Positions 1 to 59,710 of a stretch of 59,710 nt of DNA are shown in pieces. Position 1 is the first letter of the stretch, and each line of letters starts with the position of its first letter. The stretch covers positions 1-59,710 of the forward strand of contig JAJCZP010000264.1 of assembly GCA_029262315.1 (NCBI GenBank), given 5' to 3'. Both the position numbers and the translations under genes were made by a program. Source of the DNA: Deltaproteobacteria bacterium. GTDB taxonomy: Bacteria; Desulfobacterota; Binatia; UTPRO1. The notes under the pieces are model-generated. The model searched no databases. It worked only from the letters and a program-made list of their open reading frames with translations, and was not told where the DNA came from.

Positions 1-586
1 GCTCCCGCAGCATCGCGACGGAGGGCGCGGGATCGCGCCCGAGAAAGAAACCCATCCCCGGATCGACGATCAGTCGGTCTCGCGCGACGCCTGCCGCCTG
101 GAGTCGCGCCAACCTATCGGCAAAGAAGCCGTAGACACCCCGCACGACCGTCTCGGCGTCGGTCGACGTCCGCGTCGCCGGCCCCCGGCGCTGCACGGAG
201 TGCATGACGACGAGCCGGCAGGTCGCGGCGGCGAGCGCGCCGTACACGCCCTCGTCGGGAAAGCCCTGAATGTCGTTCAGGTAGGCGACGCCGCAGGCGG
301 CGGCCCAGCACTGCGTCTCGGACCGCCACGAATCCACCGATACGGCGATCCCCTCGGCGACAAGCGGAGCGACGAGCGGCTCCAGCCGGCGAATCTCCTC
401 GGCGGCCGGCACGGGGGCCGCGTCGGGATTGCTCGAGGCTGGACCGAGTTCCACGATGTGCGCCCCATCAGCCACGAGCTGGCGCGCATGCGCCAGCGCG
501 GCCTCTGGCGCCAAATAGCGCCCACCATCCGAGAAGGAATCGCTGGTGACGTTCACGATACCGACGATGCGGGGAGCGGTCGCCAC
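1..586 (-). CDS. folP: dihydropteroate synthase, N-terminal ~195 codons (C-terminus off the left edge)
   Basis: Folate biosynthesis enzyme joining p-aminobenzoate to the pterin pyrophosphate in the cytosol. The reverse strand reads the family signature VNVTSDSFSDGG close to the N-terminus, then a pterin-binding TIM-barrel pattern with VDSWRSE, LNDIQGFPD, MHSVQ and VDPGMGFFLG. The start is taken as GTG at 586, about nine codons before the signature; a TTG 12 codons further upstream is possible. The gene runs off the window, so the last quarter of a roughly 270-residue protein is missing. It is divergent from mrpA, leaving about 115 bases for both promoters. The VDPGMGFFLG variant differs from the enterobacterial DPGFGFGK form, so a divergent DHPS paralogue is possible. 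Confidence 0.85.
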   Translation of the reverse strand, partial: MATAPRIVGIVNVTSDSFSDGGRYLAPEAALAHARQLVADGAHIVELGPASSNPDAAPVPAAEEIRRLEPLVAPLVAEGIAVSVDSWRSETQCWAAACGVAYLNDIQGFPDEGVYGALAAATCRLVVMHSVQRRGPATRTSTDAETVVRGVYGFFADRLARLQAAGVARDRLIVDPGMGFFLGRDPAPSVAMLRE

Positions 587-684
587 GTCTCCGGCGTTAC
601 CAGCCCCCCCCGCCCCGCTCAAACCGAAGGGCCCGCAGCGGCAGCGTGGCATTCTCCGAAGCATGTGCTAGGAGGACCCGCGCC

Positions 685-705
685 ATGAGGTCTCGGACCG
701 GGTGA
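685..705 (+). other. six-codon leader ORF overlapping the mrpA start
   Basis: ATG at 685 begins a mini-ORF encoding MRSRTG and ending in TGA at 703-705. It sits nine bases after a perfect AGGAGG at 670-675. Its stop overlaps the GTG start of mrpA (GTGA, 702-705). The strong Shine-Dalgarno is about 26 bases from the mrpA GTG, too far to serve it directly, and mrpA has no in-frame start between its upstream stop (669-671) and 702. Translational coupling from the mini-ORF to mrpA is therefore plausible. This is inference from spacing only. Confidence 0.4.
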
Positions 706-3062
706 GGCTGTCCCTGCTCGTAATCCCCATCCTGCCGATGATCTTGGCAGGACTGCTCCCCAGTGCGGGCCGCCTCGGCCACCGCGGCCTGCCGCTCGTC
801 TGCGGTGCGGTCGCCAGCGTGACGCTCCTTTTGGCGCTTCGCGTCGCAGCGCCCGCGTTCTCCGGACACGCGGTTACCGCCACGATTCCGTGGGCACCGG
901 CGACGGGCCTCAATCTGACCTTTCTCGTCGACGGGCTGTCGCTTCTCTTCCTGTTGCTGATTCTCGGCATCGGCCTCCTCGTCATTGCCTTTGCCCGCTT
1001 CTACCTCTCACCTGACGAGAATCTGCCGCGATTCTACGCCTCGCTGATGCTCTTCATGGCCGCGATGCTCGGCGTCGTGACGGCGGGCAACCTGTTGCTG
1101 CTGGTCGTGTTCTGGGAGCTGACGAGCATCTCGTCCTTCCTGCTGATCGGTTTCTGGGATCGTGATCCCGCGGCCCGCAGCGGCGCCTACCAGTCGCTGA
1201 TCGTGACCGGCATCGGCGGCCTCGCGCTGCTCGCAGGCGTCCTCGTCCTTGGTGGCGCCGCGGGCACGTTCGACATTGTCGCCCTCGCCGCTCGGGGTGC
1301 CGAGATCCGTGCACTACCCGAGATGCCCGTCGCGCTCGGCCTGATCCTGGTCGGCGCCTTCACCAAGTCGGCGCAGGTGCCGTTTCATTTCTGGCTGCCG
1401 AGTGCGATGGCCGCACCGACCCCGGTGAGCGCCTACCTGCACTCCGCAACGATGGTCAAAGCCGGGATCTTTCTGCTGGCGCGGCTGTGGACGATCTTTG
1501 CGGCCACCGAGCTTTGGTTCTACGCGGTCACGGGCTTTGGCGCCGCCACCATGCTGGTCGGCGGCTGGGGCGCCCTCCGCCACACCGACCTGAAACGCCT
1601 GCTCGCCTACTCGACGATCAGCCAGCTCGGCTTGATCACGATGCTGTACGGACTCGGCACGCGCGAGGCGGCGCTCGCCGCCACGTTCCACATTCTGAAT
1701 CACGCGTCGTTCAAGGCGGCGCTGTTCATGAGCGCGGGCATCATCGATCACGAGGCCGGCACCCGCGACTTCGCGCAACTGGGCGGGCTCCGCCGGCACC
1801 TGCCGCGCATGACCATTCTCGTCGGCATCGCCGCGGCCTCGATGGCTGGCATCCCGCCGCTGAACGGATTCATGAGCAAGGAGCTCTTCTACGAAGCCAC
1901 GCTGCCCGCGCATATGGCGGACAGCATCGGGGCAAGCCTCGGCGCCAGCTGGCCGTGGCTGCTACCGGTGGTCGCCGTGCTCGGAAGCACCCTCACCATG
2001 GCATACTGCCTCCGACTCGTGATCGGAACATTCTTTGGGCCCGAGGGCCCCTACCCGCAGCACCCGCACGAGCCCCCGGCCGGCATGCGCGCGCCGGTCG
2101 AACTTCTGGCGACATTTTGCGTGGCGGTCGGATTCCTGCCGGGGCTGATCGCCGAACCGCTGATCGCCACCGCAACCAGCGCGGTCGTCGGCGCACACGT
2201 GCATCCGCACCTGGCGTTGTGGCACGGCCTGAATCCGGCCCTCCTCATGACCCTGATCGGCCTCAGCGCGGGCGCCGCGCTGTACGCCGCGCGCCGCGGG
2301 AGCGCCCGGCGCGCGCTCCCGCCTCGCCTCGGACGGACGGCCGGCGAGCTCTACGATGTCGCCATTCACGGCATGATGGACAGTGCCCGCGCCTTGACGA
2401 GTCGATACCAAACAGGCCGGCTCCGCACCTACATCCTGACGATCCTCGGGCTGCTGTTGGTGCTCGCGGGTTGGCATGCGTGGCACGCGAGCTGGCCGGG
2501 CGCTGGCGGCGCGGCTCCCCTGCCCGCCCGCATGCCCATGACCGCGGTCCCACGCGGCGCGATGGTCATCACCGTGCTCACCATCGCCGGAGCCGCGTCG
2601 GTGTGCGCGCTCTACCGACATCGCTGGCCGAGCATTCTTGCGCTCGGGCTCGTCGGCGCCCTGGTCGCCATCTACTTCGCGTGGATGAGCGCTCCCGACC
2701 TCGTCCTCACGCAGCTCCTCGTCGAGTCGGTGACGACGATTCTCGTCGTCCTGGTTCTCTACTTCCTGCCGCGGAAGACGCGCGACCGCGAACCGCGGCT
2801 TCGGCTGATCCTCGACGGCGCCTTCGCGCTCCTCGTCGGCGTGAGCGCGAGCGCGGTGATCTATGCCATTCTGCGGCGCCCCTTCGAATCGATCTCGAGC
2901 TACCACATCGCGAACAGCCTCGAGGGCGCGGGCGGCGGCAACGTCGTCAACGTCATCCTCGTCGACTTCCGCGGCTACGACACGCTCGGCGAGATCACCG
3001 TCCTCAGCATCGCCGCGATCGGTGTCCTGGCCCTCGTGCAGGCGGGGAGGCGCACGACGTGA
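702..3062 (+). CDS. mrpA: Mrp-type Na+/H+ antiporter subunit A
   Basis: Large membrane subunit of the cation/proton antiporter complex that exports Na+ (or K+) in exchange for protons. The 786 residues match full-length MrpA. A NuoL-like proton-channel domain fills roughly the first 500 residues, and the C-terminal third carries the MbhD/MbhE-like segments. Visible channel residues include Glu139 in FWELTS, Lys222 in GAFTKSAQ and the Lys of HSATMVKAG; the first two correspond to residues essential in Bacillus MrpA. The start is GTG, the only in-frame option after the upstream stop. It opens the seven-gene operon and its stop overlaps the mrpB GTG by four bases. Confidence 0.95.
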   Translation: MRLSLLVIPILPMILAGLLPSAGRLGHRGLPLVCGAVASVTLLLALRVAAPAFSGHAVTATIPWAPATGLNLTFLVDGLSLLFLLLILGIGLLVIAFARFYLSPDENLPRFYASLMLFMAAMLGVVTAGNLLLLVVFWELTSISSFLLIGFWDRDPAARSGAYQSLIVTGIGGLALLAGVLVLGGAAGTFDIVALAARGAEIRALPEMPVALGLILVGAFTKSAQVPFHFWLPSAMAAPTPVSAYLHSATMVKAGIFLLARLWTIFAATELWFYAVTGFGAATMLVGGWGALRHTDLKRLLAYSTISQLGLITMLYGLGTREAALAATFHILNHASFKAALFMSAGIIDHEAGTRDFAQLGGLRRHLPRMTILVGIAAASMAGIPPLNGFMSKELFYEATLPAHMADSIGASLGASWPWLLPVVAVLGSTLTMAYCLRLVIGTFFGPEGPYPQHPHEPPAGMRAPVELLATFCVAVGFLPGLIAEPLIATATSAVVGAHVHPHLALWHGLNPALLMTLIGLSAGAALYAARRGSARRALPPRLGRTAGELYDVAIHGMMDSARALTSRYQTGRLRTYILTILGLLLVLAGWHAWHASWPGAGGAAPLPARMPMTAVPRGAMVITVLTIAGAASVCALYRHRWPSILALGLVGALVAIYFAWMSAPDLVLTQLLVESVTTILVVLVLYFLPRKTRDREPRLRLILDGAFALLVGVSASAVIYAILRRPFESISSYHIANSLEGAGGGNVVNVILVDFRGYDTLGEITVLSIAAIGVLALVQAGRRTT

Positions 3063-3463
3063 ACTCACCCCTGCTCACCATGGTCGCGCGCATCCTGCTG
3101 CCCCCGGCGCTGCTCTTCGCGGCCTATCTCTTCTTCCGAGGTCACAACCTGCCCGGAGGCGGTTTCGTGGCCGGACTGATGACGGCGGCCACGATCATCC
3201 TGCAGTACGTCGCCACGGGTCGGGCACGGGTCTACGCGCCCGTCGAGGCACAACGCCTGATCGGCTGGGGCCTCGCTCTCGCCGCGATCACGGGCATCGG
3301 CGCGCTAATGGCTGGGATGCCGTTTCTCACCAGCACCTTCGGCCATATCGAGATCCCGCTCCTCGGGCACTTCGAGGCCTCGACCGCGTCACTCTTCGAC
3401 CTCGGGGTCTTCCTCGTCGTCGCGGGGGTCACGCTCACCATCTTGCTGGCAATCGAGGATTGA
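3059..3463 (+). CDS. mrpB: Mrp antiporter subunit B
   Basis: Small hydrophobic subunit of the Mrp complex, 134 residues with about four membrane helices. The family-typical segment FFRGHNLPGGGFVAGLM is near residues 21-37. The start is the GTG at 3059, overlapping the mrpA stop as GTGA; a longer reading frame upstream is only mrpA read out of frame. The gene ends one base before mrpC, so translation along the operon is probably coupled. Confidence 0.93.
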   Translation: MNSPLLTMVARILLPPALLFAAYLFFRGHNLPGGGFVAGLMTAATIILQYVATGRARVYAPVEAQRLIGWGLALAAITGIGALMAGMPFLTSTFGHIEIPLLGHFEASTASLFDLGVFLVVAGVTLTILLAIED

Positions 3464-3464
3464 G

Positions 3465-3797
3465 ATGGAGCTACTGGTTGCCGTGACGATTGGGGGGCTC
3501 TTCGCAGCGGCGACGTTCATGCTGCTGCGCCCGAGCAGCTTCCCGGTCGTTCTCGGCACGATCCTGGTCAGCCACGGCATCAACCTGCTCCTCGTCGCCA
3601 TGGGGCGCGTCCGTCTGGGCAGCGCTCCCATCCTCTCCAGCACCACTGGCCCACCAGCTGACCCGCTCGCGCAAGCGCTGGTCCTCACGGCCATCGTCAT
3701 CTCGTTTGGCATGACCGCCTTCCTGCTCGTCCTCGCGTACCGTGGATACCAACGCGCGGAGAGTGACAGCGTCGATCTGGAGGCCGACCATGGCTGA
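3465..3797 (+). CDS. mrpC: Mrp antiporter subunit C (NuoK-like)
   Basis: NuoK-homologous subunit, 110 residues with three predicted membrane helices. The pattern FPVVLGTILVSHGINLLLV followed by a Pro- and Asp-containing loop and a conserved third helix is that of MrpC/MnhC. The usual length is 110-115 residues. It begins one base after mrpB and overlaps mrpD by eight bases. Confidence 0.94.
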   Translation: MELLVAVTIGGLFAAATFMLLRPSSFPVVLGTILVSHGINLLLVAMGRVRLGSAPILSSTTGPPADPLAQALVLTAIVISFGMTAFLLVLAYRGYQRAESDSVDLEADHG

Positions 3798-5289
3798 GTG
3801 GGCGATCGTCCCGGTCCTCTGGCCGCTGCTCACCGCCATCGTCCTGATCATGCAGGGCGGGACGCCGGGACGGCAGCGGACGATCAGCATCCTCTCGCTG
3901 CTCGGACTGATCGCGTTCGAGCTGGTTCTCGCTGCCTCCGTCACCGATGGATCGATCCTCGTGCATCGCGCCGGCAACTGGCGGGCGCCGTATGGCATCG
4001 TCCTGGTCATCGACCGCCTGGCGATCATCATGCTGTTGCTCGCGGGGGTCACCGCGCTGGCCATCCTGTCGTACGACGCCGCCGACCCCGACCCGGTCAT
4101 CGAGCGCCTGCCCTTCTTCTTCCCCCTCTTTCAGTTTCTCATGATGGGTCTGAACGGCGCCTTCATCACGGGAGACCTCTTCAACCTGTTCGTCTTCTTC
4201 GAGGTGCTCCTCATCAGCTCGTACGGCCTCGTCACACTCGGCGCGACGGCACGGCAACTGCGCGCGGGCCTGCAGTTCATGGTGCTGAACCTCGTCAACT
4301 CGGCGCTCTTTCTGTTCGGTGTTGGCGTACTCTACGGCCTCACCGGCACCCTCAACATGGCCGATCTCGCGCAGAAGGTCCCCCTGCTGCCACCGAGTGA
4401 TACCGCGCTCATGCAGGTGGCCATGATGACGCTCCTGATCGTATTCGCCGGCAAGGCGGCATTGCTGCCACTCGCCTTCTGGCTTCCCGACACCTATCCG
4501 ACTCCACCGCCGGCGATCTCGGCGATGTTCGGCGGTATCGCGACCAAAGTCGGCGTGTACGCGATCCTGCGGGTGTTCACGACGGTGTTCGCCGATGTCC
4601 GCGCGCCGGGAGCAGAGGTACTGATGGCCCTCGGCATCGTCTCGATGCTGATCGGCGTCCTCGGCGCCGTCGCGCAAACGGAGCTACGCCGCCTGCTCTC
4701 GTTCCACATCGTGAGCCAGATTGGCTATCTCGCCTTCGGCATCGGATTGTTTACGATCAGTGGGGTGGCTGGCGCACTCTTCTATCTGGTGCACTACACG
4801 ATCGTGAAGTGCGCGCTGTTTCTCGTCAGTGGCGCGGCCGAGCGCCTCGGCGGCTCGGCGGATCTCAAGAAGCTCGGTGGCATTGCGCACCTCTCCCCCG
4901 CGCTTGCCGCACTGTTCTTCGTCGCCGCCGTGTCACTGGCCGGGCTGCCGCCCACGAGCGGGTTCTTCAGCAAGTTCCTGGTCGCCTCCGCCGGCATCGA
5001 AGCCGGGCGCTATTTCGGGGTTACCATCTGCTTCGTCGCCGGCATTCTGACGCTCTTCTCGATGATGAAGATCTGGACGATGGGCTTCTGGGGCGACCCG
5101 CCCGCAACCACCGCGCCCGCGCCGCCGCGGCGCGGGGTGTTGCTGGCCACCGGCCTCCTCGTGTCGTTCTCTGTCACGCTGGCCGTGGGCGCCGAACCGC
5201 TCTATCAGTTCACGACAGCGACCGCGGCGCAGGTACTCGATACGGCGGGATACGTCGAGGCCGTCTTCGCGCCCGGCGGTCGGCCATGA
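3790..5289 (+). CDS. mrpD: Mrp antiporter subunit D (NuoN/NuoM-like)
   Basis: Second antiporter-like channel subunit, 499 residues with about 14 membrane helices. The catalytic-type Glu138 lies in FVFFEVLLISSYGL and the channel lysine in FAGKAALLPLAFWLP. The start is ATG 3790, overlapping the mrpC stop; a longer frame beginning at 3742 is mrpC shadow. The stop overlaps the mrpE ATG as ATGA. Confidence 0.95.
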   Translation: MAEWAIVPVLWPLLTAIVLIMQGGTPGRQRTISILSLLGLIAFELVLAASVTDGSILVHRAGNWRAPYGIVLVIDRLAIIMLLLAGVTALAILSYDAADPDPVIERLPFFFPLFQFLMMGLNGAFITGDLFNLFVFFEVLLISSYGLVTLGATARQLRAGLQFMVLNLVNSALFLFGVGVLYGLTGTLNMADLAQKVPLLPPSDTALMQVAMMTLLIVFAGKAALLPLAFWLPDTYPTPPPAISAMFGGIATKVGVYAILRVFTTVFADVRAPGAEVLMALGIVSMLIGVLGAVAQTELRRLLSFHIVSQIGYLAFGIGLFTISGVAGALFYLVHYTIVKCALFLVSGAAERLGGSADLKKLGGIAHLSPALAALFFVAAVSLAGLPPTSGFFSKFLVASAGIEAGRYFGVTICFVAGILTLFSMMKIWTMGFWGDPPATTAPAPPRRGVLLATGLLVSFSVTLAVGAEPLYQFTTATAAQVLDTAGYVEAVFAPGGRP

Positions 5290-5771
5290 GGTATCCGGCC
5301 TACAACGCGGTCCTGGCGCTCGTTTGGATGGCGCTAAACCACGGCTTTACCATCGGCGACTTCCTGATCGGCTACACCCTCGGCATGCTGATCCTGTACG
5401 TGCACCAGGCCTTCTGGAGCGAACGCGTACGGATCGTGCGACCCGGAACCGCCCTGCGCCTCATGGGCGTCTTCCTCTGGGAAGTCGTGAAGGCCAACGT
5501 CCAAGTGGCGCGTATCGTCCTCGATCCGCGCGTGCCCATCACGCCGGCGTTCATCGCCATCCCTCTGACACTGAAAGACGACTTCACCATTACGACACTG
5601 GCAAACATGATCACGCTCACCCCCGGTACGCTGACGGTCGACATCGCCAAGGATCGCTCGGCGCTCTACGTCCACTGTCTCTCGACGGACGACGTCGAGG
5701 CGGTGCGGGCACAGATCAAGCGGGACTTCGAGCGCCCACTCGACGAGGCAATCCGATGCTCGCCACTGTAA
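5286..5771 (+). CDS. mrpE: Mrp antiporter subunit E
   Basis: Subunit E of the Mrp complex, 161 residues. Two N-terminal membrane helices are followed by a cytosolic domain containing LTPGTLTVDI, a hallmark of MrpE/MnhE. The ATG overlaps the mrpD stop by four bases, and the end overlaps mrpF by 16 bases, an unusually long overlap for this operon. Confidence 0.93.
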   Translation: MRYPAYNAVLALVWMALNHGFTIGDFLIGYTLGMLILYVHQAFWSERVRIVRPGTALRLMGVFLWEVVKANVQVARIVLDPRVPITPAFIAIPLTLKDDFTITTLANMITLTPGTLTVDIAKDRSALYVHCLSTDDVEAVRAQIKRDFERPLDEAIRCSPL

Positions 5772-6025
5772 CGTCGATCGTCATGTTCGGCCTGGCGCTG
5801 TCCATGGCGCTGTGCGCCTATCGGCTGTTTCGCGGCCCCGCCGTCGTCGATCGCCTGCTGGCCGTCGACACCATCTCGACCAACCTGCTGGCGTTCCTGA
5901 TCGTCCTGTCGATCGATCAACGGACCGACGTCTACCTGGACAGCGTGATCGTGCTGGCCCTGCTCGCCTTCGTCGCCACCGTGGCCATTGCCAAAGCGCT
6001 GGTATGGGGGCGGATCATTGACTAG
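5756..6025 (+). CDS. mrpF: Mrp antiporter subunit F
   Basis: Small subunit of 89 residues with three membrane helices and the typical segment RGPAVVDRLLAVDT. It lies inside the operon, starting within the end of mrpE and ending eight bases into the proposed start of mrpG. Confidence 0.92.
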   Translation: MLATVTSIVMFGLALSMALCAYRLFRGPAVVDRLLAVDTISTNLLAFLIVLSIDQRTDVYLDSVIVLALLAFVATVAIAKALVWGRIID

Positions 6026-6389
6026 CGGCGCGGAAATCCTGGCCAGTGTGCTGCTCCTGATCGGCCTGGCCTTCACCCTCCTCGGATCCGTAGGCCTGGT
6101 ACGCTTCCCGGACTTCTACACGCGCATGCACGCCCCCACGAAGGCCACCACACTGGGCGTGAGCAGTATGGCGCTGGCAGCCGTGCTCGTGATCCCCGGC
6201 GGGATCGTGGCCGTCCTCATGAAGGCGCTGACCATCATCGCCTTCTTGTTCCTGACGGCGCCGATCGGCGCGCACATGATGGCACGCGCCGCCCGCAGCG
6301 GCGGGATCGCCCCCTGCGAGGAGACGCGCATCGACGAGATGCCGACCGAGCCGGTCGGGGAGGATGACGGCGGGCACCCAGCTGGCTGA
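6018..6389 (+). CDS. mrpG: Mrp antiporter subunit G
   Basis: Last subunit of the operon, about 123 residues. It has the MnhG signature GLVRFPDFYTRMHAPTKATT and three helices, followed by a charged tail. The start chosen is TTG 6018 (reading MTSGAEIL), which overlaps the mrpF stop by eight bases like the other junctions. A start at 5988 would add ten residues that look like mrpF read out of frame. The gene is convergent with the thiolase 32 bases away. Confidence 0.9.
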   Translation: MTSGAEILASVLLLIGLAFTLLGSVGLVRFPDFYTRMHAPTKATTLGVSSMALAAVLVIPGGIVAVLMKALTIIAFLFLTAPIGAHMMARAARSGGIAPCEETRIDEMPTEPVGEDDGGHPAG

Positions 6390-6421
6390 GCCAGACACAG
6401 GCGCCCGCAGTTACCGATAGC

Positions 6422-7603
6422 TCAGCCGCGCTTGTACATCCCGATCACGCACGCGCCGCCGAGACCGAGATTGTGCTGCAGGGCGACTTTCGCGCCCTCG
6501 ACCTGCCGCTCGCCGGAGAGGCCGCGCAGCTGCTGGTTCAGCTCGAAGCACTGCGCGAGACCAGTCGCGCCGAGGGGATGGCCCTTCGAGAGCAGGCCAC
6601 CGGACGGATTCACCACCCACTTGCCGCCGTAGGTCGTGGCGTCGTCGTCGATGAGCTTTCCGGCCTCGCCTTCACCGCACAGGCCGAGCCCTTCGTAGGT
6701 GATCAGCTCGTTCGGGGTGAAGCAGTCGTGGAGCTCGATGACGTCGATGTCCTCGGGACCGAGACCTGCCTTCTCGTAGACCTGCTTCGCCCCGGCCTTG
6801 GTGAGGTCCTGGCCGACCATCTTGATCAACGACGGAGGATCAAAGGTGGTCGGGAAGTCGGTGGTCATCGCCATGCCCTCGATGGTGACGGGATTGGTGA
6901 TGCCGAGCTTCTTCGCGAACTCTTCGGAGCAGAGGACCGCGGCGGCGCTGCCATCGCTGGTGGGGCAGCACTGGAACTTCGTCAGCGGCTCGAACACCGT
7001 CGGCGCCGCCAGCACCTCTTCGAGGGACGACGCCACGCGGAACTGCGAGCGCTCGTTCTTGACGGCGTGTCGACGGTTCTTGACCGCCACCTTCGCCAGC
7101 TGCTCTTTCGTGGTGCCGTAGCGCTCCATGTGCTCGCGCCCAGCGCCGCCAAACATCTGCGCCGCGGCGGGGGCGTCTGCGTATCCCTGCTTGTCGATCA
7201 TCACCTGAATATGCCGATCCATGGGATGGGTACGGTCCGAGTACTTGGCGCCGAGCGAGCCCCGCTCCATCTTCTCGAAACCAAGAGCGAGGACGCACTC
7301 GTTCAGACCGCTGCCGACGGCCTGATAGCCCATGAAGAGCGCTGTCGAGCCGGTGGAGCAGTTGTTGTTGACGTTGTAGACGGGAACACCCGTGAGGCCG
7401 AGCTGGTAGATCGCCCGTTGCCCGCAGGTCGACTCACCATAGACATAGCCGACGAAGGCCTGCTCGATCTGGTCGTAGGCCACGCCCGCATCCTTCAGCG
7501 CCTGCTCGCCGGCGTCCTTGCTCAGTTCCGGGAAATCCTTCTCTCCCGGCTTGTAGAACTTGGTCATCCCAACTCCGATGACGCATACTTTCCTGAGATC
7601 CAT
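6422..7603 (-). CDS. SCP2-type thiolase / lipid-transfer thiolase
   Basis: Thiolase-fold enzyme of the sterol-carrier/lipid-transfer subgroup, 393 residues. It probably cleaves or condenses beta-ketoacyl-CoA in fatty-acid or sterol side-chain metabolism; the substrate cannot be read from sequence. The nucleophilic Cys82 sits in NNNCSTGS. Later blocks [20 protein letters not shown] and HNLGLGGAC supply the His and second Cys. ATG 7603 is preceded by a strong AAAAGGAGG. It lies 63 bases downstream of the tetR gene on the same strand and is a likely target of that regulator. Confidence 0.9.
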
Positions 7604-7666
7604 GTTCGGCCTCCTTTTAGAGTTCGATGCTTGTGGCGATGGTGATGCTCACGCAGGCAGCTGTCA

Positions 7667-8317
7667 TCACGACGCCGAGCGCACCCGCCGTCGCGGCCGT
7701 CCGGGCTGCGGCGCCAAGGCCCGATGGCTCATCCGCACCAACGTATCCGTGAAGCGCTCGAGCTCTTTCGGCCCACCCGCGCCGTTCGTCGGCGCCAGCA
7801 TGTCGCGCGCCGTGAAGTACATGAGCGCGGCTCCCCAGCTGTTCAGCGTGAAAAAGAACGGGTCGATGTCGTCCGCGAAGATCCCCCGCTTCTGACAGGC
7901 CGTCGTGAAAGCCACCGCCTGATCGATCAGCGGTTGGATGTACGTCTGCACGACCGTCACCGCGCTCGGGTGTCGATCAACCGCCGTACGCGCCACCATC
8001 CGTGCGAACTCGGGTTGCTCGCGCATCAGCTGCAGGACCGAACGCGTCAGCTGATCGAGCTGCAGGAACGGGTCGCCGTTGGGCACCAGACTTTCTCGGT
8101 ACAATGGCGCAATGCGTGCGAAGACGTGCTCGTGCGCGGCGACGAACAGCGCCTCTTTGTTCTTGAAATGATAGAAGAGGCTGGGTCGCTGGATGCCGAC
8201 ACGGTCGGCAATTTCCTGCATCTTGGCGCCCGCGAACCCATCGCGCGCGAAGATCGCCTGCGCGGCCTCGATGATCCGTTCGTACGTGTCGTCGGAGGGT
8301 GAAGGGCGGATCGCCAC
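7667..8317 (-). CDS. TetR/AcrR-family transcriptional regulator
   Basis: One-component regulator of 216 residues. The N-terminal HTH covers about residues 10-56, with GFAGAKMQEIADRVG and the typical end SLFYHFKNKEALF. The C-terminal ligand domain is variable and ends in an Arg-rich tail. The GTG start at 8317 has no evident Shine-Dalgarno because a palindrome (8323-8344) occupies that position; leaderless translation or a slightly different start are both possible. Autorepression and control of the downstream thiolase are inferred from position. Confidence 0.88.
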   Translation of the reverse strand: MAIRPSPSDDTYERIIEAAQAIFARDGFAGAKMQEIADRVGIQRPSLFYHFKNKEALFVAAHEHVFARIAPLYRESLVPNGDPFLQLDQLTRSVLQLMREQPEFARMVARTAVDRHPSAVTVVQTYIQPLIDQAVAFTTACQKRGIFADDIDPFFFTLNSWGAALMYFTARDMLAPTNGAGGPKELERFTDTLVRMSHRALAPQPGRPRRRVRSAS

Positions 8318-8322
8318 GGGCC

Positions 8323-8344
8323 GCCTACTTACATGTTAGTAGGC
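8323..8344. promoter_or_regulatory. 22-bp palindrome, probable TetR operator
   Basis: Six-base arms GCCTAC and GTAGGC flank a ten-base centre TTACATGTTA that is itself palindromic except for one pair. It lies six bases upstream of the tetR GTG, in the 60-base gap after htrA. Position and symmetry fit an autoregulatory operator of the TetR family; binding is inferred. Confidence 0.6.
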
Positions 8345-8377
8345 ATTTCGGCAAGTCGCAGAATGCGGGGCGGCTCC

Positions 8378-9475
8378 TCAATCGATCTCGACGAGCCGCG
8401 CGCGCACCTCCCGCACCTTCCCATCGCGCCGATAGCGCACGAGAATCTCGTCACCAGGATCGTAGCGGTCGAACGCGTTCGAGAGGTCATCGAAATCGGT
8501 AATGTCCCGTTTCCCGATCCCGACGATGACGTCGAAACGTTCGACATCGCCGCGCCGCCCGACTTCGAGTGATCGCAATCCCGCCCCCGCCGCGGGACTG
8601 CCCCGCGTGACCCTGCGAACGATCACCCCGGAGACGCCCCAGCGCTCGGCGACGTAGTCGGGAAGCACCGTCACGCCGAGTCCGGCGCGTCGCACCTTGC
8701 CGTGGCGGATCAACTGCGGCACCACGCGCCGGACGGCACTCACCGGCACGGCGAATCCAATGCCCGCACTCGACCCGGTCGGACTGTAGATCGCGGTGTT
8801 CACGCCGATGAGGCGACCCGCGGAGTCGAGTAGTGGACCACCAGAGTTCCCCGGGTTGATCTCCGCGTCGGTCTGCACCACGTCCTCGATGACGCCGCCG
8901 CCCGCGGTCGGGATCTCCCGCCCGAGCGCGCTGATGACCCCGGTGGTCAACGTCCGATCGAGCCCGAACGGATTACCGATGGCAAGCACTTTCTGACCGA
9001 CGACGAGTCCGGTCGAATCGCCAAGCTGCAGGGGCGTCAGGCTGGCCTCGGTGACCTCGATCCGCAGCACGGCCAGATCCTTCCGTTCGTCGTAGCCCAC
9101 GAGGTGGGCTTGGTGTGTCGCCCCGTCCGCAAGGGTTACCGACACCGCGTCCGCACCACGGATCACATGCAGATTGGTGACGACATGGCCCTTGTCGTCC
9201 CAGAGAAACCCCGACCCTGCCCCGCGCGGAATTGCCGTGACGTTCAAGCTGAACCGATCGCGCGCAAGGCGCGCATTGCGCACATACACCACCGAAGGCG
9301 AGGCGCGTCGGAAGACCTCGATCGTGTTGCGCTCGTTCGCGAGCAAGCCCGGCGGGATCGGGCGCTCGGCGAGCGCCGCATGCACCGGGTCGGCGACCGC
9401 CGTAGGCACCGCGGCGGCGAGGACGGCGGCGGCGAACGTCGCCATGCACATGCCTATGGCTTTGGCACTACGCAC
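8378..9475 (-). CDS. periplasmic HtrA/Deg-type serine protease with one PDZ domain
   Basis: Envelope protein-quality-control protease, 365 residues. The N-terminal signal peptide ends around residue 29 (PTAVADP). The trypsin-like domain contains the full triad: His103 in TNLHVI, Asp133 in KDLAVL and Ser211 in GNSGGP. A single PDZ domain follows from about residue 270. The length and single PDZ resemble DegS or short HtrA forms more than DegP. It is upstream of tetR on the same strand but separated by a palindrome, so probably transcribed independently. Confidence 0.9.
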   Translation of the reverse strand: MRSAKAIGMCMATFAAAVLAAAVPTAVADPVHAALAERPIPPGLLANERNTIEVFRRASPSVVYVRNARLARDRFSLNVTAIPRGAGSGFLWDDKGHVVTNLHVIRGADAVSVTLADGATHQAHLVGYDERKDLAVLRIEVTEASLTPLQLGDSTGLVVGQKVLAIGNPFGLDRTLTTGVISALGREIPTAGGGVIEDVVQTDAEINPGNSGGPLLDSAGRLIGVNTAIYSPTGSSAGIGFAVPVSAVRRVVPQLIRHGKVRRAGLGVTVLPDYVAERWGVSGVIVRRVTRGSPAAGAGLRSLEVGRRGDVERFDVIVGIGKRDITDFDDLSNAFDRYDPGDEILVRYRRDGKVREVRARLVEID

Positions 9476-9549
9476 GCCTCACTAAGCGTAAGCACTCTTC
9501 ACGCATCGTCAAGGCCCCTCAATCGCAGGGGTTCCCTCCACGCTGCGCC

Positions 9550-9577
9550 TTGACGACGCCGAAGTCGTTCTTACCTT
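9550..9577 (+). promoter_or_regulatory. candidate promoter for the hsp20 pair
   Basis: TTGACG at 9550-9555 and TACCTT at 9572-9577 are separated by 16 bases, in the gap before the first hsp20 gene. A strong GAAGGAGG follows at about 9628. The assignment rests on consensus resemblance only. Confidence 0.35.
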
Positions 9578-9640
9578 TCGTGTCGAGACGGCAACCAGAA
9601 CGAGGCCGTCGCGCACTACCAACGTAGAAGGAGGCTGACC

Positions 9641-10087
9641 ATGACACGATTTCGATTCGCATCACCATTCGATTCCGCCGGACGCTTGCTGACATTACAG
9701 CGCGAGGTCGAGCGCGCGTCCGGCAATCCGTTCGACGCCGAGCAGAGCCCGTCTGGACGCGGCGTCTTCCCATCGACGAACGTCTTTCGCGATGATGACG
9801 GCTTGACGCTTCGGATGGAGGTCCCCGGGGTCTCGCCCGCCGACATTAGCGTCGAGGCGCGCGAGAACACGCTGACCGTCAGCGGCGAGCGTACCATCCA
9901 GATTCCCGAAGGCACCAGTTATCACCGGCGCGAGCGCGGAGCCGGACGTTTCGCACGCGCACTCCAGTTGCCCCGCGATGTCGACCCCACCAACGTCACG
10001 GCGACCTGCAAGAACGGCATCCTGACCGTGCGCGTCGCGAAAAGCGAGAACGCCAAGCCGCGTCAGATCACCGTCCAAGCGGCGTAA
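9641..10087 (+). CDS. Hsp20/alpha-crystallin small heat-shock protein 1
   Basis: ATP-independent holdase chaperone of 148 residues. The alpha-crystallin domain spans about residues 48-140, including MEVPGVSPADISVEARENTL and the C-terminal GILTVRVAK. The start ATG has a near-perfect GAAGGAGG upstream. It is followed 29 bases later by a second, divergent Hsp20, so the two likely form mixed or alternative oligomers. Heat induction is expected for the family; no HrcA or sigma-32 site could be identified confidently. Confidence 0.93.
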   Translation: MTRFRFASPFDSAGRLLTLQREVERASGNPFDAEQSPSGRGVFPSTNVFRDDDGLTLRMEVPGVSPADISVEARENTLTVSGERTIQIPEGTSYHRRERGAGRFARALQLPRDVDPTNVTATCKNGILTVRVAKSENAKPRQITVQAA

Positions 10088-10116
10088 CCCATCACGAAGA
10101 GAAAGGAGACACGATC

Positions 10117-10506
10117 ATGACAGAGGAACTGAACGCACGTGACAAAGAAGAAGTGCGGCAGGAGGAATCGACCCACCCTGGACGCAGCTATCGTCCGGAC
10201 GTCGACATCTTCGAGACTGCGGAGTCGCTCGTGCTCCGTGCCGATGTCCCCGGCGTCGACGAGAGCTCAGTCAGCGTCCGTCTCGATGACGGCGTGCTGA
10301 GCCTCGAGGGCCGGGTGTCAGTCCAGGACTACGAGAACCTCACGCCGGTCGCGACAGAGTACCCTATCGGGAACTACCTCCGACGCTTCCAGCTCTCGAA
10401 CGACCTCGATCCCGAGGGTATCGCTGCCCGCGTCACGGACGGCGTACTCGAGGTAACGTTCCCGAAGAGCGCCCAGGCGAAGCCCCGCCAGGTTCAGGTG
10501 ACGGCC

Positions 10507-10512
<6 letters not shown>
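10117..10512 (+). CDS. Hsp20/alpha-crystallin small heat-shock protein 2
   Basis: Second small heat-shock protein, 131 residues. It has a charged N-terminal arm and a complete alpha-crystallin domain (RADVPGVDESSVSVRL to GVLEVTFPK). An AGAAAGGAG sequence precedes the ATG. It is cotranscribed with the first copy and ends in a similar QAKPRQVQV tail, showing an old duplication. Its stop codon lies in a 14-base sequence that recurs 25 bases downstream. Confidence 0.92.
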
Positions 10513-12025
<1,513 letters not shown>

Positions 12026-12027
12026 TC

Positions 12028-13221
12028 ATGACCACCGACAAGGACGAGAAGCGCCGTGGCCCCAGCACCCTCGCGGTCCACGCAGGCGAGTCGCACCCGA
12101 AACCCGGGAACTCGCTGGCGACGCCGATCATCCAGACCGCGACGTTCACGTTTGCCAATACGCAGGAACTTTCGGATCACTTCGAGCGCCGGATCGAACG
12201 TGAAGAGTACGGCCGCTATGGCAATCCGACACAGCGGATTGCCGAGGTGAAACTCGCCGCACTCGACAGCGCCGAAGACGCGCTCCTATTCGGCAGCGGC
12301 ATGGCCGCGATGACCACGACCTTGTTCGCGGTGCTCTCGCGGGGTGCGCACGTCGTTGTCACCGACGACTCCTATCGGCGTACCCGCCAGTTCCTCAATC
12401 AGGTCCTGCACCGCTTCGGCATCGAAGTCTCGACCGTCCCGGCCGGCGACTACGACGCCATGAACGACGCGATCCGGCCGACCACGCGGGTCCTCCTGAG
12501 CGAATCACCCACGAACCCTTACAATCGTGTGCTCGATCTCGAGCGCTTCGTCGAGATCGGTCGCCGCCACCGGGTCAAGACAATCATCGATGCTACCTTT
12601 GCCACGCCGTACAATCAGCGACCGCTCGAGTTCGGCGTGGATCTCGTCATGCACTCGGCGACGAAATATCTGGGCGGTCACAACGATCTCCTCGCAGGCG
12701 TCGTCCTCGGCTCGGCCGACCTGGTCGACGGGATCCGCTCACTCCAGGCCGTCACCGGCGGCGTCGTGGACCCGTTCGCCGCCTACCTGCTGATTCGCGG
12801 CCTGAAGACACTCGCTCTTCGGATCGAGCGCCAGAACGCCAACGCGCAGGCGCTCGCCGAGTTCCTGGACGGCCACGCCAAGGTAGAGGCGGTGCACTAC
12901 GCGGGACTCGCCAGCCACCCGCAACACGACATCGCCCGCCGTCAGATGCGAGGATTCGGCGGCGTCGTATCCTTCGAGGTGAAGGGCGATCTCAGTGCCG
13001 CGACGCGCGTGGTGGACGGCTGCACGATCCCGCAAATCGCGCCCTCCCTCGGTGGTGTGGAGAGCCTGATCGAGCAGCCCGCGCTGATGAGCTTCTACGA
13101 ACTCACCACCGAAGAGCGGCTCCAGGTCGGCATCAAGGACAACCTGATCCGCTACTCCGTGGGCATCGACGACAGCGCCGACCTGATCGACGACCTCGCG
13201 GCCTCCCTGGCCAAAGCCTGA
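12028..13221 (+). CDS. Cys/Met-metabolism PLP enzyme (cystathionine gamma-synthase-like)
   Basis: Trans-sulfuration family enzyme of 397 residues. PLP lysine is Lys213 in SATKYLGGHND, with the family blocks YGRYGNPT, SESPTNP and SLGGVESL. It could be cystathionine gamma-synthase, cystathionine gamma-lyase or O-acylhomoserine sulfhydrylase; sequence alone does not decide. The two-base spacing after thrC implies cotranscription and fits a branch of methionine or cysteine synthesis from activated homoserine. Confidence 0.88.
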   Translation: MTTDKDEKRRGPSTLAVHAGESHPKPGNSLATPIIQTATFTFANTQELSDHFERRIEREEYGRYGNPTQRIAEVKLAALDSAEDALLFGSGMAAMTTTLFAVLSRGAHVVVTDDSYRRTRQFLNQVLHRFGIEVSTVPAGDYDAMNDAIRPTTRVLLSESPTNPYNRVLDLERFVEIGRRHRVKTIIDATFATPYNQRPLEFGVDLVMHSATKYLGGHNDLLAGVVLGSADLVDGIRSLQAVTGGVVDPFAAYLLIRGLKTLALRIERQNANAQALAEFLDGHAKVEAVHYAGLASHPQHDIARRQMRGFGGVVSFEVKGDLSAATRVVDGCTIPQIAPSLGGVESLIEQPALMSFYELTTEERLQVGIKDNLIRYSVGIDDSADLIDDLAASLAKA

Positions 13222-13246
13222 AGCAGCGGCGGCACGAGCGCACCTC

Positions 13247-15016
13247 GTGATCACACTCAGCGAGCTGCGGCGGCTCTACAAAGCAGTCGGACCGATCCTC
13301 AAGAACGCCGTCCTGTCGGGCCGCCTCTTCCGGCCGCAGTGCGTGCTGACTGAGCCCGATCCCGACATCCTCTGCGAGTACGATGTTCAGATCCCACTTG
13401 CCGACGGCACCCGGGTCACGGCCAACGTCTTTCGCTCGAGGCGGGCCGATGACGCGAGCGACAAATTGCCCGCGATCATGTGCGCACACCCGTACGACAA
13501 TCACCTCATCCCCGCACTCGGAAAGACACCTTGCGGCGGGCCGCCGCGGCAGTATCGACTGATTCCGCAGGAGGGGACGCCCACATTCTCCACCCAGACG
13601 AGCTGGGAGTCGCCAGACCCCAACTTCTGGGTGCGCGCGGGATACGCGGTCGTCAACATGAACATGCCGGGCTTCGCGAACAGCGGCGGAACGCCAACCC
13701 TCTCCTCGCTCGAGCAGGCCGAAGCGTTCGCCGAGGCCATCGACTGGATCGGGGCGCAACCGTGGTGCACTGGCAGGGTGGGACTGAACGGCGTCAGCTT
13801 TCTCGCCATCAGCCAATACGCCGTTGCCGCCGGGCAAACGTCGCGAGGTATCCCGGCGAGCTTGAAGGCGATCTGCCCCTGGGAGGGCATCGGCGACATC
13901 TACCGGGAGATGTTCTTCGAGGGCGGCATCGAGGAACAGGGGTTCCCGGTCTTCTGGTGGCACACGGAGGTCAAGCCGACCATCAACTGCAGTGAGCGAG
14001 AGTTCGTCGAGATCGAGGGTCAACTGCCACAGGACATGGCGAGAGCCCATCCCTTCTACGATGGCTACTGGCAGGCGAAAGTGCCAAAGGTCGCCGACAT
14101 CGACGTGCCCATGATGATCTGTGCGAGCTTCTCCGATCAGGGCCTGCACACGCGCGGCAGTTTCCGCATCTTTCGAGAGGCGAAGTCCGAACAGAAGTGG
14201 GTGTATACGCATCGCCGTCTCAAATGGGATGCCTACTACTCGCACGAGGTCCAGGAACTGACGAAATCGTTCTTCGATTGCTTCCTCAAGGACGAAGGCC
14301 GGGACACGTTCCTGCGCATGGATCCGGTGCGGCTCGAGGTGCGTTCGTCGCGTGAGGAGATCCACGAGATCCGGGGCGAACGGGAGTGGCCGCTGGCTCG
14401 CACCTCCTACCAGCCGCTCTTTCTGTCGCCGGACGGCAGACTCGATGCAGCGAAGCCTCTGGCAACGGCCGAGCTGACCTACGATGCCCGCTCCGGTGAG
14501 TGCCGCGCGTCCTACCTATTCGTGCAGGACACGGAGCTCACGGGGTACATGAAGCTCCGCCTCTGGGTGGAAACCCGGGCGGCAGGAGCACCTGGCCCAC
14601 CGCCTGATGATATGGCGCTCTTCGTGGGCGTCGAGAAACTGGATGACCGCGGCCGGCGGGTACGGTTCTTCGGCTCGGTCGGAAATTTCGACGACCTGAT
14701 GACACGCGGGCTACTTGCCGTCTCGAGACGGGCCTTGGATGAGCATGCCTCCACGCCGTGGGAGCCGGTGTTGCGGCATGATCGCGATGAAAAACTCCGG
14801 CCGGGCGAGATCGTCCAGGTGGACATCGCCCTGAACCCGAGCAGCACGTTCTTTCGGCGCGGCGAAGGAATCGAACTCGTGATCTCAGGCCACGAGATCG
14901 TCGCCTCCCCACCGTACATCAAAGCCAACCAGTGCAATCGCGGCCTGCACGTCGTGCACGTGGGAGGCGACTACGATTCCCACCTGCTCATCCCAGTCGT
15001 GCCACCGGCCGCGTAA
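13247..15016 (+). CDS. CocE/NonD-family hydrolase
   Basis: Alpha/beta hydrolase of the X-Pro dipeptidyl-peptidase S15/CocE group, 589 residues. The nucleophile Ser184 lies in LNGVSFLAISQY. A helical cap and a jelly-roll C-terminal domain (from about residue 400) complete the architecture. The natural substrate (ester or amide) cannot be inferred. There is no signal peptide, so it is cytosolic. The GTG start at 13247 is 25 bases after the preceding gene. Confidence 0.85.
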   Translation: MITLSELRRLYKAVGPILKNAVLSGRLFRPQCVLTEPDPDILCEYDVQIPLADGTRVTANVFRSRRADDASDKLPAIMCAHPYDNHLIPALGKTPCGGPPRQYRLIPQEGTPTFSTQTSWESPDPNFWVRAGYAVVNMNMPGFANSGGTPTLSSLEQAEAFAEAIDWIGAQPWCTGRVGLNGVSFLAISQYAVAAGQTSRGIPASLKAICPWEGIGDIYREMFFEGGIEEQGFPVFWWHTEVKPTINCSEREFVEIEGQLPQDMARAHPFYDGYWQAKVPKVADIDVPMMICASFSDQGLHTRGSFRIFREAKSEQKWVYTHRRLKWDAYYSHEVQELTKSFFDCFLKDEGRDTFLRMDPVRLEVRSSREEIHEIRGEREWPLARTSYQPLFLSPDGRLDAAKPLATAELTYDARSGECRASYLFVQDTELTGYMKLRLWVETRAAGAPGPPPDDMALFVGVEKLDDRGRRVRFFGSVGNFDDLMTRGLLAVSRRALDEHASTPWEPVLRHDRDEKLRPGEIVQVDIALNPSSTFFRRGEGIELVISGHEIVASPPYIKANQCNRGLHVVHVGGDYDSHLLIPVVPPAA

Positions 15017-15117
15017 CGCCGCCACAGGCAGCGCGCGAACCGCGTTTTGCGCGGCGACGTCCATCGGAGCACGGCGCGGAGCACGGCGCGCAGCGCCGCA
15101 CGCACGGGGGCGAAACC

Positions 15118-15438
15118 CTATGCAAACGCCTGGTCGATGATCTGCTTCAACTCGCCGCGCTCGTGAAGCTCGTGGATGATGTCACACCCGCCGACGAACT
15201 TGCCGTCCACATACACCTGCGGAATCGTCGGCCATGCCGAGTAGCGCTTGATCGCATCGCGCTTCTCGGGGGACGCGAGAACATCGACGGTCTCGAAAGG
15301 CTGACCGAGCTCGCGAAAGATCTCGATCGTCGCGGCCGAGAAACCGCATTGCGGAAAGACCGGGGTACCCTTCATGTAAATGAGCACCTTGTTGCCGTTG
15401 ATCTCCTGCTCGATCTCACTGAGGATTTCGTCTGCCAT
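15118..15438 (-). CDS. grxD: monothiol glutaredoxin, Grx4/GrxD type
   Basis: Iron-sulfur cluster carrier glutaredoxin, 106 residues. The monothiol active site CGFS holds Cys31 (FPQCGFSAA), with WPTIPQVYVDGKFVGGCDI for glutathione binding. This class normally partners BolA, and a bolA gene lies immediately upstream on the same strand with 36 bases between. Roles in [2Fe-2S] delivery or iron sensing follow from family knowledge. Confidence 0.95.
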   Translation of the reverse strand: MADEILSEIEQEINGNKVLIYMKGTPVFPQCGFSAATIEIFRELGQPFETVDVLASPEKRDAIKRYSAWPTIPQVYVDGKFVGGCDIIHELHERGELKQIIDQAFA

Positions 15439-15474
15439 GCTGTAACCTCCTGGGAACTTCCGGCGCTCAAACGC

Positions 15475-15708
15475 TCAACTCTCGGTCGAGGTAACCGTCT
15501 TGAGCTGCAACGCGTGAATCTGCGGCATTAGCCCAGCCAATGCCCGGTAGACCATCTGGTGGCGCTCGACGAGCGATTTCCCGGAGAAAGCTTCGCTCAC
15601 CACCGACACGGAGAAGTGATCGCCCTCTCCAGTGTAGTCCTCGGCTCGGATCTGCCCATCGGGAAAGACCTGCGCGAGTTCCTGCCGGATTGCCTCAGGG
15701 TCAACCAT
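15475..15708 (-). CDS. bolA: BolA/IbaG-family protein
   Basis: Small BolA-fold protein of 77 residues with the conserved block SLVERHQMVYRAL and a terminal IHALQLKT. It binds monothiol glutaredoxin through a shared [2Fe-2S] cluster in characterised systems. It is upstream of grxD in a two-gene operon and divergent from the ClC gene across about 70 bases. Confidence 0.93.
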   Translation of the reverse strand: MVDPEAIRQELAQVFPDGQIRAEDYTGEGDHFSVSVVSEAFSGKSLVERHQMVYRALAGLMPQIHALQLKTVTSTES

Positions 15709-15777
15709 CGTGCCCCAGCTATACTAGCCTGCCGGGTACTGGCAAGCGAGCCGTCCCTTTGGCACACTCAGGGGATC

Positions 15778-17796
15778 GTGGCGCCGCTCCTATCGTCGAG
15801 CACGGCTCGCACCGAATATACGAGCCTGGTTCTCGTCGCCACGCTGATCGGCTTCCTCGGTGCGGTCGCGAGCGCCGTGTTCCACTGGGCAATCGTCAGC
15901 GCCACGGCAGCGTTCGGCGACCTGCGCGACATGGTGGCCGCTGTACTCCCAGGGCCGGCCGGCGCAGCCATCCCGGTCGTGCTTCTCGTCGGTGGCGTCG
16001 TCCTGCTCATCCTCGAACGCTTCTTCCCGGAACATACACTTGGCTACGGCTTCCCCCGCTTCCTCGAGATGATCCACCTCGAGGACGGCCGGGTGAAGCG
16101 GCGCTGGATGGTCGTCAAAACCCTGGGTACCGCCATCTCGCTCGGTGCGGGCGCCTCCGTGGGACGCGAGGGCCCCATTGCGCAAATTGGCGGCTCGATC
16201 GGTTCGGCGATCGCCCGGCTGCTCAAGATGAGCGGCGATCGCATGAAGCTCATCGTCGCATGCGGGGCCGCGGCCGGAATCGCCACCACATTCAATGCCC
16301 CCATCGGAAGCGTGATGTTCGCCCAAGAAATCGTGCTGCAGGGCCAAGTGCAGCTCGCGCACTTCAGCCTGATCGTCATTTCCACCGCCACGGCCGTGAT
16401 CGCCGCCCGCTCGATGGGGATGTCCGAGACTTTGTTCAGTGTGCGGTCGTTCGAGCTTGCGAGCTATTGGGAACTCTTCCCCTACGGCCTGATGGGGCTC
16501 TGCCTCGGGCTGCTGGCCGTCGTGTACTCGCGTGCGTTTCACACCACGGTCGAGCACGTACAGAAGCTCAAGATCTCGACGGCGACCAAGCTCCTCGTCG
16601 GCCTGACCGTCGTCGGCATGGTGGGCATGGTTCTTCCGCAGAACTTGGCCGACGGGTATCCGACCATCAACGCCGCTCTGGCTGGCGATCTGGCGTGGCC
16701 CCTGATGGTAACCCTCGCCTTCGCGAAGATGGCGACCAGCATCATCTCACTCGCGAGCGGGGCACCGGGCGGATTGTTCGGTCCGATCTTCTTCATTGGT
16801 GCGATGGGCGGGGGATCGTTCCGCGCCCTCTCGGAAGCCCTGCTGCCCGGGCTGACCGGCGCCCGTGGCTCGTACGCCCTCGTCGGCCTGGCCGCCTTCC
16901 TCGCGGCCTGCACCCACGCCCCCCTGACGGCGATGTTTCTGCTCTTCGAAACGACGCGGAGCTACGAGATCGCCCTCCCTGCCCTCATCACCGTCATCCT
17001 CGCCGTCATGGTGTCGAGCAACATCGAGCAAGAGTCGATCGACACGCTCGGGCTCGCCCGCGCCGGCATCAGCCTGCAACCGCCCCGCGAGCAGATCATG
17101 GATCTGATTCCCGTCTCGACCGCTTGCCACCAGCAGTTTCAGATCATCCCCGCCGACGCGCCGCTTCGCGACGTCCTGCGCATCGTCGGCGAGAGTACCG
17201 CAACCAGCTTTCCGGTCGTCGACCGCAAGGGACTGCTGCGCGGCATCCTCTCGCTCCACAACGTCCGCCCACTGTTCAACGACCCCACCGCCGCCGACAT
17301 CGTGATCGCCGCCGACATCTGCGAGAAGAACGTCCCCACGGTGACGCCCGACACGAGCCTCGGACGGGCGCTCGGCCGCATGGAGGCCGACGACCGGGAC
17401 GAGATTCCCGTGGTCGACCCCGAGGATCCGAACCACGTCGTCGGCTTGCTGTCGCGGGCCGATGTCATTCGGGCCTACAATCGCACGTTACTCACGATGC
17501 GCACGGTGCCGGGCGCGGCCGCGGGCGATCAGATGCCGCAGTGGTCACGCGGGTATCGCGTCACCAGTCTCCTCGTGACCGAGAACTGGAACGGACGCAC
17601 GATCCGCGACCTCGACTGCCGTGCCCGCTTCGGGGTGAGCGTGCTGGCCGTCGAACCGCGCGACAAGCCGGGCCACACCTTCGAGGTCCCCGATCCGGAC
17701 TGTCGGCTCGAAACCGGAGATTCGCTCGTCATCGCCGGCCCCTCCGCCAAGGTCGCGAGCTTCGAGCGCGCGTCCCTGACCGAACCCGTGGCCTAG
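15778..17796 (+). CDS. ClC-family chloride channel/transporter with CBS pair and RCK_C domain
   Basis: Inner-membrane anion protein of about 672 residues. The ClC domain has the gating glutamate Glu131 in GREGP, APGGLFGP and the central tyrosine in SYEIALP. A pair of CBS domains (about residues 445-580) and a C-terminal TrkA-C/RCK_C-like domain follow. Two positions are unusual: the GSGIP motif reads GYGFP (Tyr90), and the internal proton glutamate (E203 of E. coli ClcA) aligns with Ile185. The start is GTG 15778; a longer frame upstream overlaps bolA antisense and is unlikely. Confidence 0.88.
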   Translation: MAPLLSSSTARTEYTSLVLVATLIGFLGAVASAVFHWAIVSATAAFGDLRDMVAAVLPGPAGAAIPVVLLVGGVVLLILERFFPEHTLGYGFPRFLEMIHLEDGRVKRRWMVVKTLGTAISLGAGASVGREGPIAQIGGSIGSAIARLLKMSGDRMKLIVACGAAAGIATTFNAPIGSVMFAQEIVLQGQVQLAHFSLIVISTATAVIAARSMGMSETLFSVRSFELASYWELFPYGLMGLCLGLLAVVYSRAFHTTVEHVQKLKISTATKLLVGLTVVGMVGMVLPQNLADGYPTINAALAGDLAWPLMVTLAFAKMATSIISLASGAPGGLFGPIFFIGAMGGGSFRALSEALLPGLTGARGSYALVGLAAFLAACTHAPLTAMFLLFETTRSYEIALPALITVILAVMVSSNIEQESIDTLGLARAGISLQPPREQIMDLIPVSTACHQQFQIIPADAPLRDVLRIVGESTATSFPVVDRKGLLRGILSLHNVRPLFNDPTAADIVIAADICEKNVPTVTPDTSLGRALGRMEADDRDEIPVVDPEDPNHVVGLLSRADVIRAYNRTLLTMRTVPGAAAGDQMPQWSRGYRVTSLLVTENWNGRTIRDLDCRARFGVSVLAVEPRDKPGHTFEVPDPDCRLETGDSLVIAGPSAKVASFERASLTEPVA

Positions 17797-17942
17797 CCTG
17801 CCCGGCGCGAGAGTCCCGTAAAACGCCGCGTCCACGGGAGAAATACGGGATGCATTGACCCTGGGGAACTCGCGGGTGTAGTGCGGGACGGTGGCCCGCA
17901 TGCGGCTGTCCAGTGGCGGCCCGGGACCGGGGAGGTACGTTC

Positions 17943-18479
17943 ATGTCAACCGAAGAGCTTCTTGAAGATCAACTCCGCGAGGATCGTCCGGAGGAGCTGA
18001 GCCCGCAACGCCTGTACGAGCATCTGATCCGCGAACCCATTGGGGAAAGCAATCCACGACCCGCGGTGACCGTCAACCCGCACACCAGCGTCGAGGACGC
18101 GATCGCCTTGATGAAGCAACATCGCTTTGGCTGCCTGCTCGTCGAAGCGAACCGTCAACTGGTGGGCATCTTCACCGAGCGCGATGTGCTGACCAAGGTA
18201 ATCGGCAGCGGGCGCGCGCCTGACGCATTGACGGTCGAGGAGGTCATGACGCGGAATCCCGAGTCACTGACCCTCGACAACGAGATCGCCTGGGTGCTGA
18301 ACCTGATGGCAGTAGGCGGCTTTCGTCACGTCCCGATCGTCGACGCCACCGGACGCCCGGTCGCCGTCTTCTCGGTGAAAGACATCGTCGAACGCCTGGT
18401 CGAACTCTTCCCGCACGACGTCCTCAACCTGCCATCCCGCCCCGGCAAGAACATCGCCCGCACCCGCGAAGGCGCATAG
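17943..18479 (+). CDS. CBS-domain protein
   Basis: Cytosolic protein of 178 residues made of a helical N-terminal segment and a tandem CBS pair (about residues 40-165) ending in a basic tail. The first CBS holds GIFTERDVLTKV and the second FSVKDIVERLVEL. CBS pairs bind adenine nucleotides; the effector here is unknown. ATG 17943 has GGGGAGG upstream. It follows the ClC gene by 146 bases on the same strand. Confidence 0.88.
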   Translation: MSTEELLEDQLREDRPEELSPQRLYEHLIREPIGESNPRPAVTVNPHTSVEDAIALMKQHRFGCLLVEANRQLVGIFTERDVLTKVIGSGRAPDALTVEEVMTRNPESLTLDNEIAWVLNLMAVGGFRHVPIVDATGRPVAVFSVKDIVERLVELFPHDVLNLPSRPGKNIARTREGA

Positions 18480-18488
18480 ACGAGCACC

Positions 18489-18542
18489 CGCGGCTTTGCC
18501 GCGAGTCGCGACGCCCATCGTGCGGCACCAGCCGCACGATGG
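18489..18542. terminator. two hairpins between convergent genes, bidirectional terminator
   Basis: CGCGGC-TTT-GCCGCG at 18489-18503 is followed by a perfect 12-base stem at 18515-18526/18531-18542 with loop ACCA. They sit between the ends of the convergent CBS and korB genes, the expected place for a shared terminator. No strong U-tract is present. Confidence 0.55.
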
Positions 18543-18560
18543 CAGAACAGAGGATTGCCG

Positions 18561-19579
<1,019 letters not shown>

Positions 19580-19583
<4 letters not shown>

Positions 19584-21523
19584 GTAAGTTCCTCCAGAAC
19601 CTTCTTCACGCTGGCAATGATCTCACTGACCTTAAACGGTCGGCCCTGGACCTTGTTGAGCCCGGAGGCATCGACGAGATACTCGGCTCGCAACAAGCGA
19701 ACGAGCTGGCCAAGATTAATCTCCGGCACGATCACCCGCCGGAAACGCTTCAACACGTCGCCGAGATCTGACGGCAGTGGGTTCAGATAGCGCAGATGCA
19801 GATGCCCGACGGAATGCCCTGCTTCCACGAGCTCTTTGACCGCTGCCGAGATCGCCCCGAAGGTGCTTCCCCAGCCGACGAGCAACACATCGCCCTGCGA
19901 AGCGCCGTCCACGACCGACGAGGGAATCTCGCGTGCGATCCCAGCGATTTTCCGATCGCGTGTGCGGACCATGTGCTCGTGGTTCATCGGGTGGTAGCAC
20001 ACGTTCCCGGTGACGTCTTCGCGCTCGATCCCGCCGATGCGGTGCTCCAGCCCTGGCGTCCCGGGGATGACCCAGCGACGAGCCAACGTCTCTGGGTCGC
20101 GCTCATATGGCTGGTACCCCTCAGGATCGGTACGGAACTCGACTTTGATCTCCGGAAGGTCAGCCTCACGCGGCACCAGCCACGGCTCGGCGCCGTTGGC
20201 GATGTAGCCATCGGACAGCAAAATGACCGGCGTCATGTAGTGGAGCGCGATGCGCACGGCCTCGAAGACCGTGTCGAAGCAGTCGGCCGGCGTCGCACAA
20301 GCCAAGATCGGCAGCGGACACTCGCCGTGCCGACCGTACATCGCCAGCATCAGATCGGCCTGCTCGGTCTTGGTGGGCAACCCCGTCGAAGGGCCCCCGC
20401 GCTGAATGTCGGCGATGAGGAGCGGAAGCTCGACAGCAACCGCGAGCCCGATGGTCTCCGACTTGAGGCACACCCCGGGGCCACTCGTGCTCGTGACCGC
20501 CAGCGCACCGCCAAACGCGGCGCCCAATGCGGCGCCGACCGCGGCGATCTCGTCTTCGGCCTGGAAGGTCTTGACGCCGAACTGCTTCAGCAACGACAAG
20601 TCGTGCAGGATGTCGCTCGCCGGGGTGATCGGGTAGCTCCCCAGAAAGAGCGGAAGCCCCGCGCGCTTCGTCGCCGCGATCAATCCGAGCGCGGTCGCGG
20701 CATTGCCGGTGACATTGCGATACCGCCCCGCGGCGATCTTGGCGGGCCGCACCTCATAGGCCGTGTGGAAGAGCTCTGTGGTCTCACCGAAATTGTACCC
20801 GGCCTGGAGCACTCGCTTGTTGGCGTCGAGCAACTCAGGCGCCTTCTTGAACTTTTGCTCGATCCACCGCACCGTCGGCTCGATCGGACGCTGGAACAAC
20901 CACGACATCAGCCCCAGCGACAGGAAATTCTTGCAGCGCAGCACCTGCTTCTTCGAGAGGCCAGAATCGATGAGCGCTGCGGACGTCAACTTGGAAATAT
21001 CGACGGCGAACAGCTGGAAACCATCGAGCGACCCATCGGTAAGCGGATTGACCTGGTACTCGGCCTTCCGGAGGTTCTGATCGGTGAAGGTCTCCTGGTC
21101 GACGATCAGCATCCCACCCGGCTTCAGGCTGCCCTCGTCGATATTGACCCTGAGGGCGGCTGGATTCATGGCGACGAGGACGTCGCAGGAGTCGCCCGGC
21201 GTAAAAACCTCGCTCGAGGAAAAATTCAGCTGAAACCCGCTGACGCCCGCGAGGCTGCCGGCGGGCGCTCGAATCTCCGCCGGGAAGTCGGGAAGCGTTC
21301 CGAGATCGTTGCCGGCGAGAGCCGACTCGATCGTAAACTGGGTGCCGACCAGCTGCATGCCGTCGCCCGAGTCGCCCGCGAAGCGAACGACCACACCATC
21401 GCGGGTCTCGATCGGTTTGGCGGCTTTGCTGGCAGTCTCCACTGCCGCCCCTCCACCTACGTCCGTTGGTGACAAGGCTTCCCCCTTCTCTGGGCCGACA
21501 CCTACCGTACGACCCCATATCAA
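19580..21523 (-). CDS. korA: 2-oxoacid:ferredoxin oxidoreductase, fused gamma-alpha subunit
   Basis: Fusion of the gamma domain (about residues 45-225, starting VVVRFAGDSGDGMQLVGTQF) with the pyrimidine-binding alpha domain (GSYPITPASDILHDL, then TSTSGPGVCLKSE), 647 residues as drawn. The first 40 or so residues are poorly constrained: TTG (MSPTDVGG) and GTG (METASKAAK) codons with purine-rich sequences upstream are plausible shorter starts. It is the first gene of korAB. Confidence 0.9.
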
Positions 21524-21646
21524 GCCTGCGCTAGTCTAAGGTAGGTTCTGGGTTCGGGCAAGGTTTCATGATGCTCCGTGCGCCAAGGAACGTCGCGAAC
21601 CGCGGCAAAACCGCGATTGCGCGCGCGGGCTCCAATTAGGGACCGC

Positions 21647-22561
21647 TTAGATGTAGGACAGCCAGGCGTCGTGTTGGGGTTTGCCGCCTCGGATGAGGGC
21701 GAAGTAGGCTTCCTGCATCGACTGGGTCACAGGGCCCGGCTTGCCGGTCCCGATACGGCGATCGTCGAGCTCGCGGACGGGCGTGACCTCGGCGGCGGTG
21801 CCTGTGAAGAAGGCCTCGTCGGCGATGTAGACGGCATCGCGGGTAAAGCGCTCCTCGACCACTGGGATCCCCTGCTCGGCCAAAAGCGTGAGGATGGTCG
21901 CACGGGTGATCCCCGGAAGCACCGATGTCAAGGGCGGCGTTTTCACGACGCCATCGGCAACGATGAACAGGTTCTCGCCGCTCGCCTCGGCCACGAAGCC
22001 ATCGGTATCCAGCATCAAGGCCTCGTCGTATCCCGCGGTCCGGGCCTCACGGCTCGGCAGAATCGAGTTGATGTAGTGCCCGACGGCCTTCGCCTTGGTC
22101 ATCATCGTGTTCACGTGAAAACGCTGGAACGATGACGTCTTGACGCGGATCCCGTTTTTCACGCCCTCGTCGCCGAGATACGCGCCCCACGGCCACGCCG
22201 CGATCGTGACCCGCACGGGGTTGGACGTGGCTGAGAGCCCCATCTCGCCCTCGCCGACGAAGACCAGTGGGCGCAAATAGCACTCCTCGAGCTTGTTCCG
22301 GCGTACGATCTCCAGACAGGCCTCGTTGATGGCGTCCTGAGTATACGGGATCTCGATGGACAAGATGTGCGCCGAGGCGAACAACCGCTTGGTGTGCTCG
22401 GAGAGCCGAAAAATCGCCGAGCGGCCATCGTCGGTGCGATAGCATCGCACGCCCTCGAACACCCCAAGGCCATAGTGCAACGTGTGCGTGAGCACGTGCA
22501 CCTGCGCTTCGTCCCATGGGACGAAGCGCCCGTCGAGCCAGATGAGTTCGCTCTTCTCCAC
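21647..22561 (-). CDS. ilvE: branched-chain amino-acid aminotransferase
   Basis: Fold-type IV PLP transaminase for valine, leucine and isoleucine synthesis, about 304 residues. It aligns with E. coli IlvE throughout: IWLDGRFVPWDEAQVHV, LHYGLGVFEG, the cofactor lysine region TKAKAVGHYINS and GTAAEVTPVREL. GTG 22561 (MEKSELIWLDG) gives the family-typical N-terminus; a TTG at 22600 would add 13 residues. A hairpin (CGCGG-CAAAA-CCGCG, 21601-21615) downstream may terminate it. Confidence 0.92.
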   Translation of the reverse strand: MEKSELIWLDGRFVPWDEAQVHVLTHTLHYGLGVFEGVRCYRTDDGRSAIFRLSEHTKRLFASAHILSIEIPYTQDAINEACLEIVRRNKLEECYLRPLVFVGEGEMGLSATSNPVRVTIAAWPWGAYLGDEGVKNGIRVKTSSFQRFHVNTMMTKAKAVGHYINSILPSREARTAGYDEALMLDTDGFVAEASGENLFIVADGVVKTPPLTSVLPGITRATILTLLAEQGIPVVEERFTRDAVYIADEAFFTGTAAEVTPVRELDDRRIGTGKPGPVTQSMQEAYFALIRGGKPQHDAWLSYI

Positions 22562-22678
22562 CGAGCCGCGAGAGCTACCGGAGCCCCGGTAGGTTGTCAA
22601 TTTACTGCAACTTCGGCTCGGGTGTCTGGCGCGACCCTTCGACGTTGGCGACGCCCCCGGCTCCGGCCACCTCAGCCG

Positions 22679-25600
22679 TCACGCGTCCGGCTGCAGCCAC
22701 CGCTGGTAGATCGCACGGATCGCCTCACGATGCCCCGCGTGGTCTGCCAGAAGGCGCGCCGCGACCTCCTCGCCCGTCCCTTGGTACCCGAGACGACGCG
22801 CGACGGCGGCGAGCCCGGGTCCCTCCCGCTCGAGCGCCTCAACCGGCTGATCACGCTCGATCCGGAGCCGATTGGTGAGCGCACGCAGGAAGGCGTAGCC
22901 GTCCCGCAGCGCGCGCGCCTCCTCTTCCGGTAGCACGCCCGCGTAGGCGAGCGCTGCAAGCGCGGCACGCGTGGAGTGTTGCCGCACCTCTGGGACCGCG
23001 CCGCCATGGCGGAGCTGGAGCATTTGCACCAGGAACTCGATGTCGACCAGCCCGCCGCGCCCCGTCTTCACGTTGAAGCCTTTGCGCTCGCTACCGGCGA
23101 GCTCGCGCTCCATACGCATGCGAATGCGATGGATCTCCGCGGCGCCGTCTTCGGGAAACGCGGGCTCATAGACGAATCGGTGGACGATCGACGCCACCTC
23201 CGCGGCGAGCGAGGGGTCACCGGCCACGACCCGCGCCTTGATCATCGCCTGGCGTTCCCACAACTGCGCGCGCTGCGCGTGGTACCGGGCGAATGCCTCG
23301 AGCGAGGACACCAGCGGCCCGGCGTTCCCCGACGGCCGGAGACGCGTATCGATCTCGTACATGCGTCCCTCGCGTGTCTGCACCTGGAGCGAGGTCATCA
23401 ACGTCTGGGCTAAACGCGTCACGTACTCGTGAACCGCCACCGATCCGGCCGTCTCACTCAGCGGTACGTAGATGAAAATGATGTCGAGGTCCGAGTTGTA
23501 GGTGAGTTCCCGGCCGCCGAGCTTCCCCATCCCGAGGACGACGAAGCGCGCGGGGCTCGTCGTCACCTCGTAGCGGGCCTGGGTCTCCTCGACCGCGACG
23601 CGCCAGGCGGCATCGAGGCAGGCCTCGGCGAGATCGCTCAGTTGATCGCTGACCGCATGAAAGGGCAGCAGACCTTCGACATCGTTGATGCCGACGCGCA
23701 GGAATTGCTCGTGGCGAAACCGCCGCAGAACATCCAAGCACGACTCGTAGTCCTCCGCGGCGGCCACGAGGCCCACCAGCTCGGCCTGCATCTCTTCCTT
23801 GCTTACGGTGACACGCGCCAGGTCCGCACGCACGAGATTGTCGAGCATCTCCGGATGCCGAATCAGCAATGCCGAGAGAAATCCGCTCGTGCCGAAGAGG
23901 CGTACGAGCACCGAGAGCGTCCGCGGATTCTCCGCCAACAGTGACAGGAAGCTCGAACGCGCACCAACGGCCGCCAAGAAATCGGCCAAGTGCCGGAGGG
24001 CCAGGTCCGGATCGGGAGCCTGCGTCACCGCATCGAGGAGCATCGGCCCCACCTCGCGCAAGAGCTTCTTTCGCCTCGGCGTGGCGGGCGACCGCGACGG
24101 GCCGTCCCAAAGGAGGTGCAAATGTCCGCTGCTCGCGTCGGGGTCCCGAAAGCCGAACTCGGCAAGCGATGCTCTCGTTGCTTCCTCGTCGTCGAGGTGC
24201 GCCAGCACCCCGGCGAAGCGCGGGTCACCCTCCGCGGTCGACTGGCGACGCGCGTGAAACACGGACGTGAACGCCGCGTTCACGATATCCGCGTGGCGCG
24301 TACAGTCCTCGCGAAAACGTGCGACAGCGGTCGATGGCTCCGGCTGCCCGTAGCCCAGCCGGCGGGCCAGGCTGCGCTCCCCTTCCCGGTCGGGCACGAC
24401 CTGCGTCTGGCGCTCATCCACCAGCTGGATCTTGTGCTCGACCTGGCGCAGGAACCGATAGGCCGTGGCAAGCACGTCCCCATCCTCGGGTGTGAGGTAA
24501 CGATGCTCGACTAGGGCGGTCAACGCGGCCAGCGAGTTCCGCTCACGGATGCGCGCATCTTTCCCCGCATTGACGAGCTGCGTACTTTGAATGACGAACT
24601 CGATCTCACGAATGCCGCCGCGCCCGAGCTTCAGGTTCCAACCCTTGGCGCGCGACCGGGCCAACGAGGTCTCGATGCGCGTTTTCATCGCGGCAATGTC
24701 CTCGATGGTCGCGTAGTCGAGGTAGCGCCGGTAGACGAACGGCTCCATGTCGACGAGATAGGCCTCGCCAAGTGCGCGGTCGCCGGCGACAGGGCGTGCT
24801 TTCAGAAACGCCCCCCGTTCCCATGTCTGGCCCCACGCCTCGTAGTAGGTGAGCGCGCCCGCCCGTGAGTTGACGATGGGACCGTTGGTGCCCTCGGGAC
24901 GCAACCGGAGGTCGACGCGAAAGACGAAGCCGTCATCGGTGTTCTGATGCAACGCGCGGGTGACGCCCTCCGCCAGCCGGGAGAAGAACTCCTGTGCCGA
25001 CAAGACACCGCGCGGCCCACCTGCCGATGCGCCGGCCTCGTCAGCGCGCAGGTAGACCAGATCGACATCCGAGCTGAAGTTGAGCTCCCCGCCCCCGAGC
25101 TTTCCCATGGCGAGCACGGCGAAACCCGCGGGGTCCGTACCGGCCAAGACCTCACCGTGATCGGCGACCAGGCGCGCGCGTGTCGCCTGCACGGCGAGCT
25201 CGAGCGCGTCCTCGGCAAGGACGCTGAGCCCGTGCGTGGTTTCCTCGAGCGTCGCCTTGGCGAGGAGATCACGAGCAGCAATCACCAGCATTCGTCGACG
25301 CTTGAGCGTACGCAAGACCCGCCAGAGCCCATCCGTATCGGCAGGATCGGCCACCGACGGGACGGGCACGAGGGCCTCAGGCGTCCCCTCTTCGTTGACG
25401 ACCGCCTGCCAGAAATCCGGCTCGGCCAGCAGCAAACGGGTCACCAGAGAGCTCGCGCCAAGAAGCGTGACCAACCGGGCCGCAGATGCGGGAGCCTCGT
25501 AGAACGGTGCGAGCGGCGTTGCCGCCGCCTCGCGAATTCGAGCCAACGCTGCCAGCGCGAGCGACGGATCGGCCGCGCCCGCCATGGCGTGCGACACGTC

Positions 25601-25702
25601 GGCTGGCACCGCGCCCGGCCAGAGCTCGGCCAAGCGGCTCCAGAACGCATCCGGAGCTTCGACTCCTCCAGCAACGAGCAGCTCGTCCACGCTAGGCCGC
25701 AT
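22679..25702 (-). CDS. glnE: bifunctional glutamine-synthetase adenylyltransferase/deadenylyltransferase
   Basis: Regulates glutamine synthetase by AMP attachment and removal in response to PII. It is 1007 residues, close to the usual 950-1000. Two nucleotidyltransferase domains are visible: GKLGGGELNFSSDVDLVYL in the N-terminal half (deadenylylase) and GKLGGRELTYNSDLDIIFIY in the C-terminal half (adenylylase), each with G-G...D-x-D metal ligands. Helical linkers with LGRGGIREIEF and TGRGGLVDIEF follow the domains. It lies 41 bases downstream of trmFO on the same strand. Confidence 0.95.
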   Translation of the reverse strand: MRPSVDELLVAGGVEAPDAFWSRLAELWPGAVPADVSHAMAGAADPSLALAALARIREAAATPLAPFYEAPASAARLVTLLGASSLVTRLLLAEPDFWQAVVNEEGTPEALVPVPSVADPADTDGLWRVLRTLKRRRMLVIAARDLLAKATLEETTHGLSVLAEDALELAVQATRARLVADHGEVLAGTDPAGFAVLAMGKLGGGELNFSSDVDLVYLRADEAGASAGGPRGVLSAQEFFSRLAEGVTRALHQNTDDGFVFRVDLRLRPEGTNGPIVNSRAGALTYYEAWGQTWERGAFLKARPVAGDRALGEAYLVDMEPFVYRRYLDYATIEDIAAMKTRIETSLARSRAKGWNLKLGRGGIREIEFVIQSTQLVNAGKDARIRERNSLAALTALVEHRYLTPEDGDVLATAYRFLRQVEHKIQLVDERQTQVVPDREGERSLARRLGYGQPEPSTAVARFREDCTRHADIVNAAFTSVFHARRQSTAEGDPRFAGVLAHLDDEEATRASLAEFGFRDPDASSGHLHLLWDGPSRSPATPRRKKLLREVGPMLLDAVTQAPDPDLALRHLADFLAAVGARSSFLSLLAENPRTLSVLVRLFGTSGFLSALLIRHPEMLDNLVRADLARVTVSKEEMQAELVGLVAAAEDYESCLDVLRRFRHEQFLRVGINDVEGLLPFHAVSDQLSDLAEACLDAAWRVAVEETQARYEVTTSPARFVVLGMGKLGGRELTYNSDLDIIFIYVPLSETAGSVAVHEYVTRLAQTLMTSLQVQTREGRMYEIDTRLRPSGNAGPLVSSLEAFARYHAQRAQLWERQAMIKARVVAGDPSLAAEVASIVHRFVYEPAFPEDGAAEIHRIRMRMERELAGSERKGFNVKTGRGGLVDIEFLVQMLQLRHGGAVPEVRQHSTRAALAALAYAGVLPEEEARALRDGYAFLRALTNRLRIERDQPVEALEREGPGLAAVARRLGYQGTGEEVAARLLADHAGHREAIRAIYQRWLQPDA

Positions 25703-25743
25703 CGCTTACCATGGCCTCTCGGCGGCAGCCGCCCTCAGCAGCC

Positions 25744-27111
25744 TCAGGACGCCGATGGAGTGGACGCGGCGGGCGATGACACATCGGCGTTTTCAGGGGC
25801 GAGGTCGTGCGCCTTCGTCCAACCATCGAACACCGACAACGCGCGTGCCGCCAGCGCCAACTTCTTTTCACGCCCCCGCATGCGGCGCTCCAGGGGCGGG
25901 AACAAGCCGTAGTTCGCGTTCATCGGCTGGAAGGATTTCCTCGTGCGGTCGGTAACGTACGCGAGCAGTGCACCGTGCGCCGTCGCGACGGGTGGCACCA
26001 GCAAGGGAGCCCCGCCGACGAGCCGGGCGGCGTTCATGCCGGCCAACAACCCGGCAGCCGCGGACTCGACGTAGCCCTCGACTCCAACGAGCTGACCGGC
26101 CAGGAAGACGTTCGGCGCGGCCCGCAGCTGCAGCGTCGGCTGCAGCAACGCGGGCGAGTTTACGAACGTGTTGCGATGCAGGCTCCCAAGCCGCACGAAT
26201 TCGGCCTTCTCGAGACCCGGAACCGTGCGAAACACGCGGCGCTGCTCAGGATAGGTCATCTTGGTCTGGAAGCCCACGATGTTGTAGAGCGTTCCGGCCG
26301 TGTTGTCCTGCCGAAGCTGCACGACGGCATGCGGTCGCCCACCGGTACGGGGATTGATCAACCCCACGGGGCGCATCGGCCCGAACGCCAGCGTATCCGG
26401 CCCACGACGCGCCATCTCCTCGATCGGCATGCAACCCTCGAAGTAGACGGTGCGCTCGAACTGCCTGGCCGGGAGCTTCTCGGCGCGCACGATCGCATCG
26501 ACGAATGCGTAGTAGCCGTCACGCTCGAATGGACAGTTGATGTAGTCGTCGCCGCCCTTGCCGTAGCGCGACGCACGGTAGGCGATGTCCATATCGATGG
26601 AGTCGGCGGTGACGATCGGCGCAATGGCGTCGTAAAAATAGAGATGATCCTGACCGAGCACCCGTTCGAGCGCCTGCGAGAGCCCGGGGGATGTCAGCGG
26701 TCCCGTGGCGACAATCGTAATGCCATCCTCGGGAAGAGCCGTCGCCTCTTCACGACGGAGCCGGATCCGCGGCTCCCGCTCGATCGTCCGCGTGAGTTCC
26801 TCGGCGAACCGTTCGCGATCAACCGCAAGGGCCGCCCCCGCCGGCACCCGCGTCTGCTCGGCGACCGCCATCGTGAGTGATCCGAGCCGACGCATCTCCT
26901 CTTTGAGGAGCCCGACTGCCGTCTCGAGCGATGCGTTGCGAAACGAGTTGGAGCAGACGAGTTCGGCGAGTTGATCGGTCTGGTGCGCTTCCGTCGCGCG
27001 CACCGGGCGCATCTCGAACAGGTCGACATCGATCCCGCGCTGGGCGAGCTGCCACGCGGCCTCGACACCCGCGAGTCCGCCACCGATGACCGTGACGCGC
27101 GTCGATGTCAT
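25744..27111 (-). CDS. trmFO: FAD/folate-dependent tRNA (uracil-54-C5)-methyltransferase
   Basis: TrmFO makes m5U54 in the T-loop of tRNA using methylene-tetrahydrofolate and FADH2. It is 455 residues. The N-terminal dinucleotide fold [12 protein letters not shown], then [24 protein letters not shown] and the late [18 protein letters not shown] are characteristic. The C-terminal tail is a low-complexity Ser/Ala stretch. It stands directly downstream of topA, as in Bacillus (gid). Confidence 0.95.
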
Positions 27112-27163
27112 CGAACGACCGCCGACAGCACGGCGCTCATCGCGGAACGATGCGCCCGCACGC

Positions 27164-29644
27164 TCAGCTCCCGACCTCGCCCTCGCCTACGCTCTCGCCC
27201 ACGCTCTCCTGGAAATCGCACTCTTCCTTGAGACAGCGACGTACGGTGCCCGCGCGTTTGGTCGTTTTCTCGACCACGAACGGCGCTTGGCACAACGGGC
27301 ATGGCACCGGTACGGGCTTATCCCAGCTGGCGAACTTGCAATCCGGGTAGCGATTGCAGGAGTAGAAGATCTTGCCACGCCGCGAGCGCTTCTCGAGGAT
27401 CTCTCCCTCACCACAGTCGGGACAGGCAATGCCGAGCTTGGTGGGCTTCACCAGCGGCATAACGCTCCGGCACTCCGGGTACCCAGAGCAGCCGAGGAAC
27501 TTGCCGTAGCGACCGAAGCGGACCGTCATCGGCTTGCCGCACTTCTCGCAGATCTCGTCGGTGGTTTCCGGCTCGGCAACCTTGATCTCGCCGTCGTCGG
27601 TGCGGGTGAAGTTCTTGGTGTTCTTGCACTCGGGATAGCCGTGACACGCCAGGAATTCGCCCTGGCGTCCCCAGCGGATGACCATCGTCTCGCCGCACTT
27701 CTCACACTTCAAGTCGGTAGGCCGCTCCTCCGACTTGACGTTTCGCATCTCGGTCTCGGCCTTCGTGAGATCCTTGGCGAACGGCGTATAGAACCGCTTC
27801 AGGACCTCGACCCGGTCCTGGGTCCCCGCCTCGATCCCATCGAGCGTCCCTTCCATGGCGGCCGTGAACTCGACGTTGAGAATGTCCGGAAACGACTCGA
27901 CCAGGAGATCGGTAACGAGCATGCCGAGCTCGGTGGGACAGAGCCGCTTCTGCTCGTCCTCTTGCACGTACTCCTTGCCGAGAATCGTGTGCATGATGGA
28001 CGCGTACGTCGACGGCCGTCCGATATCCTTGTCTTCGAGCTCACGAATGAGCGATGCCTGCGAGAAGCGCGGAGGCGGCTGCGTAAAATGCTGCGCCGGC
28101 GTCAAGGCCTGCAGCGCCACCCGATCGCCCTCGGCGAGATCGGGGAGCGTGCGCTCCTCGTCGTCTCCCGCCGCCGCATCGTCTTTGCCCTCTGTGTAGA
28201 CACGCACGAAGCCGTCGAAAACCACGACCTGCCCAGTGGCCCGGAAGATCGTGTCGTTGGCCTTGATGTCGATGGTGGTCTGCTTGAGCTGAGCCGGCGC
28301 CATCTGACACGCCACGAAACGGTTCCAGATGAGTGTGTAGAGGTTCAGCTCCTCCTTCGAGAGGTACGGCGCGACCTTCTCCGGAAGGTAGTCGATACTG
28401 GTCGGCCGAATGGCCTCGTGTGCGTCCTGTGCCGCCTTCTTGGACCGATACGTATTCGGCTTCTCGGGCACGTAGGCGGCACCGTAACGGTCGCCGATAT
28501 GACCCCGCACAGCCTCCAAGGCGTCGGGCGCGAGGCGGGTCGAGTCGGTACGCATATAGGTAATGAGACCCACCGCGCCTTCGTCACCAAGCTCGATGCC
28601 CTCGTACAGATGCTGCGCGATCCGCATCGTTCGACTGGGCTGATAGCCCAGCTTACGCGAAGCCTCCTGCTGCAACCGCGACGTAATGAAGGGTGGCGCG
28701 GGATTCCGTTTGCGATCGCGCTTCTCGACCTTGCCAACGACCCAGTCAGCACCATCGAGGCTTTTGACGACCTCTTGGGTCTTTTCCTCGTTCTCGAGAC
28801 GGAACTTCTTGTGATCGAGACGGTTGCCGCTGACCTCGTGCAGATTGGCCTGGAACTGTGGCGGCTTGTCACCTTCGAGGTCAGCGGTGACGGTCCAGTA
28901 CTCTTCTTTGACGAAGGCCCGGATCTCGCGCTCGCGCTCGGTGAGGAGACGCACAGCCACCGACTGTACACGGCCGGCCGACAACCCCCGTCGCACCTTG
29001 TTCCAGAGCAGCGGGCTCAACTGATAGCCGACTAGCCGGTCGAGGATGCGACGCGTCACCTGGGCATCGAACTTCTGCTGATTGATCTTCAGCGGATTCT
29101 TGATGGCCTCTTGGACGGCCTTCTTCGTAATCTCGTTGAAGAGCACCCGATGGACGCCGTCCGTGCGACCGAGCCGGTCGGCGATATGCCACGCAATCGC
29201 CTCACCCTCGCGATCGGGATCGGGCGCCAGATAGATGTTTTCCTTGTCCTTGGCGGCCTTCTTGAGCTCGTCGATGACCTTGGACTTGCCGTGGATGACC
29301 GCGTACTCGGGCTGGAAGTCGGCATCGATGTCGACGCCCAGCTTCGACTTCGGAAGATCGACCACATGCCCCACCGAGGCCTTCACTTGGAAGCCACGGC
29401 CCAGATACTTCGCCAACGTGCGCGCTTTGGCCGGTGACTCGACGATGACCAGGCTGCCCTTGCGCTTCCCTGGTACTTTCGTCTTGCCCGTCGCCTTCGG
29501 CTTGTCACCCGCGGGCGACTCGACGATGGCCAGGTCGGCCTTGGACTTGGCCTTGGTTTTCGGGGCAGCCTTGGCCTTCGGTTTGGGCACGGCCTTGGCC
29601 TTCGGCTTCACCGTCCGCTTCGTTTTCGCCTGTTCTTTTGCCAT
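27164..29644 (-). CDS. topA: DNA topoisomerase I (type IA) with basic N-terminal extension
   Basis: Relaxes negative supercoils. It is 826 residues: a Lys/Pro/Ala-rich extension (about residues 1-62), the TOPRIM domain starting [16 protein letters not shown], the catalytic tyrosine in [10 protein letters not shown], and C-terminal zinc-ribbon modules ([26 protein letters not shown] and [13 protein letters not shown] plus a final ribbon). The extension contains [11 protein letters not shown], a partial copy of the TOPRIM start 27 codons downstream. ATG 29644 is preferred over a longer frame into dprA. It starts 10 bases after the dprA stop. Confidence 0.95.
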
Positions 29645-29654
29645 ATGGGTGTTC

Positions 29655-30821
29655 TCATTCCCCGATCTGCGGGGAATTCCCTCCCTTACTGGAATCGACC
29701 GGGCGCGGCAATCGTGCACCGGTGCGCGAGAAAAGCTCAACCTGCTGGCCTGGTCGCTGCGTCACGAGTCCGCGGAGCTCGAGATCGAGCACACGGGCGA
29801 GCACGTCGGCCGCCGGCAGACCGCTCTCCCGGACCAGTCGATCGATGCCGACCGGCCCGCCCGCGAGACATGCCAACAGCGGATCGTCGTGCGCTGATCC
29901 CGACGCAGGATCAGTCGCCGGTTCGGACTCACGCCGAAGCGCCGGACCCAACTCGTCCAGCACATCGCCGACATGGCGTACGAGCTTGGCTCCATCCTGG
30001 AGGAGGGCGTGCGGTCCCGCCGAGACCGGCGAATCGATCCGACCCGGTACGGCAAAAACCTCGCGCCCCGCCTCGAGCGCCATCCGCGCCGTGATGAGCG
30101 CTCCGCTTCGCCCCGCCGCCTCCACCACGATCGTGCCCACGGTCATCCCTGCAATGATTCTGTTGCGCGCGGGAAAATGAGGCGCGAGCGGCAGCGCGCG
30201 CATCGGGCGCTCGGTCAGCAATGTTCCGGTGGCGGTAATTTCGGCCGCAAGGTCCGAATGCTCTGGCGGATAGATCCGGTCGAGGCCGGAGCCGAGTACG
30301 GCGATCGTCACGCCACCGGCTCGTAGAGCTCCTCGGTGTGCCGCCGCATCGATACCGCGTGCCAGCCCACTCACGATCGCGAAGCCGGCGTGCGCAAGAT
30401 CCTCTCCCAGCTGCCGCGCGACATCACGCCCGTAGGGCGTCGCCCGACGGGAGCCAACGATGGCGAGTGCGGGACCAGAGCCGAGCATCGTTCCCGACGC
30501 CACCAGCGTCAGCGGCGCGTCGGCCAGATGCTGAAGCGGTGCCGGATACTCGGCATCGAGACACGAGATGAGACGTGCCCCGTGCGCCTCGATGCGCCGA
30601 GCGTCCTCGGCGGCCTCGGCGCCGCGCGCCACGGCCAGCCGCCGCACCAATCGTTCGGCCTGGTGCGGCCGGAAGCCGGCCGCAACCAGTGCCTGCGCCG
30701 ACGCGACGAGAACATCGGCCGGGCGCCCGAAATGCGCAATCAGACGTCGCCCCAAGACGTCGCCGACGCCCGGAGTCGCGCGTAGCGCGATCCAATCCAC
30801 TGCCTCGTCCATCCCCAGCAT
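29655..30821 (-). CDS. dprA: DNA-processing protein DprA/Smf
   Basis: Loads RecA onto incoming single-stranded DNA during transformation. It is 388 residues, with an N-terminal helix-hairpin-helix region (TPGVGDVLGRRLIAHFG), a Rossmann-like core (AIVGSRRATPYGRD, GSGLDRIYPPEH, FPARNRIIAG) and a C-terminal winged-helix domain. The start is ATG 30821 or 30812 (MDEAVDW). It begins the dprA-topA-trmFO run. Confidence 0.93.
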   Translation of the reverse strand: MLGMDEAVDWIALRATPGVGDVLGRRLIAHFGRPADVLVASAQALVAAGFRPHQAERLVRRLAVARGAEAAEDARRIEAHGARLISCLDAEYPAPLQHLADAPLTLVASGTMLGSGPALAIVGSRRATPYGRDVARQLGEDLAHAGFAIVSGLARGIDAAAHRGALRAGGVTIAVLGSGLDRIYPPEHSDLAAEITATGTLLTERPMRALPLAPHFPARNRIIAGMTVGTIVVEAAGRSGALITARMALEAGREVFAVPGRIDSPVSAGPHALLQDGAKLVRHVGDVLDELGPALRRESEPATDPASGSAHDDPLLACLAGGPVGIDRLVRESGLPAADVLARVLDLELRGLVTQRPGQQVELFSRTGARLPRPVDSSKGGNSPQIGE

Positions 30822-30873
30822 CCGGTCACATTGTCCAGGAACGCGTCGGCAGCGTGAAGACGCAAAGTAGTTG

Positions 30874-32490
30874 CTATGTCCCCCCGCGACGCCGGGAGCG
30901 CGCGGCATCGAGCTGGCCACGCAACTTCTCCGCCCTGGCCCGGGCGCGCTCCACCCCAAGCCGCGCCTGCTCGAGCCGCTGATGAAGCTCCGGAAACGAT
31001 TCGCTGTCGCCCCAGGCGCCCTCCCGGTGCATTTCGGCGGCGATAGCATTGTACTCATCGACGCGGGCGTTGTGCCTGCGAATCGCCGCCCGATACTGCG
31101 CGTTTCTGTCGCCAGACGAAGGCGCCGGGCGGGCCGCCGAGACCTCCGACGAGGCCTCCTCCAAAGCCCGCGGTTCGGTATCAGGCGCCACGGGAGGTGC
31201 GTCGGGCGCCTTGATGGGCGCACCCGGCGACACGACCGGAAGAGCAGGCGGTTGTCCACGAATCGGAGCCGGAACCGACTCGGGGGCACGAGACCCGACG
31301 GGAGCCGGCGCGTCGCGCCGTGTCTCGATCGGCGGAGCGGGGACGGCGGCGCGTTCCTCGACCGCGGGAACGACCGGAGCCGCGCGACGCGGTTCGGACG
31401 GCGGAGGCACTGGCAGGGCGGCCCCCTCCTCGACCGCGGGAACGACCGGAGCCCCGCGCCGCGTTTCGGGTGCCGGAGGCGCTGGCAGGGCACGCCCCTC
31501 CTCGACGGGCGGAACGACTGGCGCGACGCCACGAGTTTCGGACGGCGGGGCAATTGGCGCGGGACGTGTTTCAACGGGCGGCGCTACTCGTTCGCGCCGA
31601 GCGACTGGCGGACGCTCCACCGCGGGCGCGACCGGTCGAGGCGCTGGTGGATCTGGTGGTGTGGCTTTACGGGTCGATCCAGATCGAGGTCGAGGAGACG
31701 GCAGCACGATGGCGTCGTGCTCGACGTGGGCGGTGAGCAACTTGCCAACCCAATAGATGATGACGGTCAGTACCAGAAAGACGCCGATCGCAGCCGGCCA
31801 CACCCATTGCTCATGGTACCACGGTCGCCCAACACGCCTGGGCGGCGGCGACGCGCCTGATGTCGCTGCCCCGTGAGCCGTCGTTGGCAGCGGCTCGTCG
31901 ACTGCGTCCTCGTCGGGAAGCGCGGGCCGATCGACAGCTATTGGCCCAGGATCGCCACCGGGTTGAGGATCGGCCATGGGCGCGGGTGGCTCTGTCGAAA
32001 GCGGCGTGGGCGGCGCTGTCGAGGGCGGCGAGGACGCGGCAGCTGATGGCGGCGTGGGGAATCGCTCCCGCGCAACAGGCGGAACCGGCGCAGCGGTTGG
32101 CCGTGGCGGCGGAGGAGACGGATCCTCAGTCGAAACAGATGGCACCGGGGCGGAAGGCGACGGAGTCGGCGGACGCGCCGACTCCTCGCGCGCGGCGGGC
32201 GGATCGGATCGAGCCGGCGACGTTGGTGGCCTTGGCGTTGACTCCGGACGCGCGGGCGGCGTTGCGGGCCCGATCGGCGGTACGCTGCGAGCGATCCGCG
32301 CGTCCGACGATGCGTGCGCGGAGGAATCGCCGAGCGGCGCAGGGAGATCGGTCTCGACCTCCGGGGCGGCGTCGGCGACCAGGGACGCGCCGCAGATCGC
32401 ACAGAGCTTTTGCCCGGGACGATTCGGCTTTCGACACTCCGGACAGTTCAACCCGGCAGCAGACTCTTTGGGATCTCGCACAGCAGACAC
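30874..32490 (-). CDS. proline-rich membrane protein with N-terminal zinc ribbon
   Basis: Unrecognised protein of about 538 residues. Order: a zinc ribbon (CPEC...CAIC) near the N-terminus; about 200 residues rich in Pro, Ser and Ala; one membrane helix (WPAAIGVFLVLTVIIYWVG); a second Pro-rich region with about three copies of a 24-residue unit built on ETRR-APVVPAVEE-ALP-PP; and a charged, helical C-terminus ending SRRRGGT. The topology suggests a cytosolic ribbon and an extracytoplasmic rod. The start is uncertain (GTG 32490 chosen; 32577 possible). It precedes dprA and is divergent from the MoxR gene. Confidence 0.75.
   Translation of the reverse strand: MSAVRDPKESAAGLNCPECRKPNRPGQKLCAICGASLVADAAPEVETDLPAPLGDSSAHASSDARIARSVPPIGPATPPARPESTPRPPTSPARSDPPAAREESARPPTPSPSAPVPSVSTEDPSPPPPRPTAAPVPPVARERFPTPPSAAASSPPSTAPPTPLSTEPPAPMADPQPGGDPGPIAVDRPALPDEDAVDEPLPTTAHGAATSGASPPPRRVGRPWYHEQWVWPAAIGVFLVLTVIIYWVGKLLTAHVEHDAIVLPSPRPRSGSTRKATPPDPPAPRPVAPAVERPPVARRERVAPPVETRPAPIAPPSETRGVAPVVPPVEEGRALPAPPAPETRRGAPVVPAVEEGAALPVPPPSEPRRAAPVVPAVEERAAVPAPPIETRRDAPAPVGSRAPESVPAPIRGQPPALPVVSPGAPIKAPDAPPVAPDTEPRALEEASSEVSAARPAPSSGDRNAQYRAAIRRHNARVDEYNAIAAEMHREGAWGDSESFPELHQRLEQARLGVERARARAEKLRGQLDAARSRRRGGT
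31330..31545 (-). repeat. tandem 72-bp coding repeats in the proline-rich protein
   Basis: About three imperfect copies encode a 24-residue unit (ETRR-x-APVVPAVEEG-x-ALP-x-PP). Copy 1 starts near 31542, copy 2 near 31470 and copy 3 near 31398, reading on the minus strand. Boundaries are by eye. Confidence 0.6.
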
Positions 32491-32654
32491 GGTATAGAGT
32501 TCCGAGGACAGAGTGGCAGCGGCATGGCTGGAGGGCAACTGGCTCTTGCAACCAACGGACCGCACGTTCCCCTGCATTGGAGCCGGTTTGCACGACCCCG
32601 GCCCACCATATAACTCCTGGCGATCCCGTTTCGATCCACAATGGAGGACCTTTC

Positions 32655-33536
32655 ATGGGCGATGCCAACGACTTCCAGCGCTTCTCGGGCACACCCGGCT
32701 ACATCGCGTCCGGGCCCCTCGTCGATGCAGTCAACTGCGCCTACGCTCTGGAGCGCCCGTTGCTGATCAAGGGCGAGCCTGGCACCGGCAAGACGCTGTT
32801 GGCGCGCCACGTCGCCGAAGGTCTCGAGATGCCACTGCTGTCGTGGCACATCAAATCAACCTCGAAAGCGGCGGACGGCCTGTACGTCTACGACACGGTC
32901 CAGCGCCTGAACGACAGCCGGTTCGGCGGTGGCGATGTCGCCGACATTCGGAACTACATTCGGCTTGGACCGCTCGGCCAATCGTTCGCCGCCGAGGATC
33001 GGCAGGTGCTCCTCATCGACGAGATCGACAAGGCGGATCTCGAGTTCCCGAACGATCTTCTCCTCGAGCTCGACGAGATGCGGTTTACGATCATCGAGAC
33101 CGACGAGGAGATCAAAGCGCGCCAGCGCCCAGTCGTGATCATCACCTCCAACAACGAGAAAGAACTCCCGGACGCGTTCTTGCGACGATGCATCTTCCAC
33201 TTCATCGACTTCCCGGATGCGGAGCTCATGCGAAGAATCGTCGATGTCCATCACCCGCACCTCGACGCGACACTGCTCGATCAAGTGCTGATCAAGTTCT
33301 ACTGGCTCCGCGAGCAGAGCGAGCTCCGGAAAAAGCCCTCGACGTCCGAGCTGATCGACTGGATCTCGGCACTGCTCCGGTCGGGCATCTCTCAGGACAA
33401 GATCGAGTCACACATTCCGTTCCTGGGCGCGCTCCTGAAAAAGGAACAGGATGCCGAGGCGCTCGCGCGCTACGACGAGAAGGGTGGCAAGTATCCGTCC
33501 AGCTGGAGCGATCTGGGGCCGCGGTACAACCAGTAA
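32655..33536 (+). CDS. MoxR-family AAA+ ATPase
   Basis: AAA+ ATPase of 293 residues of the MoxR class, which remodels or activates partners together with VWA proteins. Walker A is GEPGTGKT (near residue 40), Walker B LLIDEIDK, and sensor 1 IITSNNEKELPDAFLRRC. The ATG follows GGAGGA. The next gene, 19 bases later, encodes the VWA/CoxE partner. The target cannot be named. Confidence 0.9.
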   Translation: MGDANDFQRFSGTPGYIASGPLVDAVNCAYALERPLLIKGEPGTGKTLLARHVAEGLEMPLLSWHIKSTSKAADGLYVYDTVQRLNDSRFGGGDVADIRNYIRLGPLGQSFAAEDRQVLLIDEIDKADLEFPNDLLLELDEMRFTIIETDEEIKARQRPVVIITSNNEKELPDAFLRRCIFHFIDFPDAELMRRIVDVHHPHLDATLLDQVLIKFYWLREQSELRKKPSTSELIDWISALLRSGISQDKIESHIPFLGALLKKEQDAEALARYDEKGGKYPSSWSDLGPRYNQ

Positions 33537-33554
33537 CCGGCCCACGGTAACCCG

Positions 33555-34739
33555 ATGTTCCTCGATCTCTTCTACGGCATGCGCGACGAGGGCATTCCGG
33601 TCGCACTTCAGGAGTGGAATACCTTCCTCGAGGCACTGAAGCGGGGCCTCCACGGCTCGAGCCTCTTCCGCTTCTATCACCTGGCCCGCGCCTGCCTGGT
33701 GAAGAGCGAAACCTACTTCGACGCCTTCGATCGCGTCTTCGCCCGCGTCTTCAAAGGGGTCGAAGGCGAACTCGACATCACCGACGAGGTGCTCGAGTGG
33801 CTACGCGACCCCGAGAATTTCCAGGAGCTCACGCCGGAACAGCTGGCAGAGCTCGAACGTCTCTCGAGCGACGAGCTCATGCAGCGCTTCCTCGAGACGC
33901 TCGCGGAGCAGGACGAGCGACACGACGGCGGCGGACGCTGGGTGGGTACAGGCGGGCGATCTCCCTTCGGACACGGCGGCCAGCATCCCACCGGCATCCG
34001 CGTCGGCGGCAAGGGCCAGCGCCGGTCGGCAATGAAGGTCGCGGAAGAGCGCAAGTTCAAGGACTACCGCACCGATCTGAATCTCGACGTCCGGAACTTC
34101 CGTCTGGCGCTCAAGCGCCTCCGCCAACTGACGCGCACCGGGCTCGCCACCGAGCTCGACCTCGACGAGACCATCGACCACACGTGCAGGAATGCTGGCG
34201 AGATCGACCTGGTCTTTCGCCCACCGCGGAAAAACGAGGTCCGCCTGCTGCTTCTCATGGACGTCGGCGGCACGATGGACCCGTACTACGAGCCCATGAG
34301 TCAGCTCCTGACAGCACTCCACGAGGAGCGCGGGCTGCGGGAGTTCGAGCCCTACTACTTCCACAATTGCATCTACGATCACGTGTACTCGCGCGCGCGG
34401 CTCCTGCGCACAGATGCGCTGCCGACGGGTGATCTGCTACGCCGCCTGGACGAGCGCTGGAAGGTCGTCATCGTCGGCGACGCGGCGATGCATCCCGCCG
34501 AGCTGATGGAACCCCACGGGGGCATCAATCCACACGCGACCTCGCCGACACCCGGAGTCGTCTGGCTCCAACGTATCGCGGGCCACTTCAATCGAACCGT
34601 CTGGGTCAATCCGGACGACCGCACGCTGTGGGATCAGTCACACACGACGCGCGTCGTCCAACGGCTCTTCACGATGTTTCCGCTGAGCGTCGATGGTCTC
34701 GGTGAGGCCGTGCACGCGCTGGTCGGCGCACGGGTCTGA
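33555..34739 (+). CDS. VWA-domain protein, CoxE-like partner of MoxR
   Basis: Protein of 394 residues: a helical N-terminal half (to about residue 125), a Gly-rich linker (GGGRWVGTGGRSPFGHGGQ), then a VWA domain. The metal-ion site reads LLLMDVGGTMDPY, that is D-x-G-G-T instead of the usual D-x-S-x-S. MoxR-CoxE pairs are known in CO-dehydrogenase maturation and elsewhere, but no such enzyme genes are nearby, so the client is unknown. Confidence 0.88.
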   Translation: MFLDLFYGMRDEGIPVALQEWNTFLEALKRGLHGSSLFRFYHLARACLVKSETYFDAFDRVFARVFKGVEGELDITDEVLEWLRDPENFQELTPEQLAELERLSSDELMQRFLETLAEQDERHDGGGRWVGTGGRSPFGHGGQHPTGIRVGGKGQRRSAMKVAEERKFKDYRTDLNLDVRNFRLALKRLRQLTRTGLATELDLDETIDHTCRNAGEIDLVFRPPRKNEVRLLLLMDVGGTMDPYYEPMSQLLTALHEERGLREFEPYYFHNCIYDHVYSRARLLRTDALPTGDLLRRLDERWKVVIVGDAAMHPAELMEPHGGINPHATSPTPGVVWLQRIAGHFNRTVWVNPDDRTLWDQSHTTRVVQRLFTMFPLSVDGLGEAVHALVGARV

Positions 34740-34760
34740 CCGCCCGCAGCTCGGAAGATC

Positions 34761-35189
34761 ATGCGCGGACGAGCGGTACCGGTCACCGATGCGATCGCGA
34801 TCGCACCGGGGGAGATCACGCTCAGCTACGTGCGCGCAAGCGGGCCCGGCGGACAGAACGTCAACAAGGTCGCCACCAAAGCCGTGGCACGCTTCAACGT
34901 CGCCCGCTCCGAGTCGCTTCCCGACACGGAGCGGGCGCGTGCGCTTCGTCGGCTCGCGGGACGCCTGACCCGGGAGGGAGAGCTGGTGCTCACGTGCAGC
35001 CTGCACCGCGAACAGCGACGCAACCGCACCGTCGTACTCGAACGACTCGGCGAAGTGCTCGCGCACGCCGTACGCCCCCCGCAACGGCGGAAGCGGACCC
35101 GACCGTCGCGCGCAGCCATCGCGCGCAGCCGTGAAAACAAGCGTCACCAGAGCGAACGTAAACGTGCGCGGCGACCCGTCCTCGACTGA
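34761..35189 (+). CDS. arfB: ArfB/YaeJ-type peptidyl-tRNA hydrolase (ribosome rescue)
   Basis: Codon-independent release factor of 142 residues. The catalytic GGQ lies in RASGPGGQNVNK near residue 30. A basic C-terminal tail rich in Arg and Lys (from about residue 105) would enter the mRNA channel of stalled ribosomes. It follows the VWA gene by 21 bases on the same strand. Confidence 0.92.
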   Translation: MRGRAVPVTDAIAIAPGEITLSYVRASGPGGQNVNKVATKAVARFNVARSESLPDTERARALRRLAGRLTREGELVLTCSLHREQRRNRTVVLERLGEVLAHAVRPPQRRKRTRPSRAAIARSRENKRHQSERKRARRPVLD

Positions 35190-35232
35190 AATCCGCGGCG
35201 GTTCCAGAAAGCACTGACGTCGCGCGGGCGGC

Positions 35233-35691
35233 CTAGGAGCGTCGAGGCTTGGGGCTTCGAGTTTTCGGTCGCCCCGGCTTCTTCGCCACTCGCCGCCGCG
35301 GGGAGCGCGGCTGCGACTCGACGCCGACCCGCGGATCATCCGCGAGGATCAACCCGACGAGATCGCCCGCGCACTCCTCGAAGTCTGGCGCGTCTTCCTG
35401 CAGGTAGAGCCATTTACTGATGACCGGATGGACGAGCAGCGCGGGCAGCGTCTCACGGAGCGAGGCGTGCGACTCGCGTCCCGTCGCGACCAACAATCCA
35501 CGCCACGGAGGCCGCCGATCCGTCAGGATGAGCATCATGCGGCCATGGAGGTAGCAGGCCATCCCACCGAACATCGACTTGGCGAGAAACGAGGGCTCAT
35601 CGATCAGCCCGTCGACAAGCCCGCCGTAGCGATGGCGCCGCAGGCGCGTGATCGCACGCGTGGTCGCGTTGTCCTGCACGCCGTCCCGCAT
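35233..35691 (-). CDS. conserved hypothetical protein, TfoX-N-like
   Basis: Protein of 152 residues. The block SMFGGMACYLHGRMMLIL resembles the TfoX/Sxy N-terminal fold (MFGG...G), followed by a conserved-looking PPWRGLLVATGRE and KWLYLQEDAPDFEE. The last 30 residues are Arg/Lys/Pro-rich. Function is not established; the competence link of TfoX is only suggestive. It is divergent from comM. Confidence 0.65.
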   Translation of the reverse strand: MRDGVQDNATTRAITRLRRHRYGGLVDGLIDEPSFLAKSMFGGMACYLHGRMMLILTDRRPPWRGLLVATGRESHASLRETLPALLVHPVISKWLYLQEDAPDFEECAGDLVGLILADDPRVGVESQPRSPRRRVAKKPGRPKTRSPKPRRS

Positions 35692-35773
35692 GCGACCGGA
35701 CGATAGCGAGCGCGCCGCGGACGCTCAATGGCTACTCGCGACGTTGTCCCGCTCCGACCGGTCCGTAGGCTCG

Positions 35774-37300
35774 ATGTCCATGCCTGCCACCGTAACGACG
35801 TGCGCCCTGCTCGGGATCGACGCCCACTGGGTCCAGGTCGAGGTCGACGTCGCCGCCGGGCTGCCGCAGACATCGACGGTCGGACTCCCCGACCATGCGG
35901 TGCGTGAAAGCAAGGATCGGGTGCGCGCGGCCCTGCGGAACTCGGGCTACGTGTTGCCCCCGAAGCGCATCACCATCAATCTCGCCCCCGCGCATCTCCG
36001 AAAGCAGGGGTCCGCCTACGATCTCCCGATCGCCGTCGCGATTCTTGCCGCCACAGGCCACACCGAAGCGACCTCGCTGTCCGATGTCGTGATCGCTGGC
36101 GAGCTGGCGCTCGACGGGGCGCTGCGTCCGATTCGCGGCGCCCTCTCGATCGCGGTCGCGGCACGCGCCGCGGGCCAGGCCCGGGTACTCCTGCCGCAGG
36201 CAAACGCCGCGGAGGCCGCCCTGGTCGAGGGCATCACCGTCCTCGGTGTGCGCTCACTTCGGGAAGCCGTCGAGACGCTGGTCGGCCGCCATACACCCGA
36301 GGCGCCCGAGCCAGCCCCACACGCGACCCCTTCAGCGCCGATCTCCGATCTGGCCGACGTCGCCGGACAAGAACCGGCGAAGCGCGCGCTCGAAGTCGCG
36401 GCCGCCGGTGGCCACAATCTCCTGCTGGTTGGCTCTCCGGGCGTCGGCAAGTCCATGCTCGCACGCCGTGTGAGCGGGATCCTCCCCGAGCTGGCGCTCA
36501 CCGAGGCGCTCGAGGTGACTCGCGTCCACAGCGTGGCGGGAACACTCGGGCGACAACCGCTGATACGTACCCCGCCCTTCCGAGCGCCGCACCACACGGT
36601 CTCGGCCGCCGGGCTCTTCGGTGGCGGCGGCAGCACTCCTCAACCCGGGGAACTCGCCCTCGCCCATCATGGCGTACTGTTCCTCGACGAGCTGCCCGAG
36701 TTCCGCCGCGACGTGCTGGAAGGACTGCGCCAACCCCTCGAATCCGACGTCTTCACGGTCGTCCGCGTCGGCTGGCGCGCCACTTATCCCACCCGGGTCA
36801 TGCTCGTCGCAGCGATGAATCCCTGCCCGTGCGGTCACCTCGGCGATCCGCGGCACGAGTGCCGCTGCACGCCGCACCAGCTGGCGCACTACGCGACACG
36901 CGTCTCGGGCCCGCTCCTCGACCGGATCGACCTGCATGTCAACGTCGCCGCGGTCTGCTCCGGCGATCTGAGCGGCAACCGTACCGGCGAGCCGTCGGCC
37001 GCGATCCGCACACGCATCGTCCTCGCACGCGCCCGCCAAGCCGCTCGCTTCGGGGCCGACACCTCGATCACCAACGCCCGCATGAGCGATCGACTTCTCC
37101 GCGCCCACGCGCAACCGGACGACGCCGGACGCCAGCTGCTCGAACGCGCCATGACGCGTCTCGGCCTCAGCGCCCGCGCCTACACGCGCATCCTGAAGGT
37201 CGCCCGTACCATCGCCGATCTGGCCGAACGCGACACGATCAGCGCAGCCGACGTCGCCGAAGCGATCCAGTACCGGAGCCTCGACCGCCCGCTCGGGTAG
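35774..37300 (+). CDS. comM: ComM/YifB Mg-chelatase-like AAA+ helicase
   Basis: Hexameric helicase promoting branch migration during natural transformation in characterised bacteria. It is about 508 residues: an N-terminal Lon-like domain (ALLGIDAHWVQVEVDVAAGL), Walker A in VGSPGVGKSMLARR, GELALAHHGVLFLDELPEF, MNPCPCGHLGDP, and the C-terminal helical domain. The start is ATG 35774 or 35780. The gene appears intact to its normal end (AEAIQYRSLDRPLG). A 94-base piece near its 3' end recurs at 40803-40896. Confidence 0.92.
   Translation: MSMPATVTTCALLGIDAHWVQVEVDVAAGLPQTSTVGLPDHAVRESKDRVRAALRNSGYVLPPKRITINLAPAHLRKQGSAYDLPIAVAILAATGHTEATSLSDVVIAGELALDGALRPIRGALSIAVAARAAGQARVLLPQANAAEAALVEGITVLGVRSLREAVETLVGRHTPEAPEPAPHATPSAPISDLADVAGQEPAKRALEVAAAGGHNLLLVGSPGVGKSMLARRVSGILPELALTEALEVTRVHSVAGTLGRQPLIRTPPFRAPHHTVSAAGLFGGGGSTPQPGELALAHHGVLFLDELPEFRRDVLEGLRQPLESDVFTVVRVGWRATYPTRVMLVAAMNPCPCGHLGDPRHECRCTPHQLAHYATRVSGPLLDRIDLHVNVAAVCSGDLSGNRTGEPSAAIRTRIVLARARQAARFGADTSITNARMSDRLLRAHAQPDDAGRQLLERAMTRLGLSARAYTRILKVARTIADLAERDTISAADVAEAIQYRSLDRPLG
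37157..37250 (+). repeat. left copy of the 94-bp direct repeat (inside comM)
   Basis: Begins CGTCTCGGCCTCAGCG and ends CAGCGCAGCCG, 50 bases before the last base of comM. It matches 40803-40896 in the same orientation with two substitutions (G to A in both). Confidence 0.9.
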
Positions 37301-37503
37301 GCCCCGGGTCGCGCGCTGCAGCCGCGCGAGCACGCGACCGGCCGGTGGCCCCACCGCAAGCTGCCGGCTTGTTCGGGTTCAGCCACGTTTGGAAAAAATT
37401 GGGCAGAGCCCCGTCAATCGTGACAACATCGACCCAGTGGTGCAGGTTCGTTTTTCGGGGGAGACGTCAGAAGCTTACGCTCGGAGGCAGCTCATCTTCA
37501 TCC
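37301..37503. other. intergenic region between convergent comM and the histidine kinase
   Basis: No gene is seen. The sequence includes an A-run (GGAAAAAATTGGG near 37393) that is lower in GC than the surroundings, and short GC-rich inverted sequences near 37340-37370 that could terminate either gene. Confidence 0.4.
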
Positions 37504-38754
37504 TCACGGACAGCCAACCGGTCGCATTGGGGTGTCCACTTGGTCACGACTGACGGTTAGCGGCAGTTCGACGACACAGCACCACCCCATGCCCGCTCGC
37601 TCTTCGGCGAGGAAGGAGCCACCGTGTGCCTCCACGAGGGTGCTCACCACGAAGAGGCCAAGCCCCACGCCACCGTGGCTCCTCGGCGCGTCGACGAAGG
37701 CCTGCCCGATAGCCACGCGATCTCCGTGGCTGACTCCTGGGCCGGAGTCAGCCACGGAAATACTCACGCGATCATCGGCACTCGTTGTTTCGATCTCCAC
37801 CGTGCAGCCAGGCTCAGCATGGCGTACCGCATTCGCGACCAGGTTGTCGACAATGCGTGTCACGGCGACTTCGTCGAGCATGCACACCGGTATCAAGCCC
37901 GGCGTGACCACAAGCGAGACCCCGCGGACCCGCGCCGCAAGAGTATGCTGGTCAACCGTGCGTGCCACAACCGCATTCACTGCCAGCTCCGTTGGGTGCA
38001 AGCGGTACGTCCCCGTGTGCAGACGAGCGTATTCTGCGAAGTTCTGCACCAACCGCCGGAGGTAGTCGCTGTTCCGTGTCACCAAACTCAGTAGGGGGCG
38101 TGCCTCGTTGCGGTCTCCCCGCTCCACGGCATCCCCGAGCGACGTTATGCCAAGCCCGATGGCGGTTGTCGGGCTGCCAATGTCGTGCGCGAGAGTCGCC
38201 AGCAGCTCTGTCCGTGCCCGGTCGGCGGCTTCCACCGCGGCGATACGCCGCTGCTGCGAGCGGATCCGATGGACGAGGACTCCGTAGAACAATGCAGCGC
38301 TGAAGAGGCACGTAACCTCCAGCAGATGGGTCTGTTGCCATACGGCCGAGGGCTCGCCCTGTGCGAGGACCCACAGGTAGGCCAGACACACTGCCAGGAC
38401 GCCGACGAGCATCAGCAGGAGGTTCTCGGCCAGCGCGGCGAAGAAGAGGACGAAGAAGTACAGGAAGAAGAACTCCGCGCTTCCGCTCTCGGTCAGCACC
38501 ATGCTGGCTGAGATCCAGAGGGAGTCCAGGACCACCACGAAGCCCGCGACCCGAGAGCGGCCGGATCCTTCCAGGCCGATCCGGCTCAGGAAAACGTTCG
38601 AGGCCAAGGCCACGGCGATGATGCCTGCGGACGCCGTCGAGCCGCCGGTCCAGCCGTCCCGACCAACCAGGAGATAGCTCACCGCGATGATCAATACGTA
38701 GCGCAGCAGGACGAGTTCCCGAAGATGAATGTGCGCGTGTAATCCTGAGAACAT
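37504..38754 (-). CDS. orphan membrane sensor histidine kinase
   Basis: Sensor kinase of 416 residues with about six membrane helices in the first 170 residues and no large periplasmic loop, implying an intramembrane signal. The phospho-acceptor is in LLATLAHDIGSPTTAI (H-D-I-G-S-P). The ATPase domain has VDNLVANAVRHAE (N box), DSGPGV (G1) and GGVGLGLFV (G2). No response regulator adjoins it. It is 72 bases downstream of the sigma-factor gene on the same strand and may be in one operon with it. Confidence 0.88.
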   Translation of the reverse strand: MFSGLHAHIHLRELVLLRYVLIIAVSYLLVGRDGWTGGSTASAGIIAVALASNVFLSRIGLEGSGRSRVAGFVVVLDSLWISASMVLTESGSAEFFFLYFFVLFFAALAENLLLMLVGVLAVCLAYLWVLAQGEPSAVWQQTHLLEVTCLFSAALFYGVLVHRIRSQQRRIAAVEAADRARTELLATLAHDIGSPTTAIGLGITSLGDAVERGDRNEARPLLSLVTRNSDYLRRLVQNFAEYARLHTGTYRLHPTELAVNAVVARTVDQHTLAARVRGVSLVVTPGLIPVCMLDEVAVTRIVDNLVANAVRHAEPGCTVEIETTSADDRVSISVADSGPGVSHGDRVAIGQAFVDAPRSHGGVGLGLFVVSTLVEAHGGSFLAEERAGMGWCCVVELPLTVSRDQVDTPMRPVGCP

Positions 38755-38826
38755 GGGCTTGCTCCCTATCGCGAGCGCTCGACGTTCCGATGACCCGACG
38801 ACGCGAAGGACGCCCGTCTGCGCATG

Positions 38827-39534
38827 CTACGAGCGCCTCGGTGTCATCATAGCCCGCAGCGTGGCGAGCGCCTCGTTGCGCAACTGCCAAGCACGCGCTT
38901 CGCTCAAACCCAGGCGCGCCCCCACCTCCCACAGCGAGCGGTCCTCGCCATAGTAGAGCTTCAGGACGTTGGCCTGTCGCGCGGGGAGACGGGCGAGCGC
39001 GGCACCGAGCTGCCGGGCCTGTTCCCGCGCCACAACGTGCGCGAACGGATCCTCGCCGCTGGCGCCGTCGAGAGCCTTCTCCAGCACATCGATCGGGACG
39101 GCGATCGTTGATGTGAGGACGAGGACGGACTGGAGAGCTGACAGGCCCAGTCCCGACGCGGCGGCCAGCTCATCGAGTGCAGGCTCCCTGTGCAATGTCA
39201 TCGCGAGCCGTGACTGCGTTGCCGCAAGGTGCTCGGCGCGGCGGGAGATACCGCGCGACTGACGGTTTTCGCGTCGCAGGCCGTCGAACATAGCGCCGCG
39301 GATGCGCGCGCCCACATACGTGCGAAAGGATGCCCCACCATCCTCGCGATACCGACTCGCCGCGCTCAGGAGCCCCTCCATCCCCCAACTCAGGAGATCA
39401 TCGAACGTGATGGACGGTGGGCTCGATCGCGCTATGCGGTTCGCGATGCGGTGCACGAGCGGGAGGTTCCGGCGGCAGGCCGCCTCCAGCGCTTCGCGTC
39501 CGCCCGCGGGAACGCCGTGTCGTGCCTTCCTCAT
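38827..39534 (-). CDS. RNA polymerase sigma factor, FliA (sigma-28) family
   Basis: Sigma factor of 235 residues. Region 2 includes DDLLSWGMEGLLSAASRY and ASFRTYVGARIRGAMFDGLR, which is the FliA pattern; a short region 3 follows; region 4 is LPARQANVLKLYYGEDRSLWEVGARLG with recognition helix SEARAWQLRNEAL. Its start overlaps the stop of the FlhG-like gene by four bases. In flagellar operons fliA follows flhG, but no flagellar structural gene is in the window. Confidence 0.85.
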   Translation of the reverse strand: MRKARHGVPAGGREALEAACRRNLPLVHRIANRIARSSPPSITFDDLLSWGMEGLLSAASRYREDGGASFRTYVGARIRGAMFDGLRRENRQSRGISRRAEHLAATQSRLAMTLHREPALDELAAASGLGLSALQSVLVLTSTIAVPIDVLEKALDGASGEDPFAHVVAREQARQLGAALARLPARQANVLKLYYGEDRSLWEVGARLGLSEARAWQLRNEALATLRAMMTPRRS

Positions 39535-40298
39535 CGGAGCAGTGGTCCGTGGCCGCGCGCCGGGGCGGCACTCGGGGTGAGGAGCCGCACGGCGATCTGA
39601 TCCACGGCCTCGTGTGGCCCTGGTGCCATGAGCGTCCCGGCGAGATGGGCGGTGCGACGCGTCAAATCCAGCCGTCCGTCGAAGGGGAGCGCGCCGAGAT
39701 AGTGGAGATCGGCCGCGATCGTCGCGCTACAGAGGCCGGCCATGACCGCGAAGGCCTCCATGCCATTGGCGTGGTCCTCAACGCGATTGACCAGCACTTC
39801 CACGGCGATTCTTGGGAGCTTGGCCGCCAGCGCCGTCAGAAGGGCCGCGTGCTTGCCGTACGTGTCTTGGCCCGGTGTCATCACCAGGACCGGACAGTCC
39901 GCAAGGCCGGCGAAGAAGAAGAGATTTGGGGAGATCCCGGTGTCGATCAAGAGTAGGTCGCAGTCGGGGCGGAGATCCTCGACGGCCTGCTGCAAGAGCA
40001 AGCGTTCGGCGGCGCTCAGGACCCGGGTTGGGTCTGAGTGGGATCCGCTGGCGACTACCCGGAGGCCCGGCCAGGCCGTCGCTTCCATGGCGTCCATCAG
40101 TGAGCAGCGGCCCGCGAGGACGTCGGCGAGGCCACACGACGGAATGACACTGAACGCCCGCTCGAGGTTCCCGAACCCCAGATCCGAATCGAGAACGACG
40201 ACGCGGCCTCCGGCGGCAGCGGCCACCGCGATGGCCAGCCGGGCCGAAACCGTCGTGCTCCCCGCGCCATTGCTTCCGACCACCGTAATGACTTGCAT
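39531..40298 (-). CDS. MinD/ParA (FlhG-like) protein with degenerate P-loop
   Basis: Protein of 255 residues with the MinD/FlhG fold: N-terminal MQVITVVGSNGAGSTTVSA, switch region DSDLGFGNLERAF, and LLLIDTGISPNLFFFA in place of Walker B. The P-loop reads SNGAGSTT where the family has KGGxGKTT, so both the signature lysine and the Walker lysine are serine. It probably cannot hydrolyse ATP normally. GGAAGGGG precedes ATG 40298. It is cotranscribed with the sigma factor and may act as its regulator. Confidence 0.82.
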   Translation of the reverse strand: MQVITVVGSNGAGSTTVSARLAIAVAAAAGGRVVVLDSDLGFGNLERAFSVIPSCGLADVLAGRCSLMDAMEATAWPGLRVVASGSHSDPTRVLSAAERLLLQQAVEDLRPDCDLLLIDTGISPNLFFFAGLADCPVLVMTPGQDTYGKHAALLTALAAKLPRIAVEVLVNRVEDHANGMEAFAVMAGLCSATIAADLHYLGALPFDGRLDLTRRTAHLAGTLMAPGPHEAVDQIAVRLLTPSAAPARGHGPLLR

Positions 40299-40362
40299 CG
40301 GTGTCCCCTTCCGATGCGTCCCATGGAGTCAGAGCGAGAATCTAAGGTTGGATCGCTTTCAA

Positions 40363-40794
40363 CTAGTTCGGAGTGTGGGCCTGAAGACGCACAGCCCTGG
40401 CATTTGCGACAACCGTGCCAGGTTGGCGCTGCGTAGGTAGTAACCCCTCGACTTCGTTGCTGCCGGCACAACCAAGTGTAGAGCGGCGCCGACGGATCGT
40501 GTGAGTTTGACACAGCGCCAATCCACGCCAGTCAGGAAACCGGCGCGGGGAGTCGGGAAAGTGACTCGGTAGCTTGCAAGAACATCGGCGGTAGGATGCC
40601 AGGGGCCGCCGCGCCGCGGACTCCCATCTGGACGCCGTGCTTTCGTCCACCCCGAGAAGCTGCGCGGCGTCCTTCTGGCTGAGCCCGAGAGCCTCGCGCT
40701 GGAGCTTGAGGCGTCGCCCGTGGGGCAAGCTCGGCTCATAGAGCACGTAGCCGATGGAGGTGATGAGCCGCGGTAGGAAGAAGGTCTTCGGCAT
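40363..40794 (-). pseudogene. XRE-type HTH gene with degenerate 3' half
   Basis: The first 65 or so residues contain a good HTH: SLPHGRRLKLQREALGLSQ followed by KDAAQLLGVDESTASRWES. After about residue 70 the frame becomes Arg/Cys/Pro-rich sequence with no protein character, although the frame stays open to 40363. Small HTH proteins of this kind usually end soon after the HTH, so this could be a live short gene with an out-of-frame tail or a truncated remnant. Its ATG lies nine bases from the right comM repeat. Confidence 0.45.
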
Positions 40795-40802
40795 GGATCG
40801 CC

Positions 40803-40896
40803 CGTCTCGGCCTCAGCGCCCGCGCCTACACACGCATCCTGAAGGTCGCCCGTACCATCGCCGATCTAGCCGAACGCGACACGATCAGCGCAGCCG
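40803..40896 (+). repeat. right copy of the 94-bp comM-derived direct repeat
   Basis: Same orientation as 37157-37250, two mismatches. After CAGCCG the sequences diverge: comM continues into its last codons while this copy enters a hairpin. Confidence 0.9.
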
Positions 40897-40919
40897 CCGA
40901 CGCACGGAGCGTCGGCGGC
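40893..40919. terminator. 11-bp perfect hairpin at the repeat junction
   Basis: GCCGCCGACGC (40893-40903), loop ACGGA, GCGTCGGCGGC (40909-40919). It lies just beyond the stop of the minus-strand secreted-protein gene and probably terminates it. Its left arm starts inside the right comM repeat. Confidence 0.6.
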
Positions 40920-40932
40920 CGATCACAAGGTC

Positions 40933-42429
40933 CTAGTCGTCGAGCAGCGGAACGCCGAAGGTGTCGTTGAAGCCTTCGTGCGGCAGCTGCTCGCGGCCGT
41001 TGATCTCGGACACATCCGGGGGCTGACTGCCCTTCTCGTCGTCGACCAGCGTCGCGTTCAAGATGTTCACGTCGCCGCCCGCGGTGATGACGATCTCACC
41101 AGGCTTACCGAAGTCGTTGCGCACGGTCGCGCCCTCGAGATTGATGTTCCGCCCCGCGGTGAGCTTGATGTTCTCCGCGATCAGGAACTCGCTGCCGCCG
41201 CCGTCGATGTCGATCTCGGCCGTAACGAACATCTCGCTCTCAACCCCGCCCGTGAAGACGCTGCAGCACGGCGGAGTTGCCGTAGGCGTCGGGGACGGCG
41301 TCAACGTCGGCGTCACCGTCACCGTCACGGTGGGCGTGACCGTAGCCGTCACCGTGGCCGTGGGCGTCACCGTCGGGGTAGCCGTCACAGTCGGCGTCAC
41401 GGTCGGTGTCGTCGTCGGCGTCGGCGTCACCGTTGGCGTTACTGTTGCCGTCGGCGTCACGGTCGGCGTCACCGTAGGAGTCGGGGTCGGCACGTTTGTC
41501 GGCGTCACGGTTGGCGTCGGAGTTGGCCCGCCGGTCTGGGTCGGAGTGACCGTCGGAGTAGGAGTAACCGTCGGTGTGACCGTTGGTGTCGCCGTGACGG
41601 TCGCGGTGACCGTCGGCGTCGGGCTCGGATTGATCAGCGGCGTGGTCGACGAGCTAGGAAGCGGCGTGGCAGTCAATGTCGGGGTAACAGTGGGGGTCGC
41701 TGTCGGCGTCACTGATGGCGTCGGCGTCGGGTTCTGCTCGCAGTTCTGGCAAAACGCCAGGGCTTCCTGCACCGGGTCCGTCACCGGACCGAGATCGTTC
41801 CGGAAGCCACGCTCGTTGAAACCGGACAGCTGCTGGGTCAGGCGCCGGACAGAAGCATCGCGCGACGTAATCCGGATGAGATCGCGTGGGCCGTGGGTCT
41901 CGATCAGCGAGCCCCCGCCCCAGATGACATCACCGTGCGCGTCGACCTCGAAGCGATTGCAGATGATGTGCGCGCCGAGGAAGGTGATCGTGCAGTTGGC
42001 GTTGTTGCACTGGAAGTCGACGTTGTCGCCAGCCGAGAGTTCCACGGGACCCTGGACGGTGATCGCGTTGCCGGCCTCGATATCGACATCCGCATTGGAG
42101 TCGGACGCGAGCAAATCGCCGGTGACCATCACCGTGTTCTGGGCCTCGAGGACGATGGCCTTCCGGGTGCCGCTCGACGCGATGGCGCCACCGTTCATCC
42201 CGTCGATGTAGATCGACTGCGCTTCAATGCGAATCTTGGTCGTGCTGCCCTTCGGCTCGATGAGGCCCTGAATCACGACCGTGTCGTCGGGAACGTCGAT
42301 CACCGTGACGCTCGACCGCACTTCGCAGCGTGGGTCAGTATCACAATCGGTGATCGTCACCGTCGCGGACGCGGGTACCGCCAGAAACACGACCGTAAGC
42401 AAAACTAGAAATCGGAACTGTACCGTCAC
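40933..42429 (-). CDS. secreted protein with long Thr-Pro-Val linker
   Basis: Unrecognised exported protein of about 498 residues. GTG 42429 follows GGGAGGG and opens a signal peptide ([16 protein letters not shown]). Residues 20-225 form a repetitive beta-rich domain with alternating I/V positions ([18 protein letters not shown] style), reminiscent of a parallel beta-helix. About 160 residues of TPTVTP-type linker follow, then CCS and a second beta-repeat domain ([14 protein letters not shown]). Two passenger domains joined by an extended, probably glycosylated, spacer is the likely architecture. Function unknown. Confidence 0.8.
41270..41740 (-). repeat. coding Thr-Pro-Val low-complexity repeat
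   Basis: DNA consists of degenerate hexamer-based repeats (GTCGGCGTCACC variants on the plus strand) encoding TPTVTP units inside the secreted protein. It is slippage-prone, and its length may vary between strains or be mis-assembled. Confidence 0.8.
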
Positions 42430-42537
42430 AAAGAGCCCTCCCAGGCGTTGCGCACATTGAATCACACCGACTCGGGCATGGGCAAGCCACGTAAATTCAG
42501 GGAAATTCGGAGGAACCCCAGCAAGCGACTCCGCATA

Positions 42538-43134
42538 CTACATGCGTGAAGAACCCGCCGCGAACTCCCGACCCAGGAGCGCGTAGAGGTGCTGATCGAG
42601 GAAACGACCCCCAATCCAGTGCGCCTCACGCAGCCGCCCCTCGCACACGAAACCCAGGCGCTCGGCAACGTTTCGGCTCCGCTCGTTCCCAACCGCGCAC
42701 CGTAGGACGATCCGATGCAGACCCGCCGGACCGAACGCGAAGGCCAACATGAGCCGCGAAGCACGCAGAACGTAGCCACGCCCTTCCACGCCCGACGCGA
42801 TCCAATACCCGAGTTCGGCCGAGCGATCGAACCACTCGACGTAGTGAAGCCCGATCGTCCCGCATAGCTCGCCCGCGACGAAAACCCCAAGGACCACGCT
42901 CCGGCGCCGCCGCCGCTCTTCGCCGGCGTCCGCGATGAAGCGAGCGCTGTCGCGCTCCGTCCGGGTCTCCTCGACCCAGGGCAGCCAGCGACCCAGTCGC
43001 TCCCGGTCGGCGTCGATCAGGCGAAAGAGCGAGCGCGTGTCGGCCGAGGTGAGCGCCCGCATGAAGATCTCGCCGTCTCGAAGCTCCACCGCCTCGAACG
43101 GCGAGACGGGCTGGGGGGCACGACGCTGAGCCAT
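42538..43134 (-). CDS. GNAT acetyltransferase, RimJ/RimL type
   Basis: N-acetyltransferase of 198 residues. The acceptor-type block RSLFRLIDADRERLGRWLPW and the acetyl-CoA region AELGYWIASGVEGRGY, followed by NERSRNVAERLGFVCEGRLRE, are typical of ribosomal-protein-Ser/Ala acetyltransferases. The substrate is unproven. It starts six bases after ptsP and is likely cotranscribed. Confidence 0.9.
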   Translation of the reverse strand: MAQRRAPQPVSPFEAVELRDGEIFMRALTSADTRSLFRLIDADRERLGRWLPWVEETRTERDSARFIADAGEERRRRRSVVLGVFVAGELCGTIGLHYVEWFDRSAELGYWIASGVEGRGYVLRASRLMLAFAFGPAGLHRIVLRCAVGNERSRNVAERLGFVCEGRLREAHWIGGRFLDQHLYALLGREFAAGSSRM

Positions 43135-43140
43135 AGGCGC

Positions 43141-45582
43141 CTAGTGGTAGATCTCCATCAACTCGATCACACCCATCTCCTTGAGCCGCGCGAACAAGCA
43201 CCCGCGCACCTCTTTCGATGTCGCAAGCCCACGCACCTCGCGCGCAACGTCCTCGGCCTCCGCGAAGGACACCGAACGGATGAACCGTTTCACGATCGGA
43301 ATGAAGAATGGCCCCATACTGAGGTCGTCGAGTCCCATGCCGAGGAGCAGCAGGGTACTCAAGGGGTCCGCGGCCATCTCGCCGCACATCCCGACTGACT
43401 TGCCAGCATCCTTCGCGGCCCGTGCCACGTCGGCGATCGCGGCCAGGACGGCCGGGTGCAGCGGTTCGTAGAGCGGAGCGACTTTGGAGTTGTTGCGATC
43501 AACCGCCAGCAGATACTGGATGAGATCGTTGGTGCCGATACTGAAGAAGTCGACCTCCTCGATCAAGCGCGGCGCCAGCCACACCGCGGCCGGCACCTCG
43601 ATCATGATGCCCACCGGCATGGCACGATCGTAGGGCAGCCCCGCCTCGTCGAGCTCGGCCCGCGCCTCGTCGAGGAGCTCCTTGACCCGACGAACCTCCT
43701 CCAGACTCGAGATCATCGGAAACAGGATCCGCACCGGCCCGAACGCACCCGCCCGGAGAATGGCTCGAAGCTGCATCTTGAAGATCGCCGGCATCTCCAC
43801 CGAGATACGAATGGAGCGCCATCCGAGAAAGGGATTCTCCTCTTGATGGGTCGTGAGGTAGCTCGCGTACTTGTCGGCGCCGAGATCCAACGACCGGATC
43901 GTCACCGGACGACCGCCCATCCTTTCGATGACGACACGATACAGGGCCAGCTGCTCGTCTTCGCTCGGAAACTCCTTGTGGGAGAGGAAGGGAATCTCGG
44001 TCCGAAACAGGCCCACACCCTCGGCGCCATGCTCGTCGGCGAAGTGCACATCACCCAGGAGGCCGATGTTCGCGTAGAGATTGACGCGATGGCCATCGGT
44101 CGTCTCCGCGGGCAGGTCGCGAATGGCTTCCAACTCGCGATTGAAGGCCTGATATCCACGCTCGAGGCGCTGGTACTCGCGCACGACATCTGGCCCGGGA
44201 TTCACGTAGACGACGCCCGAGTTGCCATCGACGATGACGTGGTCGCCCTCATGCAGCACGTCGGCGATGTGCCCGACACCCACGACGGTAGGAATCTCGA
44301 ACGACTTCGCCAGAATCGACGCGTGTGAGGTGACACCTCCGGTCGCCAGGACGATGCCCTTCGGGCGCTCGCCCGCCATCATCGAGAGATCAGAGAACGT
44401 GAGGTCGGAACCCACGAGAATCGCGTCGGCGTCGAACGCCCGTTCCTGCTCCTCGAGCCCGAGCAGGTTACGCAGAATCCGCTGCCCGATGTCGCGAATG
44501 TCGGAAGCGCGCTCGCGCAGGTACCCGTCGGACATGGCGAGGAACGCCGCCGCGTAGTCGTCGACCACGTGCTTGAGGGCACTTTCGGCGGCGTAGCCTT
44601 CGAGAATGCGACGCTCGATCTTCCCGATGAAGCTCTCGTCCTCGAGCATCATGCGCTGGGCGTCGAACAGGGCACTGTCGACCTCTGGAGCCAGCGTATG
44701 CATCTTGCTCTTCAGCCGTACGAGTTCGTCACAGGACTGCGCGACGGCCGTCGTGAGATGGTCGCGCTCGGCCTCCGGATTGGTTGCCCGATGCTCCTCG
44801 ATCTCGTCGAGGCTCACCTCCGGGTGCTGCAGGTGCGCCCGCCCTCGCACGAATCCCGGCGCCGCACCCGTGCCCGTGAGTCGATGCTGGGTGGTCCGCC
44901 GCTTGGCGCCGGACTTCCGATGCGCCCCCTCCTGTTCGTATGCGTCCAGGCGCCGAATCGCATCCATCATGCGCGCGCGATAGGCCTGACGTTCCTTCTC
45001 TTTGCTCTCGAGCGATTCATGCAGGCGCGCCTGCGTGATGATGCCGCGGACCTGAACGGCAATCGCCCGCAGCAGCCGGAGTTCGGTCGGCGTGAACCGT
45101 CGGCGACGGAGCGTTTGCACCACGAGCACACCGAGCACGGTGCGACGCTCCTGGATCGGCACCCCGAGAAACGAATGGTAGCGCTCCTCACCAGTCTCCG
45201 GGAAGTATTTGTACCGCGGGTGCGCCAGGGCATCGACAACGACGACGGGCTCCCCTTTTTCGATCACGAGGCCACTGAGTCCCTCGTCGAGCCCCATCGT
45301 GACCTTGCCCACGGCCCCACGATCGAGCCCCGTCGTGGCCCACAACGTGAGTTTCCGATCCTTGGGATCGAACAAATACAGCGAACACACCTCGGAGCGC
45401 ATACGCTCGGCAACGATGCGTACGATATTGTCGAGCGTCCCCTGGAGATCCTGCGAGTGCCCGATGAGCGTCCCAATGTCGTCGAGGACGGCGAGCCCGG
45501 GACGCTTCGGTGCCCGCGACCGCGCAGGCGCGGACTTCCCCGAGACCGTCTTTCGATTGACACGTTTCACGTTGGGACCCAC
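43141..45582 (-). CDS. ptsP: phosphoenolpyruvate-protein phosphotransferase with GAF domain (EI-Ntr)
   Basis: Enzyme I of the nitrogen-related PTS, about 813 residues. A GAF domain (from about residue 30, through SEVCSLYLFDPKDRKLTLWA) precedes the EI domains. The phospho-histidine is in GGVTSHASILAKS, followed by the PEP-binding barrel with GLFRTEIPFL, SIGTNDLIQYLLAVDR and GMCGEMAADP. It would phosphorylate an NPr/HPr not found here. The start is GTG 45582 or 45570; TTG 45627 is also open. Confidence 0.93.
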   Translation of the reverse strand: MGPNVKRVNRKTVSGKSAPARSRAPKRPGLAVLDDIGTLIGHSQDLQGTLDNIVRIVAERMRSEVCSLYLFDPKDRKLTLWATTGLDRGAVGKVTMGLDEGLSGLVIEKGEPVVVVDALAHPRYKYFPETGEERYHSFLGVPIQERRTVLGVLVVQTLRRRRFTPTELRLLRAIAVQVRGIITQARLHESLESKEKERQAYRARMMDAIRRLDAYEQEGAHRKSGAKRRTTQHRLTGTGAAPGFVRGRAHLQHPEVSLDEIEEHRATNPEAERDHLTTAVAQSCDELVRLKSKMHTLAPEVDSALFDAQRMMLEDESFIGKIERRILEGYAAESALKHVVDDYAAAFLAMSDGYLRERASDIRDIGQRILRNLLGLEEQERAFDADAILVGSDLTFSDLSMMAGERPKGIVLATGGVTSHASILAKSFEIPTVVGVGHIADVLHEGDHVIVDGNSGVVYVNPGPDVVREYQRLERGYQAFNRELEAIRDLPAETTDGHRVNLYANIGLLGDVHFADEHGAEGVGLFRTEIPFLSHKEFPSEDEQLALYRVVIERMGGRPVTIRSLDLGADKYASYLTTHQEENPFLGWRSIRISVEMPAIFKMQLRAILRAGAFGPVRILFPMISSLEEVRRVKELLDEARAELDEAGLPYDRAMPVGIMIEVPAAVWLAPRLIEEVDFFSIGTNDLIQYLLAVDRNNSKVAPLYEPLHPAVLAAIADVARAAKDAGKSVGMCGEMAADPLSTLLLLGMGLDDLSMGPFFIPIVKRFIRSVSFAEAEDVAREVRGLATSKEVRGCLFARLKEMGVIELMEIYH

Positions 45583-45754
45583 ATCGATGTTTCGTGCTCG
45601 AGCGTACGACCGCGAGAGGGGAGCCAAACCGGAAGGCTTTTGCGCCGCCGCTCAGTCGGAAAAGAGCGACACCAGGCAACGTACTATATCGCAGGCCCCG
45701 CCGAACAAACAACGCGCAAACACGGGCGAACGACGCAGCGCGGCGTGCGGCGTG

Positions 45755-46537
45755 CTATCGGCAACGATACGGTAGGTGGCCGAGCACTCGCTGCCCCGCG
45801 CCGAGGGCGCGGGCGCGGCGAATGCACGCCACCGTGTACCGCTTCGCGCTGCGTACCGCGGCGACTATCGACGCCCCCTTGGCGAGCTCGGCCGCGAGAG
45901 CGGCGGCGAACGTGCATCCCGTCCCGTGCACTGGGGCCCCAGACACGCGACGGCCACGCAGGATTTCAACGGTACGCCCGACCGCAAGCACGTCAACGGC
46001 ATCACCGGTGAGGTGCCCGCCCGTGACGACGACCGCGCCCGCCCCCAGCGCGCGGATCCGCCGCGCGGCCTCACGCATTGCATCGACGTTCAACACGGGC
46101 TCGCCGATCAATGCCGACGCTTCGGCGAGGTTCGGTGTCACGACGGCCGCCAACGGGAGCAAACGGGTGCGCAGGAGTCGCAGGCCGTCCCCACGAAGCA
46201 ACCGCGTGCCGGCGCTGGCGCGCACTACCGGATCGACGACGATGGGTCCGACGCGACGCCCAGCGAGGGCCTCGGCCACGACCGCCACCGTTGGAGCGCC
46301 GAGCAACATGCCGATCTTGATCGCGTCGGCGCCGAGATCGTCGAGGACCGCGTCGATCTGGGCGCGCACGAGACGTGGCGGCACCCCGCGGATCGCGCGG
46401 ACGGCCACTGTGTTCTGCGCCGTGACCGCCGTCACCACCGACGTACCGTAGACGCCACGCGCCGCGAAGGTCTTGAGATCCGCCTGCAAGCCAGCACCCC
46501 CGCCGCTGTCGGAACCAGCGATCGTCAGCACGCGCAC
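45755..46537 (-). CDS. thiD: hydroxymethylpyrimidine/phosphomethylpyrimidine kinase
   Basis: Thiamine-pathway kinase phosphorylating HMP and HMP-P, about 260 residues. Ribokinase-like blocks are visible: VLTIAGSDSGGGAGLQADLK, VTAVTAQNT, IVVDPVV, TPNLAEA and the active-site loop GTGCTFAAALAAELAKG. The start is GTG 46537 (or 46540); longer versions overlap the upstream aminotransferase gene. Confidence 0.93.
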   Translation of the reverse strand: MRVLTIAGSDSGGGAGLQADLKTFAARGVYGTSVVTAVTAQNTVAVRAIRGVPPRLVRAQIDAVLDDLGADAIKIGMLLGAPTVAVVAEALAGRRVGPIVVDPVVRASAGTRLLRGDGLRLLRTRLLPLAAVVTPNLAEASALIGEPVLNVDAMREAARRIRALGAGAVVVTGGHLTGDAVDVLAVGRTVEILRGRRVSGAPVHGTGCTFAAALAAELAKGASIVAAVRSAKRYTVACIRRARALGAGQRVLGHLPYRCR

Positions 46538-46559
46538 CACGCCGCGCACCCGCCGCCGC

Positions 46560-47738
46560 CTAGGAAGCGCCGACGACACGCCCGAGCGCGCTCACGACCG
46601 CAGCTACCTGCTCGTCCGCAAGCTCCGGGCGCATGGGAAGCGCCAGGCATTCACGACTCGCACGATCGGCCTCGGGAAAATCCTGAGGCCGATGATCGAG
46701 GGTCGCGAAGCACGGCTGCGCATGGAGGGGAATCGGATAGTAGACCTGCGTCTCGATCCCCTCCGCGGCCAGCCCGCTCCGCACGCGATCACGCTCACGC
46801 ACCCGTACGACGTAGTGATGAAAGACATGCCCAGGCGTGAGCGCCGGCCGCCGCACCGTCGCCGCGAGGGTCGGGTCGGCCGCGAGCAACGTGTCGTAGC
46901 GCTCGGCGACCGCACGCCGCGCCGCGTTCCACGGATCGACATGCGGCAACTTGGCTCCTAACACCGCCGCCTGCACCGCATCGAGTCGGGAGGCCACGCC
47001 CGCGACCACATGGCGATACGGATCCCCATCGACGCCGTGTCGCGCACGCATGCGAAGCGCTGCCGCATCGGCCTCGTCGAGGCAAACGACACAACCACCG
47101 TCCCCCGCCGCACCGAGATTCTTCGTCGGGTAGAAGGAGAAGCAGCCGAACCGCCCGAAGGTCCCCGCCGACCGCCCCGCCCCCGCCACGCGCGCGCCGA
47201 TCGCTTGGGCGGCGTCCTCGATCAGGACTAGGCCGTGCTCGGAGGCCAGCTCGCGGAAGACCTCGATGGCACACGGCCGACCAAACAGGTGGACGGGCAA
47301 CAGCCCACGCACGATTTCGCCCCCGGGGGCGTGCACGAGTCCCCCGACGCGCCGACAGTCCTCGCGAAGCCAACGTGCCGTGGCCGTCGGATCGAGATTG
47401 AAAGACTCGGCCTCGATATCGACAAAGTAGGGCCGCGCCCCGGTTCGTGCGATCGCGCTGGCACTCGCGACGAAGCTGAACGGAGACGTCAGCACCGCGT
47501 CCCCGGCACCAATGCCTGCCGCGACCATTGCCAGGTAGAGGGCATCGGTTCCCGACCCCACGCCGACGACATGCGGCACGTCCAGGTAGCGTGCCAATGC
47601 CTGTTCAAAGGCCGCAACGGCGGGCCCCAAGACGAAGGCGTGCGACTGCAACACCTCGTCGACGGCCGCGCGCACAGCATCTCCCACAGCGGCGTCCTGC
47701 GCTTGGAGGTCGACAAACCGCACGCGCACGTCAGGCAC
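46560..47738 (-). CDS. DegT/DnrJ/EryC1/StrS-family aminotransferase
   Basis: PLP sugar aminotransferase of 392 residues. The cofactor lysine is in FSFYPTKNLGAAGDGG, preceded by EDAAQAIGA. The N-terminal VGVGSGTDALYLAM is typical. Such enzymes make amino sugars for LPS, glycans or antibiotics; no other sugar-nucleotide genes adjoin it, so the product is unknown. Confidence 0.9.
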   Translation of the reverse strand: MPDVRVRFVDLQAQDAAVGDAVRAAVDEVLQSHAFVLGPAVAAFEQALARYLDVPHVVGVGSGTDALYLAMVAAGIGAGDAVLTSPFSFVASASAIARTGARPYFVDIEAESFNLDPTATARWLREDCRRVGGLVHAPGGEIVRGLLPVHLFGRPCAIEVFRELASEHGLVLIEDAAQAIGARVAGAGRSAGTFGRFGCFSFYPTKNLGAAGDGGCVVCLDEADAAALRMRARHGVDGDPYRHVVAGVASRLDAVQAAVLGAKLPHVDPWNAARRAVAERYDTLLAADPTLAATVRRPALTPGHVFHHYVVRVRERDRVRSGLAAEGIETQVYYPIPLHAQPCFATLDHRPQDFPEADRASRECLALPMRPELADEQVAAVVSALGRVVGAS

Positions 47739-47919
47739 GAGGCATTCTCGTGGCGGCTCCCCACGCTGTCAATCGGCCCGACACGCGCTCAACCCGGCGC
47801 CAGCGCGCCGCCCGCTGCGGACCGGCAACCAAAAGGCCGCTTCGGTGTTTCCACCAGGATCACGACACAACGAGTTGACGGTTGCCCGGACGCAGCGATA
47901 TTGAGGAGTTGAGCAGTCA

Positions 47920-50523
47920 ATGCCGAAAAAGCGGCAAGCGAGGAAGAAGCGGCAGCGCAAGGGGTTGTGGCGGCGGATCGTGGTGGGAGGCGTGCTCCTC
48001 CTCCTCACTGCCACGAGCCTGGTCGCGTGGATTACCTACCGGGAGCTGACCTACGACCTACCATCGGTCGACAAGCTTCTCCGCTATGAACTACCTGTCG
48101 CGACCCGCGTGTTCGCACGCGATGGCGCGCTGCTCGGCGAGTTCTACACCGAGAAGCGCTATTTGGTGCCGATCGCGCGTATCCCGCCGGTCGTCCGCCA
48201 AGCCTTCATCGCCGCGGAAGACTCGAACTTCTATCGTCACAAGGGAGTCGACGTGTCCGGCATCGCACGCGCGGCCATCGCGAATTTCACCGCGGGGGGC
48301 GTCGTCCAGGGCGGCAGCACGATCACGCAGCAAGTCGTCAAGTCACTCCTGCTCACTCCCGAGAAGAGCTACGAGCGCAAGGCAAAGGAAATTCTCCTGT
48401 CACTGCGACTCGAGCGCGAACTCAGCAAGGACGAGATCCTCTACCTCTATCTGAACCTGATTTATCTCGGCAGCGGCTCGTACGGCATCGGCGCCGCGGC
48501 CCAGGAATACTTCGGGAAGGATGTCTCGCAGCTGACGGTGGCCGAGGCGGCACTGCTCGCGGGCTTGCCGCAGGCCCCGAGCCGGTACTCGCCCCGCCGG
48601 CACTGGAAACGCGCCAAGCATCGGCAGCGCTACGTGCTCGAACGCATGGCGCGAGAGCGGTTCGTCACCTGGAAAGAAGCGGAACAGGCACTACGCACCC
48701 CGATCGCGCTCACCGACCACGGCGATCGCACGCCGGCCTACCTCGCTGCCCCCTACTTCGTCGAACACGTGCGACGGCTCCTCGAAGAGCGCTACGGCGG
48801 GACAGTGCTCCGGAATGCCGGGCTGAACGTTCACACGACCGTCGATCTCGCCGACCAACATCTGGCCGAGACGGCGCTCCGCGAGCAATTGCGGAAGGTC
48901 GATCGAGGTCGAACTGGCGCCCGCCCCTTGCGGCGCCTCTCGACCCGCGAAGCCGAACGCTACCTGGCAAAGGCGCGCAAGGGAAAGAGCGCACGTCAGC
49001 CCGTCGTGGGACGCTCCTATCGAGGCCTGGTGCTTGGCACAGCCGAGGGCGGCGGCTTCCGGGTGCAGCTCGACGGGTCGGTGGGACACCTTATCAGCAC
49101 GAAGGAGGTTCGGCTCCCGCGCCTGGCGACACACGACCTCGTCGCCGTACGCCGCCTGCCCGGCCGCGACGGCATCGAGCTAACGCTCGACACGGAGCCG
49201 CAGCTCGAAGGCGCCTTGGTATCGATCGACCTTTCCAATGGCGACGTCCGGGCTCTGGTCGGCGGCTACGATTTTCGCCGCAGCCAGTTCAACCGCGCCA
49301 CCCAAGCGGTCCGCCAGCCGGGCTCAGCCTTCAAACCGTTCGTCTTCGCCGCGGCGCTCGACCGCGGATACACGACCTCCTCGGTGCTGGTCGACGAGCC
49401 GATCGTCCTCCCTGGCCATCGTGAGGCCTGGGCGCCGAGCAACTACGACAAGAAGTTCGTGGGACCGATCACGCTGCGGAAAGCACTGGCGCTGTCCCGC
49501 AATGTCGTCACGGTCAAGCTCGCCCAGAACATTGGCCTGAACTACCTCGTGGACTACCTGCCCCGCTTCGGCTTCGCACGCGATTTCGAGCGCCACATGG
49601 CGATCTCGCTCGGGACGGCCGAGGTCACGCCCCTCGAGCTCACCCAAGCGTACAGCGTCTTCGCAAACCAGGGACGACGAATGGAAGCCCGGTTCATCAC
49701 CAAGATCGTCGATCCGCATGGTACGGTACTCGAGGAGTTCCCCCCAACCTCGGAGTCCGTGATCTCCCCCGAGACCGCGTACCTCGTGACCAGCATGCTG
49801 ACCAGCGTCGTCGAGCGCGGCACCGCCAAGCGCATCCGCGCGCTGGGACGACCCACCGCCGGCAAGACCGGCACGACGAACGACTTTCACGATGCCTGGT
49901 TCGTCGGCTACACGCCGGAGCTCGTGACGGGGGTCTGGGTCGGCTACGACAGCGAGCGCAGTCTCGGGAAGAAGCAAACAGGCGGGAGCGTCGCCGCACC
50001 GATCTTCCTCAAGTATATGCAGGGCGTGCTCGGCGATGCGCCGGTCAGCACGTTCGCCATCCCCGAAGGTATCTCCTGCGTCAACATGAGCGAGAATCGT
50101 ACGAGACTCGGGGCCGACATGGTGGAGTGCTTCAAGGCAGGAACGGCGCCCCGCAACGGACAGCCGAGCGAAGAGCTCTTCTCCGACGAGCTCGACAGCG
50201 TCATCAGCCGGCTCCGCCTCCGGCGTATCGGGGGCGGCTCGCGGGGCGACGGGCTCGAGGAGGACAACCTCGAACCCTTCCCCGGCGGTGTCGAGGTGAT
50301 CGAAGCAGACGAGCGGGGCCAGGATTGGGGCCAGCCCTCAGCCGACGACTATCTCCCCGGAGATGCCGACCGCGCCGAGCGTCTCCGCTTCGAGCATCTC
50401 GACGACGAGGCCTACCGCGCGCGCCTCCGGCGCCGCTTCCAGCGCGAACTTGGCGACCCGCAGTATCGTCCGGTCCGCGCACCGGAACTCGACAGCGGCA
50501 TCATCGAAGAATCGCTCCAATAG
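47920..50523 (+). CDS. mrcA: penicillin-binding protein 1A (bifunctional glycosyltransferase/transpeptidase)
   Basis: Peptidoglycan polymerase of 867 residues: a basic cytosolic tail, one membrane helix (residues 21-40), a GT51 domain (AAEDSNFYRHKGVD, GGSTITQQVVKSLLL), an OB-like insert and a transpeptidase domain with active-site Ser in QPGSAFKPF, SRN and the KTG box AGKTGTTNDFHDAWFVGYT. The C-terminal 120 residues are acidic and extend beyond the catalytic fold. GAGGAG lies 11 bases before the ATG. Confidence 0.94.
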   Translation: MPKKRQARKKRQRKGLWRRIVVGGVLLLLTATSLVAWITYRELTYDLPSVDKLLRYELPVATRVFARDGALLGEFYTEKRYLVPIARIPPVVRQAFIAAEDSNFYRHKGVDVSGIARAAIANFTAGGVVQGGSTITQQVVKSLLLTPEKSYERKAKEILLSLRLERELSKDEILYLYLNLIYLGSGSYGIGAAAQEYFGKDVSQLTVAEAALLAGLPQAPSRYSPRRHWKRAKHRQRYVLERMARERFVTWKEAEQALRTPIALTDHGDRTPAYLAAPYFVEHVRRLLEERYGGTVLRNAGLNVHTTVDLADQHLAETALREQLRKVDRGRTGARPLRRLSTREAERYLAKARKGKSARQPVVGRSYRGLVLGTAEGGGFRVQLDGSVGHLISTKEVRLPRLATHDLVAVRRLPGRDGIELTLDTEPQLEGALVSIDLSNGDVRALVGGYDFRRSQFNRATQAVRQPGSAFKPFVFAAALDRGYTTSSVLVDEPIVLPGHREAWAPSNYDKKFVGPITLRKALALSRNVVTVKLAQNIGLNYLVDYLPRFGFARDFERHMAISLGTAEVTPLELTQAYSVFANQGRRMEARFITKIVDPHGTVLEEFPPTSESVISPETAYLVTSMLTSVVERGTAKRIRALGRPTAGKTGTTNDFHDAWFVGYTPELVTGVWVGYDSERSLGKKQTGGSVAAPIFLKYMQGVLGDAPVSTFAIPEGISCVNMSENRTRLGADMVECFKAGTAPRNGQPSEELFSDELDSVISRLRLRRIGGGSRGDGLEEDNLEPFPGGVEVIEADERGQDWGQPSADDYLPGDADRAERLRFEHLDDEAYRARLRRRFQRELGDPQYRPVRAPELDSGIIEESLQ

Positions 50524-50530
50524 CGCACCC

Positions 50531-51553
50531 TCACAGATCCCAGTACGCACGCTGTACGGCTTCCGCACCGGCCAGGGCACCCACCTGCGGCACTGGCGTG
50601 CTCAGTGCGTCCGCGAGGGTTCGACCGCCGAGTTCGTCGAGGACCGCCGGGACCGACGTGCGAAGCGCGTCCATGTCGTACCCTCCCTCGAGGACCGCCG
50701 CCAGGCGGCCGCCTGCGTGCGCTGCGGCGACCCGCAGCAACACCCGCGTCATGGCACGGAAGCCCGCATCGGTGACACCCATACTCGCAAGCGGGTCTCG
50801 CCGATGCGCATCGAACCCCGCGGAGATCAACACGACCTCGGGGCGAAACTGCATCGCGATCGGCTCGATGAGCGACGTGAAGGCGCTGACGTACTCGTTG
50901 TCGTCGCACCCCGCAGCGAGCGGCACGTTGACGGTCCGCCCCTCCCCCGACCCGGCACCCACCTCACGGGCGGCGCCGGTTCCCGGGTAAAAGGGATACT
51001 GATGCGTCGACACGTAGAGTGCATCCGGATCGGTGTAGAAGCTCGCCTGGGTCCCGTTGCCATGATGGACATCCCAGTCGACGACGAGAACGCGATCGAT
51101 GCCGTGCCGCTTCCGAAGATGGTGAACCCCAATCGCGACGTTGTTGAAGAGGCAGAATCCCATGGCGCGATCCGTCTCGGCGTGATGCCCGGGTGGACGC
51201 ACGAACGCGAAGCCGTTGTCGACATCGCCGGCGATGACCGCGTCGAGCAGATGCAACACTCCACCGACGGCGAGTCGGGCGGTCTCGAACGAGTCGGACG
51301 ACACGGGCGTGTCGGCGTCGAACGCGCCCGCACCATGCCCCGCGGTCGCGGCTACGCGTTCGACATGCGCCGTGACGTGATTGAGCGCAAGCTCCTCGTG
51401 CGTCGCCAGACGCGGCTCCAGCGCGACGAGGTCGTCGCGACGATAGTCGGCGAGCGTCTCCCGAATGACACGAATCCTGTGCGGGCTCTCGGGATGCCCC
51501 CTGCCGGTGTCATGCGCTTCGTAGCGCCTATCGACCACGAGTCCGGTCCTCAT
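50531..51553 (-). CDS. histone-deacetylase/AcuC-family amidohydrolase
   Basis: Zinc amidohydrolase of 340 residues. Charge-relay and metal residues are visible in RPPGHHAE, VVDWDVHHGNGTQ and ISAGFDAH. Bacterial homologues deacetylate acetyl-CoA synthetase, polyamines or unknown amides; the substrate is not identifiable. ATG 51553 (MRTGLVVDRRYEAHD) gives the family start. It is convergent with mrcA, seven bases apart. Confidence 0.92.
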   Translation of the reverse strand: MRTGLVVDRRYEAHDTGRGHPESPHRIRVIRETLADYRRDDLVALEPRLATHEELALNHVTAHVERVAATAGHGAGAFDADTPVSSDSFETARLAVGGVLHLLDAVIAGDVDNGFAFVRPPGHHAETDRAMGFCLFNNVAIGVHHLRKRHGIDRVLVVDWDVHHGNGTQASFYTDPDALYVSTHQYPFYPGTGAAREVGAGSGEGRTVNVPLAAGCDDNEYVSAFTSLIEPIAMQFRPEVVLISAGFDAHRRDPLASMGVTDAGFRAMTRVLLRVAAAHAGGRLAAVLEGGYDMDALRTSVPAVLDELGGRTLADALSTPVPQVGALAGAEAVQRAYWDL

Positions 51554-51683
51554 GCGAGGACTATACCGCTCCCTGATCGCGGGCGGGAACGCCGCACGGC
51601 GACTTTCGGAATTGACTCCCCTGGGGCTGTGCAATAGCGTCACGACTACGCATCCCCGCTCGCACGTCGGCCAGGGATCGGTG

Positions 51684-52112
51684 GTGGGTCAATTGTTCGG
51701 TATAGGAATGCCCGAGCTGCTGGTGATTCTCGTTGTGGCGCTCGTCGTCCTCGGACCGAAGCGCCTACCGGAAGTGGCTCGTTCGCTCGGGAAGGGCCTG
51801 GCCGAGTTCCGACGGGCAACCAGCGACGTTACCGACGAGATGCGGAAGGCGAAGCGCAGCATCGAGGACGAAGCACGCGCCGTAGAACGAGAGGCCGCGC
51901 GGGCGGCCGCAGGAAAACCGCCCAAGAAAAAGAAGGACAAGAAGCGGGCGGCCGACGACGACGCCACACCCTCGGCAGAGAGACCCGCGGCCACGGCCTC
52001 GGCAGAGGCCCCGACGGGCACCGTGGCGCACGAGGCACGCGCCGACGACGCACCTGCGGACGCGCCTGCGGACGCGAAAGATGCGGCCGCAACCGACCCC
52101 CCTGGTGAATGA
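51684..52112 (+). CDS. tatB: Sec-independent translocase TatB-like (TatA/B) protein
   Basis: Membrane-anchored Tat component of about 142 residues. The N-terminal helix FGIGMPELLVILVVALVVLG is followed by GPKRLPEVARSLGKGL, the TatB-style hinge and amphipathic helix, then a Lys-rich stretch and an Ala/Asp-rich acidic tail. The start is GTG 51684 or 51681. TatA versus TatB cannot be separated confidently; no second copy is in the window. It overlaps tatC by four bases. Confidence 0.88.
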   Translation: MGQLFGIGMPELLVILVVALVVLGPKRLPEVARSLGKGLAEFRRATSDVTDEMRKAKRSIEDEARAVEREAARAAAGKPPKKKKDKKRAADDDATPSAERPAATASAEAPTGTVAHEARADDAPADAPADAKDAAATDPPGE

Positions 52113-52885
52113 TCGGCGCCTCGATGCCGCTCATGGCGCACCTCGAGGAGTTGCGCTGGCGGATCCTGAAGACTCTGGCTGCAGTCGCCGTCGCGTTTGG
52201 CGTCTGCTACGCGGTCTCTGAACCCATCTTCCACCTGCTGAGCGCCCCGCTGCTCGCGCTCAGCGAAAGCCCGCTCACGCTCATCGGCACAGGCGTCACC
52301 GAGGCCTTCTTCACCCGCCTGAAAGTCTCGCTGATCGCCGCCATCTTCCTGGCCAGCCCGGTGCTATTCTTCCAGGCCTGGCGCTTTGTCGCCCCGGGAA
52401 TGCACGCGCACGAGAAGCGCTCGGCGATCCCATTCGCCATCGCCGCGACGTTCTTCTTCGTCGCCGGCGGCACCTTCTGCTATCTCGTCGTCTTCCCGGT
52501 CGGCTTCGCGTTCTTCCTGCGCGAGTACGAAGCGATCGGCGTCGCACCGACGATTCGGATCAGCGAGTACCTGACGTTCGCCGCGCGCATGCTGCTCGCG
52601 TTCGGCATCACGTTCGAGCTCCCGGTCGTCACCTTCTTCCTCGCACGCATCGGCGTCGTGACGCACCGGACATTGATCGGCTGGTTTCGCTACGCCGTGC
52701 TGTTCATCTTCGTGCTTGCGGCCATGCTCACGCCCGGGCCCGACATCGCCTCACAGCTGCTGCTCGCAGCGCCGCTGCTCCTCCTCTACGGCGTGAGTAT
52801 CGGCATCGCGTTCGTGTTCCAACGGGGCACCGTCGTTTCGGAAGACACGGACGACGCAACGGACGATGAGGACGAGCCCGCCTAG
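52109..52885 (+). CDS. tatC: Sec-independent translocase TatC
   Basis: Core receptor of the twin-arginine export pathway, 258 residues with six membrane helices. The N-terminal MAHLEELRWRILK and the segment SPVLFFQAWRFVAPGMHAHEKR are diagnostic. The acidic C-terminus (EDTDDATDDEDE) is cytosolic. ATG overlaps the tatB stop (ATGA). Confidence 0.95.
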   Translation: MIGASMPLMAHLEELRWRILKTLAAVAVAFGVCYAVSEPIFHLLSAPLLALSESPLTLIGTGVTEAFFTRLKVSLIAAIFLASPVLFFQAWRFVAPGMHAHEKRSAIPFAIAATFFFVAGGTFCYLVVFPVGFAFFLREYEAIGVAPTIRISEYLTFAARMLLAFGITFELPVVTFFLARIGVVTHRTLIGWFRYAVLFIFVLAAMLTPGPDIASQLLLAAPLLLLYGVSIGIAFVFQRGTVVSEDTDDATDDEDEPA

Positions 52886-52916
52886 GCGAGGCCCGACAAC
52901 GCCGACCGGCAATCGG

Positions 52917-53162
52917 CTACACCGGTAGCAGCGTCCACGGCACGCGGGGCCGCAAGGATTCGAGAATGGCGTGCGCGTCGGCGACGAAGTCCGGTACGGC
53001 GAGCACGACGAGATCGGCCGCGTGTCGGTCGAGGGTGCGCACGACGGCGATGCCCTCGTACGACTCGAAGATGAACTTGACGAACGCGATGTCGGCGCGG
53101 GCCACGCGGATCTTGATCTCGACGATGTGCCGCTGCGGAACGTTGTCCTCGACGTCGCTCAT
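52917..53162 (-). CDS. DUF4911-like small protein
   Basis: Protein of 81 residues starting MSDVEDNVPQRHIVEIKI, with VKFIFESYEGIAVVRTLD and DFVADAHAILESL. It matches the general pattern of the DUF4911 family, small alpha/beta proteins of unknown function. Its ATG overlaps the stop of the upstream zinc-ribbon gene by four bases, so they are coupled. Confidence 0.7.
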   Translation of the reverse strand: MSDVEDNVPQRHIVEIKIRVARADIAFVKFIFESYEGIAVVRTLDRHAADLVVLAVPDFVADAHAILESLRPRVPWTLLPV

Positions 53163-53452
53163 CGCTTGCCGAAGAGTCGGTCGAGGTCGTCGCGCGGGTT
53201 CCCGCCCGAACGCTCGATCGTCGTCGCATCCGCCGAGGACGCCGGCGCGAAATACTCGCAGAAGTTGCTCCGCGCCTTGTCGGCTACGTGCTCGGCCTGC
53301 GGCTCCCGACATCCGTTCGAAAGCCCGCGCTCGTAGAACGAACAGTTGCGGCAGCTGCGGAGCTCGTCGCCACACCGTGGGCACGTGTCGCGCCGACCGA
53401 CCCGCTCCGTCCGAGCAATCTCGGCGCGGCACCCCGCGCACCGCATCGTCAT
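53159..53452 (-). CDS. zinc-ribbon protein
   Basis: Small protein of about 97 residues. Four N-terminal cysteines (CAGC...CPRC) form a zinc ribbon, and CRNCSFYERGLSNGC with a later NFCEYF adds a second Cys cluster. It ends with a charged stretch. Function is unknown. The start ATG 53452 overlaps the hydrolase stop (ATGA), and its end overlaps the DUF4911-like gene. Confidence 0.75.
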   Translation of the reverse strand: MTMRCAGCRAEIARTERVGRRDTCPRCGDELRSCRNCSFYERGLSNGCREPQAEHVADKARSNFCEYFAPASSADATTIERSGGNPRDDLDRLFGKR

Positions 53453-54216
53453 AGGGTGAGACGGGTGTGGATCCACCCGATCGTCCGCTCGAGGAGCTCG
53501 GCAAGATGAGCTGGGTCCGAATACCGATGGTCACAGCCTGGAGTAACGACGAGTTCCTTGGGCTCGGGAAGGGCCTCGAAGAGCGCGTGAGCGTCGTCGA
53601 CCGGCACCACGCGATCGGCCTCGCCATGCAACACGAGGGTTGCTGCGCGCACCCGAGCGGCGGCCTCCAGCACGTCAACCCCGGCGCAGTCGTCGAGAAA
53701 TGTGCTGTTCAACCGCCCGGTGCTCTCCTGGCGATAACCATCGCGCCGCCAAGCTCGGAGGGTGGCCGGATCCATCCGGGTCAGGATGTCGCCCGGGCGG
53801 GACACCGCGGCGAAGGTCACCATCGCCTGCACGCGCGGCTCGTCCCCCGCGAAGCGCACCACGACCGCGCCCCCCAGGCTCGAGCCCACCAAGCCGATAC
53901 GCGGAACGCCGGCTTCCCAGAGATAGTCGCAAGCCCCGGCGAGATCATCCACTTCTCCGCTGATGGTGAGGTCCTCGAACCGCCCCTCGGATTCTCCGAC
54001 GTACGAGAAGTCGAACCGGAGGCACGCGTAACCGAGGGCCGGCAATCGCGCCGCAAGGGCCTGATGCTTGGTGCCCTCCTTGGTGGACTCCATGCCGTGG
54101 CACAGCACGACCGTCGGCACGCCCGCGAGCCCGGACACCCCTGACGGCAGGTGCACGACCCCAGCAAGGCGCACGCCACGCCGACTCCTCAGGTCCACTC
54201 GCGCCTCTGTGATCAC
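53449..54216 (-). CDS. alpha/beta hydrolase
   Basis: Serine hydrolase of about 255 residues. The nucleophile is in LVGSSLGGAV, the acid in HGEADRVVPVDDAH and the histidine in PGCDHRYSD; the oxyanion region is VLCHGMESTKEG. The start is GTG 54216 with a GGAGG 12 bases upstream; an ATG at 54291 would overlap the xerC promoter region. It leads a three-gene coupled operon with the zinc-ribbon and DUF4911-like genes. Confidence 0.86.
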   Translation of the reverse strand: MITEARVDLRSRRGVRLAGVVHLPSGVSGLAGVPTVVLCHGMESTKEGTKHQALAARLPALGYACLRFDFSYVGESEGRFEDLTISGEVDDLAGACDYLWEAGVPRIGLVGSSLGGAVVVRFAGDEPRVQAMVTFAAVSRPGDILTRMDPATLRAWRRDGYRQESTGRLNSTFLDDCAGVDVLEAAARVRAATLVLHGEADRVVPVDDAHALFEALPEPKELVVTPGCDHRYSDPAHLAELLERTIGWIHTRLTL

Positions 54217-54311
54217 GTGCTGCCGTCGCCTCCGGTCGAGTGCTTGCCGACGCCCCGTTGCGGCCGACTCCGCCCGGTTGATACCATGCACGTCTGGGGC
54301 GGGCGAGTGTC

Positions 54312-55238
54312 ATGGGGGACGGAGAAGCACGGAAACCGCGGGGGGATCGCAAGTCGCGCGTGGCAGCGCGACTGATCGGCGATTTCGCCAGCTACCTGCA
54401 TCACGAAGTGCGCGCGTCGCCTCACACGATCAAGGCGTACCGCACCGACCTGCAGCAATTGGCAACGTTCCTCACCGCCGAGGGCCAGACGCTGGCGACG
54501 GTCGACGTGTACGGCGTGCGCGCCTACCTGGCGAGTCTCGCAGGCACCGCGCAGAAGTCGTCGGTCGCGCGGAAACTCGCCGCGCTCAAGCACTTCTTTC
54601 GATATTGCGAGCACAACGGCGAACGAGCAGCAGACCCGGCCGCGGCGCTCGGTGGGCCGAAACGCGAGCGTCACCTCCCGCCACACTTCTCGGTCGACGA
54701 AGTCTTCCGCGTACTCGATGGAGTGCAGGGTCAAGGACCCCGGACATGCCGTGATCGCGCGATCCTCGAACTCCTCTACTCGACGGGGATCCGGGTCAGC
54801 GAGCTCGCCGCACTCGACTGGCGCGACATCAATCGTCGCGCCGAGGTCGTCCGGGTGCTCGGCAAGGGGGCCAAAGAACGCATCGTCCCCGTCGGGGCCA
54901 CGGCCCTGAAGGCACTCGAGGACTATCGGCGCCATTGGCCCACCAACCAATGTAAGGACACCGATGCCGTCTTCCTGAATCAACGCGGGACCCGCCTGAC
55001 CGTTCGCAGCGTCGGACGCATCGTTGCGCACTACGTGGGACGAGCCCACACCCGCGTCACCGGGGGCCCGCACGCGTTTCGGCACTCGTTCGCGACCCAC
55101 CTCCTCAACGCCGGCGCCGATCTTCGCGCCATCCAGGAGTTGCTCGGCCACGCGCGCCTGTCGACCACGCAACAGTACACCCATGTCAATTTCGCGCACC
55201 TTGCAGAGGTGTACGATCGCGCCTTCCCTCGGGCGTGA
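54312..55238 (+). CDS. xerC: tyrosine recombinase XerC/XerD
   Basis: Site-specific recombinase resolving chromosome dimers, 308 residues. The SAM-like N-terminal domain ([15 protein letters not shown]) is followed by a catalytic domain with Arg in [22 protein letters not shown] and the nucleophile Tyr in STTQQYTHV. It is followed by hslV and hslU, the neighbourhood of codV in Bacillus, which supports a housekeeping rather than phage origin. XerD cannot be excluded. Confidence 0.93.
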
Positions 55239-55275
55239 CGTTTACAGGACCCCGTCCCGCCGCTACTGTCGGGAC

Positions 55276-55833
55276 GTGATCAGCACCCCCCAGCAGGCAG
55301 GCGCGACCTTCCACGCGACGACCATCGTGTCGGTACGACACCGCGGCGGCGTCGTCATCGTCGGAGACGGTCAGGTCTCGATCGGCGACACTGTCGTGAA
55401 ACACGGAGCGCGGAAAGTACGGCGCTTGCATCACGATCGCGTGCTGGCGGGCTTCGCCGGCGGTGCCGCCGATGCCTTCACCCTCTTCGAGCGCTTCGAA
55501 GAGAAACTCGAAGGGGCCAACGGCAACCTCCGCCGCGCCGCCGTCGAACTCGCCAAGGACTGGCGGACCGATCGAATGCTCCGTCGGCTCGAGGCACTGC
55601 TGATCGTCGCCGACGCCGAGTCTACGCTCGTCGTGTCGGGCAGCGGCGACGTGATCGAACCAGACGATGGCGTCATCGCGATCGGCTCGGGCGGAAACTA
55701 CGCACTCGCTGCCGCGCGCGCCCTGGTCACCCACGCGGATATGGACGCGCGTAGTGTCGCCACCGAGGCGATGCGCATCGCCGCCGGCATCTGCATCTAC
55801 ACCAACGACCAGCTCGTCATCGAGGAACTATGA
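55276..55833 (+). CDS. hslV: ATP-dependent protease peptidase subunit HslV
   Basis: Threonine peptidase of the HslUV complex, 185 residues. Mature protein should begin at the first Thr of [20 protein letters not shown]; the open frame supplies a 14-residue leader before it, longer than in E. coli. The start is GTG 55276. The end overlaps hslU by four bases. Confidence 0.93.
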
Positions 55834-57218
55834 TCGGTCCCACCCCGACGACCGCTCCCGCGGAATTTCCGCACACCATGACGCCGCGCGAGATCGTCTC
55901 GGAACTCGATCGCTACATCGTCGGGCAACGCGCCGCCAAGCGCGCCGTCGCCATCGCACTCCGCAATCGTTGGCGCCGGCAGCAGGTCGCCGAGGATCTC
56001 CGCGACGAGATCACGCCGAAGAACATCAGCATGATCGGGCCGACCGGCGTCGGGAAGACGGAAATCTCGCGGCGGCTCGCCAAGCTCGCGCACGCGCCGT
56101 TCGTGAAAGTCGAAGCTTCGAAATTCACCGAGGTGGGCTACGTCGGTCGCGACGTCGAGTCGATCATCCGAGACCTCGTCGAGCTGGCAATCGCCATGGT
56201 CAAAGCCGAGGAGAAGGAAAAGGTCGAGCGGCACGCACGCGAAGTCGCCGAGGAGCGCGTGCTCGACCTCCTACTGCCGCCACGCCCCGTGGCGGGTCCT
56301 GGCGAGAACCCAGAAACCAGCGAGGCCGCGGAGTCCGCTAGCTCGACCCGCGAGAAGCTGCGACGCATGCTCCGCGACGGCCGTCTCGACGAACGCGTGG
56401 TCGAGGTCGAGGTAACCAAGACCGCCTCGCCGACGTTCGAAATCCTGAGCCCGCAGGGCGTGGAGGAAATGGAGCTCAACGTCAAGGAGCTCTTCTCGAA
56501 CCTCCTCCCGAAAAAGACCAAGAAAACACACGTGCCCGTCACGGAGGCGCTCACCATGCTGACGGCGGAGGAGGCCAATCGCCTCGTCGACATGGAGATC
56601 GTCGCCAAGGAAGCCGTGCGACGTGTCGAGCAATCGGGCATCGTCTTTCTCGACGAGATCGACAAGATCGCCGGCCGCCAGGATACGGGCGGCCCAGACG
56701 TGTCACGTCAGGGCGTACAGCGCGACCTCCTGCCGATCATCGAAGGCTCCACGGTCAGCACCAAGCACGGCATGGTGCGCACCGATCACATCCTCTTCAT
56801 CGCCTCGGGCGCCTTCCATACTGCCAAGCCGTCAGACCTGATTCCCGAGTTCCAGGGACGCTTTCCAATCCGGGTCGAGCTCGATGCGTTGACCCGCGAA
56901 GACTTCGTCCGCATTCTCACCGAACCGAAGAACGCGCTGGTGAAACAGTACATGGCGTTGATGGAGCCCGAGGGCGTGCGCCTGCGATTCACCGACGACG
57001 CTGTCGACGAAGTCGCGCGGATCGCCGCAGCGGTCAACGAGCGCACCGAGAACATCGGCGCGCGCCGGCTGCACACCGTCCTCGAGAAGCTCCTCGAGGA
57101 CCTGTCCTTCGACGCCCCGGAACTCGGACGCCGCGAAGTCGTCATCGACCGGCCCGAGGTTCAGCGCCAACTCGAATCCATTTTCACGGATGAGGATCTT
57201 TCGCGGTACATCCTGTAG
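55830..57218 (+). CDS. hslU: ATP-dependent protease ATPase subunit HslU
   Basis: AAA+ unfoldase of 462 residues feeding HslV. Walker [10 protein letters not shown], Walker [10 protein letters not shown] and the C-terminal [16 protein letters not shown] with terminal SRYIL are all present; the I domain lies between about residues 110 and 240. ATG overlaps the hslV stop. Confidence 0.95.
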
Positions 57219-57244
57219 CGCGGAACCGCTAAGCTGACGCCGCC

Positions 57245-58180
57245 ATGACGAATCTGGAAAAGGCCGAGGTCCTGCTCGAGTCGCTGCCGTACCTGCGGCA
57301 GTTCTACGGCAAGACCATCGTCATCAAGTACGGCGGCCATGCGATGGCCAACGACGCCTTGAAAGAGTCGTTCGCGCAAGATGTCGTACTCCTCAAGTTC
57401 GTCGGCATGAATCCGGTCATCGTGCACGGCGGTGGGCCCCAGATCGACGGCATGCTTGAGAAGCTCGGCATCGAACCGAAGTTCGTACGCGGCATGCGGG
57501 TCACCGATCAGGCCACCATGGACGTCGTCGAGATGGTGCTCGGCGGCAAGATCAACAAGGAGATCGTCTCGCTCATCAACCGCCACGGCGGCCAGGCCGT
57601 CGGGCTGTCGGGCAAGGACGGCGATTTCATCATCGGGCGGAAGATGCAGAGCCCACGGACCTCGAAACGCACCCGCGGAAGCGACGACGGGCCCGGGGAC
57701 ATCGGCATGGTCGGCGAGGTCGTCGGTGTGAACCCGTCGGTGATCGAAGCACTCGACGCCGCCAAATTCATTCCGGTCATTGCGCCGATCGGCGTCGGTC
57801 GGAACGGCGAGACCTTCAACATCAACGCCGACCTGGTCGCCAGCAAGGTCGCCCAAGCACTCCACGCCGAGAAGCTCATCCTCTTGACCGATGTCAAAGG
57901 TATCAAGAACCGCGCCGGCAAACTCCTGCCGACCCTCGCCGGCAACGACGCCGAGGCCATGATCCGCGCCGGCGTCATCGGTCAAGGCATGATCCCCAAG
58001 GTCGAGTGCTGCATCGACGCGCTTCGCGGCGGCGTCGGCAAGACCCATATCATCGACGGCCGCCTCCGCCACGCCATCATCCTCGAGATCTTCACCCCCG
58101 AGGGCGTCGGCACCGAGGTCGTACACACACCAGCCACCGGTAAAGGCGGCCGCGTCAGCAAGCTCCGCCGCAAGGCCTGA
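57245..58180 (+). CDS. argB: acetylglutamate kinase
   Basis: Second step of arginine synthesis, phosphorylating N-acetylglutamate. It is 311 residues, slightly longer than usual because of a Lys/Arg/Gly-rich insertion ([15 protein letters not shown]) around residue 140. [32 protein letters not shown] and LLTDVKGI are visible. It follows hslU by 26 bases and is probably in the same transcript. Confidence 0.94.
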
Positions 58181-58281
58181 CCGCTCGCACTCGCGACTCG
58201 CGGAAGTTTCCGGAATCCTCGGAAGCCCATCCACGATACGAGCCGACGCGCGCGGCGCCGGAGTCCCCCCCGTGTGCAACG
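58181..58281. other. intergenic sequence after argB
   Basis: No gene is seen. The first bases repeat TCGCGACTCGCGG-like elements that could form a weak hairpin; no clear terminator is identified before the repeat array begins at 58282. Confidence 0.4.
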
Positions 58282-58396
58282 CCGGCACCTCGCAACGACG
58301 AGAGCGGTTAGGTGGCTGCGCGGGGCGAGTTGGGTGGCTGCGCGGGGCGACCGGCACCTCGCAACGACGAGAGCGGTTAGGCGAATGCGCGGGGCG
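58282..58396 (+). repeat. left repeat array of the RAYT locus
   Basis: A 31-base sequence (CCGGCACCTCGCAACGACGA plus 11 bases) is perfectly repeated at 58282-58312 and 58351-58381, a period of 69. Within it a 22-base unit (core GGTGGCTGCGCGGGGCGA) is tandem at 58307-58328 and 58329-58350, with a third partial copy at 58376-58396. CTCG and CGAG arms around CAACGA can form a small hairpin. The reverse complement of the core matches the right-hand array. Confidence 0.8.
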
Positions 58397-58473
58397 CGTG
58401 GGGTGAGCGGTCGGGGCAATCGGCGGGGTGCGGGAGAGCGAGAGACCGTGTGGGCAGTCGGGCGGGCGCCTTC

Positions 58474-58508
58474 GTCAGCCGGGGACGTCAGCCGGGGACG
58501 TCAGCCGG
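58474..58508 (+). repeat. 13-bp tandem repeat at the transposase 3' end
   Basis: GTCAGCCGGGGAC occurs at 58474-58486 and 58487-58499, and partly at 58500-58508. It encodes or flanks the last codons (DPADVPG) and stop of the transposase, so the stop position is inside a slippage-prone tract. Confidence 0.8.
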
Positions 58509-59180
58509 ATCGAGCAAGCCGTGCCTGCGCCATCCGACCTTCAGGAGCCACGTGCGCGCGCGTGCAACCGAGGGCGCGCTTGGAGATCCTTCGTCGTCAC
58601 GGGTGGCGCGCTTGAGTGCTTGCGGGTTCCAGCCGTCGAACCAGCGGGAGGATGACGCTGGGTCGAGTCGGACCCTCCCTGCTAGCCGCTGGGCGTGCTT
58701 GCGGGCATTCAGGAGCACGTAACGCAGCGCCGCACGCACCTCCCGCGGCGTCTTCAGCACGTGCAGATGGTAGCGATCGGCGAACACCGCTCCGGAGCGC
58801 TCGCAGACGCGGTTCACCGCACGCGCCAATCGTCCTCCGATCGCCTTCATGCCCCGCCCGAGCGCCTCGCGGTTCCGCGCTTCGACCATCAGGTGCACGT
58901 GATTCCGCTGTAGCGAGTAGTGTGCGAGCCGAAACCCAGGTCGCGTGCAGCCCTTCGCAAACGACCGCTCGATCTCCCGTACCACTCGTTTGGTGCGCAG
59001 CGACGGAATCCCTGGGCGTATCTTCAACGTCACGTGGGCGGGAAGGGATGTGAAACCGGGCCGGCACCGGTGCGGCGCGGCCGAGGTTGCCGAGCGCTTG
59101 CGTCCCGCTCCCTCGCGTCGCCCGCCCCATCGTGGGTGCTCTTTGAGCTGGAGAGAAATCTGATCGTTACGTCTCGGCAT
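58488..59180 (-). CDS. REP-associated tyrosine transposase (Y1 HUH, IS200-like)
   Basis: Transposase of 230 residues. The N-terminal GGRREGAGRKR and PAHVTLKIRPGIPSLR are typical of chromosomal RAYT proteins. The HUH metal motif is in HYSLQRNHVHLMVEA, and the candidate nucleophile Tyr is in ALRYVLLNARKHAQRL. The tail contains a conserved-looking SSRWFDGW. It acts on single-stranded repeat DNA in characterised relatives. The gene appears intact. Upstream (59181-59240) is comparatively AT-rich and probably holds its promoter. Confidence 0.88.
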   Translation of the reverse strand: MPRRNDQISLQLKEHPRWGGRREGAGRKRSATSAAPHRCRPGFTSLPAHVTLKIRPGIPSLRTKRVVREIERSFAKGCTRPGFRLAHYSLQRNHVHLMVEARNREALGRGMKAIGGRLARAVNRVCERSGAVFADRYHLHVLKTPREVRAALRYVLLNARKHAQRLAGRVRLDPASSSRWFDGWNPQALKRATRDDEGSPSAPSVARARTWLLKVGWRRHGLLDPADVPG

Positions 59181-59335
59181 CTTGAAACAGGCTATCTTTT
59201 ACATTACGCTGACGATTGAATCAAGTGCGTTCGTGCATGAGGAGTCGAGATGTGACCAAGCGCCGTGAATGCGCCCGCCATGACCGGCGCACGGAGCGAG
59301 CCACGCGTCACGGTGGCCTCCCGCGTCTCGATCCG
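59181..59335. other. upstream region of the transposase
   Basis: No gene is supported. The first 60 bases (CTATCTTTTACATTACGCTG and around) are AT-rich for this genome and likely contain the minus-strand transposase promoter; the rest is GC-rich and unremarkable. Confidence 0.4.
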
Positions 59336-59535
59336 CCCCGCGTCACGCAGCCACCCAACCGCCCGGCTCACCTACCCCGCACAGCCACGCAACCGCCCAC
59401 CCGACCTACCCCGCACAGCCACCCAACCGCCCGCCTCACCCTGCCCCACACAGCCACGCAACCGCCCGCCCGACCTTTCCCGCAGAGCCACCCAACCGCT
59501 CGCCTCACCCTGCCCCACCTAACCACCCGCTCTTG
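59336..59535 (+). repeat. right repeat array: five ~35-bp units plus a partial unit
   Basis: Units: 59336-59374, 59375-59408, 59409-59443, 59444-59478, 59479-59512, and a partial at 59513-59535. Each has the form CCCCGCACAGCCAC(C/G)CAACC + GCCC tail. Two subtypes alternate (CACCCAAC...CTCACC and CACGCAAC...CGACC), giving a 69-70-base higher-order period. There is no spacer between units. A reading frame through this array (QPPNRPAHLP style) is a by-product of the repeats. Confidence 0.8.
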
Positions 59536-59710
59536 AATCTACCCAGACCCCGCCAACCACGACCGTCCCACCCCGCCACGGACTCTTCGCTCCACGCGGA
59601 CCACATACCCACCCCCCCCCCCCCCACCCCCCCAGACCCCCCCCCCCCCCCCCACCCCCCCCAGACCCCGCCCCCCCCCCACACCCCCCCCCAGACCCCC
59701 CCCCCCCCCC
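59536..59710. other. C-rich low-complexity end of the window
   Basis: From about 59600 the sequence is almost pure C with isolated A, G and T. No gene is possible. It most likely reflects sequencing or assembly error at a contig end. Confidence 0.75.

Follow-up and report, generated by a model that had tools for sequence, protein, structure and literature searches.

FlhG, also described as FleN or YlxH, is a MinD-like ATPase of flagellar number and position. Its N-terminal helix, with the motif DQAxxLR, stimulates FlhF (PMC12826062). Two related proteins depart from the P-loop of this family. BcsQ, a SIMIBI protein of cellulose secretion, has the deviant Walker A motif RGGVGTT with neither the signature lysine nor the Walker lysine (PMC9178275, Table 1) and forms an ATP-bound sandwich dimer (PMC11470070). 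In the carboxysome-positioning ParA protein McdA, a serine replaces the signature lysine, and ATPase activity is unusually high (PMC6328274). The E. coli locus shows the RGGVGTT of BcsQ as well; for strain K-12 MG1655, the record lists bcsQ (L097, 7234-7986) as a pseudogene. We know of no MinD/ParA relative that acts as an anti-sigma factor. Here, we compare with these systems a FlhG-like gene that lies next to a sigma factor gene in a deltaproteobacterial contig; the window is the whole analysed stretch of 59,710 nucleotides.

Loss of both P-loop lysines in a FlhG relative

The FlhG-like protein (255 aa) is encoded on the reverse strand at 39531-40298, from an ATG start and with the stop codon included. 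Its residues 8-16 are GSNGAGSTT where FlhG has GKGGVGKTN, so that in its deviant Walker A motif (40254-40277, reverse strand; GSNGAGST at residues 8-15 against GKGGVGKT) the signature lysine is replaced by S9 and the Walker lysine by S14. Both serine codons are AGC and each is two bases away from a lysine codon. In an alignment of the 48 best FlhG-type matches from the class and the phylum with four MinD proteins, which is a comparison of best matches rather than a full survey of FlhG, both lysines were present in 51 of the 51 rows with a readable P-loop. The double loss is thus far from a chance observation. The first-pass annotation had read SNGAGSTT with both lysines replaced by serine and had regarded DSDLGFGNLE and IDTG as retained; the translation and the FlhG alignment confirm the former, the latter two are indeed present, and the case for the double loss is stronger than it was stated. 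That annotation did not include the two-residue deletion in switch II, the other lost FlhG motifs, the neighbouring kinase gene or the repeat that flanks the block.

The rest of the nucleotide site is partly preserved. Switch I, from D37 to N44 (DSDLGFGN; 40167-40190, reverse strand), contains D37, D39 and N44, which are invariant in the homologues. Of the positions that never vary in the canonical FlhG of the family and are conserved to at least 90% elsewhere, those retained are G8, G11, G13, D37, D39, N44, D119, T120, G121, N171 and D207; judging from the fold family, N171 would be a base contact. The Walker B/switch II segment D119-T120-G121 (39936-39944, reverse strand) lies at a two-residue deletion that removes the Ala-Gly of switch II: DTGAGIS or DTAAGIS of FlhG has become DTGIS, and the pattern D[TM]xAG is absent.

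By homology, the ORF is a genuine FlhG/FleN relative. It matches FleN (5j1j) over residues 2-209 with E = 4.8e-21, and, aligned along nearly its whole length, it shares 34-36% identity with the family's own FlhG. In trees it falls in the FlhG group of the class (support 97), and placing it beside its own family's FlhG is not rejected (p-AU 0.12). Its branch is very long, with 7-8 changes per column where the median of the other sequences is 0.3-0.4. The protein stays below the curated cut-offs of the MinD profiles TIGR01968 (42.6 against 212.9 bits) and TIGR01969 (56.1 against 201.75 bits) and of the BcsQ profile TIGR03371 (26.0 against 157.85 bits), and a Pfam search returned no match to a known anti-sigma family. 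A single-sequence AlphaFold model had a pLDDT of 40, too low to be reliable.

Several features of FlhG outside the nucleotide site have also changed. The FlhG signature P-T-S-x-T-D-A-Y-x-x-x-K is altered at positions 144, 145, 148, 149, 151 and 155. The FlhF-stimulating N-terminal helix is missing, as the ORF begins directly at beta-1 (MQVITVV), whereas the canonical FlhG of the same genome has an N-terminal extension with DRAEELN. By inspection only, no C-terminal membrane-targeting helix is recognisable in the tail RLLTPSAAPARGHGPLLR, compared with GLQFFFQRLLAGQAG in the canonical protein. Since the membrane helix, the FlhF-stimulating helix and the FlhG surface motif are gone, a flagellar role is unlikely, and the missing membrane helix makes the earlier idea of a localisation factor less likely as well.

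Evidence for selection and search for orthologues

The FlhG-like gene has the codon signal of a normal gene: its log-odds were 0.19 per codon in frame (GC3 0.80), and four further genes of the window, scored likewise, gave 0.13-0.18. A ribosome-binding-like sequence, GGAAGGGGA, precedes its start. The more conserved the column, the higher the identity to FlhG, from 17% where columns vary to 53% where they are near-invariant; this gradient is partly confounded, as the reference may itself have changed at variable columns. When neutral drift was simulated from the genome's own flhG, 0.26% of the runs were still free of stops at 45% identity and 0.05% at 34%, counting stops alone, before any frameshifts or indels. 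With a normal codon signal in an ORF that drift is expected to break, simple decay is unlikely, and the gene is apparently under selection. Plain sequencing error or recent decay, which we considered as the origin of the two serines, was rejected: each serine codon requires two base changes, the switch II deletion is in frame, and the intact codon signal and the drift simulation speak against it as well.

The same genome has a canonical flhF-flhG-fliA cluster on another contig (C186), in which FlhG reads KGGVGKT, and the single copy of the anti-sigma factor FlgM lies on this flagellar contig. A search of 148 genomes from the class and 395 from the phylum found no orthologue of the FlhG-like gene; the best matches there were of the FlhG type with intact lysines in every row read; no second genome of the genus was seen among the genomes searched. 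The first-pass annotation had proposed that recent decay would be revealed by homologues with intact lysines, and the outcome was different: the searches brought up no orthologue at all, only ordinary FlhG on short branches. Phage, plasmid and viral collections gave only FleN-like or weak matches, and nothing specific was found in defence and phage protein libraries. The gene has therefore been seen in one genome only. A scan of 84,980 species (genome_contigs) with short peptide patterns returned a sole match (L033), an antisense frame sharing EDLRPDCD, which we discarded as it is no relative.

The coupled sigma factor

The gene that follows encodes a divergent sigma factor of the FliA/WhiG type (235 aa; 38827-39534, reverse strand). 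The TGA of the FlhG-like gene (39533-39531) and the ATG of the sigma gene (39534-39532) form a usual ATGA overlap; the annotation had already described the two genes as coupled by overlap. Sigma regions 2 and 4 of the product exceed the Pfam cut-offs, whereas its score against FliA_WhiG (TIGR02479) was 148.4 bits, below the curated cut-off of 189.6. Its conserved positions are unevenly affected: all 12 of 12 are kept in the core-binding region 2.1-2.2, but region 2.3-2.4 differs at 10 of 22 and region 4.2 at 9 of 18; in the latter, the near-invariant recognition helix TESRVSQLHSQA has become SEARAWQLRNEA. These changes in regions 2.4 and 4.2 suggest that its promoter specificity is likely shifted. 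No exact FliA-type promoter (TAAA-N14-17-GCCGATA) occurs in the window, and scans of 37000-41000 for sigma-70 promoters and terminators found none.

In the flagellar genes of this family, fliA ordinarily comes after flhG. The tree puts the cassette sigma factor apart from fliA, in the other sigma clade of the family, which is non-flagellar (98/95; 94 in another tree), but a position with FliA is not rejected (p-AU 0.088), and the long branches make both placements uncertain. On these trees, a clean duplication of the flagellar flhG-fliA pair is a possible but not a secure origin of the two genes. The genome has a third sigma-28-type gene on contig C168. This additional non-flagellar factor of the family (L077, 6881-7702) was also found at L078 and L080, and in genus g3 the non-flagellar sigma-28-type gene directly adjoins a gene for a large histidine kinase-receiver protein. 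At 11 loci with other sigma-28-type genes, no hidden FlhG-like neighbour was seen.

A block bounded by duplicated comM ends

The two coupled genes lie in a block of about 3.5-3.6 kb between two direct copies of the comM 3' end: the 3' part of comM itself on the left (37157-37264, forward strand) and a detached copy on the right (40803-40911, forward strand). The copies are 94.5% identical over 109 columns (E = 4e-44), and no further copy is present elsewhere in the genome. Each resembles the other far more than it resembles comM of relatives (76-80%), which dates the duplication as recent relative to the split from these relatives. The block contains, besides the sigma and FlhG-like genes, a histidine kinase gene (416 aa, with HisKA and HATPase_c and a hydrophobic N-terminal part; 37504-38754, reverse strand), which no response regulator gene adjoins, and an ORF with an XRE-type HTH (40363-40794, reverse strand), probably a truncated remnant, with the HTH and coding signal confined to about its first 70 codons.

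Two sister-genus relatives have the order comM, SDR gene, PT-repeat protein gene and ptsP; in one of the two, a GNAT gene was also recovered ahead of ptsP. Both lack the block at this site, which is occupied by the SDR gene. Relatives of the kinase (48-49%) are present in these two genomes, with no sigma or FlhG-like gene adjoining them. Together with the comM repeat, this gene order makes the block look like the result of an insertion or recombination event at the comM end, and the repeats themselves may be an integration or recombination footprint; no integrase gene was found inside the cassette. To the right of the block, a 510-aa protein with a long PTPTVTPT-type repeat is encoded at 40933-42465 (reverse strand), and a similar gene lies between comM and ptsP in two relatives.

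Discussion

The reading we prefer, though tentatively and at somewhat less than even confidence, is that the protein descends from FlhG, no longer cycles and acts as a partner of the coupled sigma factor. A SIMIBI protein of FlhG descent would have taken on a regulatory role in the cytosol, as partner of the sigma-28-type factor translated with it, within a small inserted cassette (FlhG-like protein, sigma factor and histidine kinase) that is separate from the flagellar system. It would no longer run the ATP-driven cycle of monomer, dimer and membrane binding, but would hold one conformation, either empty or with non-hydrolysed nucleotide, and this conformation would bind the sigma factor or the RNA polymerase holding it. 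The histidine kinase may provide signal input to the pair. The co-translated sigma factor is the most probable partner we can infer; as flhG next to fliA is the ancestral arrangement, however, adjacency is weak evidence of binding, and it is from adjacency that an anti-sigma role would have to be argued. The stronger proposal has a pseudo-ATPase of the MinD/ParA superfamily exert direct control over a sigma factor of new promoter specificity, with a sensor kinase encoded in the same mobile-looking cassette; it is in our estimate doubtful.

The earlier interpretation, a nucleotide-independent pseudo-ATPase coupled to the sigma gene, holds as far as the coupling and a pseudo- or at least non-canonical ATPase are concerned; nucleotide independence does not follow from the loss of the lysines, given the ATP sandwich dimers of BcsQ and the very active serine-signature McdA. 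As a first alternative, the protein may resemble BcsQ, as an ATP-binding sandwich dimer that serves as a slow or non-hydrolysing ATP-dependent scaffold, with Ser14, Thr15 and Thr16 replacing the lysines. We consider this possible, if on the unlikely side. The two motifs are alike in having a hydroxyl residue at the Walker lysine (RGGVGTTT and SNGAGSTT), and the P-loop glycines, D37, D39, D119 and N171 are kept; on the other hand, the score far under the BcsQ cut-off, the two-residue deletion in switch II and a cassette without a cellulose gene or an obvious small partner do not fit. The extra deletion in switch II also makes ordinary ATP hydrolysis unlikely, although the protein may still bind nucleotide.

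The very long branch, the ATGA coupling and the presence of the gene in one genome only could also mean that a duplicated flhG is kept mainly for translational coupling to the sigma gene, with little function of its own. The normal codon signal, the gradient of conservation toward the fold residues and the improbable survival of the ORF under drift argue otherwise, and we regard such a leader-like role as clearly unlikely. Even less probable is a role as dominant-negative homologue, in which the protein would pair with canonical FlhG or FliA and change the number of flagella or the expression of late genes. A target is available, as the genome has the canonical set and FlgM, but the protein has lost the signature lysine, TDAYxxxK, the N-terminal helix and the membrane helix, the DNA-recognition regions of the cassette sigma factor diverge from those of FliA, and the cassette has neither a flagellar structural gene nor, like the rest of the window, an exact FliA-type promoter. 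What we favour, the non-cycling sigma partner, suggests that a flagellar switch was reused as a gene regulator. If the predicted sigma binding is true, a spatial-patterning ATPase would have lost its nucleotide cycle and become a regulator of transcription, which would bear on FlhG-type transcription partners beyond FleQ/FlrA, a question raised in PMC12826062.

The loss of both lysines is in itself already known from BcsQ; the present FlhG-derived SIMIBI protein adds, beside BcsQ, a case of a MinD-family protein that has lost both and is apparently still under selection. New here is the block of FlhG-like gene, sigma gene, orphan kinase gene and XRE remnant bounded by the duplicated comM 3' end. 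Compared with FliA/WhiG sigma-28 factors, the cassette sigma factor shares regions 2 and 4 as well as the conserved core-binding segment, but differs in regions 2.4 and 4.2 and in its lower profile score. McdA shares the replacement of the signature lysine by serine (SGGQGKT); however, it keeps the Walker lysine, is very active as an ATPase and belongs to a different subfamily. BcsQ is similar in having neither lysine and a hydroxyl residue at the Walker position, whereas the cassette protein is far below the BcsQ family cut-off, has no cellulose genes in its cassette and is of FlhG ancestry. From FlhG/FleN/YlxH, finally, the cassette protein is set apart by the missing lysines, switch II Ala-Gly, TDAYxxxK and both terminal helices, and by a gene that lies outside the flagellar cluster of a genome with an intact FlhG elsewhere; nevertheless, FlhG is its best sequence match over the ATPase core, and its gene precedes a sigma-28-type gene just as flhG precedes fliA.
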